Shown: positions 1 to 64,000 of the stretch, one piece after another
Position numbering within the stretch: position 1 is the first letter of the stretch
Layout: every line of letters starts with the position of its first letter
Assembly (NCBI RefSeq): GCF_006874625.1
Contig: NZ_CP030034.1
Location: 1,612,001 to 1,676,000, forward strand
Source: Bdellovibrio sp. NC01
GTDB lineage: Bacteria > Bdellovibrionota > Bdellovibrionia > Bdellovibrionales > Bdellovibrionaceae
DNA: 64,000 bases
Direction of reading: 5' to 3'
Position numbers and translations under genes: made by a program
Notes under the pieces: model-generated
Told to the model about the DNA's origin: nothing
The model's database searches: none
The model's input: the letters and a program-made list of their open reading frames with translations, nothing else

Positions 1-1
1 T

Positions 2-1966
2 GTGAACCAACCGACGGCAAAGATCACAAAGCAAGTTCATGAGTCCGAAGTATGTTCCAATAGCATCGCCACCGAAAAAGCGAGCGAGACGGCGCAGCCA
101 GAACTTGGGATGCCGTATGGTTTGCCACCTTTGAAAGCGGAAGAGTTGGCAACGCTAAAAGAATGGATCGAAAAAGGCGCGCCGGGGCCTTCGACAGAAA
201 TGAACAAAAAGTTTCATGAGCTTTCTTCGGAAAGCTTGAAGCAAGTGCGTGAGTGGGAAGTTTTCTTTAATGGCGACGACAAACGTCAGAAGTTGGTCAG
301 TCGCTATTTGTATGAACATTTATTTTTAGCGCACATTCATTTTAAAGGTGGAACTGCACATGAGTTCTTCCGTCTGATTCGTTCAACTAGCGCCTGCGAA
401 AAAGGTCCTAAAGAAATCGCAACGCGTAGACCGAATGATGATCCAGGGACAGAAAAGTTTTTCTATTGTTTAGTGAAGTTCCCAGGAACCGTGGTGATGA
501 AAACACATTTGCCTTATGAGTTCAGTCCCACCAAACTTCAACGCTACAAAGAATTATTCTTAAGCGGTGATTGGAAAGTGACGGAGCTTCCGACTTATAA
601 ATCAGCAGTTGCGGAAAATCCGTTCATTGCTTTTAAAGATATTCCGGTGAAAGCGCGTTATCAGTTCTTGCTCGATGATGCGCAGTACGAAGTTGCGACT
701 TTCATCAAAGGTCCCGTTTGTAACGGCAGCATGGCAGTGAATTCCATCCAAGAACAATTCTATGTGTTCTTCTTGGCTCCTGAATCTGACAATATGGTGC
801 TGAATAAAGAATATGCCGATCGCGCCAAAGATCTTCTGATTTTACCAGGCATGTATGGTAGCGACGTGGGGCTGATTAATACGCCCGGGTTTTTAACCAA
901 AGTCATTGATTACCGTGAAAGCTATCGCAAACTGCGCTCTCAAGAATTGGCGAAGCTTCATCCTGGTGGTTATACATTGAAAGATATATGGGATGGCGAA
1001 CAAACGAATAACAACGCGGTTCTAACAGTTTTCCGTCATGATCAAAATGCCGTTGTTCTTAAAGGAGCCATCGGTGACCTTTCCAAAACAGCGTTTGTTT
1101 TGGATTATCCCTTGTTTGAGCGTTTGGTTTACAATTTAGTTGTGAACTTCGATGTGTTCGGTAACGTCAGTCACCAACTGATGACTCGTATTTATATGGA
1201 TATGATTCGTATGGAAGCAGAAGAGTTGTTCTTAACATTCTTGCCTCCCGAAGCACGCCTGGCTTATCGTCGCTCGTGGTACGACGGCATCTTAGCGTCA
1301 GCAAAAATGAATTACATTTTTCCGACAGTGGGAAGCAAAGAGCCGACTGGCATTCGCTTTACAGAGTCGCAAAAAACCAAAAAACAACTCGTCGAAAAGA
1401 TTTTGTTTTATCGTCTTAACGAAAAAGTGCGCGGTCCACTGGACGCTTTAAATTGGAAAAAGATCGATGTCCCTGAAAACTTACAGAAGCATTTTAAAAC
1501 TCACGGCTATGAAAGTGAGTTTAGAAAAGTGGCTTCTATCGCGGCGGGAAGTAAAACTCCTTTTGCGCGTTACTTCCCAGATATTGCTTACGTCATGGTG
1601 AAAAACCGCACAGGATTAACGACTGTGTTCACATTGATTCACAATAAAGAGCATGAAAACATCTCGTGGATCACAGGTGAATCTTTACGTATGGCACCAG
1701 CAGAAGATACTCTGACTTTCAAAGAGGGTTATTGGGGCTCATATCCCAATATGATTTTCTCAGTGAAAGAGGCTGAGCTTAAGAAGTTCACAGATAAAAT
1801 TCATGCCATTAAGTCAGATAGTGATTATCAGGCGCTGGTCGATGGATTCGGTATTCGCCGTCAAAATGCGGAGTTTTGGAATTACTACGATGAGCTTACT
1901 CAAATCTATAAGCAGACGTCGCCGATTGAAGCGGGCTATTTGGATTTAACCCGTTACGATCTTTAA
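2..1966 (+). CDS. cti: Fatty acid cis/trans isomerase (Cti), 5'-truncated by window edge
   Basis: Cti is a periplasmic haem protein that converts cis-unsaturated acyl chains of membrane phospholipids to trans, stiffening the membrane under solvent or heat stress. The 654 visible residues carry the family's typical stretches: a GMPYGLPPL segment followed by an EWIEKGAPGP motif near residue 36, and a long block around residues 360-430 containing VLDYPLFERLVYNL, FDVFGNVSHQL and RIYMDMIRMEAEELF. Full-length Cti is about 750-790 residues. The signal peptide and the CxxCH haem site are expected upstream of base 1, so the reading frame almost certainly enters from outside and the GTG at base 2 is not the true start. 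The 3' end overlaps the stop codon of the convergent phosphatase gene by four bases. The identification is confident; the haem motif itself cannot be checked here. Confidence 0.9.
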   Translation: MNQPTAKITKQVHESEVCSNSIATEKASETAQPELGMPYGLPPLKAEELATLKEWIEKGAPGPSTEMNKKFHELSSESLKQVREWEVFFNGDDKRQKLVSRYLYEHLFLAHIHFKGGTAHEFFRLIRSTSACEKGPKEIATRRPNDDPGTEKFFYCLVKFPGTVVMKTHLPYEFSPTKLQRYKELFLSGDWKVTELPTYKSAVAENPFIAFKDIPVKARYQFLLDDAQYEVATFIKGPVCNGSMAVNSIQEQFYVFFLAPESDNMVLNKEYADRAKDLLILPGMYGSDVGLINTPGFLTKVIDYRESYRKLRSQELAKLHPGGYTLKDIWDGEQTNNNAVLTVFRHDQNAVVLKGAIGDLSKTAFVLDYPLFERLVYNLVVNFDVFGNVSHQLMTRIYMDMIRMEAEELFLTFLPPEARLAYRRSWYDGILASAKMNYIFPTVGSKEPTGIRFTESQKTKKQLVEKILFYRLNEKVRGPLDALNWKKIDVPENLQKHFKTHGYESEFRKVASIAAGSKTPFARYFPDIAYVMVKNRTGLTTVFTLIHNKEHENISWITGESLRMAPAEDTLTFKEGYWGSYPNMIFSVKEAELKKFTDKIHAIKSDSDYQALVDGFGIRRQNAEFWNYYDELTQIYKQTSPIEAGYLDLTRYDL

Positions 1967-2559
1967 ACTTCAGACGGGAAGGAGAAGCCTTTGTCTTCTT
2001 CCCAATGAATCGCAAAGACGGAGCAGTTGGGTACGGCCATGGGTTCTTTTAAATCCGGGCGCAGTGAATGAATAAATCTGCGCATCATCAAACCGTGTGT
2101 GCAGAGTCCTGCCGCAGTAAAATCATACTCGCGGCAACATTTTTCCAGAGCTTCTTTAAAGCGTTTCAGTGCCGCAAAAGCGGGTTCGCCATCTTTAAAA
2201 GCGAAGTGATAATTTTCCGGTTGAATGGATTGCCATTTCTGCCACGCTTCTTCGCCATAAGCCGCTAAAATCTGATCGTACGTCAGACCTTCGATCTCGC
2301 CTAATTTCACTTCACGAAAAGAATTAAAATAAAATGCCGGAGCCTGCTGATAAAGATTGGCAATCGCTGCGGTTTCTTTTGCCCGCGAAAGATCGCTTGA
2401 GAAAATCAACTCAACAGGATTTTTTGCGAAGTACTCTTGCAAGGTTTCTGCTTGTTTGCGGCCTTCGCTGTTTAACGGAATGTCTGTGTGACCTTGCAGA
2501 CGGCGACCGATATTCCAGTCTGTTTGTCCATGACGAAATAGATGAATGACTTTAGACAT
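1963..2559 (-). CDS. Histidine phosphatase family protein (phosphoglycerate mutase-like)
   Basis: A 198-residue single-domain member of the histidine phosphatase superfamily. The phosphohistidine motif RHGQTDWN is at residues 9-16 (nucleophile His10). The SDLSRAKETA segment near residues 55-64 supplies a second phosphate-binding arginine, and CTHGLMMR near 153-160 supplies the second catalytic histidine. The length and the RHGxTDWN form fit the broad GpmB/CobC/PhoE group, which acts on small phosphate esters. The substrate cannot be read from sequence, and no cobalamin genes are nearby to support alpha-ribazole phosphatase. No signal peptide is visible, so it is probably cytoplasmic. The gene faces cti tail to tail and is divergent from the membrane protein gene that follows. 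Confidence 0.88.
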   Translation of the reverse strand: MSKVIHLFRHGQTDWNIGRRLQGHTDIPLNSEGRKQAETLQEYFAKNPVELIFSSDLSRAKETAAIANLYQQAPAFYFNSFREVKLGEIEGLTYDQILAAYGEEAWQKWQSIQPENYHFAFKDGEPAFAALKRFKEALEKCCREYDFTAAGLCTHGLMMRRFIHSLRPDLKEPMAVPNCSVFAIHWEEDKGFSFPSEV

Positions 2560-2612
2560 GATGGGCCTATTGAAGCACTTGCGCTTTTGAACTGGAAGGG
2601 AAAAGATCAGTT

Positions 2613-3344
2613 ATGACTAAAATTCTTCAGGCCCTTCGTCAATCATTTGAAGCACTCCTCAGTTTAAGAATGTTTTTGTTAGTGATTGTGCCGCCGTTTG
2701 TGGCCGTACTGTGTGTTTTAGGATTTTTCTTTTTCGTATGGAATAGTTTATTCAACGGCGTTTCTGGATTTTTGCACGGCTTTGGCTGGCTGAATTGGAT
2801 TGAAACCTCGACGGGCAGTCCTGAAATTTTATCAGTCGTCACTATTATCTTTTTGGTGTTGATGTTTATTCCGCTCGCTTATTTGTGCGCGGTTTTATTT
2901 ACGTCCATCTTTGTGATGCCGATTGCGTTGAAGTGGATCAGTGAATCTGAATTCAAAGATCTCGAGAAAAAACGTGGTGGCTCAACCGTGGGCAGTGTGT
3001 GGAATGCGGTGAAAGCGACGATTGTTTTTGTGGTGTTGTTCTTTGTGACATTGCCCTTGTGGTTCTTGCCGGGGTGTCAGGTTTTGATCCCGTTGTTGCT
3101 GACGTCATGGCTGAATAAAAAAGTATTTATGTACGATGTACTTCAGGATTTTGCCACAGCCGAAGAGCGCGCGCAGATTGAAAAATCAGAATCCCACACA
3201 CTTTGGGGGATGGGGTTGCTCTTGGGGCTTATGGCGTATATTCCTTTGGCGGTCTTTATACTTCCAGTCTTTTCGGCGCTCAGTTACTCCCATTACGCAT
3301 TAAACGAGTTACGCACTCTCCGAGAGCCCCAAAGGGCCAGCTGA
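2613..3344 (+). CDS. EI24 domain-containing (CysZ-like) inner-membrane protein
   Basis: A 243-residue polytopic membrane protein with hydrophobic stretches at about residues 19-45, 73-100, 133-165 and 197-222. The segment FLPGCQVLIPLLLTSWLNKK followed by FMYDVLQDFA matches the conserved centre of the EI24/CysZ family. E. coli CysZ is a sulfate channel, but most EI24 proteins are uncharacterised, so transport of sulfate is only one possibility. A purine-rich GGAAGGGAAAAG stretch precedes the ATG. The last codons and the TGA lie inside the left arm of a long hairpin repeat, so the C-terminal residues REPQRAS may have been added by insertion of that repeat. Confidence 0.78.
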   Translation: MTKILQALRQSFEALLSLRMFLLVIVPPFVAVLCVLGFFFFVWNSLFNGVSGFLHGFGWLNWIETSTGSPEILSVVTIIFLVLMFIPLAYLCAVLFTSIFVMPIALKWISESEFKDLEKKRGGSTVGSVWNAVKATIVFVVLFFVTLPLWFLPGCQVLIPLLLTSWLNKKVFMYDVLQDFATAEERAQIEKSESHTLWGMGLLLGLMAYIPLAVFILPVFSALSYSHYALNELRTLREPQRAS

Positions 3345-3419
3345 CTGCGTTGCTCGTCGGCGGCGTACTGCCAGTACGCCTTCTCCTCGCGCCTTGCATC
3401 TGATCCTTTGGGACTCCCG
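3321..3419. repeat. Long imperfect hairpin repeat (about 99 nt)
   Basis: A large dyad with three tiers. The centre is a perfect 9-1-9 palindrome, GGCGTACTG c CAGTACGCC, at 3362-3380. The outermost arms, CGAGAGCCCCAAAGG (3321-3335) and CCTTTGGGACTCCCG (3405-3419), pair at 13 of 15 positions. The sequence between them (GCGTTGCTCGTCGG on the left, TCCTCGCGCCTTGC on the right) is complementary in part. It contains the stop codon of the EI24 gene and ends just before the Fur gene. The GCAACGCAG-type core (minus strand) recalls dispersed hairpin repeats that I remember from other proteobacteria; that resemblance is from memory. No second copy was noticed in this window. It could act as a transcript-end structure. 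Confidence 0.7.
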
Positions 3420-3440
3420 GGGGTGTAAAAGGGTGGATTT

Positions 3441-3461
3441 ATGTAACCAAATGGGTTACAT
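3441..3461. promoter_or_regulatory. 21-bp dyad, candidate autoregulatory operator of the Fur-family gene
   Basis: ATGTAACC, five bases, then GGTTACAT form a perfect 8-5-8 inverted repeat directly upstream of, and partly overlapping, the possible starts of the Fur-family gene. Fur-type regulators bind palindromes of about this size, often at their own promoter. The sequence does not match the classic Fur box (GATAATGATAATCATTATC). It is somewhat closer to the TGTTAT-n-ATAACA style of Zur operators, but not convincingly so. The symmetry is seen directly; binding is inferred. Confidence 0.5.
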
Positions 3462-3468
3462 ATGTGCT

Positions 3469-3921
3469 GTGAGCAAATGTGGCAATGAGCGTAAAAATAT
3501 TGATATTGATTCGCTAAACGAAAGGGTTCGTAAGGCGGGTATGAAGCTGACTGAGCAGCGTAAGCAGATGTTGAAGGTTCTTCTTCATCATCTTGAGCCT
3601 GTTTCGGCGGATGATATTTTTAAAGAAGTTGGCAGCAAAAAAGATGGCATGGATTTGGTGACCATCTATCGTATTCTAAAAAAATTCGAAGAAGCGGGAT
3701 TGGTTTCGCGTCTTGAATTTGGGGACGGTGTTGCGCGCTTTGAATTGACTCTTGAATCGGGCCACCACCATCATCACGTGATCTGTCGTCAATGCCAAAA
3801 AGTAGAGCCGATTCACTTGTGCGATCTTGAGCCGCATATCAAAGCTGTCGAAGCGATGGGCTATAAGCAGCTTTCACATCGCTTGGATTTCTTCGGTCTT
3901 TGCGCGAATTGTTCTGAATAA
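3469..3921 (+). CDS. Fur-family metalloregulator
   Basis: From the GTG at 3469 the product is 150 residues, the usual Fur size. It has an N-terminal winged helix (AGMKLTEQRKQMLKVLLHH, then LVTIYRILKKFEEAGLVSR) and a C-terminal dimerisation domain. Five histidines in a row at about 99-103 are followed by CRQC (Cys106/Cys109) and CANC (Cys145/Cys148), the structural zinc site of Fur, Zur and PerR. The reading frame stays open upstream to 3394, but that region belongs to the hairpin repeat. Other in-frame starts are ATG 3451 and ATG 3541. No strong ribosome-binding site fixes the choice. Whether it senses iron, zinc or peroxide cannot be decided; the palindrome over its start suggests autoregulation. 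Confidence 0.85.
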   Translation: MSKCGNERKNIDIDSLNERVRKAGMKLTEQRKQMLKVLLHHLEPVSADDIFKEVGSKKDGMDLVTIYRILKKFEEAGLVSRLEFGDGVARFELTLESGHHHHHVICRQCQKVEPIHLCDLEPHIKAVEAMGYKQLSHRLDFFGLCANCSE

Positions 3922-3928
3922 TATCCGA

Positions 3929-5449
3929 CTAGACAGGTTGTTCTTGCAAACGGGGAATGCGAATCACAAACGTCGTATTGGCTGCTTTCTTATCTAAAAA
4001 CAGTTCGCCGTGGTGACTCTTCACGATCCCTGAAGAAATGCTTAAACCTAAACCAGTACCTTTACCGACTTCTTTCGTCGTAAAGAATGGCAGCATCATC
4101 TTTTCAGCGTGCTCTGCAGGAATGCCTTTTCCAGAATCCATCACTTTGATATCGACGAAATTATCGTGCGCAACAACACCCACGCGAATCCATTTTTCTT
4201 CAAAATGTTGAACCGCATCGAATGAATTATTTAATAAATTCAAAAGCACTTGTTCGATCTGAATCAAGCGGCATTCGATTTCAATTTCTTCGTCGATTTC
4301 TTCCACGTCGATTTCAACGCCGTGATTGTAAAAGCGCGTGCGACAGAATTCGAGAGTTTCATTGATGATCTCTTTAACTTGCACGACATCGAACGGATCG
4401 TTCGTGCCTTCGCGCGAAAATGAACGCAGTGATTTAATAATTTTTGCGATCTTATCGGCGGTACGGCTGATACTTTCTGCGGCCTGTTTGATTTTGGTGG
4501 GCTCGGCTTTTCCTTGATCCACCATTTGTGTCAGTTGGAAGGCGCGTGCTTGAATCACTGTCAGTGGATTGTTGATTTCATGCGCGATACCGCCAGACAT
4601 TTCGCCCAAGGCCGCCATTTTTGTACTGGCAATCAAAGTGGCGCGAGCCTCTTCCATTTGTCGTTCGGTTTGAATTTCTTCCGTGGAGTCCCAGGCAACG
4701 CCATAGAATTTTTTTTCTGTTTCTGAAATGCGATAGCGACCATAACAGCGGATGTGGTGAATCTCGCCATTGTCAAAGGTCACGCGGTAAGTGGTGTAAA
4801 CATCTTGATGAGTTCGCGCGGATTCTTCGAAACGTTGTCTAGAGACGGCCTGATCCGCAAGATTGATGCGTTTATGCAATTCCTCAAGAGGTTTCGCGCC
4901 AGGGCCATTCACGGCACCGTGGATTTGAAACATGCGATCATCCCACGTTGTTTCGCGGGTGTCGTAATCCCACTCCCATGTGCCCATCTTTGCTGCGCCC
5001 AAGGACAGATTCAACTTATCGATCGTTTTTTTTAAAGTCAGCTCGTTGATTTTACGATCGTGGATGTCTGTTGCGATTCCCAATAGCGATTGCACTCCGC
5101 CCTGATCGTCGCGCGAAAAGACCGTCACACGATCACTCAACCAACGATAGTCGCCGTTACGTGCTTTGAAACGGTACTCAAGCTCGATCACTTCGCCGTC
5201 TTTCAGGTTTTGCACACGTTTTACGCTTTCCGCGAGGTAGGGGATGTCGTCGGGATGCATCGTTAAGGTCCAATAGTTTGAACCCATCTCGCGAATCTCT
5301 TCGACACTGTAGCCATACAGCGCTTGCACGCGTTCGTTGAACCACACCATGCTTTGAGCAACGACGTCGTAGATGTAGATGCTGCTTGGAATAGCGCGAT
5401 TTATCTTTTCAAGAAGATGCTTTTGATCGTTCAGTGATGCTTGAGTCAT
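3929..5449 (-). CDS. Cytoplasmic PAS-PAS sensor histidine kinase
   Basis: A 506-residue histidine kinase without membrane segments. The first PAS/PAC unit covers about residues 15-135 ([11 protein letters not shown], then [12 protein letters not shown]). A second PAS fold covers about 145-260 ([14 protein letters not shown], then VAWDSTEEI). The dimerisation domain contains [14 protein letters not shown], with the phosphoacceptor His290. The ATPase domain shows an N box ([12 protein letters not shown]), a G1 box (DSGKGIP, 439-444) and a G2 box ([11 protein letters not shown], 462-472). It is therefore a soluble kinase of the HPK4-like class. No response regulator gene is adjacent. It is divergent from pstS, but it lacks the membrane-anchored PhoR architecture, so a phosphate-sensing role is not supported. 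Confidence 0.92.
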
Positions 5450-5563
5450 TAAGGTTTAGTTTACTCGAAATCGCGTCTAACGCAAAACGGCTAAATCATA
5501 ATAAAACCTTAACAATACACGGGAAGCTGGAGATGCTAGACCTTTAGCTAGAGGAGTCTTCTG

Positions 5564-6562
5564 ATGCTGCTTAAAACCATTCTGGCTCTAGTGACCTCAC
5601 TAGAAGTCACTGCTCATGCGCAAGTTCCTGTTGTCAGGATCGATGGTTCAAGCACGGTATTTCCAATTACCGAAGCAATGGCTGAGGATTTTCAAACATC
5701 TGTCCGCGGAAAAGTGCGTGTCACTGTGGGTGTCTCTGGAACAGGTGGCGGTTTCAAAAAATTCTGTCGTGGCGAAACCGATGTTCAAGATGCCTCTCGT
5801 CCGATTCAAGAAAAAGAACTGCAAGCTTGCAAAGACAAAGGGATCAAGTTCATTGAGATTCCAATTGCTTTTGACGCAGCGGCTATTGCGGTTCATCCCA
5901 AAAACACATGGCTGAATCAAATCACTCTCGCAGAGCTAAAAAAGATTTGGTCTCCAGAAGCACAAGGTAAAATCAAAAAGTGGAGCGACGTGAATCCTGC
6001 GTGGCCGAATGAGAAAATGAATCTCTATGGCCCGGGTTCTGATTCTGGAACCTTCGATTACTTCACAGAGGCTGTGGTAGGAAAAGCACACTCTTCACGT
6101 GGTGACTACACAGCTAGCCAAGATCACAATGTAACGGTTACGGGAATTTCGCAAGATCGTTTTGCTTTAGGTTATTTGCCGCTCGCTTATTACGAAGAGA
6201 ACAAATCTAAAGTTAAAGTTCTAGCGGTTGTCGGTGGCGAGAAGTCGCCAAAGAAAAACGAAGGCGTTTTACCTAACCGTGAAACCGTGGAAAGTGGAAC
6301 TTATTTTCCATTGTCGCGCCCGATTTTTATTTACATCAATGAGGCCGCGTTGAATAAAGACTGGGTTTCACAATTTGTAAAATTTTATTTAAAGCAAGCA
6401 CCCCAAATCGTTCTTGAAGTGAAATACGTTCCGCTTCCAACGAAGCTGTATGTGTTAGGTAACGAACGCTTGCAAAAAAAGAAATTGGGAACCGTTTTTG
6501 GTGGACACTCTAAAATCGGTTTGAAGTTGGAAGATTTGTTATCCCAAGAAGGATCTTTGTAA
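5564..6562 (+). CDS. pstS: PstS phosphate-binding periplasmic protein
   Basis: The substrate-binding subunit of the high-affinity phosphate ABC transporter. A short signal peptide ends in AHA-Q at about residue 19. The mature protein opens with the PstS hallmark IDGSSTVFPITEAMAEDF and continues with a GVSGTGGGFKKFC phosphate-binding loop, SRPIQEKEL and GSDSGTFDYF. The length of 332 residues is normal. AGAGGAG lies about seven bases before the ATG. It is the first gene of a pstSCAB operon. No convincing Pho box was found in the 114 bp shared with the divergent kinase gene. Confidence 0.95.
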   Translation: MLLKTILALVTSLEVTAHAQVPVVRIDGSSTVFPITEAMAEDFQTSVRGKVRVTVGVSGTGGGFKKFCRGETDVQDASRPIQEKELQACKDKGIKFIEIPIAFDAAAIAVHPKNTWLNQITLAELKKIWSPEAQGKIKKWSDVNPAWPNEKMNLYGPGSDSGTFDYFTEAVVGKAHSSRGDYTASQDHNVTVTGISQDRFALGYLPLAYYEENKSKVKVLAVVGGEKSPKKNEGVLPNRETVESGTYFPLSRPIFIYINEAALNKDWVSQFVKFYLKQAPQIVLEVKYVPLPTKLYVLGNERLQKKKLGTVFGGHSKIGLKLEDLLSQEGSL

Positions 6563-6569
6563 ACACACC

Positions 6570-7511
6570 GTGAGCAAAAAAAATCAACTACGCAAACTTT
6601 CTGAATTTACTTCTGCGGACCATCCGGTTCGTAAGATGCGCCGTTTGAAAGAGCGTATCATTGAAGCGATTTTGTTCTTGGCAGCAGCCTCTTCTGTTTT
6701 TGTCACAGTAGGAATCGTTGCGATTCTGGTTACTGAAAGCTTGCCATTCTTTGAAAAAGTAACTTTGAAAGAATTTTTAACGGATACAGAGTGGACGCCG
6801 TTATTTGAAAACGCGCACTACGGTATCTTGCCATTGTTGAACGGTACCTTCCTGACAACGATGATTGCATTGATCGTCGCTATTCCACTGGGCACGATTG
6901 CCGCTGCCTTCTTAAGTGAATATGTGCGCCCTGGTGTGCGAGAAGTTCTAAAACCGATTCTTGAGATGCTCGCTGCTGTACCCACGGTTGTTTACGGTTA
7001 CTTCGCATTGTTGTTCGTAACTCCGATGCTGCAAAAAGTAATTCCATCACTGGGTGGCTTTAATACATTAAGCGCCGGTCTTGTGATGGGCGTGATGATC
7101 ATTCCTTATGTCAGTTCCTTAAGCGAAGATGCGATGAGATCTGTGCCAGGACATTTGCGCGAAGCTTCGTTCGCAGTAGGTGCTTCACGTATGCAGACGG
7201 CATTTCGTGTTGTGATCCCCGCGGCATTTTCTGGAATCACATCCGCTTATGTTTTGGGTATCTCGCGCGCGTTCGGTGAAACGATGGTTGTGGCGATTGC
7301 TGCTGGTATGCAACCGAATCTGACTTTGAATCCGACAGAGCCTGCAGCGACCATCACAGCCTTCATCGTGCAGGTGAGTCTTGGTGATTTGCCTCATGGT
7401 TCGATTGGTTTTAGATCTATTTATGTTGCGGGTTTAAGTCTTTTGATTCTGACGTTGACGTTTAATATTTTTGGTTTGTGGCTGCGTAAAAGATTTCAGG
7501 AGAAAGAATAA
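6570..7511 (+). CDS. pstC: PstC phosphate ABC transporter permease
   Basis: One of the two inner-membrane permease subunits for phosphate. The 313 residues include a cytoplasmic N-terminus of about 30 residues, then hydrophobic segments in the six-helix pattern of the binding-protein-dependent permease domain. MLAAVPTVVYGYFALLFV and the cytoplasmic coupling region around REASFAVGASRMQT and SRAFGETMVVAIAAG are characteristic. It starts with GTG, seven bases after pstS, with only a weak ribosome-binding site. It is translationally linked to pstA, because the stop and start codons overlap. Confidence 0.94.
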   Translation: MSKKNQLRKLSEFTSADHPVRKMRRLKERIIEAILFLAAASSVFVTVGIVAILVTESLPFFEKVTLKEFLTDTEWTPLFENAHYGILPLLNGTFLTTMIALIVAIPLGTIAAAFLSEYVRPGVREVLKPILEMLAAVPTVVYGYFALLFVTPMLQKVIPSLGGFNTLSAGLVMGVMIIPYVSSLSEDAMRSVPGHLREASFAVGASRMQTAFRVVIPAAFSGITSAYVLGISRAFGETMVVAIAAGMQPNLTLNPTEPAATITAFIVQVSLGDLPHGSIGFRSIYVAGLSLLILTLTFNIFGLWLRKRFQEKE

Positions 7512-8428
7512 TGGAATCTCGTTCAGAGCTTCTTGCCAATATCAAAAAGCGCCAAAGAATGGACTTCTTGTTTGCATTCTTAGGTTTGCTATCGTTGATG
7601 TTTGCTCTTTTGACTTTGCTGGCTTTGATCGTCGATCTTGCGATGACGGGTGTGCCACGTATTGACTGGCAATTCTTCACAAGCTTTCCTTCGCGCTTTC
7701 CGCAAAAAGCGGGGATTTTATCTGCGTGGGTGGGTTCGTTTTGTATCATGTTAACAACGGCACTTTGTGCAATCCCGTTGGGTGTTGCTGCCGGCGTGTA
7801 CTTGGAAGAGTACGCTAAGAAAAATTGGTTATCGCAAATTATTGAACTGAACATCATCAACCTGGCGGGGATTCCTTCGATTACTTACGGTTTGATGGCG
7901 TTGGGCCTTTTCGTTTATCAGTTGAAACTTGGTACCAGCATTTTGACTGCGGGTTTAACGTTGGGTTTGTTGGTGTTGCCGATTATCATCGTGACAACCC
8001 GTGAAGCGATTCGCTCTATTCCTAATACAATTCGGGAAGCCAGTTATGCCATGGGTGCAAGTAAATGGCAGACGATTCGTTATCACATCTTGCCGTATTC
8101 GACGGGTGGTATTCTGACGGGTGTGATTATTTCTTTATCGCGTGCGATTGGTGAAACGGCGCCATTGATTACGATTGGTGCTTTAACTTTCATTGCATTT
8201 TTGCCGACGGCTCCGATAGAGGGGCATTTTCCTTTTGTAAACTTTAAGTGGATCATGGACCCATTCACCGTGATGCCGATTCAAATGTTCAACTGGTTGT
8301 CGCGTCCGCAGCAAGAATTCCATGTGAATGCGGCGGCAACAGGTGTGGTGCTTTTGGTTATGACTTTGATTATGAATGGCGGAGCGATTTACCTGCGCTC
8401 GCGTTTCCGTAAGAAGATGAAGTGGTAG
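7511..8428 (+). CDS. pstA: PstA phosphate ABC transporter permease
   Basis: The second permease subunit (305 residues), pairing with PstC. It has a cytoplasmic N-terminus, a first helix at about residues 17-40 and a periplasmic loop. The core permease domain contains AGIPSITYGLMALGLFVY, the EAA-like loop REASYAMGASKWQT and LSRAIGETAPLITIGAL. The ATG overlaps the pstC stop as TAATG. The pstB ATG follows three bases after its stop, so the four genes form one tightly packed transcription unit. Confidence 0.94.
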   Translation: MESRSELLANIKKRQRMDFLFAFLGLLSLMFALLTLLALIVDLAMTGVPRIDWQFFTSFPSRFPQKAGILSAWVGSFCIMLTTALCAIPLGVAAGVYLEEYAKKNWLSQIIELNIINLAGIPSITYGLMALGLFVYQLKLGTSILTAGLTLGLLVLPIIIVTTREAIRSIPNTIREASYAMGASKWQTIRYHILPYSTGGILTGVIISLSRAIGETAPLITIGALTFIAFLPTAPIEGHFPFVNFKWIMDPFTVMPIQMFNWLSRPQQEFHVNAAATGVVLLVMTLIMNGGAIYLRSRFRKKMKW

Positions 8429-8431
8429 GCT

Positions 8432-9199
8432 ATGGAATTAAACGTTCGTGCTGAAGTTAAAAATTTAAAATTCTCTTACGGAGAAAAATTGGTCTTGAAG
8501 GGCGTTTCATTGCCTATTCACGAAAACCGTGTGACGGCTTTGATCGGTCCATCAGGTTGCGGTAAAACAACTTTACTTCGTTGTTTTAATCGCATGCATG
8601 ATCTTTATGCCAATGCGATTTATGACGGGGAAATTTTGCTTCACCCAGGTGGCGTGAATATTTTGGGTAAAGAAATTGATCCGATGGAAGTGCGCATGCG
8701 TATCGGAATGGTTTTCCAAAAGCCTAATCCGTTTCCGAAAAGTATTTACGAAAACGTTGCTTACGGTTTGAAAGTTCGTGGCGTTAAAAAGAAAAGCTTC
8801 ATCGAAGAGCGCGTTGAAAAATCTTTGCAACAAGCGGGTCTGTGGAATGAAGTGAAAGATCGCCTGCATACGGCGGCGACGGCGATGTCGGGTGGTCAAC
8901 AACAACGTCTGTGTATCGCTCGTGCTTTAGCGACAGAGCCTGAAATTTTGCTTCTGGATGAGCCAACGTCAGCATTGGATCCAATTTCCACTCGTCACAT
9001 TGAAGAGTTGATTCAAGAACTTCGTAAAGATGTGACCATCGCTATTGTGACTCACAGTCTGCATCAAGCGGCGCGTGTTTCTGATTATACGGCGTTCATG
9101 TATTTGGGTGATTTGATTGAATTCGGTCAAAGTGATCAGGTCTTTACAAACCCTAAAGATCCTAAGACGGAAAACTACATTACGGGTCGTTTCGGGTAG
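8432..9199 (+). CDS. pstB: PstB phosphate ABC transporter ATPase
   Basis: The ATP-hydrolysing subunit of the phosphate transporter (255 residues). Walker A is GPSGCGKTT at 39-47, followed by the PstB-typical [11 protein letters not shown]. The Q-loop is at about Gln96 in [12 protein letters not shown], the signature SGGQQQRL at 153-160, Walker [14 protein letters not shown] at 172-184, and the H-loop His at 208. The protein ends in YITGRFG, the normal PstB C-terminus, so it is complete. The G of its TAG stop codon is also the first base of a tRNA-like 3' end. No phoU follows, which is unusual because phoU often closes pst operons. Confidence 0.96.
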
Positions 9200-9226
9200 A
9201 GGGTTCAAGTCCCTCGCGGGCGACCA
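9199..9226 (+). other. tRNA 3'-end fragment (T arm, acceptor strand, CCA), attachment-site-like scar
   Basis: The bases form a canonical T arm: stem GAGGG/CCCTC (9199-9203 and 9211-9215) around the loop TTCAAGT. A seven-base acceptor strand GCGGGCG, discriminator A and an encoded CCA at 9224-9226 follow. The minus strand read across it gives the REGLEPSTR peptide typical of antisense tRNA reading. No matching 5' acceptor strand, D arm or anticodon arm exists upstream, because that region is pstB coding sequence. It is therefore a fragment, the part of a tRNA gene normally carried as an integrase attachment site. The parent tRNA cannot be named. Confidence 0.75.
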
Positions 9227-9297
9227 AAGTCATTCTATTTGGGGCCTGTTTTGCATTAAGGATTATAAGAGCATTAAAACCGTTTATAGGGGCTTTT

Positions 9298-9630
9298 ATG
9301 ATCCGTTTGCGCACAATTTTGGGTGCTATGTCTATTATCTTGTCGGTGTCTTCAGTCGCCATGGCTTCGCCGACTCTGACGGAACAGCAAAAAGCCTATT
9401 TGATGGAAAACCAAAATAAGGTCGTCGCAGCGATTCGCGATGCTTCTTCAGAGAGTCCTAATTGGATGAATCTTGTTTCAATGAATAATTCCGAGATGAT
9501 CTTTAACGTGAAATTCTACGCAGCCCCAGGGCAGTGCTATAAAGTCAAGGTCGGCGAAATCACAATCGGTGAGCGTTCGAAACTTATTATGAAGGATCTT
9601 GTGCGGGATCCTTCTTGTGATAAAAACTAA
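9298..9630 (+). CDS. Small secreted protein of unknown function
   Basis: A 110-residue protein beginning with a clear signal peptide (MIRLRTILGAMSIILSVSS, cleavage probably after AMA at about residue 23). The mature part is about 87 residues, with two cysteines (in GQCYKV and DPSCDKN) that could form a disulfide in the periplasm. I do not recognise a family. The gene stands alone between the pst operon and a convergent zinc-ribbon protein gene, whose stop codon abuts its own. About 70 bases separate it from the tRNA scar. Confidence 0.65.
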   Translation: MIRLRTILGAMSIILSVSSVAMASPTLTEQQKAYLMENQNKVVAAIRDASSESPNWMNLVSMNNSEMIFNVKFYAAPGQCYKVKVGEITIGERSKLIMKDLVRDPSCDKN

Positions 9631-10077
9631 TTAAGCCTTTTCAATCCTAACAACACGAGCGCAACCTTGGCAGATTTCTGTGATCGGCCAGTTCAACTCT
9701 TGTTTCTTGATGATCACTTGAGTGTGGCAGTGGGGGCATGTTGTTTCTCCACCCAAGACTTGTCCTTCGGCTTTGTAGCCTCTGCGTGCGAAGTAAAATC
9801 CTAAGAAGAAAAATAACGGCACAAGCACGAAATGGAAAACAGGAATCAAAACGCAAAGTAAAGCGATACCCCAAAAGATCGCAAGCTTCTTAATCGCAAC
9901 TTGAGTCTTCTGTGCAGGGTTGAAAAATTCGATGTAAGCAAAACCAGGGCTTTGTCTTTCATCACTGACATTCGCTAAGATTTCAATTTTTTGTCCATCC
10001 ATGGGCAGAGTGTGTTCCTCACAAATGTGACTGTCAAACTTCAGCTTAAGACCGCTTGCATCGAAACAATGTGTCAT
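9631..10077 (-). CDS. Two-helix membrane protein with C-terminal zinc ribbon
   Basis: A 148-residue protein of unrecognised family. An N-terminal soluble part of about 60 residues is followed by a hydrophobic stretch at about 66-96 (LAIFWGIALLCVLIPVFHFVLVP and beyond) that could form a helical hairpin. The C-terminal tail carries paired CPHC and CQGC motifs, a typical zinc ribbon. The arrangement suggests an inner-membrane protein with a cytoplasmic metal-stabilised tail. It ends next to the secreted-protein gene and lies 20 bases from the epimerase gene on the same strand, so it may be co-transcribed with it. Confidence 0.6.
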   Translation of the reverse strand: MTHCFDASGLKLKFDSHICEEHTLPMDGQKIEILANVSDERQSPGFAYIEFFNPAQKTQVAIKKLAIFWGIALLCVLIPVFHFVLVPLFFFLGFYFARRGYKAEGQVLGGETTCPHCHTQVIIKKQELNWPITEICQGCARVVRIEKA

Positions 10078-10096
10078 ACTTAAGGCGGCGAACCTC

Positions 10097-11257
10097 TTAA
10101 AGCTGTTCTGCCAGAATATTCAGAATTCTCTCGCACGCCTTGCCATCGCCAAATGGATTTTTCGCTTGGGACATTTTATTAAAGATCTCGGGCGTATCCA
10201 AGACTTCCACGGCTGTTCTATAGAAGGCTTTTTCTTCAAGAGGAATCAGGCGCGAAGTGCCGGCGTGAATTGCTTCCGGTCTTTCTGTTTTTTCCCGCGC
10301 AACTAAGATCGGCTTTCCTAGTGAGGGAGCTTCTTCCTGAACGCCGCCTGAATCTGTGATGATCATATGCGCGCGATTCATCAAATATACAAACGGCACA
10401 TAGTCGACCGGTTCACACAACCAGATTTTGCTTTGTCCCTCTTTAATATCCTGACCTTTATCAACCCAGCGAGCGGCTCCGCCGAAAACTTTTTCAGCGC
10501 TGGCACGCACTTGGGGATTCATGTGCAAAGGGATCAGCAGTTCGACGTCTTCGCGTTCTGATAAAGCGACAAGTCCTTTCATCACTTCTTCCATCGGTGT
10601 GCCGAAAGATTCGCGACGATGAACGGTGACGAGATTTAATTTTTTGCGCGGATTTAAAAACGAATAACGATGATCATACTCTTTCTTAAGGTTTGAATTT
10701 TCTAAGCGAGAGCTTACTTCAAATAAAGCATCAATGCCGGTGTTGCCAGTCACGTGAATGCATTCTTCAGGATAATGTTCGCGCACCAGATTGGCTTTTG
10801 ACGTTTCTGTCGGAGCAAAGTGAAACTTTGCAATCAGTCCCGTTGCTTTGCGATTGAACTCTTCAGGGTAAGGGGAGTAGATGTCGCCAGAGCGTAAGCC
10901 CGCCTCAATATGAATGACCGGAATGCGATGATAAAAAGAAACAAGGCTGCCAATAAAACAACTTGTCGTATCTCCTTGCACCACAACTCCGTCGACTTTG
11001 TTATTTGACAGGTAATCGTTCAGTCCCTTCATCACGCCGATTGATATGTCAGCCAAGCTTTGTCCAGGCTTCATCAAATCAAGATCGAAATCGGGAATGA
11101 TATCGAAAAAGTTTAGAAGAGGTTTAAGCATTTCACGATGTTGCCCGGTCGAGCCAACAACGACTTTGAAACGCTTGTCTCTGCGCGCTTGTAGGATAAA
11201 GGGTGCAAGTTTAACAGCTTCTGGACGAGTTCCAAACACAACAAGAATAGTTTTCAT
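10097..11257 (-). CDS. wecB: UDP-N-acetylglucosamine 2-epimerase (non-hydrolysing)
   Basis: Interconverts UDP-GlcNAc and UDP-ManNAc for surface-glycan synthesis. Family marks are VVFGTRPEAVKLAP at the N-terminus, HIEAGLRS followed by YSPYPEEFNR in the middle, and ITDSGGVQEEAPSLGKP at about 300-320. ATG 11257 gives 386 residues; an in-frame GTG two codons upstream is the alternative. It is the first polysaccharide gene of the region and stands apart from the other UDP-HexNAc genes by 14 kb. A second epimerase paralog of the WbpI type lies at 33.9-34.9 kb, so the two probably act on different substrates. Confidence 0.92.
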   Translation of the reverse strand: MKTILVVFGTRPEAVKLAPFILQARRDKRFKVVVGSTGQHREMLKPLLNFFDIIPDFDLDLMKPGQSLADISIGVMKGLNDYLSNNKVDGVVVQGDTTSCFIGSLVSFYHRIPVIHIEAGLRSGDIYSPYPEEFNRKATGLIAKFHFAPTETSKANLVREHYPEECIHVTGNTGIDALFEVSSRLENSNLKKEYDHRYSFLNPRKKLNLVTVHRRESFGTPMEEVMKGLVALSEREDVELLIPLHMNPQVRASAEKVFGGAARWVDKGQDIKEGQSKIWLCEPVDYVPFVYLMNRAHMIITDSGGVQEEAPSLGKPILVAREKTERPEAIHAGTSRLIPLEEKAFYRTAVEVLDTPEIFNKMSQAKNPFGDGKACERILNILAEQL

Positions 11258-11365
11258 GCACACACGTTATTGTTTGGAATTATTACTTGGCAACTTACAG
11301 AGGTTTAACTCATCAAACACCGACGACTCACTTACCGTTTTGTCTGCGGAATCGAGGTTGGAATA

Positions 11366-12157
11366 ATGTTCAGTACAAGCGTAAAAAGTCTAGCAGTTAT
11401 GGTTTTCCTAGGGATGAGTGTTCAGTCTTTTGCACAAGAAGGAACTTCAACGACATCTATTTGGTTAAATCCAAAAGCAAAATCATATAAAGAGCTGTAC
11501 TCAGAGAACAGTTATTACGAACAGTACAATCTCGTAACTGACACAAGGCTTCGTTATTACCAACCTTTATATATAGAAAATGTTTTAAGTCTTGATGCGT
11601 TTGCGGGAGCGGGCTTTCAATATCAATCCCCGAACGCTCAGCAAAAGTATTTTGATAACTCGGTAACACCTTATGTGGGAATGCGTGCCGGTGCTTTTCA
11701 AAAAATCTTTTTGCAATTTCAAGCTGGGGTGCGCGCCGTTTTAAACGATGAAAACTCGGGTCAAACAAATCGCAGCGCTGAGTGGGATCCACGTGTGATT
11801 TTAAGTGCTGGAGATTTCTGGCAGTGGCCAGTGGATAGTCATATCTTTACCGAAGGTTATGGCGAAGTGGCATACGTTCCTCGTCTTGATAGTACGCCTG
11901 TATCCACAGGATGGCTTAAACAAGGTTATCGCTTTAAGCCCATGGTGAGTGTCAACATCGACCCTTATGCGGAATTTTATTTACGAGAAAGTCGCAGCGC
12001 TGATCTTGGTCCTTCTATGAAGGAAGGGCGAGTGGGAGTGCGCACACAGTGGTTGCCGGGAAGCTGGAATTTAGCGGCACTCATTTATCATCCTATCAAT
12101 CGTACGGAAGCACACGGAGACATCGAAGGTCTTTTAGTCATCGGAGGACAGTTTTAA
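11366..12157 (+). CDS. Outer-membrane barrel protein, NfrA C-terminal-like
   Basis: A 263-residue exported protein. A signal peptide of about 23 residues (cleavage near SFA-QEG) is followed by alternating aromatic/hydrophobic strands ending in a terminal phenylalanine (VIGGQF), the usual C-terminus of an outer-membrane barrel. Its stop overlaps the start of an NfrB-like glycosyltransferase gene (TAATG), so the two are translationally coupled. In E. coli, NfrA (barrel plus TPR) and NfrB (synthase) form an exopolysaccharide export pair. This protein is about the size of NfrA's barrel domain alone, without TPRs. The export role is inferred mainly from that partnership. Confidence 0.6.
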   Translation: MFSTSVKSLAVMVFLGMSVQSFAQEGTSTTSIWLNPKAKSYKELYSENSYYEQYNLVTDTRLRYYQPLYIENVLSLDAFAGAGFQYQSPNAQQKYFDNSVTPYVGMRAGAFQKIFLQFQAGVRAVLNDENSGQTNRSAEWDPRVILSAGDFWQWPVDSHIFTEGYGEVAYVPRLDSTPVSTGWLKQGYRFKPMVSVNIDPYAEFYLRESRSADLGPSMKEGRVGVRTQWLPGSWNLAALIYHPINRTEAHGDIEGLLVIGGQF

Positions 12158-13572
12158 TGGATACATCATTCGGTCTTGAAGATCTTTTTGTTCTGTTCAC
12201 TGTCGCTGTGATTGTTGCGACGTGCATCTTTACGTTCGATGACTTGTTCATTGATGCCGTGGCATTTATTCGCAAATTAAAACCCAAAGTCATCAGTCAA
12301 GCTGTGCTCGCGCGTATGAAGCGGACACAGCAAAAGAAAATCGCCATCATGATCGCTAATTGGAAAGAGGCGGAAGTTCTAGGGCCCATGATTCGCGGAA
12401 ACATTCGTGGTCTTGATTATGATAATTACACATTCTTTTTAGGAGTTTATCCAAACGACACGGCCACTTGGGAGGAAGCAAGTAGACTTGAAAAGCTTTA
12501 TCCTCACAAGGTGGTCGTGATCGTAAACTCTTCGCCGGGGCCGACTTCAAAAGGTCAAATGCTAAATGAAATCGCTCGTCAGGTTTTGGCGTCGGAAGAG
12601 TCGATTCGTAATCGTTATGATTTGTTCTTGATGCAGGATTCGGAAGATGTGTTACATAAGCATTCTTTGACACTGATGAACTACTACTCTCATGAAGCTC
12701 ACTTCATTCAGATTCCGGTGTTTTCGTTTGATGTGCCGAAGACGTCATTAGTAGGTGGCGTTTACATTGATGAATTCAGTGAGGCGCATACAAAAGATTT
12801 GTTAGTCAGACAAGATCTGGGCGCGGCAATTCCTTCTGCTGGCGTGGGCACGTGCATGGCGCGCGAACTTGTGGTCGGCATGATGTTGCAGCAAGAGGGG
12901 CATTTCTTAAAAGAAGATACGCTGACTGAAGACTATCACCTTGGTGTGATGGCTAAACCCATGGGCTTTCGCAGTCAGTTTGTGTGCACTCAGATTGAAA
13001 ATGAAAAAGGGGAGCGCGAATTTATTGCGACTCGCGAATATTTTCCTGCGAAATTTATGGCGAGCGTTCGTCAGAAGTCGCGATGGACTCTGGGGATTGC
13101 TTATCAAGGAACTGAAAATATTCAGTGGAGTGGCAGTCTGGTTGATCGCTATTTCCTCTTGCGTGATCGCAAGGGGCCGATGTGCAGTGTTCTTGTCGTC
13201 CTTGCGACGATTTTATTTTTAAGTTTTGTGATGATCCATGCGCTGGGATGGGCAACTCCAAAAGCGTTCTCTCATCCTCTTATTCAAGCCTTGGTTGCAG
13301 TGAATATATTAGGTATGACCGTGCGTCTGTTGCAAAGAATGCTCGCGGTCAGACGCGTGAATGGTTGGTCGCAAAGTGCGATGGTGCCGCTGCGTTGGCT
13401 TGTTGCGAATTTGATTAATGTCATGGCTTCTTATCGTGCTTATACGACCTACAAAGAAAGCCAACGAACAGGTACGCGCCCGGTGTGGGTGAAAACAGAT
13501 CATACTCTGCCAGCGCATTTTGGTGCGCCGGAAGCGGTTGACCCCGTCGTCGTGGAGGCACAATCCCAATGA
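12157..13572 (+). CDS. NfrB-like membrane glycosyltransferase (GT2)
   Basis: A 471-residue processive-type glycosyltransferase. The first helix is at about residues 8-27. The catalytic domain carries DSED (161-164) for UDP-sugar/metal binding, TED (257-259) as the likely base, and RQKSRW (305-310), a QxxRW-type motif. Hydrophobic segments lie at about 343-362 and 375-395, and the C-terminal WVKTDHTLP is typical of NfrB-type proteins. E. coli NfrB has an extra C-terminal cyclic-di-GMP-binding MshEN domain, which is absent here. The open frame extends upstream to 12049, but the ATG overlapping the preceding stop is the natural start. The polymer made is unknown. Confidence 0.8.
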   Translation: MDTSFGLEDLFVLFTVAVIVATCIFTFDDLFIDAVAFIRKLKPKVISQAVLARMKRTQQKKIAIMIANWKEAEVLGPMIRGNIRGLDYDNYTFFLGVYPNDTATWEEASRLEKLYPHKVVVIVNSSPGPTSKGQMLNEIARQVLASEESIRNRYDLFLMQDSEDVLHKHSLTLMNYYSHEAHFIQIPVFSFDVPKTSLVGGVYIDEFSEAHTKDLLVRQDLGAAIPSAGVGTCMARELVVGMMLQQEGHFLKEDTLTEDYHLGVMAKPMGFRSQFVCTQIENEKGEREFIATREYFPAKFMASVRQKSRWTLGIAYQGTENIQWSGSLVDRYFLLRDRKGPMCSVLVVLATILFLSFVMIHALGWATPKAFSHPLIQALVAVNILGMTVRLLQRMLAVRRVNGWSQSAMVPLRWLVANLINVMASYRAYTTYKESQRTGTRPVWVKTDHTLPAHFGAPEAVDPVVVEAQSQ

Positions 13573-14273
13573 GATCTCCCTACTACTTTATTTTTGCGAT
13601 AGCCTTTTGTGCGCTTGCTGGTGTGTTGAAGTTTGGATTTAACTCTGCACCCTTAGAAAAGTGCATTCAGATATTTCACGACTCGAAAAAAGAAGCTCGA
13701 GGCGTGCAGAAATATCTGCGTGGCTTTCCTGAATACAGTCAGTACGTAAAAGATATCGGCGATTATCACAAAGGTGACATGGATAAGTGCCAGGTTAACT
13801 TTTATGTGGGCGCTAAGGACGAAACCTTCGTGCCGCGCGAATTTCGGGAAGATTATTTGCGAACGTCTACGAGTGTTGCGTGGTTAGGAAATAATATCTG
13901 GCAATTAGGTGATCAATTAGAGCGGGTGTTTGGTTTGCGCTTTTTGGGCGTGGGGCTTGTCAAAGGTAACTTACAAAGTGAAGTGTATTATAAGGGACAA
14001 AGTTTTAAGACACGTTCTTTAGAGCATCGCCGTGTCGAGTTGTTGCCAGTGAATTCTGAAAAATTCGAGATCTTGGCAGAAATTCGTAGCGACTCTTCAC
14101 GGGAAATTTTGCCCTACGCGGTTCGTGCGAAGAATCGCTATTACTTCGCGGGAACTCCGGCCGATCTTGCGGCTTACGCAGAATACGCGCCGCTATTTAA
14201 CGATATTTTGGCCGAGATGACGGGGGTGCCACCGCACGACAGGGCCAGAAGTGTATCTGGACTTACGCACTAG
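13569..14273 (+). CDS. Membrane-anchored protein of unknown function in the NfrB-like cassette
   Basis: A 234-residue protein that overlaps the end of the NfrB-like gene by four bases (ATGA). The N-terminus (PYYFIFAIAFCALAGVLKF) is an uncleaved signal anchor or signal peptide, so the rest is periplasmic. The region around residues 175-215 (LPYAVRAKNRYYFAGTP, then YAPLFNDILAEM) resembles the segment that precedes the catalytic part in DUF2334-type polysaccharide deacetylases, but no deacetylase motifs follow. That resemblance is from memory and weak. Its position as third gene of a coupled cassette suggests a role in modifying or exporting the same polymer. Confidence 0.55.
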   Translation: MRSPYYFIFAIAFCALAGVLKFGFNSAPLEKCIQIFHDSKKEARGVQKYLRGFPEYSQYVKDIGDYHKGDMDKCQVNFYVGAKDETFVPREFREDYLRTSTSVAWLGNNIWQLGDQLERVFGLRFLGVGLVKGNLQSEVYYKGQSFKTRSLEHRRVELLPVNSEKFEILAEIRSDSSREILPYAVRAKNRYYFAGTPADLAAYAEYAPLFNDILAEMTGVPPHDRARSVSGLTH

Positions 14274-14311
14274 CTTGACCGGTCTTCGTTAGGGACTTTA
14301 AGCTTACACAC

Positions 14312-14623
14312 ATGCCTTCATTAGACTCAGACAAATATTTTATCCGCGACAGTATGTACAACCTTGTTGAGCTTTCTTTGCTCGCACGCTTTTACGAAGA
14401 GTTCTGCGTGCCATCTGCAACATCGGGTTCATTGAACAAAGAATCTTTATCGCACACACTTTTAAAAATGAAAGCGACAGAAGGCAAAGGCCAATTACGT
14501 GTTGCCATTCATGGTACCGATCCGGTGGGTTTTCACTGGGTTTATGATGGGAAGGTGATGGCGACGTGGGTGATGCCGGAGCACCGCGGGCAGGGTGTGG
14601 AAGAGCGTTTGGCTGGGCACTAA
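14312..14623 (+). pseudogene. Truncated GNAT-family acetyltransferase
   Basis: The 103-residue frame reads like the N-terminal two thirds of a GNAT N-acetyltransferase. It ends within the acetyl-CoA-binding motif A (ATWVMPEHRGQGVEERL), then reaches a stop only three codons later. The C-terminal helix and strands that complete the fold are missing, and no continuation was found in another frame in the 64 bases before the next gene. It is most likely a decayed fragment, though a minimal GNAT-like protein cannot be excluded. The ribosome-binding site is weak. Confidence 0.5.
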
Positions 14624-14687
14624 ACGCGACATGTAAAACGATGATGATATGATGACCCAGTAAGGGGAAACATCTAATCTTAAAATC

Positions 14688-16130
14688 ATGTCATCATCCG
14701 AAAATGCTCAAGCAAAAAATCAATCACGCTTTTCTTTGTTTTTGTTCGTTGGTTCTTTACTGATTTTTGTCAGCACACTTTGGAAGCGAGTCATTCATAT
14801 TGATGACGTATGGCTTGCCGAGTACTCCTATTGGTTAGCTAAGCTTGGTTATGTTAAGTCAGAGGCCATGCGCGGATTTTATGAAGCCGAGACCAAGCTT
14901 TATGTATATCACAAGTTATTCAATATTGAAGGTGCGTGGGTCATTAAGTTTTTTGGTTTTCACCCATATCCGCTTAAAGCAATCAGCATTGTCTATCTTC
15001 TTTTAAGCGGTATCCTTTTAGTTAAAATTTATCGTCGCTCTTCTTTAAAACCGCAATTGGCGTTTTTACTTCTGGCACTGTTCTTAAGTTTTTTCCATAC
15101 AATGAATCTTGGTTTCACTTTTAGGCCTGAGATGCACTTAGTGTTTTGGGGTCTTCTTAGCTATCTATTTCTCGAGAGATATTTCGACACTTCAAAATTT
15201 TCCGAGTTATTAATTGCTGGTTTCGTTACGGGAATAAGCATTGCCACTCATCTGAATGGAGTCGTATTCGCCGGCGCAGGTGTTTTACTGTTGTGGTGCT
15301 ATCGTCGTTGGCTCGCAGGATTTATATTTGGAGTTGTTGCCACGTGGGGATTGATATTTCAATTTACCTTTGATGTTCGATCCCTTCAAGAACTGCAGCA
15401 GATGTTTACCCAGTTGACTCACTGGCGAGATGTTGCAACAGGAAAATATGGATGGGATCTAATTTTCAGAGTTTTTGAAGAGCAGAGTCGCTATCTTCAT
15501 AGCCCTCCTGAAATTATCTACTCCTTGATGCTTCTTTTGCTAATAGTACCAACTCGGAAATATCTATGGGCGAATCATCGTCGACTTGTCGGTTATACCT
15601 TGTTGTTGTCTTTCTGTATTGCTGAAGTCACTCATGGCAATAATACGAATTACTTGATGTACGCTTTTCCATTTTTAGTTTTAATTTCCATTCTGGCGTT
15701 TGAAAATCTGGTTGCGCAGGGAAGAAAAAAGTTAGCGTGGTCTGCTGTGCTGATTTTTATTTTTGCTTCGTGGGCCTATAATTTACAGGAATTTAACACC
15801 CGAGAATTCATGGCGCCCGAATATGCAAAGGTGACAGAGTTTTTGCCAAGTGGCTCAAATGTTTTGTCCCCAGCGCACCTCATGTTTTCTGGTTTAGATA
15901 AATTTCGCATTCAGTCTTTTATTACTTATCGAGATAAAGTTGAGGCCGGAACACTTCAGCAATCCGCCGATGCGTTATTTGCTGAAGCTCAGAAATTCAA
16001 TATTCAATATGTCGTGGTGGATGATGGGAATGCTGCGTTCTTTAGAATTAAAGACATCGACTATGGGCCATTCCGTGTGATGTCAGACCAGCCCTCTGAG
16101 AAGTTTAAAATATATAAATTTATGAAGTAG
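14688..16130 (+). CDS. Polytopic GT-C type glycosyltransferase (GT39/ArnT-like)
   Basis: A 480-residue membrane protein with about ten hydrophobic segments. An acidic pair sits in the first extracytoplasmic loop (HIDDVWLAEYSYW, residues 37-49), the place where GT-C enzymes such as protein O-mannosyltransferases and ArnT hold their catalytic aspartate. Such enzymes move a sugar from a polyprenyl-phosphate donor to a lipid or glycan on the periplasmic side. The adjacent convergent gene encodes a polyprenyl-phosphate glycosyltransferase that could make that donor. Substrate unknown. The stop codon lies inside a terminator hairpin. Confidence 0.72.
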   Translation: MSSSENAQAKNQSRFSLFLFVGSLLIFVSTLWKRVIHIDDVWLAEYSYWLAKLGYVKSEAMRGFYEAETKLYVYHKLFNIEGAWVIKFFGFHPYPLKAISIVYLLLSGILLVKIYRRSSLKPQLAFLLLALFLSFFHTMNLGFTFRPEMHLVFWGLLSYLFLERYFDTSKFSELLIAGFVTGISIATHLNGVVFAGAGVLLLWCYRRWLAGFIFGVVATWGLIFQFTFDVRSLQELQQMFTQLTHWRDVATGKYGWDLIFRVFEEQSRYLHSPPEIIYSLMLLLLIVPTRKYLWANHRRLVGYTLLLSFCIAEVTHGNNTNYLMYAFPFLVLISILAFENLVAQGRKKLAWSAVLIFIFASWAYNLQEFNTREFMAPEYAKVTEFLPSGSNVLSPAHLMFSGLDKFRIQSFITYRDKVEAGTLQQSADALFAEAQKFNIQYVVVDDGNAAFFRIKDIDYGPFRVMSDQPSEKFKIYKFMK

Positions 16131-16150
16131 AGCAGAACGCTCTACTTTTA
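16125..16150 (+). terminator. Rho-independent terminator after the GT-C gene
   Basis: AAGTAGAGC (16125-16133), loop AGAAC, GCTCTACTT (16139-16147), then a short T-rich tract. This is a nine-base-pair stem serving the plus strand. It overlaps the stop codons of both converging genes. The T tract is short (TTTT then A), so efficiency is uncertain. Confidence 0.6.
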
Positions 16151-17095
16151 AAAATTAATACGGCGATCTTCGACGACCAAAGGGCCTTTGCGAACTTGTG
16201 CGTGAATAGAAGCAACGTACTCTCCGACAAGTGCGATGAAAAATAACTGAATGCCGCTCAATAAGAATAGGCCAATCATGACGCTAGCCATACCTTTGTT
16301 TACGTCTGAACGGCCATTAAATAAAAATAAAGCCAATAAAAATGCTGCATAGGCAAGGCTCAGAATCGACATCAAGAATCCAATGACTAAACCCACGCGA
16401 ATTGGAACTGTTGTGTTCGAAACAATGCCATTCAGTGCGAGATCAAATAGAAGAAAGAAACGCCCTTTCGCGACCCCTTTTTCGCGAGCTTTCATGAAAT
16501 ATTTTACGCCGATGGATTTGAATCCACACTGTGCAATCATGCCGCGCAAATAAGGCTCATAGTCATCGAAAAGCTTTAGTGCATCAACAACTTTGCGGTC
16601 AATTAATTGAAACTCTCCGGCATCAACTGGGATCTTTGCTTTGGAAAAACGAGTCACAAATTTATAGTAAAGCTTACGACCTGTTTCGATTAAAAATGGT
16701 TCGTCACGCTTGTCGCGCTGCCCGTAAACGACTTTGTAGCCCTTCTCCCAATAGTCTACGAATGTTGGAATAAGCTCAGGTGGATCTTGTAAATCCGCCG
16801 GCATCATAGGGATGACAGCGTCACCTTTGGCAGCAAGAACTCCATTGAACATTGAACGTAAGAAACCAAAGTTGTTAGCATTGATGATGACTTTCACTCG
16901 GCTGTCTTGCGCCGCAACTCGTTCAAGTTCTTTAACTGTGTTGTCCTCTGAAGCGTTGTCGCAAAAAATATGTTCGTAGTCGTAGTCTTTTAATTTTGTG
17001 GCAAACAATTCTTTGATGGCGTCATAGCAGTCCTGAATATTTTCTTCTTCGTTGAAGCAAGGTGTGATGACGCTGATTAGTTTTCTAGTTGACAT
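16148..17095 (-). CDS. Polyprenyl-phosphate glycosyltransferase (GtrB/ArnC-like GT2)
   Basis: A 315-residue GT2 enzyme with a C-terminal membrane hairpin. The catalytic domain starts ISVITPCFNEEENIQ, has CDNASEDNT and a PADLQDPPE motif (the DxD equivalent in DPM1/ArnC/GtrB proteins). Two hydrophobic helices follow at about 235-262 and 270-295, ending with FIALVGEYVASIHAQVR, also typical of the family. It transfers a sugar from a nucleotide donor to undecaprenyl phosphate on the cytoplasmic face. Its product would suit the convergent GT-C enzyme next door as donor. It is divergent from rfbF, with 120 bp between the starts. Confidence 0.87.
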   Translation of the reverse strand: MSTRKLISVITPCFNEEENIQDCYDAIKELFATKLKDYDYEHIFCDNASEDNTVKELERVAAQDSRVKVIINANNFGFLRSMFNGVLAAKGDAVIPMMPADLQDPPELIPTFVDYWEKGYKVVYGQRDKRDEPFLIETGRKLYYKFVTRFSKAKIPVDAGEFQLIDRKVVDALKLFDDYEPYLRGMIAQCGFKSIGVKYFMKAREKGVAKGRFFLLFDLALNGIVSNTTVPIRVGLVIGFLMSILSLAYAAFLLALFLFNGRSDVNKGMASVMIGLFLLSGIQLFFIALVGEYVASIHAQVRKGPLVVEDRRINF

Positions 17096-17215
17096 GTTGT
17101 TTACCCAAACCTAAGTTTTTGCTGAATATTACAGGCACTTGTCAATTCATAGCAATCTTCTGTGCTGCCGGACAAGAAATTATTTGTTTAGTGGTTTTTT
17201 TCGTAAAGGACATTA

Positions 17216-17992
17216 ATGAAAGCAGTTATATTAGCTGGCGGATTGGGTACACGTCTAAGTGAAGAAACTTCTTTAAGACCTAAACCCATGGTCGAAATTG
17301 GTGGAAAGCCGATCTTGTGGCACATCATGAAAATGTACTCACACTATGGAATTAATGAATTCATTATTTGCCTTGGGTACAAAGGATATTTGATCAAAGA
17401 TTTTTTCATGAATTATAAGGCTCACATGAGTGACATCACTGTGGACCTTGCGAACAACGAAACGACGTTTCATAGCAGTCGTAGCGAGCCGTGGAAAGTG
17501 ACTCTTGTTGACACAGGCGAAAATACGATGACGGGTGGTCGATTAAAAAGATTGAAAGACCATCTGAAAGATCAGGATACGTTCTGTATGACCTATGGTG
17601 ATGGAGTTTGTGATGTAGACATCAATGAACTTATTGCTTGTCATATGAAGCATGGGAAGATGGCGACCCTGACAGCCGTTCAACCTGTGGAACGTTATGG
17701 TGTTCTCGAGTTGAATGCTAATAACAAGATTTCTTCATTCAAAGAAAAACCTGAAAACACTCATACGTATATTAATGGTGGTTTTTTCGTTTTATCAAAT
17801 AAGGTTCTAGATCATATCGAAGGTGACTCGCAGATGTGGGAGCGTGAGCCTTTAGAGGCGATTGCGAAGAGCGACAACCTTTACGCATACAAGCACCATG
17901 GGTTCTGGCAATGTATGGATACCCTGCGCGATAAAACTCTTCTTGAAGATTTAATTAAAACCGGAAAAGCACCGTGGATCAGATGGACTTAA
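17216..17992 (+). CDS. rfbF: Glucose-1-phosphate cytidylyltransferase
   Basis: Makes CDP-glucose from CTP and glucose 1-phosphate. The 258 residues contain the nucleotidyltransferase start MKAVILAGGLGTRL, the RfbF-specific RPKPMVEIGGKPILWHIMK, the IICLGYKGYLIKDFF segment and NTMTGGRLKRLK. The length matches Salmonella RfbF. A purine-rich AAAGGA lies about seven bases before the ATG. It overlaps the next gene, the dehydratase that consumes CDP-glucose, so the two steps are co-expressed. Confidence 0.95.
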   Translation: MKAVILAGGLGTRLSEETSLRPKPMVEIGGKPILWHIMKMYSHYGINEFIICLGYKGYLIKDFFMNYKAHMSDITVDLANNETTFHSSRSEPWKVTLVDTGENTMTGGRLKRLKDHLKDQDTFCMTYGDGVCDVDINELIACHMKHGKMATLTAVQPVERYGVLELNANNKISSFKEKPENTHTYINGGFFVLSNKVLDHIEGDSQMWEREPLEAIAKSDNLYAYKHHGFWQCMDTLRDKTLLEDLIKTGKAPWIRWT

Positions 17993-19065
17993 GATCATTT
18001 TATAAAGGCAAAAAAGTATTAGTAACTGGTCACACTGGTTTTAAAGGTTCATGGCTAAGTTGGTACTTGCTGGATCTTGGCGCCAATGTTGTCGGATATT
18101 CAAAGTCTCCAGTAGACTATCGCGGTAACCATTTTAATTTAACGAAATTAAAAGATCAGATGGCTTCGTATGAAGGAAACACGTTGGACTTTGCGAAGTT
18201 CGAAAGTGTAATCAAAACTGAAAAGCCTGAGATCGTTTTGCATTTGGCAGCACAGCCGATCGTTAATATTTCATACGAAGATCCCGTCGAAACTTTCCAA
18301 TCAAATGCAATGGGCACAATCCATTTGCTTGAGATTATGAGAAAGACCGACTTCATCAAGACTGGTGTCTTCATCACAAGTGACAAGTGTTACGAAAATC
18401 AAGAATGGTTATGGCCTTATCGTGAAACTGAAACTCTGGGTGGACATGATCCATACTCAGCAAGTAAAGCGATGGCAGAAATTGCGATCTCAGCGTATTA
18501 TCGTTCATACTTTAAAAAAACCGGTGCGGGAGTCGCATCGGCCCGCGCAGGAAATGTAATTGGTGGTGGTGACTTCGCCAAAGACCGTATCATTCCTGAT
18601 ATCGTTCAAGCCATTGATGACAATCGTCCCGTTGTTTTGCGTAATCCTCAAGCCGTCCGACCTTGGCAGCATGTCTTGGATGTGGCACGCGGCTATCTTT
18701 CACTGGGAATGCATTGCCATTTAGATCCGGTAAAACATTCGACACCTTATAATTTGGCTCCGCAAGGCGTGTTGAATAAGCATAATGTGTTGTACATCAC
18801 AGAGAAATTTATTGAGGTCATTGGTAAAGGTGAGTTCAAGATTGATCAAGCTTCGGGGAAATTCCATGAAGCAAATCTGTTGCGCTTGGATCCAAGCAAG
18901 GCCATGGAGTTCTTGAAGTGGGCACCGACATTTTCTCCAGACGAAACTGTAGCATTTACGGCGGATTGGTATGGAGACTTCTTGAAGTCTAAGGAAAACT
19001 TAGCTTCTGTGACTTTAAAGCAAATTAAGCACTATCAAGATCTGTCTGCGAAGGTGAGTCTGTAA
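17983..19065 (+). CDS. rfbG: CDP-glucose 4,6-dehydratase
   Basis: An extended short-chain dehydrogenase that converts CDP-glucose to CDP-4-keto-6-deoxyglucose with bound NAD. From ATG 17983 it is 360 residues; GTG 17974 is an alternative start. It shows the nucleotide-binding VTGHTGFKGSWLSWYL, TSDKCYENQEW and the catalytic DPYSASK (Tyr-x3-Lys), all in RfbG form. AGNVIGGGDFAKDRIIPD and RPWQHVLD are also hallmarks. It overlaps rfbF by ten bases, and its stop overlaps the start of the following reductase gene. Confidence 0.94.
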   Translation: MDLRSFYKGKKVLVTGHTGFKGSWLSWYLLDLGANVVGYSKSPVDYRGNHFNLTKLKDQMASYEGNTLDFAKFESVIKTEKPEIVLHLAAQPIVNISYEDPVETFQSNAMGTIHLLEIMRKTDFIKTGVFITSDKCYENQEWLWPYRETETLGGHDPYSASKAMAEIAISAYYRSYFKKTGAGVASARAGNVIGGGDFAKDRIIPDIVQAIDDNRPVVLRNPQAVRPWQHVLDVARGYLSLGMHCHLDPVKHSTPYNLAPQGVLNKHNVLYITEKFIEVIGKGEFKIDQASGKFHEANLLRLDPSKAMEFLKWAPTFSPDETVAFTADWYGDFLKSKENLASVTLKQIKHYQDLSAKVSL

Positions 19066-19967
19066 TGAGAGTCTTGGTCACTGGTGGTTCAGGTGGTGTT
19101 GGTAGTTTTGTTGTCAAAGAATTATTGGCAAAACAATATCAGGTCGCTTGTTTGGCTCGTGATCCAAAGAAAATTACGGATTCTGCGGTTGCCATCATTC
19201 AGGGAGATCTTTCTGAGATTCCCGCAATTGAAAAGCAATTTGCGGAATTTAGGCCAGAAGCCATCGTTCACTTAGGTTGGATAGGAGTCGATCAAAAAGA
19301 AAAGTCCAATCCCGGTCAAATTCACAATCTGCAAACGGCGGTCGATCTTTTGCAGCTGGCACAAAAGTACCAGGTAAAATCTTTTATCGGGATGGGGAGC
19401 GAGTCTGAGTATGGTGTGCACAACAAAAAAATTGATGAGACAGCATCTAATAAACCGTTAACCAAATACGCTATCGCAAAATTTGCGACAGGTTTGATGA
19501 TGGAAAAAATGTGCAAAGATGCCGGTATGAATTTTACCTGGCTTCGTCTGTTTTCTTCTTACGGCCCCGGAGATCGCCCAGGTTCATTGATGTCTTTGAT
19601 GATCAAAACATTGTTAAAGAATGAGCCTATGAATTTGTCTGAATGCGTTCAGGTGTGGGATTATGTGCACGCTCGAGATATCGCAAGATTGATTGGTATG
19701 ATTTTGCAAAACCCAAAGGAATCAGGCTTTTTCAATTTGGGTGGTGGGCATGCATGTGTGTTAAAAGAAGTTGTTCACATGATTGCAAACAAGATCGATC
19801 CCAATGCAGAACTTCATTTCGGTGCGATTCCTTATGGGCCTAATCAAAATATGCATTTGGAAGCAGATATTTCTAAATTAAAGAAAGTCTACGGTTGGGA
19901 GCCGCAAATTTCGCTTGAAGAAGGTTTGTCGGAAACAATCGCATGGCATCGTCAGCAGTTATTTTAA
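19065..19967 (+). CDS. NAD(P)-dependent sugar epimerase/reductase acting on a CDP-sugar (putative)
   Basis: A 300-residue extended SDR protein. The dinucleotide-binding motif is VTGGSGGVGSFV at the N-terminus, the serine appears in GMGSESEYG, and the active-site pair is in KYAIAK (Tyr-x3-Lys). It starts within the stop of rfbG (TAATG), so the substrate is probably CDP-4-keto-6-deoxyglucose or a derivative. Comparable genes (rfbJ, prt, tyv) reduce or epimerise CDP-sugars. RfbH, needed to make 3,6-dideoxyhexoses, is absent from the window, so the product may instead be a CDP-6-deoxyhexose. The specific activity is inference. Confidence 0.75.
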   Translation: MRVLVTGGSGGVGSFVVKELLAKQYQVACLARDPKKITDSAVAIIQGDLSEIPAIEKQFAEFRPEAIVHLGWIGVDQKEKSNPGQIHNLQTAVDLLQLAQKYQVKSFIGMGSESEYGVHNKKIDETASNKPLTKYAIAKFATGLMMEKMCKDAGMNFTWLRLFSSYGPGDRPGSLMSLMIKTLLKNEPMNLSECVQVWDYVHARDIARLIGMILQNPKESGFFNLGGGHACVLKEVVHMIANKIDPNAELHFGAIPYGPNQNMHLEADISKLKKVYGWEPQISLEEGLSETIAWHRQQLF

Positions 19968-20098
19968 ATTAATTCATGAATAATTTTGTTTGATCCTTGT
20001 TAGAGTTTTAAAATTCTTTAGGTCTAGATAATAAATTAAATTTTGTTTTTATTTTTTCGAGTGGCATACTTTGTCGACATAAACACAAAGGAGTGTAC

Positions 20099-20833
20099 AT
20101 GAGAAACAAAATAATTGTTATTGTGGCTATTGGATTGGCCGCTGCAGGTTTTACTTATAAAAATGACCTTCAAACGATGGGACTTCATTTTGTTGCGCCG
20201 GAAATTAAAGGACAAGAAAATATTCCTCATCCTGAGCGTGGCGAGATCATTTTAGATACGGCAGGCACATCACCTCAATTTTTCGGTCATAACGGCGACA
20301 GATGGGTTTTGCTATCGGCTGGTCAATCAATCATTCCGTCAGGCGTGATCCTTCCTTATGCTGGTGCTACACCTCCAGATGGATTTGTATTTGCTGACGG
20401 CTCAGCCGTGCCTAGAACTGGTGATTATGCGCTGTTATTTGCAGCCATTGGTACGACATTTGGTAATGGTGATGGTAGCACTACATTCAATCTTCCGGAT
20501 ATGCGTGGTCGTTTTATGCGTGGAGCGGATACAACATCAGGTCAAAGCAGAGATCCAGGGCCTCGTTATTGGGAAAATGGTGGTTCATCGACAAGCCTTC
20601 TTGGTTCCGTAGAAGACGATGCATTCCAAGGCCACTGGCATAATTCCTCTAACTATACTGGCGGAACGGGAAATATTGCGGGCGCTACGAATACGAACAA
20701 TTCGTCTGGATACCAAACGAATTCATCTATTCAAGTTTCAGATCCACGCTCTGATGGGACTCACGGTACGCCAAGAACATCAAATGAAACGCGTCCTAAG
20801 AACGTTGCAGTTCATTATATCATTAAACTTTAA
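20099..20833 (+). CDS. Secreted phage tail-collar domain protein, putative surface fibre
   Basis: From ATG 20099 (AAGGAG seven bases upstream) the product is 244 residues. The first 20 residues (MRNKIIVIVAIGLAAAGF) form a signal peptide or anchor. Residues of about 80-150 are a tail-collar domain: SGVILPYAGATPPDGFVFADG, then FNLPDMRGRFMRGAD. A GHWHN motif (HxH, used by trimeric phage fibres to hold a metal ion) is followed by a Gly/Asn/Ser/Thr-rich stretch. The ending RPKNVAVHYIIKL is typical of collar domains. Phage collar proteins lack signal peptides, so this looks like a bacterial surface adhesin built from a tail-fibre fold. It is monocistronic, with its own terminator. Confidence 0.8.
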   Translation: MRNKIIVIVAIGLAAAGFTYKNDLQTMGLHFVAPEIKGQENIPHPERGEIILDTAGTSPQFFGHNGDRWVLLSAGQSIIPSGVILPYAGATPPDGFVFADGSAVPRTGDYALLFAAIGTTFGNGDGSTTFNLPDMRGRFMRGADTTSGQSRDPGPRYWENGGSSTSLLGSVEDDAFQGHWHNSSNYTGGTGNIAGATNTNNSSGYQTNSSIQVSDPRSDGTHGTPRTSNETRPKNVAVHYIIKL

Positions 20834-20843
20834 TGAATTGATC

Positions 20844-20877
20844 ATCGCCGTAAATTAATTTTGCGGCGATTTTTTCT
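20844..20877 (+). terminator. Rho-independent terminator after the collar-domain gene
   Basis: ATCGCCGTAAA (20844-20854), loop TTAAT, TTTGCGGCGAT (20860-20870): an eleven-base-pair stem with one G-U pair, followed by TTTTTCT. It is a strong intrinsic terminator and separates the collar gene from the epimerase gene downstream. Confidence 0.85.
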
Positions 20878-20896
20878 CATGACCAAAAATAGTCAT

Positions 20897-20908
20897 CAAG
20901 ATATCTTG
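20897..20908. promoter_or_regulatory. 12-bp perfect palindrome upstream of the dehydratase-like gene
   Basis: CAAGATATCTTG is a perfect palindrome ending four bases before the ATG of the next gene. It sits where a ribosome-binding site is expected, and none is visible. It may be an operator or may be chance; a 12-base palindrome alone is weak evidence. Confidence 0.3.
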
Positions 20909-20912
20909 TATC

Positions 20913-21929
20913 ATGGCTCAAAATTTTTGGTTTCAGAAGAAGGTTTTTATTACTGGCCACTCCGGCTTTTTAGGCAGTCACTTAGCACTTCATCTACAAC
21001 GATGTGGGGCGGTTGTCTTTGGCTATAGCCTGTCTCCAACGACAACCCCTAATTATTTTGAAGTTGAAAATGTGGCTCAAGGGATGACTTCAACATTTTC
21101 TGATATTCGAGATAGTGACGCGCTCAAGTTCGCCCTTCAGTACTCACAGACGGATATCGTTTTTCATTTATCAGGTGGGGGAGGCTTAAAGGACTCTTGG
21201 AATAAAGTTTCTGAAGTGTACTCGAGCCAGGTTTTGGGAACAGTCAATTTATTAGAAGCTTTACGAGAAACAGCCACTGTCCGTGCCGTGGTGATTTTAA
21301 GTTCTGATAAAGTATATCGTTCTTCTGACACGTCGATGTCGTTTTCCGAAAACGATCCATTGGGTGGAAATGCGCCCGCATCTGCTGCTAAAGCTTGTTG
21401 CGAATTGATAGTCGAATCCTACTTAAATGGTATTTTTTCTCCTGAAAAATATAACAAGCATAAGGTTGCAATAGCGACAGCGCGACTTGGTGGAATAATT
21501 GGTGGTGGTGATTTTTCTGCAGAGAGTTTAATACACCAACTAGCTCAGTCATGTCGAGCTGGTGTGGATTTGCCATTGAAGAATCCCGACTCGATTCGTC
21601 CTTGGCTGCATGTAGATGACGCTGTTAACGGACTTGCATTGTTAGGACAATCGTTGCTTGAAAGAGGACCTAAAGTTGTTGGTGCTTGGAACTTTGGGGT
21701 AAATGCGGATGGACTAGCAAGTGTTGCGCAGGCAAAATCCTATTTCATTAGTGAGTACTCTGGAGTTCCCGCTAAACCAGTTGAAAATAGTGGCAGCCCT
21801 TCCTTTCATAGTGGGCTGGATTGTTCGAAAGCACAGGAGTTTCTTGGTTGGCGCCCACAATTTAATAGTGAGCAGTCCGTTCGAAGGACTGCGCAGTGGT
21901 TTAAAAGATTTGATAGTAAAGTTAATTAA
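20913..21929 (+). CDS. CDP-glucose 4,6-dehydratase-like protein lacking the catalytic tyrosine
   Basis: A 338-residue extended SDR protein clearly related to the RfbG above: ITGHSGFLGSHLALHL at the N-terminus, SSDKVYRSS, RLGGIIGGGDFSAESLI, SIRPWLHVDDAV and FLGWRPQF. At the catalytic site, RfbG has DPYSASK and this protein has APASAAK. The catalytic tyrosine is replaced by alanine, while the lysine is kept. The LHLAAQP equivalent is also changed, to FHLSGGG. It is therefore unlikely to be a normal dehydratase. It may have an altered reaction, a binding role, or be decaying, although the frame is intact. It overlaps the convergent acyltransferase gene by four bases. Confidence 0.82.
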   Translation: MAQNFWFQKKVFITGHSGFLGSHLALHLQRCGAVVFGYSLSPTTTPNYFEVENVAQGMTSTFSDIRDSDALKFALQYSQTDIVFHLSGGGGLKDSWNKVSEVYSSQVLGTVNLLEALRETATVRAVVILSSDKVYRSSDTSMSFSENDPLGGNAPASAAKACCELIVESYLNGIFSPEKYNKHKVAIATARLGGIIGGGDFSAESLIHQLAQSCRAGVDLPLKNPDSIRPWLHVDDAVNGLALLGQSLLERGPKVVGAWNFGVNADGLASVAQAKSYFISEYSGVPAKPVENSGSPSFHSGLDCSKAQEFLGWRPQFNSEQSVRRTAQWFKRFDSKVN

Positions 21930-22975
21930 GCAATAGTTGCAGAGGTCTGTTTTTTATAAGAAAAAATCCTCTGCATGATGTGCTTTTCAGAAACAAGTAC
22001 AACCCAAGCAATTGCAATAGCTAGAATGCAAGCTAGTGCAACTATCAACGTTCCGGACATTTCTATTGGTAGGCTCTTCATTAATAGAACGCCAATATTT
22101 TGATGAATCAAATAAAGAGGATAAGTTAAGAGTCCAAGTTGGGTGATCGTTTTTGATCCTTTAATCTTTATTTTATCTGTTAAGATTAAGAACATAGAAA
22201 CGACGAAGGACGCGATTATTATATTATAAACCCAGATAGAGAAATACTCTTGATGGTAATCGCGGTTCAAAACAAAAACTTCATAGTTTGTATTATAAAC
22301 AGCTACGGCGTAAGCAATTGCAAAAGTTAAATATGAAATTACAGAAGCCCTTTTTTGCCACCATAAATAAAAAATGGAACCGATAGCAAAATAAGGTGCA
22401 TAGTGCGCCAGCAAGAATTCCTGAGTCATCTTGTGATCACCCGGCAAAATTGAAAACAAACCAATTGCGCCGATCCAGAAGAAATAAATCAATTCGATTT
22501 TAAGAATTTTTTTGCAAAGTAAAATTAAATAAATAAGAAGATAAAATTTAATTTCGACGAAAATAGACCAATAAGCGCCATCAATTGCGTATTCCCGAAT
22601 AAAATCCGTCATCAATGTCATGTTAACAAAATACTGGTACCATGTCGGCGTAAAGACGGGAGCGCCCCAAAGAAGGCAGGCAAAGAACGTAATTGTGCAA
22701 CAGATCCAAAAAGTAGGGTAAATGCGCTGCGCTCTATTTTTAATAAAGTCAGTCGCTGTGCCTTTTTCGGCGGACATCAATATCACAAATCCGCTGATTA
22801 TGAAGAATAATTGGACGCCTAAGAAACCGTATCGAGTCAGAGTACCTATAATTGGAAAGGTCACCGTAGGAATCTGATTCATCACAGGTTCACGAAAGGT
22901 AAAATGATAAAGCATCACGAAGCTCGCGGCTAAAACCCGTAGAATATCTAGTTCTGGTAATCTCCGATTTGTCAT
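21926..22975 (-). CDS. Acyltransferase 3 family (OafA-like) membrane O-acyltransferase
   Basis: From ATG 22975 (an AGGAG ten bases upstream; the frame stays open further upstream) the protein is 349 residues with about ten hydrophobic segments. The N-terminal LDILRVLAASFVMLYHFTF carries the catalytic histidine of the family, and FFIISGFVILMS is the second hallmark. Such enzymes add acetyl or other acyl groups to O-antigen or other surface sugars from the inner membrane. The SGNH extension seen in some members is absent. The location inside the glycan region suggests that it decorates the polymer made here. Confidence 0.88.
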   Translation of the reverse strand: MTNRRLPELDILRVLAASFVMLYHFTFREPVMNQIPTVTFPIIGTLTRYGFLGVQLFFIISGFVILMSAEKGTATDFIKNRAQRIYPTFWICCTITFFACLLWGAPVFTPTWYQYFVNMTLMTDFIREYAIDGAYWSIFVEIKFYLLIYLILLCKKILKIELIYFFWIGAIGLFSILPGDHKMTQEFLLAHYAPYFAIGSIFYLWWQKRASVISYLTFAIAYAVAVYNTNYEVFVLNRDYHQEYFSIWVYNIIIASFVVSMFLILTDKIKIKGSKTITQLGLLTYPLYLIHQNIGVLLMKSLPIEMSGTLIVALACILAIAIAWVVLVSEKHIMQRIFSYKKQTSATIA

Positions 22976-23158
22976 TGTGGCACGGCTCCTGGGATTCCTG
23001 GTCAAACTTTTCTCAGGTGCAAGAGTGGATTGCAAGAAATTTAGACAGGTAAGTTGATGAAACTTTTTGATAATTTGATGCAAAACGACCTTGAAACTGT
23101 TGATCTAAAGCTTGATGATTGTTGAAAGATGTTTTTGTGAATTTGTTAGGTGAGTTTT

Positions 23159-24322
23159 GTGGGTCAAAAAAAGCATTTAGTGTTTTTCTGTGAACATTTA
23201 GAATCTGGAGGAGCTGCGCAAGCGCAGATTGATTTCCTAACCAGTATTGACCCGAATAAGTACCAACTATCGCTTGTTTTGGAGCGATCTCCGTCTTCAG
23301 ACAATCATCTTTTCTCTCAGATTCCAAAAAATGTGGCTGTCCGAACTTTATTTCCTGAAAACTCAAATTTTCCTCAAAAGTATAACTCTTTGTTTTGGAA
23401 TTTCTTGAGATGTCGTTCAGAGAAGTTTGATAAAATATTGAGAATCAAAGAAGTGCTTTCAACTTTACCTAAAGCCGATTGTTTGATTGGCTTTACGTTG
23501 ACGTATCCAAAGTATCTTCCGTTTTTCCGCAAGCAATACAAACTTGTGTACTGGGTGCATGGTCCCTGCACGAAATGGAGTAAAGGCGACCTTCGAAAGT
23601 TTTATCGACGTATTTTGCCATTTGATCAGTTGATCACTGTAAGTCATGTCTTAGAAGAGCACATTAAGGACTTTTTTCCTAGAGTCTCAAATCGTGTTCG
23701 TACCGTATATACTCCAATCAATTATGAAAAAATTCGCTCGGAAGCGGATGATTTTTCCGAGCTTACTGCTTTAGAGCAAAAATTGATTGGGCAGAAATAC
23801 TACGTCGCCGTTGCGCGATTTGTTCCGGAAAAAGATTTTGTGACGGTTTTTAAGGCTTTTAAAATTCTTAAGGAGAAAAATTTTAACCTTAAACTCGTCG
23901 TTGTAGGCGATGGTACGGACCGAAAAAAACTAGAACGGTCGCTTGAAGACCTTAGTCTTCAAGGCTGTGTGTCTCTCGTCGGGATGAAAAGAAATCCCTA
24001 TGTTTGGATGAAGCATTCGCAAGGTTTTATACATTCAGCAATTACTGAAGGTTTCGGCCTTGTGATGGTCGAGGCGATGACGTTAGGTAAAGCTGTCATT
24101 GCAACTGACTGTCCAGTGGGGCCCGCTGAAGTTTTAAAAAATGGTGAGTTTGGAATTTTAATCAAAGTTGGAGATGACCGGAATCTCGCTGAAAAAATTA
24201 TTGAGCTTGAGAGCAAAGCTTCATTGAAGCAAAGATACGAACTGAAATCATTGGAAAGAGCGTCTTATTTTTCGAAAGAACGAATTCTTCCAGAATTTTA
24301 TGAAATAATAGATTCTTTGTGA
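23159..24322 (+). CDS. Glycosyltransferase family 4
   Basis: A retaining GT-B glycosyltransferase of 387 residues from GTG 23159, preceded by AGGTGA five bases upstream; GTG 23150 is the other candidate. The C-terminal nucleotide-sugar domain is clear: YYVAVARFVPEKDFVTVFKAF, LVVVGDGTDRKKLE, and the E-x7-E motif in AITEGFGLVMVEAMTLG, then DCPVGPAEVL. The N-terminal CEHLESGGAAQAQIDF fits the GlgA/PglA-like acceptor domain. Donor and acceptor are unknown. Its last 25 bases overlap the end of the convergent ligase gene. Confidence 0.88.
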   Translation: MGQKKHLVFFCEHLESGGAAQAQIDFLTSIDPNKYQLSLVLERSPSSDNHLFSQIPKNVAVRTLFPENSNFPQKYNSLFWNFLRCRSEKFDKILRIKEVLSTLPKADCLIGFTLTYPKYLPFFRKQYKLVYWVHGPCTKWSKGDLRKFYRRILPFDQLITVSHVLEEHIKDFFPRVSNRVRTVYTPINYEKIRSEADDFSELTALEQKLIGQKYYVAVARFVPEKDFVTVFKAFKILKEKNFNLKLVVVGDGTDRKKLERSLEDLSLQGCVSLVGMKRNPYVWMKHSQGFIHSAITEGFGLVMVEAMTLGKAVIATDCPVGPAEVLKNGEFGILIKVGDDRNLAEKIIELESKASLKQRYELKSLERASYFSKERILPEFYEIIDSL

Positions 24323-25599
24323 CAAATCTCTGAATCATGTTGCAGGCAATAACCTACAGACAGTCCCACTAGCAAAAATAGGTAGTTGCGGGGGCCAGTG
24401 GAAAGCAATGGGCAATCTACGAGTGATCCTGTCATGAAGGCAATTAGTATCGCTAGTCCCGCAAGCGCCATGGAGCGGCTTTCAACATTCTTAGATTTAT
24501 TAAACACACGATAAAAGTAAGTTAGCGCCGTGATCAAAACTCCACAGAACGCTAAAAATCCTACGAGTCCACTATCATTTAGAATTTGTAGATACATGTT
24601 GTGAGAGTGAAGAAGCATTTCCTGACCCTCGAAGCCTAAATTTTTATAGTAGGCAGGAAACAAGTATCTATTTTCAGTGAACCCGACTCCAAACGTTGGG
24701 AAATCCTTAAAAATAGCTACGCTGACCTTCCAGATCATGAGTCGTAGTGCCTGAGAGTTGCCGGCAGTAATATTCAAAGAATACAAAATCCGATCTTTAA
24801 ATTGGAACAAGTTAAAAGCGTAAATCAAGATGATCCCAAAGAGCGAGATAGCCGATACGGTTAAGAGTCTTTTGGTTTTCCCTATGAGAGTGATAAATGC
24901 AATCACCACTAGCATGGCAAGCCAGGCACCTCTTGTATAAGTCTCGTAAATGATGACTGTCATGAACGCAAGAGGGGCAAGCATCCAAGCGTTTGATTTT
25001 AAGTCATTTAGCGCGGAAGCAAACCAACCAAAGAAAAACGCCCATAAAAATAGAACAGCCAACGCAAAATCATTTGGATTCGAGTAAAAGCCGCTGATTC
25101 TTCCGAATACATTAGGATGCTTTAGGTACCACAGGATGGAAGCGCCTAAGACGAGTGTGGAAACTCCACCAAGAAGCTTCAACAACAGTTTGATATTGGA
25201 AACCGATTTACCGAGATATACACATGCAAAAAAAGATAGGATCCATCTGAGATCTAGAGTGTCGTGCCAGCCTCTGTTGGTGAAAGATCCGCTCGCGAAT
25301 AAGCCGGTGATATTTGCGGCAACCCAGATCATGATAAGAATATTCCAAGCAGAGCCATTGAGTTCAAAAGGTCTCAGTGTAAATGACCTGTTGTTGCGAA
25401 GTGTTAGGCAGGCGCCTGCTAGAAAAACTAGCACATAGATGATGTCGACCTGAAGATAGGCCACTACATTTAGGGCTATAGCCAAAATGAAAAGCAAATT
25501 CCAAGATGAAAATCGATGTAAAAATGTGTTCAAATCCGATTTAGATTGGAGGAAATGCTCGAGGAAGTCCACTTCTAATTCCGATTGAATCTGGCACAT
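24298..25599 (-). CDS. O-antigen ligase/polymerase family membrane protein (Wzy_C)
   Basis: A 433-residue polytopic protein with about eleven hydrophobic segments. The large periplasmic loop contains the hallmark of the WaaL/Wzy group, LLHSHNMYLQILNDSGLVGF, preceded by FPTFGVGFTENRY. Such proteins either polymerise lipid-linked repeat units or ligate the polymer to lipid A-core. The two roles cannot be separated by sequence. It is the only protein of this kind in the window, although a Wzx flippase gene lies at 31.8-33.1 kb. The start is uncertain because no good ribosome-binding site precedes the ATG. Confidence 0.82.
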   Translation of the reverse strand: MCQIQSELEVDFLEHFLQSKSDLNTFLHRFSSWNLLFILAIALNVVAYLQVDIIYVLVFLAGACLTLRNNRSFTLRPFELNGSAWNILIMIWVAANITGLFASGSFTNRGWHDTLDLRWILSFFACVYLGKSVSNIKLLLKLLGGVSTLVLGASILWYLKHPNVFGRISGFYSNPNDFALAVLFLWAFFFGWFASALNDLKSNAWMLAPLAFMTVIIYETYTRGAWLAMLVVIAFITLIGKTKRLLTVSAISLFGIILIYAFNLFQFKDRILYSLNITAGNSQALRLMIWKVSVAIFKDFPTFGVGFTENRYLFPAYYKNLGFEGQEMLLHSHNMYLQILNDSGLVGFLAFCGVLITALTYFYRVFNKSKNVESRSMALAGLAILIAFMTGSLVDCPLLSTGPRNYLFLLVGLSVGYCLQHDSEICHKESIIS

Positions 25600-25705
25600 C
25601 GCGGAATTTAGGACGCCAAATGAAGGTTCTATAGATGTGTCGTTTGCAACTTGAGAAGGCTCGTCATACTATTTCTTGCATTTTGGCGTACTAGCGGAGG
25701 CAGAC

Positions 25706-27013
25706 GTGCTCTTAGATACATTTAGAAAAAAGGTTTTAGATAAAGAACTTAAAGTCGGCATTGTCGGACTTGGCTACGTTGGACTTCCATTAGCTTTGCG
25801 ATTTTCTGAGATGGGACTTCCAGTTCTTGGATTCGACATTGATCAAAATAAAATTTCCAAAATTCACGATGGGCAAAGTTACATCGAGCACATTCCGACA
25901 GCAGCAGTAGCGAAAGCAGCCCGCGCTGGTTTTTCCGCGACGACAGATTTCAAACGCATTGGTGAAGTGGACGCCATCATTCTATGCGTCCCAACTCCTT
26001 TAAATAAATATAGAGAACCAGATTTGAGTTTTGTGTTGGACACCACGGATTCAATTGTTCCACACATGAGAAAAGGACAACTCCTTTCACTAGAGAGTAC
26101 GACTTATCCTGGAACTACGGATGAAGAACTTAAGCCAAGAGTTGAATCGCGTGGATTTAAAATTGGTGAAGATTTCTTCCTGGTGTTTTCACCGGAGCGT
26201 GAAGATCCAGGTAACCCCGATTTTACAACTCATACAATTCCCAAAGTGGTCGGTGGTCACACTGAAGCTTGCTTGCAGGCGGGTGTCGCGCTTTACGGAG
26301 CAGTTATCGACAAAGTTGTGCCGGTGACTTCAACAAAAGCCGCCGAGATGACAAAGCTTCTTGAGAACATTCACAGAGCGGTGAATATCGGTCTTGTGAA
26401 TGAAATGAAGATAGTTGCTGATAAGATGGGAATTGATATCCACGAAGTCATCGATGCTGCTGCAACAAAGCCTTTTGGATTCGTTGCATATCGCCCAGGA
26501 CCTGGCATCGGTGGTCACTGTATCCCAATCGATCCATTCTACTTAACTTGGAAAGCACGTGAATACGGTATCCACACAAGATTTATTGAGCTTGCTGGCG
26601 AGATCAATAGTGCCATGCCAAGCTATGTAATGAAGAAAATTGCACTAGCTTTGAACGATAGAGAGAAGTCAGTTAAAGGTGCCAAAGTTTTAGTGTTAGG
26701 AATCTCTTATAAAAAGAATATTGATGATATGCGAGAGTCTCCGTCAGTGTTTTTGATGGAGAAGTTGCGTGATGATGGTGCGATCGTAGATTACTCAGAT
26801 CCGCATGTTCCGGTATTTCCGAAAATGCGTGAGCATTCATTCAACTTAAAGAGCGTAGACCTGAATGAACAGGTCATTGCAAGTTATGACTGCGTTGTTT
26901 TGACGACGGATCACGACAAATTCAATTACGATATGATTTTGAAAAATGCGAAGTTGGTTGTTGATACTCGTGGGAAGTATCGCAAGACGTCTGCCAATTT
27001 GGTGAAGGCTTAG
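25706..27013 (+). CDS. wbpA: UDP-N-acetylglucosamine 6-dehydrogenase, WbpA-type
   Basis: A 435-residue UDP-sugar dehydrogenase from GTG 25706 (GCGGAGG five bases before; the frame is open to 25676). Features are the Rossmann [46 protein letters not shown], and the catalytic cysteine in [16 protein letters not shown]. This form belongs to the WbpA/WbpO/WecC group, not UDP-glucose dehydrogenase. It is followed at once by WbpB- and WbpD-type genes, so UDP-GlcNAc to UDP-GlcNAcA is the best reading. UDP-ManNAc oxidation (WecC) remains possible. Confidence 0.88.
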
Positions 27014-27015
27014 CT

Positions 27016-27903
27016 ATGAATTTTGCGATTATTGGTGTTGGTGGCTATATTGCCCCAAGGCATTTAGAAGCCATTAAAGACTTAGGCCATAATCTTGTAG
27101 CTGCGTATGACCATAATGACTCTGTAGGAATCATGGATCGTTATTTCCCAGACTGTCAGTTTTTTACTGACTTCGAAAGATTTGAGTCTTACGTCGACTC
27201 GTTGAAGGGCTCTAACCAACAGATTGATTACGTTTCCATCTGTACGCCGAACTACATGCATGCTTCTCATATTAAGTTTGCATTGAGCCACGGTGCTCAC
27301 GCCATTTGTGAAAAGCCATTGGTGCTTCATACGAAAGATATTGATGATCTTTTGAATTATGAAAAAAAGTACGATCGCAAGGTTTACACTGTTTTGCAGC
27401 TACGTGTGCATGATGCGATTCTAGCCTTGAAGAAGAAGATCGATTCAGAAAAGAAGGGCAATCATAAGGTTGACCTAGTTTATATAACTTCACGTGGACA
27501 GTGGTATCATGAGTCTTGGAAGGGTGATGTTAAGAAGTCGGGAGGCCTCTCAACAAATATTGGTGTTCATTTCTTCGATATGCTGACTTGGATTTTTGGT
27601 AACCCGAAAGAAGTAAAAATTAACAAGAAAAGCTCAAGCTTCGAATCAGGTGAGTTAGTTTTAGAAAAAGCTCATATCAATTGGAGTCTGACTATCGATA
27701 GATCTCATCTGCCACCAGAGGCAGTGAAAAGCGGGAAGACAACATTTAGATCCATTAAAATTGACGGCGAAGAGTTTGAATTTTCTGAAGGTTTCACAGA
27801 GCTTCATAAACGTGTTTACACGGACGTCTTAGGTGGAAAAGGTTATGGACTTTCAGCTGCTCGGGCTGCCATTGAGATTGTTGAAATGATTCGAGAACAG
27901 TAA
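27016..27903 (+). CDS. wbpB: UDP-GlcNAc-uronate 3-dehydrogenase, WbpB/WlbA-type oxidoreductase
   Basis: A 295-residue Gfo/Idh/MocA oxidoreductase. The N-terminus [19 protein letters not shown] is the dinucleotide fold with the family's extended loop. [19 protein letters not shown] leads to the catalytic CEKPLVL, and [16 protein letters not shown] is typical of WlbA/WbpB. The enzyme oxidises carbon 3 of UDP-GlcNAcA so that an aminotransferase (WbpE type, encoded at 40-41 kb) can add nitrogen. It starts two bases after the WbpA gene, and its stop overlaps the WbpD start. Confidence 0.9.
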
Positions 27904-28487
27904 TGGATTACTTTAAACATGAAACTGCAATCGTTGATGAAGGTGCGCAGATCGGAAACGACTGCAGAATCTGGCATTGGGTTCACATAAGCCCTAAGGC
28001 AAAAATCGGTGCCAAGTGCTCTTTCGGTCAGAATGTTTTTGTCGGCAATAATGTTGTCATCGGTAATAACTGCAAAATTCAAAACAATGTCTCGGTATAC
28101 GACAATGTCTTCATGGAAGACGACGTTTTCTGTGGGCCAAGTATGGTTTTTACCAATGTCATCAACCCACGCGCTGCAGTTGTTCGTAAGGATGAGTATC
28201 TAAATACTTTTGTTAAGAAGGGTTCTACTATCGGAGCGAATGCAACGATAGTATGTGGCGTAACTCTTGGTGAATATTGTTTCATCGCTGCAGGCGCAGT
28301 TATTACCAAGGACGTGAAGCCTTACGCTTTGATGGCGGGAGTTCCGGCAAAGCAAATTGGTTGGATGTCGAAGTACGGAGAGCGCATCCCCTTGCCAACT
28401 GAAGGAGAAGGTGAGTGGGTTTGTCCAAATCAAAAAATCACTTATTCATTGCAAGGACATGTTTTGGTTGTCGATGAAAAGTCGTAA
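27903..28487 (+). CDS. wbpD: UDP-2-acetamido-3-amino-2,3-dideoxyglucuronate N-acetyltransferase, WbpD-type
   Basis: A 194-residue left-handed beta-helix acetyltransferase with hexapeptide repeats throughout ([20 protein letters not shown], then [19 protein letters not shown]). The WbpD/WlbB marks include [20 protein letters not shown] and [15 protein letters not shown]. It acetylates the 3-amino group made by the WbpE-type enzyme, using acetyl-CoA. Its start overlaps the preceding stop as TAATG. After it, 42 bases separate the three sugar genes from two glycosyltransferase genes on the same strand. Confidence 0.92.
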
Positions 28488-28529
28488 TTGCCCACCGAAC
28501 ATTTAAAGAAAAATATTTGACGTGAAATA

Positions 28530-29753
28530 ATGACTCAAAAAAAAATTCTTCTAATAACTAATTATTTTTCCCCATCGAAAAGTGTTGCTGCCTTAAGAAC
28601 AGGAAGTTGGGTTAAGTATTTTGATAAAGAAAAATTTAGTTTTGAAGTAATTGTTATGGGTTCGGACTATAAAGATAGTGTTCAAGATATAAACGGTATT
28701 TCCGTTCATTATATTAACGATAGTTCATGTTTCAAATTGCAAACTTTTACCGGTAAAGAGCCTCGTCTAGTCCATTTTTTAAAAGCTGCTTATAATCGAC
28801 TGTTTCAATATTTTATTTGGAATCGCGAAAGTGATTCGATTCAAAAGGTGGCGCATTTAGGGCGCAGGCTGGTTCAAGAAGGTGATTTTTCTTACTTGAT
28901 GTCGACATATCCTGAAATCGGACCGTTATTGGCAGCAGAAAAGATAAAGAATGAATTTCCTGAATTAAAGTGGATTAGTGATTTTAGAGATCACTTAAGT
29001 TGGGATACGCTAAATACATTTTCTAGAAAGCATGCGGAAAGAAAGTTGGCTGATTCCCTCTGCGTGACGGATTTGATAACCGTTGTTTCAGATCCTATTG
29101 GCGATGAAATTAGTAAAATGAAACCCGATAAAGTTCATGCTAATTGGGTTAGAATAACAAATGGATACGATTTTTCACCTTTAAAGAACTTGAATGCTCT
29201 AAGTATTACTCCCATTAATATTGGATATGCGGGTAGTTTGTACGGCGATCGTAATTTAAATATTTTTCTCCGGGCTCTTGAAGAGTTTGATGAAAATATT
29301 AATTTGATTGTTATTGGTAATAAGAAGCCGTTGCCAAATTTATCTGAAAAAATACGTGCGCGTATTTCAAGTCAAGATCGAATTAGTTATGAGGAATTGC
29401 CAAAAAAATTAAGCCAAATGCATGCTTTACTTGTCACCCACCCAACAACGGACCAGAAAGGCATTTATACCAGTAAGTTATTTGACTATCTGGCCATTGA
29501 TCGTCCGATTTTAGGTTTAGTTGACCCAGATGATGTTGCCGCTGAGTTGATTCGTAAATGCTCTGCGGGATGGGTTTCTAATAGTGATGATTTAGCTGGT
29601 ATTAAAAGATGCCTTCGAGAAATTGTCGATGCGTATAGAACTGGATCTATGCCGAAAAGAAATTGGGATCTGATTGCTCAATACCATAGAAGTGTCGGTG
29701 TAAGATTACTTCAAAATGAAATCGAAAGTCTGACAAATGACCAAAAAAATTAA
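28530..29753 (+). CDS. Glycosyltransferase family 4
   Basis: A 407-residue GT-B enzyme. The N-terminal LLITNYFSPSKSVAALRTGS and SDFRDHLSWDTLN resemble glycosyltransferases of the GT4-like group that act in O-antigen assembly. The C-terminal domain has NIGYAGSLYGDRNLNIFLRALEEF in abbreviated GT4 form and a KGIYTSKLFDYLAIDRPIL donor-binding region. The coding sequence is markedly AT-rich compared with the three sugar genes before it. It overlaps the next glycosyltransferase gene by 17 bases. Specificity is not predictable. Confidence 0.8.
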   Translation: MTQKKILLITNYFSPSKSVAALRTGSWVKYFDKEKFSFEVIVMGSDYKDSVQDINGISVHYINDSSCFKLQTFTGKEPRLVHFLKAAYNRLFQYFIWNRESDSIQKVAHLGRRLVQEGDFSYLMSTYPEIGPLLAAEKIKNEFPELKWISDFRDHLSWDTLNTFSRKHAERKLADSLCVTDLITVVSDPIGDEISKMKPDKVHANWVRITNGYDFSPLKNLNALSITPINIGYAGSLYGDRNLNIFLRALEEFDENINLIVIGNKKPLPNLSEKIRARISSQDRISYEELPKKLSQMHALLVTHPTTDQKGIYTSKLFDYLAIDRPILGLVDPDDVAAELIRKCSAGWVSNSDDLAGIKRCLREIVDAYRTGSMPKRNWDLIAQYHRSVGVRLLQNEIESLTNDQKN

Positions 29754-30786
29754 AATTTGCTTTTTTGGAGATGCTCAAAGTGTTCATACTCAAAGATGGG
29801 TAAGCGAAATTGCTAAGCGCGGTTTTGAAGTGGTACTTATTTCAAAAAACTTTCAGCACGTTCCCGGTGTTAAGGTCATCGTTTTATCTGGAAACAGAAA
29901 TAAGCTTTCTTGGTTTTTAAAAATTTGGGAAATTCGGTGTTTGATGAAGCAAATTAAGCCTGACATAGTCCACGGGCATTATATTACTTCATACGGATTT
30001 TGGGCCAAGGCGTCTGGGATAAAGCCACTAGTTCAAACAGCTTGGGGATCTGATATTCTCGTGTCGCCTTTTAAAAGTAGGATGATACGTGTGTTAACTC
30101 AATGGGCCTTGGGTGAAGCAGCTTTAATTACTGCAGATTCGTTGGATACTTTGGATTTAACTAGAACATATTCAAATTCAGCGCGTTTTGAACAGGTACA
30201 ATGGGGCGTTGATTTAAATTTGTTCAAACCTGCTGAGCAAGTTAGTGAGCCGGTAAGAAACATTGTGAGTCTAAGAGGGCTAAACCAAAACTACAATATT
30301 GATATAATCATAAAAGCATTCGCTAAGGTCAGACAAAATACGGATAATATTAAATTAACTATTGCTGGTTTTGGCCCTTTAAATGAAGAGTTGCAGAATT
30401 TAACAAAAAAATTAGGAATCGAGAAAGATATACAATTTGTAGGGCAGCTTGATGAAGTTTCGCTGGCTAGGTTACTGTCAACATCGACAGTTTCTGTGAC
30501 GGTGCCATCATCCGATGCGACGTCAATGTCATTGCTTGAGTCTATGGCATCAGGGCTCCCTGTAATTGCGAGTGATTTGCCAGCAAATCGTCAATGGATC
30601 TTCGATCAAAATTGTATTGTGCCTGTTGGGGATGTCGATGCGTTAGCTAAGGCACTGGAAAAGATATTAGCCGATCCTGTAAACAGCAAAAGTTTGGGAG
30701 ACAAAAATAGAGACCTAGTTTCTAAAAATGCTTCGAGACAAATTGAGATGGACCGAATGGCTCATTTGTATTTGTCTTTATTGTAG
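29737..30786 (+). CDS. Glycosyltransferase family 4
   Basis: A 349-residue GT-B enzyme with a standard GT4 C-terminal domain: VSLRGLNQNYNIDIIIKAF, LTIAGFGPLNEELQ, FVGQLDEVSLARLL, then SDATSMSLLESMASGLPVIA in place of the E-x7-E motif, in which the first glutamate is replaced by Ser/Asp. DIVHGHYITSYGFWAKASG in the N-terminal half is also typical. It is the last gene of the plus-strand operon and meets the convergent formyltransferase gene with a nine-base overlap. Confidence 0.84.
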   Translation: MTKKIKICFFGDAQSVHTQRWVSEIAKRGFEVVLISKNFQHVPGVKVIVLSGNRNKLSWFLKIWEIRCLMKQIKPDIVHGHYITSYGFWAKASGIKPLVQTAWGSDILVSPFKSRMIRVLTQWALGEAALITADSLDTLDLTRTYSNSARFEQVQWGVDLNLFKPAEQVSEPVRNIVSLRGLNQNYNIDIIIKAFAKVRQNTDNIKLTIAGFGPLNEELQNLTKKLGIEKDIQFVGQLDEVSLARLLSTSTVSVTVPSSDATSMSLLESMASGLPVIASDLPANRQWIFDQNCIVPVGDVDALAKALEKILADPVNSKSLGDKNRDLVSKNASRQIEMDRMAHLYLSLL

Positions 30787-31818
30787 TACATCACCCACGG
30801 AAAACCCTAAGCGTTTGAGTACACGCTGTGCATTTGTTCGCAAACAAACTCCCGATTCAATTTTAGCTACAGATATAGTGCCTTCTGCAGTTGCCAAATA
30901 GACGCTGCCATTCTCAAATTTTAAGATTTTGCCAGGGACCCCGGCTGCGCCTGGCTGTTTTTTAATATGAGTTAAAACAACTCGATTGCCATTGACGATT
31001 GTCCAAATGGAGCCCGGAGATATTTTATCCGTCCAGAAAAAACGGCTAGCATGCCACGTATTCCAGTTAACCTTATAATCGGACTCCGTGGGTGGATAGT
31101 ATCTAGTTGCCAAAGTGTGATCTTGAGAATGAAATTTAAGCGTATCATTCGATGCACATGTAATTATGTTTTCGACCAGCGTTTTGGTTTCGACACACGC
31201 TTGCTCTATGATCGAATCAAAAGATTGATCGTCAGAAATTACGAAGCTTCTAGCCTCAAAGATATCCCCAGCATCAAGTTCTTCATGCATTTTAAATGAA
31301 GTTACTCCAATTGTGGTTTCTCCATTTTTAAGAGCCCAGACTATCGGATGTGAACCGCGGTAGTGAGGTAATAAGGATGGGTGTATATTAAGAGAAACTG
31401 GTGCGATGTTGAATATTTTTGGTGGGACATATTCAGTATATGCAACGAATAAAAACAAATCTGCCTTTAAGTTCTTCAGAAGCGAAGTAAAGTCAGAGGT
31501 CGTTAATTCTGATTTAGTGGGTGAATATTGAGGGATTTGTCGTTGTTTTAACTGCTGCTCAATTGTGCCCCATTTTCCTAAGAATGATTTATCTTTAGGC
31601 TTTAACGATGAGTAAATTCTCTTTATGGCTCGTCTGAAAAGATCTTTTTTAGATAAGACTGGGCGACTCCAGCCTGTACGATTTTTTTCAAGCGGGGATG
31701 TGATAATGGCACACACTTCAACAGAGGACATCTTATTGGCTAAGATGAATTCCAGAGAGGATTGAAATAATGGATGCCAATGATCTCCCCAAACTACCAG
31801 CTTTATTTTATTTTTCAT
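30778..31818 (-). CDS. Formyltransferase-family protein, putative sugar N-formyltransferase
   Basis: A 346-residue protein with the N10-formyltetrahydrofolate transferase core: SLNIHPSLLPHYRGSHP supplies the Asn144/His146 pair, and EELDAGD near 180-185 the catalytic aspartate. The C-terminal part (about 255-346) resembles the OB-like domain of methionyl-tRNA formyltransferase and ArnA. The location at the end of an O-antigen operon, with its start overlapping the flippase stop (ATGA), points to N-formylation of an amino sugar rather than of initiator tRNA. A UDP-4-amino-4,6-dideoxy-GlcNAc made by the PglF/PglE-type enzymes encoded 5-8 kb away is a plausible substrate (inference). Confidence 0.8.
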   Translation of the reverse strand: MKNKIKLVVWGDHWHPLFQSSLEFILANKMSSVEVCAIITSPLEKNRTGWSRPVLSKKDLFRRAIKRIYSSLKPKDKSFLGKWGTIEQQLKQRQIPQYSPTKSELTTSDFTSLLKNLKADLFLFVAYTEYVPPKIFNIAPVSLNIHPSLLPHYRGSHPIVWALKNGETTIGVTSFKMHEELDAGDIFEARSFVISDDQSFDSIIEQACVETKTLVENIITCASNDTLKFHSQDHTLATRYYPPTESDYKVNWNTWHASRFFWTDKISPGSIWTIVNGNRVVLTHIKKQPGAAGVPGKILKFENGSVYLATAEGTISVAKIESGVCLRTNAQRVLKRLGFSVGDVLQ

Positions 31819-33128
31819 CGCAGTGTTCTTTTAGTAGGTCTTAAAATATTTTTAATAGAAATCGCAATTTTGTTTACGTCTTGTAATAGCATTGCCATGT
31901 CGGGATGTAAAATGATCCCCCACGACACATGTGAGTTTTTGGTGAATAAGAATAGGCCATAAATTATGGCGATGATGTATGCAAAGCTAGAGGCAAAAGC
32001 AGCACCAATAAGTTGAAAGTTTGGGATCAGAATTAGTGAAAGTATTAAGTTTGTTGCGAATGAAAAAGTGGCGACACGTCTTGAAAGATTAGGTTGTCCC
32101 AATTGGTTTGTAAAATAGGTAGACAATGTGCTTGCAGCGCCAAACAGCAATACGCCAGGCAATAGAATCAACAAAGGTATTAGAGACTCCTCATAAGCTT
32201 TGCCAAATAAAAATGGCACTGTATACACAAATCCAATAATAATCATAGGTGCCGCGAGTAAGAGGCATAGGAAATTTAAATGAACGAGTCGAATAACAAA
32301 TAAACCTGAATCGACTTTATTATCTCGACCAATTCGCGAATACGCGGCAGCTGTAACCGACGACGAAATGAACCAGAGCATTTCAGCGATCGAAATTGAA
32401 ATGGAATATACACCAGCCTGGCTGAGGCCTAAGAACGACTGAACCAGGAATAGATCGATTTTATAATTAAGCAAGCTCACGATGTTAGTGATGCCAATTT
32501 CGATGGCGTAGACACGGTATGGGATAAGTGACTTGAAATCCCAACCATCAAACTTGTGTTCTTTTAGGTAAATATAAATAGACAAAACTGCTGAAATCAC
32601 TTGCGAGAGGGCCCAGCAAAATAAAATTATTTCTATAGTGACATTTACCCTAAAAACGTAGAGTAGAAAAATCGTGATAAGTACGAATGAAGAAGAAAAT
32701 GAATTGATGAAATTCATTCGGAACATATTTCCTGATCCGAGATATACACCACTGAGTAGCGGAATAATCATTAAAAAGGGAGCACTGAGCCCGACGATCC
32801 AAAGATTGACTAAAGGGGGTGATTTGAAAAAGTAAGAAATTGAAATCGTCAGAAATGTAACGATACTTCCGATGATTCCAGATAAGAAAAGGCAAGTGGA
32901 GATATATTTACGATTGAAGTTGCCTTCTCGAGAAATTTGATAGGCTGCTGCAGCCCCAAAGCCCGCGAATATGGTAATATATATTTGTGCGCTTGTGATT
33001 AAAATAGAATATTCACCTCGATTGTAAGTTCCGAGGCGTGCCGTAACTGCCATTATTCCTAGTGCTAATAAAAGATTGAATATCTTATAAAGAAAATTTA
33101 TGGCGGAACTGCGTACTAAATTACTCAT
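31815..33128 (-). CDS. wzx: Wzx-type lipid-linked oligosaccharide flippase
   Basis: A 437-residue membrane protein with about twelve hydrophobic helices, starting SSAINFLYKIFNLLLALGIM in the manner of polysaccharide biosynthesis (MOP/MATE-related) flippases. It moves undecaprenyl-linked repeat units to the periplasmic face. Wzx proteins are poorly conserved, so the call rests on topology and on the surrounding glycosyltransferase, epimerase and formyltransferase genes. The start overlaps the end of the methyltransferase gene by eight bases. The gene is very AT-rich, as is usual for wzx. Confidence 0.85.
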   Translation of the reverse strand: MSNLVRSSAINFLYKIFNLLLALGIMAVTARLGTYNRGEYSILITSAQIYITIFAGFGAAAAYQISREGNFNRKYISTCLFLSGIIGSIVTFLTISISYFFKSPPLVNLWIVGLSAPFLMIIPLLSGVYLGSGNMFRMNFINSFSSSFVLITIFLLYVFRVNVTIEIILFCWALSQVISAVLSIYIYLKEHKFDGWDFKSLIPYRVYAIEIGITNIVSLLNYKIDLFLVQSFLGLSQAGVYSISISIAEMLWFISSSVTAAAYSRIGRDNKVDSGLFVIRLVHLNFLCLLLAAPMIIIGFVYTVPFLFGKAYEESLIPLLILLPGVLLFGAASTLSTYFTNQLGQPNLSRRVATFSFATNLILSLILIPNFQLIGAAFASSFAYIIAIIYGLFLFTKNSHVSWGIILHPDMAMLLQDVNKIAISIKNILRPTKRTLR

Positions 33129-33858
33129 TATGCTTCAAACCAGATGATTTTTTTGTGATTACCAAATATCCAACATTCGTATTCAAAATACGAAATGTTG
33201 TGAGTAGTGGAATTAAGAAATCAAGATGAACTAATGACAATAGCTTTCCAAGACGTAAATTTAAATAAATTCTAAGCTTTTTCTTTATGCAGAAGTCTCC
33301 TTGCGTCGTATGTTGCATGACTTCGGAAATATCAAGAGCGCGGTAATGATCACTCTTCAACGGAGACCCTTTTTTATAGTAATCAAAGATAAATAGACTG
33401 CCATCAACCTCGAGTTCGTCTAAGCACTTCTTGATGATCTTTGCTCTAACTTCAAAATTAACGACTGATGTGAGTACGGCATTCAGAAATATCAAATCAA
33501 ATTTATTTGAATTTTGTAGTGAGCAGTAATCGCCTAAGTAATTATTCGAAGAGGGAGATAGTACTCGCAATTTTTCGAATCGCACTGGGTTAAGCTCGCA
33601 CGCATAAAAGTTTTGCGGAGTGGCGCCAAGCTTGTACATTAATAACGAAAAAACACCGCTTCCAGCGCCGACATCTAAGATTTTTTTGTTTTCTAAATTT
33701 CGCTCGCTAGTGATCCCAATCTTTTTAAAAAGAGCAACAAGATGGTGTTGTTGTGTGTAGGCCATATAAGCAGGAAAAAAATTGAACGAGCTCCAATAAG
33801 ATGGCGAGCTATCACGTGTCGTATAATAATTGTTAATTCGTACAATTTCTCTATCCAT
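33121..33858 (-). CDS. Class I SAM-dependent methyltransferase
   Basis: A 245-residue protein with the SAM-binding motif I KILDVGAGSGVFSLLMYKLG at about residues 59-78, an acidic CELNP at the end of strand 2, and LIFLNAVLTSV as motif II. It has no further recognisable domain. Set between the WbpI-type epimerase and wzx genes in a tightly overlapping operon, it probably methylates a sugar of the repeat unit, or a terminal residue that stops chain growth (inference). Hand-counted rows in this gene fall well below the base composition of the window's housekeeping genes. Confidence 0.75.
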   Translation of the reverse strand: MDREIVRINNYYTTRDSSPSYWSSFNFFPAYMAYTQQHHLVALFKKIGITSERNLENKKILDVGAGSGVFSLLMYKLGATPQNFYACELNPVRFEKLRVLSPSSNNYLGDYCSLQNSNKFDLIFLNAVLTSVVNFEVRAKIIKKCLDELEVDGSLFIFDYYKKGSPLKSDHYRALDISEVMQHTTQGDFCIKKKLRIYLNLRLGKLLSLVHLDFLIPLLTTFRILNTNVGYLVITKKSSGLKHNE

Positions 33859-33859
33859 A

Positions 33860-34924
33860 TTATTTTTGATGACCTAACAACTCTCTAACAATTTTTTCGC
33901 CAGCAAGTCCATCGCCGTAAAGCGAGGGAAAGTTTTGCGGTTTGATTCTATTTTTCATTTCGTTAAATACGCTCAGCATTTTATCTACGTTGCTTCCAAC
34001 TAGTGAGTTAGTTCCTGATGAGATAAGCTCAACCCATTCGGTTTCATCTCTCAAAGTAATGCATTGCTTTTTGAAAAAGTATGCTTCTTTTTGTAAGCCA
34101 CCGCTATCGGTGACCACAAGTTGGCATTCTTTTAAATAAGAAATCATTTCAAAGTAACTCGCGGGAGGAATAATATCTATTCCTGTCGTGGAAATATTTA
34201 AGGTTTCCACAATTTTTTTCGTTCTTGGATGTAAAGGTAAAATGATTTTTGTACTCTTCGCTATCTCAGTCAATCCTCGGAAGATGTTTTTTAAGCGTTG
34301 CTCGTCGTCAGTATTTTCTGCTCTATGAATTGTCGCTAGGACAAACGATTCTTTTGGAGTAATATCAGGAGCCATTTTTGAGTAAAAGATAGCGGCATCT
34401 AACATCACATCGCCTACATTAATAGTTTTTGAATTGATGTTATCGTAGCCCTCATTTTTGAGATTTTTGATGGCGGTTTCTGTCGGGCAAAAAAGAATAT
34501 TTGAGATGCGATCTGTTAGAATGCGGTTGATTTCTTCTGGCATTGCCATATTGAAACTGCGCAATCCCGCTTCGACATGTGCAATTTTAATATGGAGTTT
34601 GCATGCGGCTAGAGCTCCGGCTAGAGTTGAGTTTGTATCGCCGTATACCAAAACCCAGTCTGGTTTTTCCTTTATCAAAACTTCTTCAATGCCTTTAAGC
34701 ATTTCACCTGTCATCGCTCCGTGACTAAGGCCCGAAATTCCTAAGTTATACTTTGGCTTTGGAATTTTCATTTCTTCAAAGAAGACGTCACTCATATTGG
34801 CATCGTAATGTTGACCAGTGTGAATGATAATTTCTTCGATTTGATTGTGTTTTAAAAATGCGCGGCTAACGACCGCCGCCTTAATAAATTGTGGCCGAGC
34901 GCCGACAACGGTTACAATTTTCAT
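33860..34924 (-). CDS. wbpI: UDP-GlcNAc3NAcA 2-epimerase, WbpI-type
   Basis: A 354-residue non-hydrolysing UDP-sugar 2-epimerase. The WbpI signature is clear: VVGARPQFIKAAVVSRAF, IIHTGQHYDANMSDVFFEE, HVEAGLRSFNMAMPEEINR and LTDRISNILFCPTETA. This differs from the WecB form encoded at 10.1-11.3 kb. It converts UDP-GlcNAc3NAcA to UDP-ManNAc3NAcA, the last step of the pathway begun by the WbpA/B/D-type genes. Its ATG overlaps the stop of the preceding glycosyltransferase gene (ATGA), and the methyltransferase gene follows after one base. Confidence 0.9.
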   Translation of the reverse strand: MKIVTVVGARPQFIKAAVVSRAFLKHNQIEEIIIHTGQHYDANMSDVFFEEMKIPKPKYNLGISGLSHGAMTGEMLKGIEEVLIKEKPDWVLVYGDTNSTLAGALAACKLHIKIAHVEAGLRSFNMAMPEEINRILTDRISNILFCPTETAIKNLKNEGYDNINSKTINVGDVMLDAAIFYSKMAPDITPKESFVLATIHRAENTDDEQRLKNIFRGLTEIAKSTKIILPLHPRTKKIVETLNISTTGIDIIPPASYFEMISYLKECQLVVTDSGGLQKEAYFFKKQCITLRDETEWVELISSGTNSLVGSNVDKMLSVFNEMKNRIKPQNFPSLYGDGLAGEKIVRELLGHQK

Positions 34925-36159
34925 TTTTCCATCACCTGCAAGAATTTAGTTGCCAGTTTTTTATAGTCATTTTCTTTAGATACAAATTGAAACCCGTATT
35001 CACCCATTTGGCTCAATTCTGTTTTCGAGTTATTCATCAATTCTTTGATGGCGTTTGCGAGAGCCAGTGGATTTTCAGCCGGAACACTAAGCCCACATCC
35101 TGATTCAGCAACAGGATTATTGCCAGCTTCGACAGCATTAATGATTGGACGTCGAGACGCCATATAATCCATCATTTTGTTTGGACTAATGCCAAAGCGG
35201 AAAAGGGGCTCTTTTTTCAACCCAATATAATTCACATCGAAAAGACCAGTGATTGATGGAATGTCCGGTTTTGGAATCGCATCAAAAAAAACTGTATTGG
35301 AAAGTTCTTTAATTTTGCATAAGCTTTTTAAGCTTTCTTTTTCTGGTCCGGGACCAATGAAGAAGAATACAACCTTTTCATTTCTTAAAATCTCCGCTGC
35401 ATTGACAAGATTTTCAAGACAGTTCGCCAACCCATGTGTACCCAAGTAGGCCACCGAGAAATAATCTTGGTTCTTATATTCCAATACTTTCGCGGTGATT
35501 TGCTTAGCCTCATTCGAAGTTACTGGTTTTGGGTTAAGCCATTCTTGAAGCTCAATTCCATTGGGAATATAATTAAACTTTTCTTTACTCATTCCTCTTG
35601 AGGTCATGTAATCCAAAGTCTTCGGAAGCATTGAAACAACTTGATCGGCATGCTTATAGGCGAAGTCTTCAGCCATCTGAATCAATAGAATAAAGGGATG
35701 CATTCTTGACATTCCGCCTAGCTCGATCGGTGAAAGCGGCCATAAATCGTGAACTTCAAAGATGAGTTTAGCTTTCGCCTTTTTTGCAATGAGCCAAGCT
35801 GGGAAAATGTCTAAAGGATAAGTGCTTGAGGCAATAACGACATCCGGTTTTTTTATAGACGTTAGTTTAAAGCTAAATTGGAAGGCGCGCGCTACAAATG
35901 CTAAGATATTAACAAACCTTTTGATTCCATTTTCTTTGTATGTCGGCGTTTTACACCAAACATAATTAATGCCGTCAATATTTTCTGTTGTAAAGGAATC
36001 GGTGACGGTTGGTTGTTTACCTCGAACATGAGAGTGCGATGCAGCCAAGATTGTAACTTGATTTTGATTTTCAACCCAACGCTTGGCTAAATAATAGGGA
36101 CGAAACTCCATTCCATAAGATGGTGAGCCAGCATAATGGTTGATATATAAAATCCGCAC
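34921..36159 (-). CDS. Glycosyltransferase family 4 (WbuB/WcaI-like)
   Basis: A 412-residue GT-B enzyme. The opening ILYINHYAGSPSYGMEFRPY and the FEVHDLWPLSPIELGG segment are characteristic of WbuB/WcaI-type glycosyltransferases that often transfer N-acetylated amino sugars. The C-terminal half has VAYLGTHGLANCLENLVNAA and FFIGPGPEKESLK. It is the first gene of a five-gene minus-strand operon (glycosyltransferase, wbpI, methyltransferase, wzx, formyltransferase) in which neighbouring genes overlap or nearly touch. Because wbpI follows directly, ManNAc3NAcA is a plausible donor sugar (inference). Confidence 0.86.
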   Translation of the reverse strand: MRILYINHYAGSPSYGMEFRPYYLAKRWVENQNQVTILAASHSHVRGKQPTVTDSFTTENIDGINYVWCKTPTYKENGIKRFVNILAFVARAFQFSFKLTSIKKPDVVIASSTYPLDIFPAWLIAKKAKAKLIFEVHDLWPLSPIELGGMSRMHPFILLIQMAEDFAYKHADQVVSMLPKTLDYMTSRGMSKEKFNYIPNGIELQEWLNPKPVTSNEAKQITAKVLEYKNQDYFSVAYLGTHGLANCLENLVNAAEILRNEKVVFFFIGPGPEKESLKSLCKIKELSNTVFFDAIPKPDIPSITGLFDVNYIGLKKEPLFRFGISPNKMMDYMASRRPIINAVEAGNNPVAESGCGLSVPAENPLALANAIKELMNNSKTELSQMGEYGFQFVSKENDYKKLATKFLQVMEK

Positions 36160-36312
36160 GTTCTTCCTTGTTGTATTTATCTAACTCGCTTTTTGCGAAA
36201 TTGGCTAACTCTTGTTTGAACTCCGTTGTTGAACTTCTTTTTTAGGTTCACCTTGGATAAAAGTTGTAATTTTCGTTGCGAATGTAGTCAACCCATCTTA
36301 GCTTCTTCCATT

Positions 36313-37467
36313 ATGAATAAGTTTCTTCCATTCGCTCTTCCTGATATCGGTGAAGAGGAAATTCAAGAGGTAGTGGACGCATTGCGTTCGGGATGGGTCA
36401 CGACTGGCCCTAAAACAAAGCAATTTGAGGCTGATTTTGGGGCTTATCTTGGTGGTGGTCTCGAATGTATTTCGGTCAATTCAGCGACTGCGGGATTGCA
36501 TTTGGCGCTTGAGGCTTTAGGAATTGGCCCTGGCGATGAAGTGTTAACTACGCCTTATACTTTCACGGCGACTGGTGAAGTCATTCGCTATCTAGGCGCA
36601 CATCCTGTGTTCGTTGATATCGACCCAAAAACTTTCAACATTGATCCAAATAAAATTGAAGCAAAGATCACGGCGAAAACCAAAGCCATCATTCCAGTTC
36701 ACTTTGCAGGCTTGTCTTGCGATATGGATCCAATTATTCAAATCGCGCGTAAGCACAATTTGAAAATTGTTGAAGACGCAGCTCATTCCTTACCAACTCG
36801 CTATAAAGGAAAACTCATCGGGACGTTGGATTCCGACATCACGGTATTTTCCTTCTATGCCACAAAAACAATCACGACAGGTGAAGGTGGTATGATCGTC
36901 ACGCGTAATCATGAGCTCGCGAAGCGCATGAAAGTCATGCGCTTGCATGGAATTAGTCGCGATGCTTTTGATCGTTACACGTCAACAAAACCTGCATGGT
37001 TTTATGAGGTCATCGCCCCAGGTTTTAAGTACAATCTTACAGATATTGCTTCTTCGATGGGGATTCACCAATTGAAGAAGTCAGATCGTTTCCAAGCACG
37101 CCGCGAAGAAATGGCTAAAATCTACCTCAATGAATTAAAAGACTTGCCACTTGAAATGCCGCCAGTTGCGACAATCGATAATAGCACGCATGCATGGCAT
37201 CTCTTTGTATTACGTTTGCGTACAGACAAGATCTCCAGAGATGAGTTTATTGTTAAAATGGCGGAACAAGGGATTGGCTGCAGCGTGCATTTCATTCCGC
37301 TGCATTTACATCCTTATTGGAAAGAGACTTATCACCTTAAAGCCGAAGATTATCCGAACGCCCTTAATACATACAAGGATGCGGTCAGTCTTCCTCTTTA
37401 TACGAAAATGACTGACGAAGATCAAAAACGTGTTATTGCCACTGTTCGCGAAATTTTATGTGGCTAG
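36313..37467 (+). CDS. pglE: DegT/DnrJ/EryC1 aminotransferase, PglE-like
   Basis: A PLP-dependent sugar aminotransferase of 384 residues from ATG 36313; the frame is open to 36226, but homologs begin at about [14 protein letters not shown]. The PLP lysine is in [15 protein letters not shown]. The form of that motif and [14 protein letters not shown] place it with enzymes that aminate the C4 keto group of UDP-4-keto-6-deoxy-GlcNAc. That intermediate is the product of the PglF-like dehydratase two genes downstream. It overlaps the PglC-like gene by ten bases. The second aminotransferase at 40-41 kb is of the distinct WbpE type. Confidence 0.85.
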
Positions 37468-38057
37468 GAAAGCGCATTTTTGATTTTGCTTTTTCTGCGA
37501 TAGGTTTATTGGTTCTTTCGCCGTTATTTTTATTTGTCGCGCTCTGGATTAAATATGATTCGAAAGGGCCTGTATTCTTTAAACAACAAAGAGTCGGCTT
37601 GAACGGAAGAGTGTTTTGGATACACAAATTCAGAACGATGAGTGTGGCAAACGATGGTCTGCAAATTACTGTCGCTGGAGATAGTCGAATCACTCAATCG
37701 GGTGCATTTTTGCGTAAATATAAAATTGATGAACTTGCACAGTTGATTGATGTTTTTCTGGGCAGAATGAGTTTGGTGGGGCCTCGTCCCGAGGTGCCGC
37801 GTTATGTTGAAATGTATCCCGAAAGTTTAAGAACGGCCATTCTTTCAGTAAAGCCCGGTATTACTGATTGGGCTTCTGTTGAATTCAAAAACGAAAATGA
37901 AATTTTAGCAAAGTCGACGAACCCAGAGGTGGATTATATTAAAGTGGTCCTGCCGGAAAAACTTCGTTTCCAAATGAAGTATATCGAGTCGGCTTCACTG
38001 ATTGTAGATTTAAAAATTATTTTTCTAACGCTCAAAGCGATTGTATTTGGAAGTTGA
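37458..38057 (+). CDS. pglC: Undecaprenyl-phosphate sugar-1-phosphate transferase, PglC-like
   Basis: A 199-residue single-domain monotopic phosphoglycosyl transferase. It starts [20 protein letters not shown] (re-entrant membrane helix) and continues [20 protein letters not shown] and FRTM. The catalytic Asp-Glu pair is in [12 protein letters not shown], followed by [18 protein letters not shown]. The length is that of PglC, not of the larger WbaP/WcaJ. It loads the first sugar phosphate onto the lipid carrier, so it initiates the glycan. Placed between PglE- and PglF-like genes, its donor is likely a UDP-4-amino-4,6-dideoxy-GlcNAc derivative. Confidence 0.92.
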
Positions 38058-38101
38058 TCTTTAGGGCTCCGTAAAGGTTAAATGTTCCTTTAGGAAATCG
38101 T

Positions 38102-39958
38102 ATGTTTGAAAAGGTCGCGGGTCTTCCACGTTTCGTAAAAATTATGATGATGCTTTTGTGCGACGTTGTGTTGTTGCCGTTAGCATTTTGGTCAAGTGTT
38201 GCGCTTCGCCTTGGTACTTTTCAACCCGATGTCTCTGCTTTTTATTGGCTCTTTTTAATTATTCCTGTTGTTACGGTCCCTATTTTCGTTCGTATCGGTC
38301 TTTATCGAGCAGTTATCCGTTATCTTGATGATAAAATTATTTATACAGTCGTTTACGGTGTAACTTTATCTGTCTTGTTATTAATGGCAGCTGTTGTTAT
38401 GGGCCGCGCAACATCGGTTCCAAGAAGTTCAATCTTAATTTATTGGATCATCGCTGTCGCATACATCACAACAAGTCGATTTCTAGCGCGTGGATTGTTG
38501 CGCAGCCTTGAACGCTTCGAAGACTTCCGTCAACCTGTCGCCATTTATGGTGCTGGTCGCGCAGGCATGCAAACAGCTTTGGCGTTGATGTCTGGTGCAG
38601 AATATCGTCCAGTCGCATTCTTTGATGATAGCTCCCAATTGCAAGGACGTAGTGTCGCGGGCATCAGAGTGCATTCTCCTGATAAAGTTATAGAAGTTCT
38701 TCAGCAAGAACGTTGTCGCCAAGTTTTACTGGCAATGCCGTCAGCGTCTCGTACACGTCGTCGAGAAATCATTCAAAGATTTGAGGGTATGGAAATTACT
38801 CTTAAAACACTTCCAGGTATGGGGGAGCTTGTCGACGGACGAGTGAGAGTTGAGGACATTCGCGAAGTGGGTGTTGAGGATTTGCTTGGCAGAGATCCGG
38901 TACCGCCATTTGCTGATCTGATTTCCAGTTGTATCATGGGACGTTCAGTTCTTGTTACCGGAGCTGGCGGTTCCATCGGTTCTGAATTGTGTCGTCAGAT
39001 TGTATTGAACTCACCACAAAAGCTGATTTTGTTCGAACAAAGCGAATATGCTCTTTATAAAATTGAACAAGATCTCAAGAGGTATCGTAGCAATATTTCA
39101 ATCGTTCCTGTTTTGGGAAATGTTCTTGATCAGCCGGTGCTTGAACGCGTTCTGCACGCTCACTCTGTAAACACCGTTTACCACGCGGCCGCTTATAAGC
39201 ATGTGCCATTAGTGGAATCTAATATTTCGGCTGGGGTGATGAATAATGTGATTGGTACAATGTGCGCGGCGCAAGCAAGTATCAATCAAGGTGTTGAGAA
39301 TTTTGTTTTGATCTCAACGGATAAAGCGGTTCGTCCGACTAATATTATGGGCGCTTCCAAAAGGATGGCAGAGCTTGTGTTGCAAGCTCTGGCTAAAGAA
39401 GGTGCGCAAAGAACACGTTTCACGATGGTGCGCTTCGGTAACGTGTTAGGATCTTCGGGATCAGTTGTTCCTTTGTTTAAAGAGCAGATTAAAGCCGGCG
39501 GTCCTGTGACAGTCACTCATCCTGAGGTCACTCGTTATTTCATGACAATTCCTGAGGCCGCTCAGCTCGTATTGCAGGCCGGAGCCATGGGTCAGGGCGG
39601 AGATGTCTTTGTTTTAGATATGGGTGAGCCAGTTAAAATCGCCGATCTTGCTGCGAAGATGATCCAATTGAGTGGTCTTGAGGTTCGTAATCCTATGACT
39701 GGCGCTGGTGATATTTCTATCGAATTCGTGGGTCTTCGTCCGGGTGAAAAGCTGTATGAAGAATTGCTGATCGGCGATAGCGTTGAAAAAACTCGCCACC
39801 CTCGAATTATGAGAGCCGTCGAGAATATGATCGAAGCAAAAGAGCTCTTCCCTAAATTGTCGGCTGTTAAAGATGCTTGTGAAAAACAGAACGACGAATT
39901 TGTTCACTCTGTCGTGCGAGAGCTGGTTAAAGAATACAGCCCTAGCACGAACTCTTAA
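38102..39958 (+). CDS. pglF: UDP-GlcNAc 4,6-dehydratase, PglF/WbpM-type membrane protein
   Basis: A 618-residue protein with four N-terminal membrane helices (to about residue 125), a first nucleotide-binding domain (YGAGRAGMQTALAL at 149-162) and a catalytic SDR domain starting LVTGAGGSIGSELCRQI at 284. The active site has the WbpM/PglF form: STDKAVRPTNIMGASKR, with Met416 where other SDRs have tyrosine and Lys420 retained. It produces UDP-4-keto-6-deoxy-GlcNAc, the substrate for the PglE-like enzyme encoded 0.6 kb upstream. The TDK site and both glycine-rich loops look intact. Confidence 0.94.
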   Translation: MFEKVAGLPRFVKIMMMLLCDVVLLPLAFWSSVALRLGTFQPDVSAFYWLFLIIPVVTVPIFVRIGLYRAVIRYLDDKIIYTVVYGVTLSVLLLMAAVVMGRATSVPRSSILIYWIIAVAYITTSRFLARGLLRSLERFEDFRQPVAIYGAGRAGMQTALALMSGAEYRPVAFFDDSSQLQGRSVAGIRVHSPDKVIEVLQQERCRQVLLAMPSASRTRRREIIQRFEGMEITLKTLPGMGELVDGRVRVEDIREVGVEDLLGRDPVPPFADLISSCIMGRSVLVTGAGGSIGSELCRQIVLNSPQKLILFEQSEYALYKIEQDLKRYRSNISIVPVLGNVLDQPVLERVLHAHSVNTVYHAAAYKHVPLVESNISAGVMNNVIGTMCAAQASINQGVENFVLISTDKAVRPTNIMGASKRMAELVLQALAKEGAQRTRFTMVRFGNVLGSSGSVVPLFKEQIKAGGPVTVTHPEVTRYFMTIPEAAQLVLQAGAMGQGGDVFVLDMGEPVKIADLAAKMIQLSGLEVRNPMTGAGDISIEFVGLRPGEKLYEELLIGDSVEKTRHPRIMRAVENMIEAKELFPKLSAVKDACEKQNDEFVHSVVRELVKEYSPSTNS

Positions 39959-39961
39959 TTA

Positions 39962-41071
39962 TTATTTCGACGCCGCAGTTACAGCAGCAATGACTTTATC
40001 CTGAGTCGCCTCATCCATGTCTGGATACAATGGGATGCTGATGACATGATCAGCCGCCCAGCGTGATTTGCTTAAATCGACATTTGGATCAGCTGTTTTT
40101 TGGTAGAACGGTTGATCCGGCATAATACGTGGATAATGAATTGAAGTTGGAACGCCAGCTTCTTGAAGTTTCTTTTGGAAATCTGCACGGTTTGAGACTG
40201 CAAGAGTGTATTGCGCCCAAGCGCTGTGGTTGTGAGACTCTAAAGTTGTTACAGAGAAACCAGGTGCGTTGATCTTTACAAAAGCATCTGTGTAGCGAGC
40301 CGCAACTCTTTCGCGTTGTTCAAGCTCCCAATTGTATCTTTCCATCTTGGCAAGAAGAACTGCGCATTGAATTGTGTCTAAGCGTGCGTTCAGGCCCAGG
40401 CGCGTGTGGTAGTAACGCACTTCAGATCCGTGCTCGCGAATCTCTTTCATCACTTTATAAAGATTTGAGTCATTAGTGAAAATCGCACCGCCGTCACCGT
40501 AACAGCCCAATGGTTTTGCAGGGAAAAAACTTGTGCCTGCTGCGTCGGTCATGCTGCAGCTGCGTTTGCCTTTGTATTGCGCTCCAAAACTTTGCGCGGC
40601 ATCTTCGATGACTTTGAGATTATGCTTTTTTGCAATAGCGTTGATCGCATCCATATCGGGAATTTGACCGTACAATGACACCGGCATGATGGCTTTGGTT
40701 TTTGGTGTGATCGCGGCTTCAATTTTAGTCGCGTCGATGTTGTAAGTTCGTGGATCAATGTCTACGTAAACGGGCTTTGCTCCTGCGAGCATGATCACTT
40801 CTGCTGTTGCGATGAATGAAAAGGCCGTCGTGATAACTTCGTCGCCGTCACCAATACCCATTGCCATCAGAGGAACAAACAAGGCGTCAGTTCCATTGGC
40901 GATTGTAAGGCAATGCTTCACACCCACGAAGTCCGCGAGAACTTTTTCAAGTTCTACAACTTCAGGTCCGTTGATGTAGGCGCCATGCTCAAGAACAGCC
41001 TGAATGCGAGTGTCGATCGAAGTTTTTAGAACTTTGTATTGCGTTTTCAAATCAATAAATGGAACTGTCAA
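39962..41071 (-). CDS. wbpE: UDP-2-acetamido-3-oxo-glucuronate aminotransferase, WbpE-type
   Basis: A PLP aminotransferase adding the 3-amino group to UDP-3-keto-GlcNAcA. WbpE marks are FIDLKTQYKVLKTSID, NGTDALFVPLMAMGIGDGDE, PVSLYGQIPDMDAIN and the PLP lysine in FFPAKPLGCYGDGGAIF. The likely start is TTG 41071, which gives 369 residues beginning TVPFIDL and has GGAGAG five bases upstream. The longer open frame to 41134 adds an unrelated N-terminus. It lies 11 kb from wbpA, wbpB and wbpD, on the other strand, downstream of and convergent with pglF. Confidence 0.92.
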   Translation of the reverse strand: MTVPFIDLKTQYKVLKTSIDTRIQAVLEHGAYINGPEVVELEKVLADFVGVKHCLTIANGTDALFVPLMAMGIGDGDEVITTAFSFIATAEVIMLAGAKPVYVDIDPRTYNIDATKIEAAITPKTKAIMPVSLYGQIPDMDAINAIAKKHNLKVIEDAAQSFGAQYKGKRSCSMTDAAGTSFFPAKPLGCYGDGGAIFTNDSNLYKVMKEIREHGSEVRYYHTRLGLNARLDTIQCAVLLAKMERYNWELEQRERVAARYTDAFVKINAPGFSVTTLESHNHSAWAQYTLAVSNRADFQKKLQEAGVPTSIHYPRIMPDQPFYQKTADPNVDLSKSRWAADHVISIPLYPDMDEATQDKVIAAVTAASK

Positions 41072-41371
41072 AGTGTCTCTCCAAGAGTGTGTAAACAGTT
41101 TGGAAGTATTGCGTTTGTAAAATAGTTTGTCCACCGATGGAGAATATTTAAACTGTGGGTCATCCGTTTCGAATGCAGTTTTTTATCTGGAGGTGGGAGA
41201 GTTATTGCCGGTACTTGCGTGAAGTAATAATGCATCGACTTAACATTTGGTAATGATTCGCAAATTTGATATCGTACTGTCCCAATCTTTCGTTAACCTA
41301 ATCTTCTGATTGTTGCCTTATCGTAAATGATTTTGTACCAATGGAATTTCGTTTTTACTGAGGGAGTTCGT
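41072..41371. other. 300-bp divergent intergenic region, wbpE to ugd
   Basis: This region should hold the promoters for both divergent genes. It contains the GGAGAG ribosome-binding site of wbpE (41077-41082) and the GGGAG of ugd (41362-41366). A loose inverted repeat AAACTG/CAGTTT (41150-41155 and 41176-41181), followed by a T-run, was seen but is too weak to call. No further coding frame or convincing operator is visible. Confidence 0.5.
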
Positions 41372-42718
41372 GTGGTCAAAATTTCTGTTTTCGGTACTGG
41401 TTACGTTGGTTTAGTAACCGGTGTTTGTTTTGCCGATATGGGCCACGAAGTCACTTGCGTTGATATCGATTCAAGCAAAGTTGAATTGCTTAAAAGTGGA
41501 AAGTCACCGATCTACGAACCCGGCCTTGATGAGATGCTTACGACGAACATCAAAGCGTCGCGCCTGAATTTCACAACTCAAGCACAAGAAGCCGTTCAAA
41601 ATTCTGAAGTCGTTTTCATCGCTGTAGGCACGCCTCCGCAAGAAGACGGATCTGCCGATCTTCAATACGTGTTAAAAGTCGCGGAAGACATCGCAACACA
41701 CATGAACGACTACAAAGTGATCGTCACAAAATCGACGGTTCCCGTTGGCACTTGGAAGAAAGTGAAAACGAAAGTCGAAGAAGTTCTAAAAAAACGCGGC
41801 GTGAATGTTGAGTTCGACATCTGCTCAAATCCAGAATTCCTCAGAGAAGGCTCTGCGATCGAAGACAGTTTAAAACCAAATCGCGTGGTCGTGGGTGTTG
41901 AAACGGCGAAAGCTGGCAATATCATGCGCGAGATGTATGAGCCTTTCTTAAACGGCAATCCTTTGCTGCTGATGGACCCTTTCTCAAGCGAAATGACGAA
42001 GTATGCGGCAAACTCAATGCTTGCGGCACGCATCAGCCTTATGAATGAATTTTCGCGCGTGTGTGAACAAGTGGGAGCCGACATTGAATGGGTTCGTCGT
42101 GGCATCGGTGCTGATCATCGCATTGGTCCGCATTTCCTATACGCAGGTGTCGGTTACGGTGGAAGCTGTTTCCCTAAAGACGTGCGCGCACTGATTCAAA
42201 CGGGTGATGAGCTTGGCGAAGATCTAAAAATCTTAAAAGCCGTAGCAACCACAAACAATCTTCAGCAAAATAACTTCTTCAAAAAAGTAAAAGCATACTT
42301 TGAAGGAAGCTTGAAAGGTCGCAAGATCGCTGTGTGGGGCGCAGCCTTCAAACCAGGCACCGACGATATTCGTGAGGCTCCGGCTTTGACTATGATCGAG
42401 TCGATCTTAAAAGAGGGCGGCGAAGTCACATGCTTTGATCCCGTGGCTGCCGAATCTGCAAAAAAATATTTTGCGACTCATTCACCCGTAAAAGCAGAGG
42501 CTGCGAAGCACTTGCACTTCATCGCAGACCAATACGACGTCATGAAAGAAGCGGATGCTTTAGTGATCATGACCGAGTGGAAGTCCTTCCGTGAGCCGGT
42601 ATTTAATAAAATGAAAGAGAACTTAAAGAAACCAGTCATCTTTGACGGCCGAAATATCTATGCGCCGAAAAAGATGAAAGAGAGAGGTTTCACTTATACG
42701 TCCATTGGACGTAACTAG
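41372..42718 (+). CDS. ugd: UDP-glucose 6-dehydrogenase
   Basis: Oxidises UDP-glucose to UDP-glucuronate with two NAD. From GTG 41372 (GGGAG five bases before) the protein is 448 residues. It has the Rossmann start VKISVFGTGYVGLVTGVCFA, YEPGLDEML, VGTPPQEDGSADLQYV, KSTVPVGT, SNPEFLREGSA and the catalytic cysteine in VGYGGSCFPKDVRAL. WGAAFKPGTDDIREAP marks the C-terminal NAD-like domain. It differs clearly from the WbpA-type enzyme encoded at 25.7 kb. The family-17 glycosyltransferase gene follows after ten bases. Confidence 0.95.
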   Translation: MVKISVFGTGYVGLVTGVCFADMGHEVTCVDIDSSKVELLKSGKSPIYEPGLDEMLTTNIKASRLNFTTQAQEAVQNSEVVFIAVGTPPQEDGSADLQYVLKVAEDIATHMNDYKVIVTKSTVPVGTWKKVKTKVEEVLKKRGVNVEFDICSNPEFLREGSAIEDSLKPNRVVVGVETAKAGNIMREMYEPFLNGNPLLLMDPFSSEMTKYAANSMLAARISLMNEFSRVCEQVGADIEWVRRGIGADHRIGPHFLYAGVGYGGSCFPKDVRALIQTGDELGEDLKILKAVATTNNLQQNNFFKKVKAYFEGSLKGRKIAVWGAAFKPGTDDIREAPALTMIESILKEGGEVTCFDPVAAESAKKYFATHSPVKAEAAKHLHFIADQYDVMKEADALVIMTEWKSFREPVFNKMKENLKKPVIFDGRNIYAPKKMKERGFTYTSIGRN

Positions 42719-42728
42719 AAAGCACACC

Positions 42729-43559
42729 ATGATTTACGATTGTTTTTCATTCTTCAACGAACTCGACCTTTTGGAAATGCGCCTGAACATCATGAACGAT
42801 GTGGTGGACCGTTTCGTTCTTGTTGAAGCGACTAAGACTTTCCAAATGAAAGACAAGCCGATGCTCTTTGAAAAAAACAAAGAGCGTTTTAAGCCGTTTC
42901 TTCACAAAATCGATCATATCGTTGTCGACACGTATCCAACGTTCTGGACAAAGTTCAGAAAGGTTAAAACGTGGGATTATCATGACAATCAAAAAGAAGC
43001 GAAGATGCGTGGTCTGAAGGATGCAAAGCCTGATGATACAATCATCGTTTCGGATCTTGATGAAATTCCTCGTCCAGATCTAGTGCTCAAATACGCGAAC
43101 ACGCCGGAAATTAAGGTGTTTCAGCAACGTCTTTACTATTACTACTTGAACTGCTTCATCAAAGACTATCCAGAGCCTATCGAAGTCTACAATGGCTACA
43201 AGCCATGGCAGGGCACTGTGATGATGAAACGTAAGGATCTTAAGTCGATCAAGAAGGCGCGTCTTTACCGCGGCATGCGCCAGGACACGGACAAAGTTAA
43301 AATCATTCGCGAAGGCGGCTGGCACTTTAGCTACCTTGGTGGTGTAAAGACGGTGATTGAAAAGATCGAAGCGTACTCGCACAAAGAGCATAACGTTGAG
43401 TCTTTCAAAGATCCAAAACGTATCGAAGCCTTAATCAAGCAAGGTAAAGGTCTTTACGGTCAGAACATCGAGTCTGAATTCGTAGCGATCGACGAGACAT
43501 TCCCGCAGTACATTCGCGACAATCAAGCTCGTTACTCTGATTTGATTTTGCATCCGTAA
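42729..43559 (+). CDS. Glycosyltransferase family 17 protein
   Basis: A 276-residue protein of the GT17 family, named for the animal beta-1,4-N-acetylglucosaminyltransferase III. Typical stretches are MIYDCFSFFNELDLLEMRLN, RFVLVEATKTFQ, IIVSDLDEIPRPDLVLKYA (with an SDLDE metal-binding motif) and GGWHFSYLGGV. There is no membrane segment, so it probably acts in the cytoplasm on a nucleotide-sugar donor. ATG 42729 is preferred over the upstream in-frame start at 42705, because homologs begin with this MIYDCF. It is probably co-transcribed with ugd, which suggests a glucuronate-containing glycan (inference). Confidence 0.85.
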   Translation: MIYDCFSFFNELDLLEMRLNIMNDVVDRFVLVEATKTFQMKDKPMLFEKNKERFKPFLHKIDHIVVDTYPTFWTKFRKVKTWDYHDNQKEAKMRGLKDAKPDDTIIVSDLDEIPRPDLVLKYANTPEIKVFQQRLYYYYLNCFIKDYPEPIEVYNGYKPWQGTVMMKRKDLKSIKKARLYRGMRQDTDKVKIIREGGWHFSYLGGVKTVIEKIEAYSHKEHNVESFKDPKRIEALIKQGKGLYGQNIESEFVAIDETFPQYIRDNQARYSDLILHP

Positions 43560-43710
43560 AGTAGAGCAACCACGTCTTCGTGGTAATTGATGAAAACTTC
43601 AATCTGCAGTCTCTCGGCTCAGATTGGAGCGGACATAGAGCAATAAATCTAACCAGCTACAATATAAATTAGATGTTGATAACTTTCGTTCAAGGCCCAT
43701 AATAAAATGA
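43560..43710. promoter_or_regulatory. Leader region of metF with two hairpins
   Basis: This 151-base gap contains a short hairpin ACCACG-TCTT-CGTGGT (43569-43584) directly after the GT17 gene, without a T-run, and a second inverted repeat CAATCTG/CAGATTG (43600-43606 and 43620-43626). TGAAAACTTCA (43590-43600) looks like a MetR half-site pair, but the spacing is three instead of five. I could not match a known SAM or SAH riboswitch consensus. A promoter for metF is presumably here. Confidence 0.35.
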
Positions 43711-44655
43711 ATGAAAGTCATCGAACACATCAACAGCGCTAAAGACCCTTTGTTCAGTTATGAAATCGTGCCGCCACCGCGTGGTCGCTCGTATAAAGAT
43801 ATCGTCGAAATCGTCGAGATCCTTGCGCCTTTGAATCCTCCATGGATCGATGTGACGTCTCATAGTTCGACAGCGTACTTTCAAGAAAAGACAGACGGTT
43901 CCATTCAGAAGCGCACTTTGAAGAAGCGCCCGGGCACACTGGGTATCTGTGGTATCATTCAAAACAGATTTAAGATCGATACTGTCGCGCACGTTTTGTG
44001 TTTGGGTTTTTCTCGAGAGGAAACAGAAGACGCACTGATTGAGCTGAGCTATTTGGGTATTGAAAATGTCCTGGCATTGCGTGGTGATACGCCAAACTTT
44101 CAAAAACAAATTCGCAATGACCGCACAACGAATAATTTTGCAGCAGACTTGGTGACGCAAATCAAAGACTTGTCTAAAGGAAAGTTCTTGGACGATCTCG
44201 AAGATGCACATCCGCTTGATTTCGGTGTCGGCGTCGCTGGTTATCCAGAAAAACATTTTGAAGCACCGAACTTGAAACTCGATATCGCCAATCTGAAGAA
44301 AAAGGTCGATGCAGGTGCTGACTACATCGTCACTCAAATGTTCTTCGATAATCAGAAGTATTTTGATTTCGTGAGCGAATGCCGAGCTGCTGGTATCACA
44401 GTGCCTATCGTGCCGGGTCTTAAAATTTTAAAATCAGCACCACAGCTTAAGAGTGTTCCAAAGAATTTCTATATTGATTTGCCAGATGCTCTGGTTGATG
44501 AAGTTCATACTTCGCCTCAGCATGCTGCCGAAATTGGTAAACGTTGGGCACACAAGCAAGTTCAAGGCCTTCTTGAAGCGGGTGCCCCGGGTGTGCATTT
44601 CTACGTTTTGAATGACGTGCAATGTATCGCTGATATCGTAAAAAGTTTTAAGTAA
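43711..44655 (+). CDS. metF: 5,10-Methylenetetrahydrofolate reductase
   Basis: A 314-residue flavoenzyme that reduces methylenetetrahydrofolate to 5-methyltetrahydrofolate, the methyl donor for MetH. Family marks are FSYEIVPPPRGRS, DVTSHSS, the folate/FAD-binding VLALRGDTPN, GVGVAGYPEKHFEAPN, ADYIVTQMFFDN and GIVPGLK-like VPIVPGLKIL. A start ATG with only a weak ribosome-binding site follows the hairpin-containing leader. The metH gene follows after 31 bases, so the two probably form one methionine operon. Confidence 0.93.
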   Translation: MKVIEHINSAKDPLFSYEIVPPPRGRSYKDIVEIVEILAPLNPPWIDVTSHSSTAYFQEKTDGSIQKRTLKKRPGTLGICGIIQNRFKIDTVAHVLCLGFSREETEDALIELSYLGIENVLALRGDTPNFQKQIRNDRTTNNFAADLVTQIKDLSKGKFLDDLEDAHPLDFGVGVAGYPEKHFEAPNLKLDIANLKKKVDAGADYIVTQMFFDNQKYFDFVSECRAAGITVPIVPGLKILKSAPQLKSVPKNFYIDLPDALVDEVHTSPQHAAEIGKRWAHKQVQGLLEAGAPGVHFYVLNDVQCIADIVKSFK

Positions 44656-44686
44656 TCTCGTAAAAAATTAGAGGAAGTTCGTCACG

Positions 44687-47600
44687 ATGATGAAAAATCC
44701 GGTTCTTATTGAACTTGAAGATCTATTGAAGAAACGCTTGATGTTTTTGGATGGCGCGATGGGCACCATGGTGCAACTCCATAAACTTAGTGAAGCCGAT
44801 TATCGTGGGGAGCGCTTTAAAAATCATGGGAAGGATTTAAAGGGCAATAACGATCTTCTAGTCATTACGAAGCCTGAAGTTATTTACGATATTCATTATA
44901 AGTATCTTGAAGCCGGTGCTGATATTATTGAAACCAACACTTTCAATGGTACGCGAATCGCGCAAGCCGATTACGGCTTAGAAGATCTGACTTATGAACT
45001 GAATGTTGAAGCAGCAAAATTAGCAAAAAAAGCCTGCCATGATTATCAAGCAAAAACCGGAAAGCGCTGTTATGTCGCAGGCGCAATTGGGCCTACGAAC
45101 AAAACAGCTTCCTTAAGTCCTGATGTGAATAATCCCGGCTACCGCGCCACAAGTTTTGACGAACTTAAAGCGGCCTATAAAGAACAGATCTTGGGTTTGC
45201 TAGAAGGTGGCGTTGATATTCTTTTGCCTGAAACAATCTTTGATACGCTCAACGCCAAGGCCGCTTTGTTTGCAATTTCGGAAGTGGAAGAAGAGCGCAA
45301 ACAAAAATATCCACTGATGATTTCAGTAACAATCACGGATCTTTCAGGTCGAACTCTTTCAGGACAAACGGTCGAAGCGTTCTGGAATTCAGTCAGACAT
45401 TCAAAGCCTTTGAGCGTTGGTATTAACTGCGCACTCGGTGCCAAAGAAATGCATCCCTATATCAGAGAACTCGCTCGCGTGTCTGATTGTTACGTGTCGT
45501 GCTACCCAAATGCCGGTTTACCAAATCCATTAAGTCCAACGGGGTACGATGAAACTCCAGAGTCGCTAGCGTATCAATTAGGTTTGATGGCGGAAGAGGG
45601 GATCGTGAATGTTCTTGGTGGTTGTTGTGGAACAACACCGAATCACATCAAAACCGTCGCTGAAACTTTGAAACAAAAAGCGGTTCGTCCTAAGCCAACA
45701 AATTTAGCCCCCATGATGAAGTTGAGTGGTCTTGAACCGTTCAATCTTTCGCAAGAAAAAGTTAGAAACTTTGTGATGATCGGGGAGCGTACGAACGTCA
45801 CGGGCTCGCCAAAATTTGCGAAACTTATTAAAGAAGACAAATACGACGAGGCCTTGGAAGTCGCGCGTAGCCAAGTTAATACTGGCGCCAACATTCTTGA
45901 CGTGAACTTCGACGAAGGCATGATTGATGGGCCAGCCGCCATGACAAGATTCCTAAATCTTCTTGCGGCAGAACCAGACGTTTCTAAAGTTCCCGTGATG
46001 GTGGACTCATCAAAATGGTCAGTTCTTGAAGCGGGGCTGAAGTGTTTGCAAGGTAAAGCGATTGTAAATTCAATCTCTTTAAAAGAAGGCGAGGCGGAGT
46101 TCTTAAGACAAGCTCGCTTGATTCAGCGCTATGGTGCGGCTGTGGTTGTGATGGCTTTCGATGAACAAGGTCAGGCCGCAACGAAAGCTGATAAAATCCG
46201 TATTTGCACACGGGCCTATAAGCTACTTACTGAAAAATTAGATTTTGATCCATCTGATATTATCTTTGATCCAAACATTCTAACGGTTGCGACCGGCATG
46301 GATGAGCATAACAATTATGCGGTCGATTTCATTGAAGCTGTGAGTGAAATTAAAGCTCTGTGCCCGCACGTTTATACATCGGGTGGTGTTTCAAATTTAA
46401 GTTTCAGTTTCCGTGGAAATAATAAAGTGCGTGAAGCGATTCACGCGGTCTTCCTTTATCATGCCGTGAAAGCGGGCCTGGATATGGGGATCGTGAATGC
46501 CGGCATGCTTGAAATTTACGAAGAGGTTGAGCCCGCACTTCGTAAATTGGCAGAAGCCGTGGTTTTGAATTCGTCACCGAAAGCCGCTGAAGATCTTTTA
46601 AAAGAGGCAGAAAAATATAAAGCCGAAAAAGGCAGTGATAAACATGTCGTTAATGAAGATTGGCGTCATCTTCCGCTGCAAGAGCGTATTACTCATGCGC
46701 TAGTTAAAGGCATTGATGCCCACATTGTCGAAGATGCTGAAGAGGCCCGTCAACAATTAGGCCGCCCTTTAAATGTCATCGAAGGCCCATTGATGAACGG
46801 CATGAAAGTCGTCGGTGAGCTTTTTGGTTCAGGAAAAATGTTCCTTCCCCAAGTGGTAAAAAGTGCGCGCGTGATGAAAAAAGCCGTGGCCCATCTTGAG
46901 CCTTTCATGGAAGAAGAAAAGAAAACTCGCACCGGACTTCAAAGCCAGGGCACAATGGTGATCGCAACTGTGAAGGGCGACGTTCACGACATTGGTAAAA
47001 ACATCGTATCTGTCGTCATGGCCTGCAACGGTTATAAAGTCGTCGATTTGGGCGTGATGGTCCCTGTGCAAAATATCGTGAAGGCTGCCCGCGAAAATGA
47101 AGCAGACCTTATCGGTTTGAGTGGTTTGATCACTCCGTCACTTGAAGAAATGGCATTTAATCTTGGTGAATTCCAACGTGAAGGTATCACCGTACCCGTA
47201 CTTATTGGTGGGGCTACGACGAGTAAGGTTCATACTGCGGTGAAGCTGGCGCCTCACTATGAAGGTGTCGTTGGGCACGTTGCCGATGCGTCGCTTGTGG
47301 TGGAAGTTGGTAACAAACTTTTAAGTCCTAATTCAAAAGAGTCTTACGCAAAAGAAGTTAAGACTTTGAATGCCAACTTAAAAGAACAATACGAAGCATC
47401 TCTTAATTCTGGAAAACAGATTTCGTTGGAAGAAGCGCGCGCTAAAAAATATAGCTGCGACTGGCAAAAAGCGGATATCGCTAAACCGCAAAAGACGGGG
47501 ATCATTGAATTTGCTCCAACCGTTGCGGAATTACGCGATTATATCGACTGGGGCCCGTTCTTCTGGGCGTGGGAGATGAAAGGTCTTTATCCGAAGATCT

Positions 47601-48280
47601 TTGAATCAGAAAAATACGGTGTCGAAGCACGTAAACTCTTCGACGATGCGCAAGCGTTGCTTGATATGTTGATTAAACAAGATCGTCTTAAGCCGAAATC
47701 GCTCGTTGGGATTTTCAAGGCGCATTCGGAAAATGAAGAAGTGCATGTTTATTCGCAAGACAAAAAGCTTTTAGAAAGACTGCATTTCGATCGCCAGCAA
47801 CGTGAAAAAGTCGTGAATAACGGCATTCATTATTCACTAGCAGATTTTATCGCGCCGAAAGAGTGTCAACGCGAAGACCATATCGGTTTGTTCGTGGTCA
47901 CGGCAGGTGATGAAGTTGATGTCATTGCTAAAGAATATGAAGCGCAATACGACGATTACAATTCGATCTTGATGAAGGCCGTGGGTGACCGTTTGGCTGA
48001 AGCCTTGGCTGAGTGGACACATAAAAAAGTCCGTGCTTTGTTTGGTATCTCTGAAAATCTAACGAACGAAGATTTGATTGCAGAAAAATACCGTGGCATT
48101 CGTCCAGCCCCTGGTTATCCAGCGTGCCCGAACCACAGTGAAAAGAAAAAAATCTGGAATCTACTGGATGCCGAAAAAAGAACGGGTGTGTCTTTAACTG
48201 AAAACTACGCGATGACTCCGCCAGCAAGTGTATCTGGATACTACTTCATGCACGACGGAGCCAAGTACTTCGCGATTTAA
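44687..48280 (+). CDS. metH: Cobalamin-dependent methionine synthase
   Basis: A full-length MetH of 1197 residues. The homocysteine domain (about 1-330) opens [13 protein letters not shown] and has the zinc ligands Cys248 (GINCALGA) and Cys313/Cys314 (GGCCGTT). The pterin domain (about 355-615) begins [17 protein letters not shown]. The cobalamin domain carries DVHDIGKN, with the cobalt-ligand His767 and the [13 protein letters not shown] segment. The C-terminal reactivation domain ends with [16 protein letters not shown] and binds SAM. The enzyme makes methionine from homocysteine using methyltetrahydrofolate from MetF. Full activity needs vitamin B12; no B12 synthesis gene is in the window. 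Confidence 0.97.
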
Positions 48281-48283
48281 GAA

Positions 48284-48766
48284 TTAGAACCTCACTCGAA
48301 ACCCAATCCCCGCATCCAAATCCACATCGGTTTTGGGTGCGATATCTAACGTCGCAGATAACTCTGCGAAGACTTCGATATTGGGATTATGAAAGTTATA
48401 GAGCAAACCAATCGGAGCGCGTGGGCCGACAGCAACTTCGCCATCGTGTTTGCCACTGTTAATCATGATCAATCGCGCACCTAGACCGTAGTACATTTCA
48501 ATCGGTCCTTCTTTTGTTCCGAATGTGCGAGCATGATCCCATAAATAAGTTCCATGAACTTCTAAACCATCCCACTCACCGAACGCATAAGCCACGGCGC
48601 CCTCGATGGAGTGGCCATCGTTTAAACCAAAGCGTCCTGAGGCTCCTGTTGGAGATCCTAGGACTACACCTATGGCATTGTCCGCGTGGGCATTTTCTAT
48701 CGTTAAAAGTTCAACAGCGAGAAATGATAAAACTAGAGTTGTCGAAATCAGTAAAGCCTTCGTCAT
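48284..48766 (-). CDS. Small outer-membrane barrel-like secreted protein
   Basis: From ATG 48766, preceded by a strong AGGAGG at seven bases, the protein is 160 residues. A signal peptide (MTKALLISTTLVLSFLAVEL and onward) probably ends at AHA near residue 28. The mature part shows alternating strands (GVVLGSPTGASGRFGLN, AVAYAFG, YYGLGARLIMI, GIGFRVRF) and a terminal phenylalanine, consistent with a small eight-stranded outer-membrane barrel. I do not recognise a named family. It is convergent with metH, with three bases between the stops. Confidence 0.7.
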   Translation of the reverse strand: MTKALLISTTLVLSFLAVELLTIENAHADNAIGVVLGSPTGASGRFGLNDGHSIEGAVAYAFGEWDGLEVHGTYLWDHARTFGTKEGPIEMYYGLGARLIMINSGKHDGEVAVGPRAPIGLLYNFHNPNIEVFAELSATLDIAPKTDVDLDAGIGFRVRF

Positions 48767-48806
48767 GAAGAGTCCTCCTGTCAAAAGTGTACAGTGTTAG
48801 GAAGCC

Positions 48807-48821
48807 TTAACCTTAGGTTAA
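48807..48821. promoter_or_regulatory. 15-bp dyad upstream of the barrel-protein gene
   Basis: TTAACCT-T-AGGTTAA is a perfect 7-1-7 inverted repeat lying 41 bases upstream of the barrel gene ATG on the minus strand. The position suits an operator or part of a promoter. The bound factor is unknown. Confidence 0.4.
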
Positions 48822-49007
48822 CATAGGGACTGTTTCAGATCGGAAGCCTGATGTTTAGAGCTTTAACAAAAAACAAAAAATCAGTGTTTCGAAATAGATT
48901 AAATGCTTCATTTGACAAAAATAGTTTGGTCTCAAAGGGAAACACAACCTTGTCATTTGCCTGGACGCTAGAGGTGTTTTTGCAATTGAACTCTTTTAAG
49001 ACCTCGA
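48822..49007. other. Intergenic stretch between barrel-protein gene and cysK leader
   Basis: This is the remainder of a 336-bp divergent gap. It should hold the cysK promoter. A 61-codon frame at 48851-49036 has no ribosome-binding site, no family resemblance and ends inside the leader stem, so it is not called. Nothing else was found. Confidence 0.4.
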
Positions 49008-49075
49008 TCTTGGGAGTACACTTGAAGTCTGTTTAGAACTCTGGCTGAGCCAGAATAAAACAGACCATCCCAAGA
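49008..49075 (+). ncRNA. Structured leader RNA of cysK (candidate cis-regulatory element)
   Basis: Three nested inverted repeats form one long arm. TCTTGGGA (49008-49015) pairs with TCCCAAGA (49068-49075). GTCTGTTT (49027-49034) pairs with AAACAGAC (49058-49065). TCTGGC (49040-49045) pairs with GCCAGA (49049-49054), with a TGA loop. All 22 pairs are perfect. The internal loops are asymmetric (11 against 2 bases, then 5 against 3), as in folded regulatory RNAs rather than simple terminators, and no T-run follows. It ends 27 bases before the cysK ATG. It does not match a riboswitch class I can recall. Confidence 0.6.
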
Positions 49076-49102
49076 CACAACAAAACGACCTAAAGGACAG
49101 CT

Positions 49103-50098
49103 ATGAAAATCTATGCGGATATCACAAAGACAGTGGGCCAAACTCCTCTCGTAGAGATGCAAAGAATCGGGAAGGGCTTGCCAGGAAGACTATTGTTGAA
49201 ACTCGAGTTTTTTAATCCGCTAGGATCTGTTAAAGATCGCATCGGTCTTGCGATGATTGAAGAAGCAGAATTGACGGGTAAATTAAAACCAGGAATGGAA
49301 ATCATCGAACCAACGAGCGGTAATACAGGGATCGCACTGGCTTTCGTCGCAGCTGCACGAGGTTATTCACTAACGCTAACGATGCCTGAAACAATGTCGC
49401 AAGAAAGAAGAACGTTGTTACTTCTTTTGGGCGCGAAAATTGTTCTGACTCCAGGCCCATTGGGTATGAAGGGTGCAGTTGCAAAAGCACTTGAACTGAC
49501 AGAGAAAAATAAAAATGCATGGATGCCGTCACAATTCGACAACGCGGCAAACCCTGCAGTTCACAAAGAAACAACAGCACTTGAAATCTGGCGCGACACT
49601 GACGGGCAAGTCGATATGGTGATCAGCGGTGTTGGTACGTCGGGGACGATCACAGGTGTTGGCCAAGTTTTAAAAGCAAAAAAACCGTCAGTAAAAATGA
49701 TCGCGGTTGAACCTGTGGAAAGCCCGGTGTTGTCGGGTGGTAAACCAGGCCCTCACAAAATTCAAGGTATCGGTGCAGGCTTCATTCCGTCAGTGATGGA
49801 TACAAAAATCGTTGATGGCATCGAGCAAGTATCTTCTGAAGAGTCATTGAAAATGGCGCGTGAAGTAATCAAAAAAGAAGGCATTCCAGTAGGGATTTCT
49901 TCAGGTGCTGCGATCACGGCAGGTCTTCGCCAGGCTGCAAAAGAAGAAAATCGCGGTAAAAATATCGTGGTCATCGTACCAAGTTATACAGAACGTTATC
50001 TTTCAACGTTGCTTGCAGAACAAGAGCGCGCGGAAGCTCAACAGCTTCAAGTGTCTCAGGTCGATGAATCATATTTGGCAAAAATTAAACACGGATAA
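49103..50098 (+). CDS. cysK: Cysteine synthase (O-acetylserine sulfhydrylase)
   Basis: A 331-residue PLP enzyme that makes cysteine from O-acetylserine and sulfide. It has VGQTPLVEMQRI, the PLP lysine in NPLGSVKDRIG, the substrate loop PTSGNTGIALAF, a phosphate-binding GVGTSGTITGVG, and GISSGAAITAG near the C-terminus. The final 20-25 residues extend slightly beyond the minimal fold. An AAAGGA ribosome-binding site precedes the ATG. The gene has its own structured leader and lies 0.8 kb from metH, so sulfur amino-acid functions are grouped here without forming one operon. Confidence 0.95.
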   Translation: MKIYADITKTVGQTPLVEMQRIGKGLPGRLLLKLEFFNPLGSVKDRIGLAMIEEAELTGKLKPGMEIIEPTSGNTGIALAFVAAARGYSLTLTMPETMSQERRTLLLLLGAKIVLTPGPLGMKGAVAKALELTEKNKNAWMPSQFDNAANPAVHKETTALEIWRDTDGQVDMVISGVGTSGTITGVGQVLKAKKPSVKMIAVEPVESPVLSGGKPGPHKIQGIGAGFIPSVMDTKIVDGIEQVSSEESLKMAREVIKKEGIPVGISSGAAITAGLRQAAKEENRGKNIVVIVPSYTERYLSTLLAEQERAEAQQLQVSQVDESYLAKIKHG

Positions 50099-50107
50099 AG
50101 AGTTGTA

Positions 50108-50857
50108 ATGGTCCCTTTTGTCGTTCCTGCTAAGGACAAAGTTTTAATGAAGATTGGGGAGGCGGAGAAATCTCCGCTCATCCTACAGCCTGAATTAAAT
50201 GTCTTTGTGTGGAACGTGTATAAGGGACAAAAAGCTCATCTGTTTGAAAACGATTTTAAAAAGTATGGTAGCGGCAAGGACTTTATTCTTTTGCAAGAAG
50301 CCCTTGTCGATAACAAGATGCCGCTATTGTGGAAGCAAGATTTCTCAAGTTACGAGTGGCATCTCGCTCAAAGCTTTCACTATAAAAAAGATCTTTCTAG
50401 TACCGGTGTTGCGATTGGCTCAAAACATACTCCAACAACGGTTGATTTCATTCGTTCTAAGGCGCGCGAGTTTTTCTGGCTTACGCCAAAATTAACTTTA
50501 TTCAGTGAGTACGATTTTGAAGGCCGTAAAGTTTTATTCGTGTGCACGCACGTATTGAATTTTGTAACGACTGCGGCGTTTTCTGAATCGCTATATGAAA
50601 TCGCGCAAAAAATTTCACTCTTTGAAGGGCCGGTGGTATTGGCTGGTGATTTCAATACGTGGAATTTTAAACGCTATATGATTATGAAGAGCATCTTCCG
50701 TGATTTAGGGATGGAACATTTAGATTTAGAAAATGACGGCAGACTTTTAAAATTGGATCACGTGTTTGTACGGGGCCTTGATGTTTTAAAGGCAGAAGTC
50801 CATCACACTGCTTTGGGATCAGATCATTTGCCTTTAGAAATTAAATTGAAACTTTAA
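50108..50857 (+). CDS. Endonuclease/exonuclease/phosphatase family protein
   Basis: A 249-residue metal-dependent phosphodiesterase fold. Conserved pieces are VFVWNVYKGQ (catalytic Asn), ILLQEA (metal-binding Glu), CTHVLNF, VLAGDFNTWN (Asp/Asn) and the closing LGSDHLPLEIKLKL (Asp-His pair). The set is complete, so the protein should be active. The layout resembles E. coli YafD-type proteins of unknown substrate. No signal peptide is visible. It follows cysK by nine bases and may share its transcript; its end overlaps the convergent membrane protein gene by four bases. Confidence 0.85.
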   Translation: MVPFVVPAKDKVLMKIGEAEKSPLILQPELNVFVWNVYKGQKAHLFENDFKKYGSGKDFILLQEALVDNKMPLLWKQDFSSYEWHLAQSFHYKKDLSSTGVAIGSKHTPTTVDFIRSKAREFFWLTPKLTLFSEYDFEGRKVLFVCTHVLNFVTTAAFSESLYEIAQKISLFEGPVVLAGDFNTWNFKRYMIMKSIFRDLGMEHLDLENDGRLLKLDHVFVRGLDVLKAEVHHTALGSDHLPLEIKLKL

Positions 50858-51381
50858 GCGCGGCTGAAAAGTTTTTTCACCGAATACTTCGAAGCAGAGG
50901 CAAGCTCTGCAGCCACCGTCGCACCAAAGATCCAGAATAAACCCGCTTCAAAAGAAACACCACGATTGATCATCGCAAATACGCCGAGTGAACCCAGCGC
51001 TAGAACGCCAATAGATAAAACACGCGAACGTAAGATCACCAACCACTCGTCGTATTTCAACAACACGCGCGCCAAAATAAATGTAACCGATAGATAGAAA
51101 GCACCACAGAACGCCTGACAGAACATCGGGCTGATCTGCATGAAGTAGTGCATAAGACCGTCGCCTTCAAAAAATAAACGCAAACCAAACTGCGGGCACG
51201 CAGCCAGTGTCGCAACGGAGCTTGCTAAGTGAATTGCGCCCAGTTTCACTGCAACATGTGATTTTTTAGGGGCCGTCAATGCGATCTGCTCTTTCACTTT
51301 TTGCAAAACAAAAGAAGAGCCCGCTGTTTTTGCAGCGTCTTCTGAACTAAAAGACTCAAAATCCTGTTTTATGTCTTTCAT
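50854..51381 (-). CDS. Membrane protein, putative anti-sigma partner of the ECF sigma factor
   Basis: A 175-residue protein. A cytoplasmic N-terminus of about 45 residues is followed by about four hydrophobic segments (near 46-62, 84-106, 121-138 and 144-162) and a basic C-terminal tail. It starts two bases after the sigma factor stop, and such a gene is usually the cognate anti-sigma factor. I do not see the zinc-binding HxxxCxxC motif of classic zinc anti-sigma factors, so the assignment rests on position and on the soluble-plus-membrane layout. Confidence 0.55.
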   Translation of the reverse strand: MKDIKQDFESFSSEDAAKTAGSSFVLQKVKEQIALTAPKKSHVAVKLGAIHLASSVATLAACPQFGLRLFFEGDGLMHYFMQISPMFCQAFCGAFYLSVTFILARVLLKYDEWLVILRSRVLSIGVLALGSLGVFAMINRGVSFEAGLFWIFGATVAAELASASKYSVKKLFSRA

Positions 51382-51383
51382 GT

Positions 51384-51917
51384 TTACTTCTCCTGTTTCT
51401 TTCCGCGTAAGGCTTTCAAGCTGCGACTAATAATTTGGCGAACGTTGCTGGGTGAAAGATCGAGTTTATTTGCGATCTCATCAAACTCCAGTTCATCCAA
51501 ATAGCGATAGCGCATGACTTCTTGTTCGCGCGGTTTGAGCTGTTTTAGCAACGCCGCGGACTCGTCCTTACTCTCTAAAGTAGGAGTCTCCGCTGTATTT
51601 TGTGACAAAGAATCGTCCCACTCGAGGAAATCTTTAATTTCGCGGTTTCTATAGTCCTTTAATTCGCTTCTGGTAATGACGTACAACCAGGCCAAGGCCT
51701 TATGTTTAGGATCATAGTGGTGTTTCTTACGGAAGACCTGCAAGAAGACGATCTGAAGCACGTCATCGGCTTGCTCTTTAGAAAGGCCACGCTTCAGGGC
51801 ATAAGCCAGTACGCGGCCTGAGTGTCTCATATAAAGAATATCGAGCGCCTTCTCGTGGCCTTCAGCCAGAGCGACCAATAATTCTTCGTCATTAAGATCT
51901 TGCAGATTATTTTCCAT
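51384..51917 (-). CDS. ECF-family RNA polymerase sigma factor
   Basis: A 177-residue group IV sigma factor. Region 2 spans about residues 25-95 (MRHSGRVLAYALKRGLSKEQ, then ADDVLQIVFLQVFRKKHHYD and WLYVITRSELKDYRN). An acidic linker (about 98-125) leads to region 4 (LKPREQEVMRYRYLDELEF, then EIANKLDLSPSNVRQIISRS), the helix-turn-helix that reads the -35 element. The downstream membrane protein gene may encode its anti-sigma factor. The divergent gene starts a small metal-handling operon, a possible target (inference). Confidence 0.92.
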   Translation of the reverse strand: MENNLQDLNDEELLVALAEGHEKALDILYMRHSGRVLAYALKRGLSKEQADDVLQIVFLQVFRKKHHYDPKHKALAWLYVITRSELKDYRNREIKDFLEWDDSLSQNTAETPTLESKDESAALLKQLKPREQEVMRYRYLDELEFDEIANKLDLSPSNVRQIISRSLKALRGKKQEK

Positions 51918-51918
51918 C

Positions 51919-51931
51919 GTTTGTCACAAAC
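51919..51931. promoter_or_regulatory. Short dyad in the sigma factor leader
   Basis: GTTTG-TCA-CAAAC is a 5-3-5 inverted repeat that lies one base upstream of the sigma factor start and overlaps the -35-like element of the divergent promoter. It could be an operator covering both genes; the symmetry is short, so this is tentative. Confidence 0.3.
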
Positions 51932-51950
51932 CTATTGGGCTCATCCTAAT
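51921..51950 (+). promoter_or_regulatory. Sigma-70-like promoter for the barrel/MerP/MerT-like operon
   Basis: TTGTCA (51921-51926, five of six matches to the -35 consensus), an 18-base spacer, then CCTAAT (51945-51950, four of six matches to the -10 consensus). It is 37 bases upstream of the operon's first ATG. No clear ECF-type promoter was seen. Confidence 0.35.
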
Positions 51951-51987
51951 AGTCTATGAACCAACACACAAGAGGGATTTGTAAAAC

Positions 51988-52617
51988 ATGAAAAAGCACT
52001 TAGTCTTGATAGCCACAATATTCTTGATGTGTCCGTCCTTGTGGGCGCATCCAGTCTCGTATGAAGGTGCGACTTCACTCATGTCTTACAATAAAGATCA
52101 GCACAACGAATTCTTATTAACGTACTCAGTAAAATCCTATCTCGCCGCAGCCGTTTATTATTTCAGAGAGGGTGACGTGAACTTCACCATTCCTCGCGTG
52201 AATTATTTAGCGAAGCGTTGGAACAACGAAGACTCGCAAGGGAATATTTATTTAAGTGGCGGTTATGGCTATGAACGCTCGTTCAATCAGACTGTGGGCG
52301 CAGGTTTTGGTGCGATCGATGTTGATTGGGAGTCGCGCAAATATTATACGGCAGCGTCTTACGAACGTTTTCTTCGTCAAGATCAAGACGACATTTCACG
52401 ACCTGATTTTGAAGTCATGAAAGTGCGTGCGGGTGTTGCACCTTACTTAGCGGAATTTAATGAAATCAATACGTGGTTCATTTTGGAAGCACAAAAAATG
52501 AATGATACACCGGTGGTGCTGACTCAATTCGTGCGCTTGTTCTATAAAAATGTTTTGGTGGAGTTAGGCGCGGGCTTTGATGGCGGTTGGGCATTTAACT
52601 ATATGGTGCATTTCTAG
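51988..52617 (+). CDS. Secreted barrel-like protein heading a metal-handling operon
   Basis: A 209-residue protein with a signal peptide (MKKHLVLIATIFLMCPSLWA, cleaved before HPVSYEG). The mature chain is rich in short amphipathic strands with aromatics (GGYGYERSFNQTVGAGFGAI, AASYERFL) and ends with phenylalanine (YMVHF), like an outer-membrane barrel. The family is not recognised. Ten bases separate its stop from the MerP-like gene. Its HPVSYEG N-terminus and the partners suggest a role with copper or another soft metal, but that is inference. Confidence 0.68.
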   Translation: MKKHLVLIATIFLMCPSLWAHPVSYEGATSLMSYNKDQHNEFLLTYSVKSYLAAAVYYFREGDVNFTIPRVNYLAKRWNNEDSQGNIYLSGGYGYERSFNQTVGAGFGAIDVDWESRKYYTAASYERFLRQDQDDISRPDFEVMKVRAGVAPYLAEFNEINTWFILEAQKMNDTPVVLTQFVRLFYKNVLVELGAGFDGGWAFNYMVHF

Positions 52618-52627
52618 GAGTATGAAG

Positions 52628-52906
52628 ATGAAAGCAATCTTACTAACAGTTCTTCTTTCAACGTTTTCTTTTGCAGCCCACGCTGCACAAACTGAAACAG
52701 TCGGCGTGAAGGGGATGGTGTGTTCATTCTGCGCTCAAGGCATTACGAAAAAATTTAAAGAACAGCCTGAAGTTGAAAATGTTGATGTCAGTCTTGAAAA
52801 TAAATACGTGAAGTTGACCTATAAAGACGGCAAAACTCTTTCGCATGATAAAATCGAATCTCTTTTGAAAGAGGCGGGTTATGAAGTTAGCTTCGACAAA
52901 AAATAG
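52628..52906 (+). CDS. Exported heavy-metal-associated domain protein, MerP-like
   Basis: From ATG 52628 (AGGAG seven bases upstream) the protein is 92 residues. A signal peptide ends in AHA-A near residue 18. One HMA domain follows, with GVKGMVCSFCAQGITKKF as the GMxCxxC metal site and a ferredoxin-like pattern to the end (VENVDVSLENKYVKLTY, LLKEAGYEV). This is the size and export pattern of MerP, a periplasmic metal-binding shuttle, but no MerA or MerR is present. It overlaps the next gene by 26 bases. Copper is as likely as mercury. Confidence 0.85.
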   Translation: MKAILLTVLLSTFSFAAHAAQTETVGVKGMVCSFCAQGITKKFKEQPEVENVDVSLENKYVKLTYKDGKTLSHDKIESLLKEAGYEVSFDKK

Positions 52907-53261
52907 TTTTTTCACTTATCTGACGTTGTTCAGTTCCGCGGGCACGCTGGTGTGTTGCGCGCTGCCAGCGTTGTTTGTGAGCCTTGGCATGGGAGCCGTT
53001 CTTGCCGGTGTCGCAACCAAAGTTCCCGGCCTCATTTGGATTTCTGAAAATAAAATAGGAGTCTTCGTTTTTGCGGCCTTCATGCTTACTTTTAATGGCG
53101 TGTGGATGTACCGCAATCGCAATGCTCCATGTCCTATTGATCCCGAGTTGCGAGATGCCTGTTTAACAGGCAGAAAATTCTCCGCTCGCGTTTATATTCT
53201 ATCTGTCGCGGTCTTTCTGATCGGATTTTTCTTCGCGTTCATCGCGCCTAAGCTCTTCTAG
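52881..53261 (+). CDS. MerT-like inner-membrane transport protein
   Basis: A 126-residue protein with three hydrophobic segments (about 14-44, 54-75 and 103-122). The first contains TLVCCALPALFVSLGMGA, the vicinal cysteine pair that receives metal from MerP in MerT/MerF-type carriers. Two more cysteines sit in the cytoplasmic loop (APCPID, DACLTG), as in MerT. The gene overlaps the MerP-like gene, so the pair probably moves a soft metal ion across the inner membrane. A lone MerT/MerP pair without a reductase may instead serve copper handling. Confidence 0.75.
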   Translation: MKLASTKNSFFTYLTLFSSAGTLVCCALPALFVSLGMGAVLAGVATKVPGLIWISENKIGVFVFAAFMLTFNGVWMYRNRNAPCPIDPELRDACLTGRKFSARVYILSVAVFLIGFFFAFIAPKLF

Positions 53262-53263
53262 AC

Positions 53264-53330
53264 GCGCCGAGCCCTAAAAAGCTCTCAGCGCCGTCAACGT
53301 TCGTTGACTACATGCAATGTTTTTATTATC
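53264..53330 (+). other. Hairpins after the MerT-like gene
   Basis: Two adjacent hairpins were seen: a GCGC/GAGC-based imperfect stem at 53264-53291 and GTCAAC-GTTC-GTTGAC at 53293-53308. ATGCAATGTTTTTATT follows. The T-run lies about 12 bases beyond the second stem, so it is a possible but not textbook terminator. Confidence 0.4.
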
Positions 53331-53366
53331 CCTAAGTCTTCGTAATTATAACGATAAACAGTAATT

Positions 53367-53385
53367 ACTCCGGTGACCCCGGAGT
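53367..53385 (+). promoter_or_regulatory. Hairpin in the hppA 5' leader
   Basis: ACTCCGG-TGACC-CCGGAGT, a perfect seven-base-pair GC-rich stem, lies 27 bases before the hppA ATG. The same stem sequence recurs just after the gene at 55492-55510. It could influence transcript stability or translation. Confidence 0.45.
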
Positions 53386-53412
53386 GAAGACAGACAACTA
53401 TGGAGAGCAAAA

Positions 53413-55485
53413 ATGTTTAGTGAATCTTTGCTGATTTCTCCCGCTATCGCAGGGGCAGTTGGTTTGATCGTTGCTTTGTTCTTGTACCTTCGTGTGAAGG
53501 CACAACCAACAGGCAATGAAACAATGAATCGCATCGCAACGTATGTTCGCGAAGGCGCAATGGCGTTCCTTGTACGTGAGTACAAAGTTCTTTTCGTATA
53601 CGCAATCGTCGTAGGTGCAGCTCTTTGGTTTGCATTGGGCGGTATCGCTGCAGGATCTTTCATCCTTGGCGCGTTCTTGTCATTGCTTGCTGGTTTCTTC
53701 GGTATGAAGGCCGCAACTTACGCAAACGTTCGTACTTCTCAAGCGGCTTCTACAGGTTCAAAAGCAGCGGCGTTGCTAGTTGCTCTTGACGGTGGCGCGG
53801 TGATGGGTCTTTCTGTTGCGGGTCTTGGTTTGATCGGTCTTGGCGTTATCTACATGATGTTCAAAGATCAAACTGAAGTTGTTGGTACTATCCTTCACTC
53901 ATTCGCAGTAGGTGCTTCTTCTATCGCTCTTTTCGCACGTATCGGTGGTGGTATTTATACTAAAGCTGCTGACGTTGGTGCGGATATCGCTGGTAAAGTT
54001 ATCGAAAATATTCCAGAGGACGATCCACGTAACCCTGGCGTTATCGCAGATAACGTTGGTGACAACGTAGGTGACGTTGCTGGTATGGGCGCTGACATCT
54101 ATGAATCAATGGTTGCAGCGATCGTTTCTGCAATGGCGATTGCTTTGACAATCCCAGCAGAAAAATTGGCGAACTTGGTAACTAACTCTTCAGATGCTAA
54201 TGCAACTCGCATGGCAGGTATCACTCTTCCATTGTTGCTTTCAACTTTGGGTATGGTGATCTCTATCATCGTGATCTTCGCAGCTCGCGCGTTCAAAAAC
54301 GGCAAGCCTGCAACTGTATTGCGTAATGCTTTGATCTTCCCTCCGATCGTTTTGACAATCGCAGCTTACGTTGTGTTGCCAATGTTCGGTATCAGCCAAG
54401 CAGTGACTGTTGCGTTGGCAGCGGGTGCGTTCGGTGGTGCTTTGATCGGTTTGATCACTGAGTACTACACAGCGGCTCGTCCAATCCGTCTAGTTGCTGA
54501 AGCAGCTTTGACTGGTGCGGGTACTGGTGTGATCCGTGGTTTGGCAGTAGGTATGGAATCAACTGCAATCCCAATGTTGATCGTTGTGATCGCAGCTTAC
54601 ATCGCTGACCGTGCTTTGGGTCTTTATGGTATCGCTATCTCTGCAGTAGGTATGTTGGCTGGTACAGCAGTTGTTATGACTGTTGATGCTTACGGTCCTA
54701 TCGCGGATAACGCTGGTGGTATCTCTGAGATGTCTGGTCTTGGTAAAAACGTTCGTGACATCACTGACGAATTGGATGCAGTTGGTAATACAACAGCAGC
54801 TATCGGTAAAGGTTTCGCGATCGGTTCAGCTATCTTGACGGTTCTTGCGTTGTTCTCTGCTTTCAATATGGAAGTGAACCACGTACGTCTTAAAGCTGGT
54901 CTTGCAGCAATGTCTTTGGATCTTACTTCTTCTGGCGTTTTGATCGGTATCTTGATCGGTGCGATCCTTCCGTTCCTAGTTGGTTCAACAACTATGACTG
55001 CGGTTGGTAAAGCTGCTCAAAAAATCGTTGTCGAAATCGCTCGTCAATTTAAAGAAATCCCAGGTCTTCGCGAAGGTAAGGCAGAGCCTCAACCAGCGAA
55101 AATCGTAGATATCGCGACTCAAGCGGCTCTATGGGAAATGATCTTGCCAGGTATGATCGCTATTCTTGCTCCAGTAGCAGTTGGCTTCATCTTGGGTCCT
55201 CAAGCTCTTGCGGGTCTTCTTGCAGGTGGTTTGGCTGTCGGCGCGACATTGTCTTTGTACATGGCGAATGCGGGTGGTGCATGGGATAACGCTAAGAAAT
55301 TCATCGAAAAAGGTGGATTGCCAGGTCATCCAAAAGGTTCTGACGCTCACAAAGCGGCCGTTGTTGGTGACACTGTTGGTGACCCATTCAAAGATACTTC
55401 AGGTCCTGGTATCGCGATCTTGATCAAAGTTATGTCTGTCGTTTCTTTGTTGATCGCTCAGTTGATCGCAACTATCGGCGGATAG
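53413..55485 (+). CDS. hppA: Membrane-bound ion-translocating pyrophosphatase
   Basis: A 690-residue pump with about sixteen membrane helices that couples pyrophosphate hydrolysis to H+ or Na+ export. Catalytic segments are all present: [20 protein letters not shown] near 217-236, [16 protein letters not shown] near 428-443, and [14 protein letters not shown] with [14 protein letters not shown] near the C-terminus. The sequence [15 protein letters not shown] has alanine where K+-independent enzymes have lysine, so it should be K+-dependent. H+ versus Na+ selectivity cannot be settled by eye. The gene stands alone, framed by hairpins and a terminator. Confidence 0.95.
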
Positions 55486-55491
55486 GTCTAC

Positions 55492-55510
55492 ACTCCGGCT
55501 CCGCCGGAGT
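55492..55510 (+). other. GC-rich hairpin after hppA
   Basis: ACTCCGGC-TCC-GCCGGAGT, eight base pairs, lies six bases after the hppA stop without a T-run. Its arms repeat the stem of the 5' leader hairpin. It may stabilise the transcript end ahead of the true terminator 33 bases further on. Confidence 0.5.
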
Positions 55511-55542
55511 AGAGTCTAACTGAATCAATAGTTCGAAAATAT

Positions 55543-55577
55543 AAAAGGCTTCCGATGAGGAAGCCTTTTTGTTTTTT
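55543..55577 (+). terminator. Rho-independent terminator of hppA
   Basis: AAAAGGCTTCC-GATGA-GGAAGCCTTTT, followed by further T residues. This is an eleven-base-pair stem with A- and T-runs on both sides, so it can also stop the convergent transcript on the minus strand. Confidence 0.93.
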
Positions 55578-55597
55578 AAGAGAGGGCAGAGGAGAAG

Positions 55598-55969
55598 TTA
55601 TTTACTTGGTTCACTGTCTTCAGATTCTTCGTCGTACACTTTCTTTGCAGCTTTCGTGACATCAAGTGGTTCTGTTTTTTTGGCTTCGTCTTTTTTCTCG
55701 ACTGTTTTTTCGACGACTTTTTCTTCAGGGATGCCCCATTCTTGGCGGCACTTTTTAACGGCATCGCCCATGGCAGAATGCGAACTTTGCATTGCCGTCA
55801 CGGCGCAATTGCTGACTTCATAATCTTGTTCACACAATTTTTCTGCATCAGCGGTTGAGATCGACATCGAACGAACTTTGATGCTTGTGACACAGGAACT
55901 TTTTGATGGTGATTGGGCCCACGATGCAAGCGGGCCCAAAGTGATAAGCACAGCACAGAATGTTTTCAT
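55598..55969 (-). CDS. Small secreted protein with charged C-terminal tail
   Basis: From ATG 55969 (GGGGAA just upstream) the product is 123 residues. The signal peptide MKTFCAVLITLGPLASWAQ is cleaved near residue 18-19. The mature N-terminal part has four cysteines (SSCVTS, KLCEQD, SNCAVT, KKCRQEW) within about 60 residues, probably two disulfides. From about residue 80 the chain becomes a Lys/Glu-rich low-complexity tail (EKVVEKTVEKKDEAKK). I do not recognise a family. It shares the bidirectional terminator with hppA. Confidence 0.65.
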   Translation of the reverse strand: MKTFCAVLITLGPLASWAQSPSKSSCVTSIKVRSMSISTADAEKLCEQDYEVSNCAVTAMQSSHSAMGDAVKKCRQEWGIPEEKVVEKTVEKKDEAKKTEPLDVTKAAKKVYDEESEDSEPSK

Positions 55970-56048
55970 AAATTCCCCACGTGCTTTTATGCTATCACAA
56001 CTTAGAAACAAGTCGTTGTTTTGATTTGAGACGGGACCTTTTCGTTCG

Positions 56049-56321
56049 TTAGTTCTTATGAGTTAAAACCCATACGCCCAGCAAAATGAACAAGCTGCCC
56101 GAGATATAGCGCAGGATCTGCACGCTTAACAATTGACTCAAGTATCTTCCAAAAAGAACACCCATAGTGCCGGCAAGACCCAAGGCTAATAAAACTGCGA
56201 TTAAAACAGTTACAGTGGATTTGGTTTGTGAAGATGCAGCCAGAGCCGCGAACTGAGTTTTATCACCCATTTCAGCTAAAAAAATAGTAATGAAAGTGCT
56301 CGCAAAAATCTTCCAATCCAT
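56049..56321 (-). CDS. Half-size TMEM165/GDT1 (UPF0016) family cation transporter
   Basis: A 90-residue protein with three membrane helices. The family signature E-x-G-D-K-T appears once, as EMGDKT at residues 17-22 in the first helix. GDT1 proteins (including the bacterial Mn exporter Mnx) export Mn2+ or Ca2+ and normally carry two such units of three helices. A single-unit protein must dimerise to form the two-fold pore. No second unit is encoded next to it. It is divergent from the ExoD gene, with only 20 bases between the starts. Confidence 0.85.
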   Translation of the reverse strand: MDWKIFASTFITIFLAEMGDKTQFAALAASSQTKSTVTVLIAVLLALGLAGTMGVLFGRYLSQLLSVQILRYISGSLFILLGVWVLTHKN

Positions 56322-56341
56322 ACGCCGTCCTTTAGAATGAC

Positions 56342-56953
56342 ATGATGGAGTCTAGAAATTCCCATCCCAAGAGTCAATTCATTGAAGCCATGGATTTGTT
56401 GCAATTAGAAGCAATAAAGGGCGATCTGACTCTGCGACGTATCGTCGATATTTTGGGAGAAGAATGCCATGCCGTGCTCTTGCTGTTCATTGCAATTCCA
56501 TCCATCTTTCCTGTGCAAATTCCAGGGTTGTCAACGCCCGTGGGAATTATCATTTCTGCCGTGGCCATCATGCTTTATATGCACAGACCGCCATGGATTC
56601 CACGAAGATACGAGACACTAAAGATCTCTGCGAAAGTAGTGATCAGGGTTTCGGAAATTGCGGAAAGAATTTGGAAAAAACTTTCGCGGGTGGTGAAAGA
56701 GCGTTGGGTGTTTTTGCATGACGGCTCGTTCTTTCGCATGCTGAATCTTATGATATTTGTAGTAAACGCATGCTTGTTAGCGTTGCCATTACCCATTCCG
56801 TTTACTAACACTGTTCCAGGAATCGCGATCGTTTTGTGTGCCTTAGGGCATGTGGAAAAAGATGGTCTATTTATTCTTCTCAGTTACCTCTGGACTTTGT
56901 TAGTGATCGCCTTTTTCACATCGCTTGCGATGGGGGCAAAACATTTCTTCTAA
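56342..56953 (+). CDS. ExoD-family membrane protein
   Basis: A 203-residue protein of the exopolysaccharide-synthesis ExoD family: an amphipathic N-terminus (TLRRIVDILGEECHAVLLLF), IPSIFPVQIPGLSTPVGIII, a basic middle region, and LLALPLPIPFTNTVPGIAIV near the C-terminus. There are about four membrane segments. In Rhizobium, exoD mutants have altered exopolysaccharide and alkali sensitivity, but the biochemical role is unknown. Two ATG codons are adjacent (56342 and 56345), and no good ribosome-binding site separates them. The gene is not next to the polysaccharide cluster. Confidence 0.85.
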   Translation: MMESRNSHPKSQFIEAMDLLQLEAIKGDLTLRRIVDILGEECHAVLLLFIAIPSIFPVQIPGLSTPVGIIISAVAIMLYMHRPPWIPRRYETLKISAKVVIRVSEIAERIWKKLSRVVKERWVFLHDGSFFRMLNLMIFVVNACLLALPLPIPFTNTVPGIAIVLCALGHVEKDGLFILLSYLWTLLVIAFFTSLAMGAKHFF

Positions 56954-57025
56954 CAAGCCTCAGGACCTTTCAGTCTTTGTCAGCGAAATCTGATTCATCT
57001 ACCATCAAGGCATCAGGAGGTCACA

Positions 57026-57400
57026 ATGACTAAGTGGATTTTGATGGGATTAATGACGATGGGTGTTTCATTCGCAGCACATGCTGAAAACGCATGTCAG
57101 CAAGATATGCAAACGTTATGCGGAACTGTAGAGCCAGGTGAAGGCCGCATGATGAAGTGTATGAAAGAGAATGAAGCAAAACTTTCACCAGCTTGTAAAG
57201 CTCAACGCGATAAAATGAAAGCCGCAATGAAAGATATCAAAGAGGCTTGTCATGACGACTATGAAAAATTCTGCGCTGATGTGAAAATGGGAAAAGGTCG
57301 CGCGATGAAATGCATGAAAGAGCACAAGGACGAATTGTCACAAACATGCAAAGACGAAATGATGAAGCATAAAAAAGGTAAAGGCAAACACCACGGTTAA
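57026..57400 (+). CDS. Secreted cysteine-rich GLG1-repeat protein
   Basis: A 124-residue protein with a near-ideal AGGAGGTCAC ribosome-binding site. The signal peptide ends AHA-E at about residue 20. Two tandem cysteine-rich GLG1-type repeats follow: ACQQDMQTLCG ... GRMMKCMKENEAKLSPACK and ACHDDYEKFCAD ... GRAMKCMKEHKDELSQTCK, each with four cysteines. The tail is Lys/His-rich (KHKKGKGKHHG). The repeat is named after a Golgi sialoglycoprotein and occurs in bacterial periplasmic proteins of unknown role. The histidine/cysteine content would suit metal or redox stress (inference). Confidence 0.82.
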   Translation: MTKWILMGLMTMGVSFAAHAENACQQDMQTLCGTVEPGEGRMMKCMKENEAKLSPACKAQRDKMKAAMKDIKEACHDDYEKFCADVKMGKGRAMKCMKEHKDELSQTCKDEMMKHKKGKGKHHG

Positions 57401-57408
57401 GCCTTATC

Positions 57409-58185
57409 TTAGCGATTTAGAAAATCCCTATGCAGCTTTTTGTCGGCATAGGGATCTTCTACAGCTTGAAGTTCTTCCGCAGAATACCCCGAGAAAATCT
57501 TCTCAACCGCAACAGTCTTTATATCGCCGCTCTCGATAATTTTAAATGAAGCACGCCACGTGCGATAGGCAATCACAAAGCCGTCGTCCGTCGCTTTCAC
57601 GCGTTTTTTACGTGAGTTATCGGGCTCATATTCCAATTGATGCAGTAAAAAGCCCCGCAACTGCGAAAGTCCATGATTTTCTAAATATTGTAGATCATCT
57701 GAAACGGCTTCAGAAAATTGCACGGTGAACTTTTCCGAAGAAGAAAGCCACGCGGGCTCACTACCCGGAAAAGAATCCGCGTAAGCCACATAAGGCTTAA
57801 TATCCAGAATCGGGGAGCCATCAAGTAAGTCAGCCCCTTCGACATAGATTTTCAGTTTATCAATGCGTTTTAGTTTCACGCAGCTCATGCCCACGTTATT
57901 CGGTCGATAAGGAGAGCGTGTCGCAAACACACCCAGCTTCGTATCAGACCCACGCGGAGGTAAAACCATCGGATTCCAATGTTGGTTGTGATGAAACGTA
58001 AAGATGATCCACAAGCGATCGCAGCCTTCAAGTCCTGTCAGTGCTTGTTCAAAGTTCTGACCACTGGCAAGTTCGATCACACCTTCGGAGTGATGGGAAT
58101 CGGGTTGGCGACCAGCTTCGTAAGGATGAACTTGAGAACTTCGGAAATAACCAATCGGCGTGAATTCTATTTTTTCATTCGCCAT
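57409..58185 (-). CDS. trmO: tRNA (N6-threonylcarbamoyladenosine-37-N6) methyltransferase TrmO
   Basis: A 258-residue member of the TrmO/TsaA family, which uses SAM to methylate t6A37 in threonine tRNAs. The beta-barrel domain shows PIGYFRSSQVHPYEAGRQ, LEGCDRLWIIFTFHHN, the signature FATRSPYRPNNVGMSCVKL, and LDGSPILDIKPYVAYADSFP. The C-terminal part (about 150-258) fits the second domain of E. coli TrmO. ATG 58185 is chosen because GGATGAG precedes it; ATG 58197 is an alternative. The start overlaps the end of the adjacent methyltransferase gene, so the two RNA-modification genes are coupled. Confidence 0.9.
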   Translation of the reverse strand: MANEKIEFTPIGYFRSSQVHPYEAGRQPDSHHSEGVIELASGQNFEQALTGLEGCDRLWIIFTFHHNQHWNPMVLPPRGSDTKLGVFATRSPYRPNNVGMSCVKLKRIDKLKIYVEGADLLDGSPILDIKPYVAYADSFPGSEPAWLSSSEKFTVQFSEAVSDDLQYLENHGLSQLRGFLLHQLEYEPDNSRKKRVKATDDGFVIAYRTWRASFKIIESGDIKTVAVEKIFSGYSAEELQAVEDPYADKKLHRDFLNR

Positions 58186-58943
58186 TGTCTCATCCATTCA
58201 AAGCCAGCGACCGCAGCGGTCACACCGACGTTTAGAGAATTCTTGCGACCGCGCAGAGGAATAATTCTAACTTCATCGATTAATTTTAATATCTCAGGAT
58301 CAAGGCCGAAACGTTCATTGCCTAAAATGAAAGCCGTTGGTGTATCATCGAAATCTTCGTAAAGATCTTCGGCACTGGCTGCCGTTTCAAGTGCGATCAG
58401 GCGATAGCCGTTTTCTTTAAGCGATTCAAGGCACTCAAAAAGTTTTCCGCCCTCTGCCCAGTCCATGTACTCTTGCGTGCCCATAGCTGTTTTTTCGACC
58501 TTCCATTGCGTCGGCAGAGGCGTATAGCCGCACAATAAGACCTTTTCAGCCCCCAAGCATTCTGCGGTTCTAAAAATGGAACCTACGTTAAATGCCGAGC
58601 GAATATTATCTAAAACAAAAATCAAAGGCAGTTTTTCTTCAGGAGTTTGGTCTTTGTCGTTTTCTAAAATAAGGAAATCATCATCCTGCACGGTTTTGTG
58701 GAGCAAGCGTTCAAAGGGAATCGCAAAGCTGACAAAATGTTTTAAAGTCATGTCAGGGACAAGATGTTTTTCGATATCCGCTAAGCGCGAGACATCGTGA
58801 TTGTCAGATGTCTTAAGACTGGCAATCAGCGATTTCAAATTTTTCAATTTCGCTGAGTCAAAAGAAAAATCCCCCGAGGATTTCTCAAGCTCTAGAAAAA
58901 GCTTATGAATTTCTTCGAGGGATTTTTTATCGTGTAAATGCAT
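58167..58943 (-). CDS. TrmH/SpoU-family RNA 2'-O-methyltransferase
   Basis: A 258-residue SPOUT methyltransferase. The C-terminal knot has all three motifs: VLDNIRSAFNVGSIFRTAEC (motif 1, catalytic Arg), FILGNERFGLDPEIL (motif 2) and IIPLRGRKNSLNVGVTAA (motif 3). An N-terminal region of about 95 residues has no clear match; it may bind RNA. The target may be rRNA (RlmB type) or tRNA and cannot be assigned. The ATG overlaps the metG stop as TAATG, giving an order of metG, this gene, trmO in one translation-related operon. Confidence 0.88.
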   Translation of the reverse strand: MHLHDKKSLEEIHKLFLELEKSSGDFSFDSAKLKNLKSLIASLKTSDNHDVSRLADIEKHLVPDMTLKHFVSFAIPFERLLHKTVQDDDFLILENDKDQTPEEKLPLIFVLDNIRSAFNVGSIFRTAECLGAEKVLLCGYTPLPTQWKVEKTAMGTQEYMDWAEGGKLFECLESLKENGYRLIALETAASAEDLYEDFDDTPTAFILGNERFGLDPEILKLIDEVRIIPLRGRKNSLNVGVTAAVAGFEWMRQWRMKK

Positions 58944-61006
58944 TACTTCACTCGTTGGCCGACTTGTGCGCCTTCATCAGGAGTCAGCATGAACAAGTCA
59001 CTGCCACCAGTGCCAGCCGCCAGAACCATACCTTCAGACATGCCGAATTTCATCTTACGTGGTTTCAAATTCACGCAGACCAAAACTTTACGACCTAAAA
59101 GTTGTTCCGGTTTGTAAGCAGCTTTAATACCAGAAATGATTTGGCGGATTTCGCCATTGCCGATATCAATTTTCAAACGAAGAAGTTTGTCTGCTTCTTT
59201 GATCTCTTCGGCTTCAACGACAAGACCTACGCGCAAATCGACTTTTTCAAAATCAGCAAATTCGATTTCAGGAGCACGATCGCCTTCAGCAGCTTTTGCA
59301 GCAACGGGTGCAGCTGCTGCTTTCGCAGGAGCCGTTGAAGCGGCTTTTTTCTCAGCCTGGATCTTTTCATTGATCTGACGGCTTTCTTCAATCATCGCTT
59401 TAATCTTGTCAGCCTCGACACGAGTTGCAAGATGTTCGTATTCGTTGATTGAACGATTCGTCAAAACCGTGTTGATGTCAGACCATTTGTAATCGGCTTC
59501 GCCCAAAAGTTTTGCCACTTTTTCCGTGTAGTACGGAAGAACTGGTTTTAAGTAGATCGCAAGAATACGGAAGATATTCAAAGTTGCGGTGATCACTTGT
59601 TTTGTGCCAGCAGGATCTGTTTCCAAAGTCTTCCACGGAGCTTTTTCGTCGAAGTACTTATTGGCATCGTCAGCGATACCACGGATCTCTGTGATGGCTT
59701 TGGCAAAATCACGCGCTTCAAAGTGGGCGGCGATAGTTTCGCCACGCTCTTGAGCTGACTTGATCAGTTTTGCGCCTTCCGCATCCGGAGTGCTCATGAT
59801 GCCATCCATTTTCTTTTTCAACATCTGACCACCACGTGAACCCAAGTTTGTGATTTTACCCACAAGGTCCGAGTTTACACGGTTCACGAAATCTTCCATG
59901 TTCAAATCGATGTCATCCACAGAACTGCTGAGCTTCGTTGAATAGTAATAACGAAGATGTTCAGGATTCATGTGATTCAAGTAAGTGCGAGCTGCGATAA
60001 ATGTCCCTTTTGATTTAGACATTTTTTCGCCATTCACCATCAAGTGTCCGTGAACGAAAACTTGATTTGGGGAACGCAACTCTGCGGCTTTCAAGAATGC
60101 AGGCCAGAAGATCGTGTGGAAACGTGCGATATCCTTACCAATGAAGTGATAGATTTCGCGCGTAGGATCTTGCCAGATATCTTGCAACGTTTTGCCCTGA
60201 GCTTTTGCCCATTGCTCTGTCGAAGACATGTAACCCATCGGAGCATCAACCCAGACGTAGAAGAATTTTTTATTATCAGTTCCCGGAATCGGGAAGCCAA
60301 AGTACGGCTCATCACGAGAGATATCCAAGTCATGAAGATCTTCGTTGAACCACTCAAGCATCTTCTTAGAAATCTCCGGCGACGAGTGTTTAGGAATCCA
60401 CTCTTCTAGATATTTTTTGAAGTCGTTGAGTTTAAAGAAAATACTTTCGCTGTCTTTAAGTACTGGCGTTGTGCCGCATAAAGAACAGTGAACGTCTTTC
60501 ATATCGCTTGGTGAATAAGTTGAACCACACACGTCGCAGGAATCGCCGTATTGTTCTTTTGCGCCACACTTAGGGCACGTGCCTTTAACAAAACGATCTG
60601 GCAGGAACATTTTGTCGTGCTCACAGAAAAGCTGCTTGATCGCTTGTTTGCGGGTGTGACCGCCAGCTACGAATTTACCATAGAAGTATTCGCACAAGGC
60701 TTTGTTTTCAGCAGAGTTTGTTGAGCCGTAGTGTGAGAACTTGATTTGGAAATCAGCAAAATCCTGAGTGTGCTCTTTGTAGGATTGAGCGATCAACTGT
60801 TCTGGAGTGATTCCCAATTCACGAGCTTTCACCATGATCGGTGTACCGTGAGTGTCGTCTGCGCAAATGTAAACGCATTCGTTGCCACGCATGTTTTGGA
60901 AGCGTGTCCAGAAGTCAGCTTGAAGATACTCAACCAAGTGCCCTAAATGAATGTAGCCATTCGCGTAGGGTAGAGCAGTTGTGATCAGGATTTTACGTTG
61001 AGACAT
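58943..61006 (-). CDS. metG: Methionyl-tRNA synthetase with C-terminal tRNA-binding domain
   Basis: A 687-residue class I synthetase that charges tRNA-Met. The HIGH motif is HLGH in PYANGYIHLGHLVEY. The zinc knuckle has four CxxC pairs (CPKC, CDVC, CSLC and surroundings, about 145-178). The KMSKS loop is NGEKMSKSKGTF. An Ala/Lys-rich linker (about 555-585) joins the anticodon domain to a C-terminal OB-fold (ADFEKVDLRVGLVVEAEEI, then RQIISGIK and VCVNLKPRKMKFG) that dimerises and binds tRNA. It is the first gene of a three-gene translation operon. Confidence 0.97.
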   Translation of the reverse strand: MSQRKILITTALPYANGYIHLGHLVEYLQADFWTRFQNMRGNECVYICADDTHGTPIMVKARELGITPEQLIAQSYKEHTQDFADFQIKFSHYGSTNSAENKALCEYFYGKFVAGGHTRKQAIKQLFCEHDKMFLPDRFVKGTCPKCGAKEQYGDSCDVCGSTYSPSDMKDVHCSLCGTTPVLKDSESIFFKLNDFKKYLEEWIPKHSSPEISKKMLEWFNEDLHDLDISRDEPYFGFPIPGTDNKKFFYVWVDAPMGYMSSTEQWAKAQGKTLQDIWQDPTREIYHFIGKDIARFHTIFWPAFLKAAELRSPNQVFVHGHLMVNGEKMSKSKGTFIAARTYLNHMNPEHLRYYYSTKLSSSVDDIDLNMEDFVNRVNSDLVGKITNLGSRGGQMLKKKMDGIMSTPDAEGAKLIKSAQERGETIAAHFEARDFAKAITEIRGIADDANKYFDEKAPWKTLETDPAGTKQVITATLNIFRILAIYLKPVLPYYTEKVAKLLGEADYKWSDINTVLTNRSINEYEHLATRVEADKIKAMIEESRQINEKIQAEKKAASTAPAKAAAAPVAAKAAEGDRAPEIEFADFEKVDLRVGLVVEAEEIKEADKLLRLKIDIGNGEIRQIISGIKAAYKPEQLLGRKVLVCVNLKPRKMKFGMSEGMVLAAGTGGSDLFMLTPDEGAQVGQRVK

Positions 61007-61009
61007 AGT

Positions 61010-61888
61010 TTACTTAAACTCCACATTTCCAGAATCGAGGTGATACATCGCACGCACGATTTTTACCTCACCAGAGGTGACCGCGTCACGAAGGATTTCT
61101 GAGCGTAACAGAAGATCGCGCGCTACACCATCCACATTCGACCAGCCTTCCTCGGAAAGGTTTGGTGATTGAGGAATTCCTTTAAATTTCAAAAGGCGAG
61201 CTTTTAAATCGTTCGCAAAGCTCATCATATTGGCACTTTCCATTTGCGCACCTTCTACGACGCGTAAAGCGCTGCCAATGGCGTCACAGGACTCATGGCC
61301 TAGGACGACAACAAGATTTGCGCCGTAATTTTGCACAGCGTATTCAATACTGCCGACAACTCCAGCATCTAAAGCCTGACCCGCAGTACGAACCACAGAG
61401 ATTTCACCTAGCTTTTGGTCAAAAATAACTTCTGGTGGAACACGAGAATCACTGCAAGACAAGATCACAGAGTGAGGATGTTGTTCACTTGCAATACGCG
61501 CACGATCTTTTGCTGTCGCGCCATCTTTACGAACTGTTCCACGCATAAAACGAGTGTTTCCGTTACGCAACCAGCCCAAAGCTTTTTCCGCGGGTACTGC
61601 GCCCACTTCGCGTTTCGATTTACCGTGGGTTTTTTCGATGTGTTCAGCTGCTTGTGCTACGGCGTTTTTCATCTCTTGCGCTTGTTGTTGCGCTTCTTCT
61701 TCATTTGGATTGATAGGTGTCAGACCTTTTGCGTCTGTCGTCGTTGCTTGCGCCGGAGCTTCTTTTGCCTGGCCTGTTTTATCTTTCAACATCACTTTCG
61801 TTTCTTGTGATGGATTACGACGTTTTGAGAAGTAGGAACAAGCGGACAAATTGATCAGCGCTAGAATAAGCGCAACACGAATTAACAT
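61010..61888 (-). CDS. Lipoprotein beta-carbonic anhydrase
   Basis: From ATG 61888 (GGGAGG five bases before) the protein is 292 residues. The N-terminus MLIRVALILALINLSAC is a lipoprotein signal with lipobox LSAC, Cys17. A linker of about 85 residues rich in Gln/Ala/Glu leads to a beta-class carbonic anhydrase domain: the zinc ligands lie in SVILSCSDSRVPPE and VVLGHESCDA, with VRTAGQ between them. It interconverts CO2 and bicarbonate. Most beta-enzymes are cytoplasmic; this one should be anchored to a membrane facing the periplasm. It starts three bases from the end of metG on the same strand. Confidence 0.92.
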   Translation of the reverse strand: MLIRVALILALINLSACSYFSKRRNPSQETKVMLKDKTGQAKEAPAQATTTDAKGLTPINPNEEEAQQQAQEMKNAVAQAAEHIEKTHGKSKREVGAVPAEKALGWLRNGNTRFMRGTVRKDGATAKDRARIASEQHPHSVILSCSDSRVPPEVIFDQKLGEISVVRTAGQALDAGVVGSIEYAVQNYGANLVVVLGHESCDAIGSALRVVEGAQMESANMMSFANDLKARLLKFKGIPQSPNLSEEGWSNVDGVARDLLLRSEILRDAVTSGEVKIVRAMYHLDSGNVEFK

Positions 61889-62027
61889 TGCATCCTCCCT
61901 GATGAACATTGACTCTGATATTTTCAAGAGTTCCATCGCATCTGGTCAAATTAAAAAGCAAAAAAACTTTTCTGCCGGGCTCGTGAATTTTAGAATATGC
62001 TTTCGTCTGCAAAGAAGGAGTTTTGCG

Positions 62028-63002
62028 ATGTCGCTAGCAGTGTTGAGTCCCGAGCAAATCCAAGCGAAGCTTTTAGAGAAAAAATATCCTGCACAAGAAA
62101 CTTATTACGCAATGTATAGCACTTGGTGGGGCGGAGTCGTTAAAAACCCTTCTTTGATGATGGTTCCCATTGATGACCACCTCGTGCACAGAGGCGATGG
62201 CGTCTTTGAAGCGATCAAAGTTGTCGATGGCCGCGTTTTTTTAATTGATGAGCATCTGGCGCGCCTAGCGAAGTCCGCAGAGCTTTTATCGTTGGCTTTG
62301 CCAATGAGCATCGCTGAAATCAAACGCACGTGTCTTGAATTATCAGCCATCAGCGGTCAGCAAAACCTCATCTTGCGTCTTTACATTTCCCGCGGACCAG
62401 GTGGATTCACGACGAATCCGTATGAAAGCGTGTCTTCACAAATGTACTTGGTGGCAACGACGCTGAAGCCAATGCCCGCTGAAAAATACGAAGTGGGTGT
62501 GGCGTGTGGTAAAAGCGAGATCCCGCCGAAAGACCCATGGTTTGCGCGCATTAAAAGCTGCAACTATTTGCAAAACGTCTTGATGAAAAAAGAAAGTGTC
62601 GACCGTAAGCTTGATTTCACGGTCAGCTTCGATGCCCAAGGCAATCTGACAGAGTCGAGCACTGAAAATATCGTTATTCTGGATAAAAATGGCATTCTTG
62701 TTCGCCCAACATTGAATCAGATTTTAAAGGGCACAACAATGATGCGCTCTTTTGAATTGGCCGAAGCCCTTGTGAAGTCTGGTGATATCAAAGCCATCGA
62801 AGAGCGTAATATCAGCGAGCAAGACATCTATGCTGCTAAAGAAGTGATGATGATCGGAACGACTTTAGACGTCCTGCCGGTTTCAAGTTTTGAAGGTAAA
62901 AAAATCGGACCGGGGATTGCGGGGCCGGTTGCGAAAAAGTTGTTAGCTTTATTAAAAGAAGACATTAAAAAAGGACCGACTTCCACAGCGGTTCCTTATT
63001 AG
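62028..63002 (+). CDS. Class IV PLP aminotransferase (branched-chain aminotransferase-like)
   Basis: From ATG 62028 (AAGGAG eight bases upstream; the frame is open far upstream over the divergent gene) the protein is 324 residues. It has DDHLVHRGDGVFEAIKVVDG, an LRLYISRGPGGFT segment, the PLP lysine in RIKSCNYLQNVLMKKE, and ESSTENIVILDKNG with LKGTTMMRSFELAEA. Class IV includes branched-chain aminotransferase, D-alanine aminotransferase and 4-amino-4-deoxychorismate lyase. The three are hard to tell apart, and the absence of ilv genes nearby leaves this open. The gene is divergent from the carbonic anhydrase gene. Confidence 0.88.
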   Translation: MSLAVLSPEQIQAKLLEKKYPAQETYYAMYSTWWGGVVKNPSLMMVPIDDHLVHRGDGVFEAIKVVDGRVFLIDEHLARLAKSAELLSLALPMSIAEIKRTCLELSAISGQQNLILRLYISRGPGGFTTNPYESVSSQMYLVATTLKPMPAEKYEVGVACGKSEIPPKDPWFARIKSCNYLQNVLMKKESVDRKLDFTVSFDAQGNLTESSTENIVILDKNGILVRPTLNQILKGTTMMRSFELAEALVKSGDIKAIEERNISEQDIYAAKEVMMIGTTLDVLPVSSFEGKKIGPGIAGPVAKKLLALLKEDIKKGPTSTAVPY

Positions 63003-63018
63003 TTCGCAGATATTTCAA

Positions 63019-63050
63019 ATAAAAAAAAGCGCCGAGGTCATCGGCGCTTA
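63019..63050 (-). terminator. Rho-independent terminator of mreB
   Basis: On the minus strand, AAGCGCCGA-TGACC-TCGGCGCTT is followed by a run of T residues (A-run at 63021-63028 on the plus strand). It is a nine-base-pair stem with a long T tract, placed 15 bases after the mreB stop codon. It can also slow transcripts from the convergent aminotransferase gene. Confidence 0.92.
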
Positions 63051-63064
63051 TGCTTTCAGAAGTC

Positions 63065-64000
63065 TTAAACTTCCAATTGAATTTTATCGAGCAATTCAGG
63101 ATCGCTAAGAACCGCCTCACCGCCACGAGCAATCGCAACCAGTGGATTTTCAGCGATACGCACTGGCAGGCGCACTTCATTTTGAATGCGCAAGTCGAAA
63201 TCGCGAATCAAAGCACCACCGCCCGCAAGCACAACGCCTGATTCGATGATGTCTGAAACCAATTCTGGTGGCGTGTGTTCAAGAGCTTTGTGAATCGCAT
63301 TGATAACTTCACCAATGCAGTTATTCATCGCAAGGCCCACGTCTTCAGAGCTGACTTCGATCGTTTTATTCATACCAGTATCAGCATCGCGACCAGAGAT
63401 CGTTGCAGAACGAATGTCTTTTTTTGCAACCGCAGTACCGATTGAAACTTTCAAGTACTCAGCTGTTGTTTCGTTGATATGAAGTTTTTTGTATTTCTTA
63501 AAGTAATCAATGATCGCATCGTCGATACGGTGACCACCAACGCGTACTGCTTGGCAGTAAACGATATCAGCAAGAGCGATAACTGCAACTTCAGTTGTAC
63601 CACCGCCCATGTCGATGATCATGCAACCTTCAGCCGCTTTGACATTCAAACCAGAACCGATCGCCGCAGCCATTGGTTCATCGATCAAGAACACTTCTTT
63701 TGCGCCCGCCGTTTTGCAAGATTCGATAACTGCTTTTTTCTCTACTTCAGTCACACCGTAAGGCAAAGACACAACCACACGGGGGCGAGAGAATGTGTTT
63801 TTCACTCCCGGTTGACTTAAGAAATGTTTCAACATGACTTCAGTTGTTTCGAAGTCAGCGATCACGCCGTCACGAATTGGTTTTTGCGCGAAGATGTTAC
63901 CAGGGTTGTTTGCGAGTTTTTCCTTCGCATCGTTACCGACAGCGATCACACGTTTTTTGCCTGGGCTTGTTTGTTGGTAAGCAATCAACGAAGGTTCATT
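63065..64000 (-). CDS. mreB: Rod-shape protein MreB, 5' end beyond window
   Basis: The actin-like protein that guides lateral cell-wall synthesis. About 311 residues are visible, beginning NEPSLIAYQQ, so roughly the first 35-40 residues (including the first phosphate loop) lie outside. Present are KPIRDGVIADFETTEVMLKH, VVSLPYGVTEVEKKAV, the second phosphate loop in GCMIIDMGGGTTEVAVIAL, and the adenosine motif in ESGVVLAGGGALIRDFD. The TTG at 63988 is internal, not the start. A strong terminator follows, so mreB ends its transcript here; mreC and mreD are not downstream. Confidence 0.96.
   Translation of the reverse strand, partial: NEPSLIAYQQTSPGKKRVIAVGNDAKEKLANNPGNIFAQKPIRDGVIADFETTEVMLKHFLSQPGVKNTFSRPRVVVSLPYGVTEVEKKAVIESCKTAGAKEVFLIDEPMAAAIGSGLNVKAAEGCMIIDMGGGTTEVAVIALADIVYCQAVRVGGHRIDDAIIDYFKKYKKLHINETTAEYLKVSIGTAVAKKDIRSATISGRDADTGMNKTIEVSSEDVGLAMNNCIGEVINAIHKALEHTPPELVSDIIESGVVLAGGGALIRDFDLRIQNEVRLPVRIAENPLVAIARGGEAVLSDPELLDKIQLEV

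Follow-up and report, generated by a model that had tools for sequence, protein, structure and literature searches.

The question raised by this locus is what an outer-membrane barrel, a glycosyltransferase and a small anchored protein, encoded by three overlapping genes, could build together in Bdellovibrio. The window (the whole stretch of 64,000 nucleotides that was analysed) belongs to the single-contig, 3.98-Mb genome of Bdellovibrio sp. NC01. A preliminary description saw in these genes a reduced NfrA-NfrB exporter that had gained an extra subunit and lost its regulatory and scaffold domains. The barrel, the synthase and the exporter held up under analysis, but the extra subunit and the domain losses did not. 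We consider it likely that the locus is a compact Nfr-type synthase-dependent exopolysaccharide system, with a polymer that is probably ManNAc-based, and without dedicated deacetylation or MshEN-type control. The genes in and around the cassette are as follows.

9631-10077, minus strand: 148-aa protein, a conserved flank marker by synteny
10097-11263, minus strand: wecB, non-hydrolysing UDP-GlcNAc 2-epimerase (TIGR00236), divergent from the cassette
11366-12157, plus strand: gene 1, barrel, 263 aa, no TPR scaffold
12157-13572, plus strand: gene 2, synthase, 471 aa, start ATG at 12157
13569-14273, plus strand: gene 3, anchored protein, 234 aa
14312-14623, plus strand: small conserved flanking gene, 103 aa, syntenic in loci L022-L027 and L123-L128

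The positions of the three genes and their overlaps agree with the preliminary description: barrel and synthase share 1 base (TAATG), synthase and gene 3 share 4 (ATGA), and every cassette frame in the window is intact. The coordinates of that description leave out the adjacent wecB (10097-11263). A promoter scan returned fewer sites than in shuffled sequences and gave nothing decisive. The two outer genes probably lie outside the system: the product of 14312-14623 shows a marginal acetyltransferase match (NF007807, E 0.012, far under the cut-off) and its gene marks the ancestral site, and the product of 9631-10077 shows a weak MJ0042 zinc-finger match, also under the cut-off.

Direct scans of the barrel protein gave no Pfam or NCBIfam match, TPR families included, and a PDB sequence search with it returned no match. 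An AlphaFold2 model built on 16 sequences (the models of genes 1 and 3 were built on 13-16) predicts 12 strands that span residues 41-261 (mean pLDDT 79); judged by eye, residues 1-23 or so are likely to be a signal peptide. Foldseek and VIA match this model to outer-membrane barrels, with a top VIA Z of 14.2. The first protein is a predicted outer-membrane barrel without TPRs, as had been proposed. A single-step hhalign comparison of the barrel-family profile with the single E. coli NfrA found no match. When the profile was iterated over 2977 ORFs from 80 synthase loci, it drew in 48 proteins and reached E. coli NfrA residues 820-952 (E 1.1e-5) before NfrA had joined the profile. The match falls within the NfrA_C domain (809-977); in a control with 200 shuffled NfrA barrels, not one scored against the iterated profile. 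This link needed intermediates from other bacteria, among them Legionella and alphaproteobacterial loci, and 43 of the 47 family members besides E. coli NfrA sit at most 500 bp from a synthase. Since the iterated profile reaches NfrA_C, we conclude that the barrel protein and the NfrA barrel are homologous, the TPR part of NfrA being absent here.

The synthase is a GT2 glycosyltransferase (PF13641, E 9e-40 in a Pfam scan). It scores below the cut-offs of both the NCBIfam NfrB equivalog NF008411 (340 bits, cut-off 1170) and PRK14716.1-3 (NF011305; 396 bits, cut-off 409), and a PDB sequence search with it found no match. With hhalign it aligns to E. coli NfrB residues 22-484 (E 1e-80, 36% identity), an alignment by which the two proteins are homologous, and the compact NfrA-NfrB-type exporter proposed earlier is supported. 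The DxD, TED and QxxRW motifs (D161/D164, E258-D259 and Q306-R309-W310) are invariant across 16 synthase relatives. No MshEN domain (PF05157) was found in Pfam and NCBIfam scans, and NfrB was positive in the same kind of scan; the alignment of the 471-aa synthase stops at residue 484 of the 745 of NfrB. The synthase is therefore NfrB-like and lacks MshEN, as first described.

Whether these features amount to losses is a separate matter. In a published survey, MshEN was present in 1,705 of 1,841 NfrB homologues (PMC8669469). The NfrB-like synthases of the Bdellovibrionota and rhizobial loci that we surveyed are without MshEN, and two NCBIfam PRK14716 models of 442-486 positions fit the length range of such proteins. 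NfrB-like synthases without MshEN are widespread, and common in the Bdellovibrionota group, and the barrel encoded in Bdellovibrionota loci usually has about 240-300 aa and no TPRs. The idea that this cassette had lost MshEN and a scaffold is therefore not upheld.

Gene 3 had been read as an extra subunit with a weak resemblance to the flank of a deacetylase. This resemblance turned out to be clear homology: with phmmer, nearly the full length of the protein aligns to the first ~255 residues of ~600-aa DUF2334 proteins encoded at the same locus in relatives (best E 2e-42, with the L030 protein). In these relatives DUF2334 (PF10096, E 7e-35 to 8e-38) lies C-terminal to the gene-3-like region and carries, on inspection of the alignment, a D motif (RIED) and an H-x-x-x-H motif (HGVTHQ-type) that are CE4-type-like. 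Gene 3 has no PF10096 match and its product ends ahead of the RIED motif, so the metal motifs are absent. No significant remnant of the catalytic domain lies downstream of gene 3 (best tblastn E 0.5), and no DUF2334 protein scores above the cut-off elsewhere in the genome; a sub-threshold match at genome position 2242302 looks, on inspection, like an ordinary NodB-like deacetylase. By this homology, gene 3 is the retained N-terminal domain of a DUF2334 CE4-like deacetylase, which takes the place of the extra-subunit reading.

Profile scans gave little further information on gene 3, with no Pfam match up to E 5, CBM87 included, and no NCBIfam match. Its AlphaFold2 model (pLDDT 82) combines an N-terminal membrane helix (residues 5-21) with an alpha/beta domain of GATase1-like fold. 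VIA ranks Agd3 first (6nwz; Z 15.5, rmsd 2.9, 193 residues), with PelA (9cgy) at Z 13.3 and ThuA- and GATase-like folds at Z 12-14. Since GATases and ThuA-like proteins score nearly as high, the fold alone is not CBM87-specific. PDB sequence searches with gene 3 or its profile gave no convincing match, and none to Agd3; in the predicted model, the resemblance to CBM87 is by fold only. The Agd3 N-terminal domain, the founding CBM87, was shown experimentally to bind its polysaccharide and is without the GATase triad (PMC7229062). From the fold, we infer that the gene-3 product is an anchored polysaccharide-binding domain. Two tryptophans, W105 and W111, are invariant in the gene-3 family. Its profile was also compared with YbcH, with a negative result, and gene 3 was rejected as a YbcH homologue.

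We then asked how constant the association of these genes is. At 22 of the 30 synthase places in the class, a gene-3 relative is the immediate neighbour of the synthase, and the barrel adjoins the synthase in most loci read, an arrangement that exceeds chance; the three genes are kept together in other genomes. Co-occurrence was counted in 144 genomes of the class, 27 with the synthase and 117 without. The gene-3 family is present in 26 of the 27 against 3 of the 117 (Fisher P 3e-24), and a GH113-like hydrolase in 19 of the 27 against 4 of the 117 (P 6e-14), with P values that treat genomes as independent, which species are not. The GH113-like gene of this genome is unlinked to the cassette (L136 6112-7503, minus strand; genome about 1496111-1497502; Pfam E 8e-17), and encodes a predicted secreted hydrolase related to beta-1,4-mannanases. 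As a YbcH counterpart it was not supported (profile probability 3% against YbcH). A further gene, encoding a conserved protein of ~560-590 aa with no Pfam family above cut-off, accompanies full-length DUF2334 deacetylases or occurs at the relic loci of genomes G006 and G016; the genome of the window lacks it. Examples of this ~580-aa partner gene are listed here.

L129 9865-11634: partner protein
L123 4251-5942: partner protein
L128 5482-7203: partner protein

The truncation of the deacetylase can be placed on two unrooted trees. Two changes, the minimum possible, are enough to account for the full-length, binding-domain-only and absent states when these are mapped on the synthase tree. On the binding-domain tree, 13 of 13 stand-alone copies fall on one side of a branch (support 99/97, all bootstraps). 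A single loss of the catalytic domain within Bdellovibrio suffices to explain both trees; the direction of change is taken from other families of the order, where the full form occurs. From these phylogenies, the catalytic half was probably lost once, in one Bdellovibrio clade. Three genomes (G011, G021 and G022) hold two systems each, and in just one of the two is the deacetylase catalytic domain present.

L024 and L038: the two copies in G022
L025 and L037: the two copies in G011
L026 and L039: the two copies in G021

Reduction went further at the ancestral, pst-linked site, where gene-3 relatives stand alone in six genomes. The domain is all that is left in G002, G005, G015 and G023; in G016 it is accompanied by the ~580-aa partner gene, and in G006 by that gene as well as a remnant of the synthase (252 aa, motifs degenerate). 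Neither an intact synthase nor a barrel was found anywhere in the genomes G005 (L124), G006 and G015 (L125). G002 and G023 have wecB, barrel and synthase elsewhere without gene 3, and the gene-3 relative remains at the pst site.

L123 6757-7515, minus strand: synthase remnant, 252 aa, open frame, then the binding domain and the ~580-aa partner gene
L124 7513-8253: orphan gene-3 relative at the pst site, no synthase or barrel beside it
L125 6481-7227: orphan, same setting
L126 7043-7783: orphan, same setting
L127 6708-7487: orphan, same setting
L128 7200-7961: orphan, same setting

These orphans speak for another reading, in which gene 3 has been repurposed for a polymer-independent role (for example, cell-wall or prey glycan binding) and stands beside the synthase in this clade by chance. 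The retention of the domain in three genomes without an intact synthase or barrel suggests that gene 3 may have another job. The orphan on the G005 branch, the only lineage tested, accumulated 20 synonymous against 4 non-synonymous codon changes, which indicates purifying selection. However, at seven loci gene 3 and the synthase still overlap in a compact operon, the gene-3 family accompanies the synthase in 26 of 27 genomes, and the orphan copies could be recent leftovers of lost systems. We regard this reading as unlikely. A sequence of both roles, in which the polysaccharide-binding domain, freed when the deacetylase lost its catalytic half, became a stand-alone anchored protein, was maintained by purifying selection as a synthase partner and was later maintained alone for a new role in lineages that had lost the synthase, is possible but rather doubtful.

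The preferred reading, an Nfr-type exporter with a ManNAc-based polymer, depends for its sugar on wecB. The gene at 10097-11263 scores 413 bits with TIGR00236 (cut-off 210), its orthologues are linked to the synthase in relatives by synteny, and it probably belongs to the system. Nfr systems are reported to show such a partnership (PMC8669469, PMC8669472). A different polymer, such as one of GlcNAc, with wecB serving LPS, seems quite improbable to us. The sequence of the synthase does not reveal its sugar specificity, and a second wecB homologue (33860-34924 of the window, minus strand, 322 bits) means that UDP-ManNAc supply need not be dedicated. This second wecB sits in a large region of sugar/LPS-like genes that starts at about 14.7 kb. 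Against the GlcNAc alternative, wecB at a level of at least 340 bits, a threshold picked after the scores were seen, occurs in 27 of 27 synthase genomes, also where it is unlinked, compared with 13 of the 117 others, and published Nfr genetics links NfrB to WecB (PMC8669472).

Selection on the cassette was estimated from dN/dS, which is well below 1 for all three cassette genes in those pairs with an estimable dS. To the nearest relative (L022) the synthase has a ratio of 0.11 and gene 3 one of 0.17, with dS of barrel and wecB saturated in that pair, and the barrel has 0.06 in L024/L025 and L024/L026; several dS values are high and the ratios are rough. That the whole locus is decaying, a relic en route to loss that makes no polymer, is very unlikely: the stepwise reduction of this site in the genus, in which wecB, synthase and barrel went after the catalytic domain and the partner gene, and the degenerate synthase remnant of G006 would fit it, but in the window the frames are intact, the catalytic motifs are invariant and both ratios to the nearest relative are low. 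Judged by its sequence, the cassette looks functional.

We infer the enzymatic activities, the sugar, chain binding and hand-over, and the lack of deacetylation and of direct c-di-GMP control as parts of one mechanism. WecB would make UDP-ManNAc, a step suggested by the WecB association and by published Nfr genetics. The NfrB-like synthase would polymerise an aminosugar chain, probably ManNAc-based, and move it across the inner membrane; being without MshEN, it shows no sign of direct c-di-GMP control. The anchored CBM87-like protein may hold the growing chain on the periplasmic side and aid its hand-over, as its fold and position suggest, and the 12-strand NfrA_C-type barrel would release the chain. 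The ancestral anchored protein would have been a two-domain deacetylase, with a binding domain and a DUF2334 catalytic domain, of which this Bdellovibrio clade dropped the catalytic half together with the co-occurring ~580-aa partner gene. With this half lost, the polymer should be without this dedicated deacetylation; the NodB-like deacetylase elsewhere in the genome might substitute for it, and the unlinked GH113-like hydrolase may trim the polymer.

The cassette ties the E. coli N4 glycan receptor (NGR) pathway, known mainly as the receptor of phage N4, to a wider family, whose Bdellovibrionota version includes a DUF2334 deacetylase and, in many cases, a GH113-like hydrolase. This association leads us to predict that deacetylation can occur on Nfr-type polymers, and it offers a role that can be tested for DUF2334, a domain mentioned in a single paper of the literature searched. 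The successive reductions at a single chromosomal site are a natural experiment in what a synthase-dependent machine can do without, and they show the non-catalytic binding domain to be the most persistent part.

No published account of this gene combination was found in the literature searched, and one may exist elsewhere. The PgaABCD system, which is responsible for PNAG, couples synthase-dependent export to an outer-membrane barrel and a deacetylase. It resembles the cassette in general plan, and we claim no sequence relation. Similar in fold to gene 3 are Agd3 of Aspergillus fumigatus (CBM87-CE18; PMC7229062), whose N-terminal domain (141-364) shares the GATase1-like alpha/beta fold of gene 3, and PelA (PMC12022489), whose alpha/beta domain shares it as well. 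The full-length relatives of gene 3 have an Agd3/PelA-like domain order, a binding-type domain before a CE4-like catalytic domain. Gene 3 itself differs from both in being anchored, without a catalytic domain and partnered by an NfrB-type synthase, and its sequence gave no match to Agd3.

The nearest known system is E. coli NfrB-NfrA-YbcH (NGR) with WecB. It shares with the cassette a homologous GT2 synthase with the same motifs, a homologous C-terminal barrel and, by linkage and co-occurrence, the partnership with wecB. In contrast to NGR, the cassette has a synthase without the MshEN c-di-GMP domain, a barrel without the TPR scaffold, the order barrel-synthase, a deacetylase-derived domain in the operon and a GH113-like hydrolase elsewhere in the genome. 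YbcH (DUF4434) had no match in the Bdellovibrionota loci, the scope of that search. We therefore file the cassette as an Nfr/NGR variant, homologous to NGR and predicted to work in a similar way, but without MshEN, TPR and, in the loci searched, YbcH. A Nitrosomonas contig (L108 1091-11829) carries a DUF2334-type deacetylase, wecB, an NfrB-like synthase, a full-length NfrA and YbcH together, and bridges both forms of the system.
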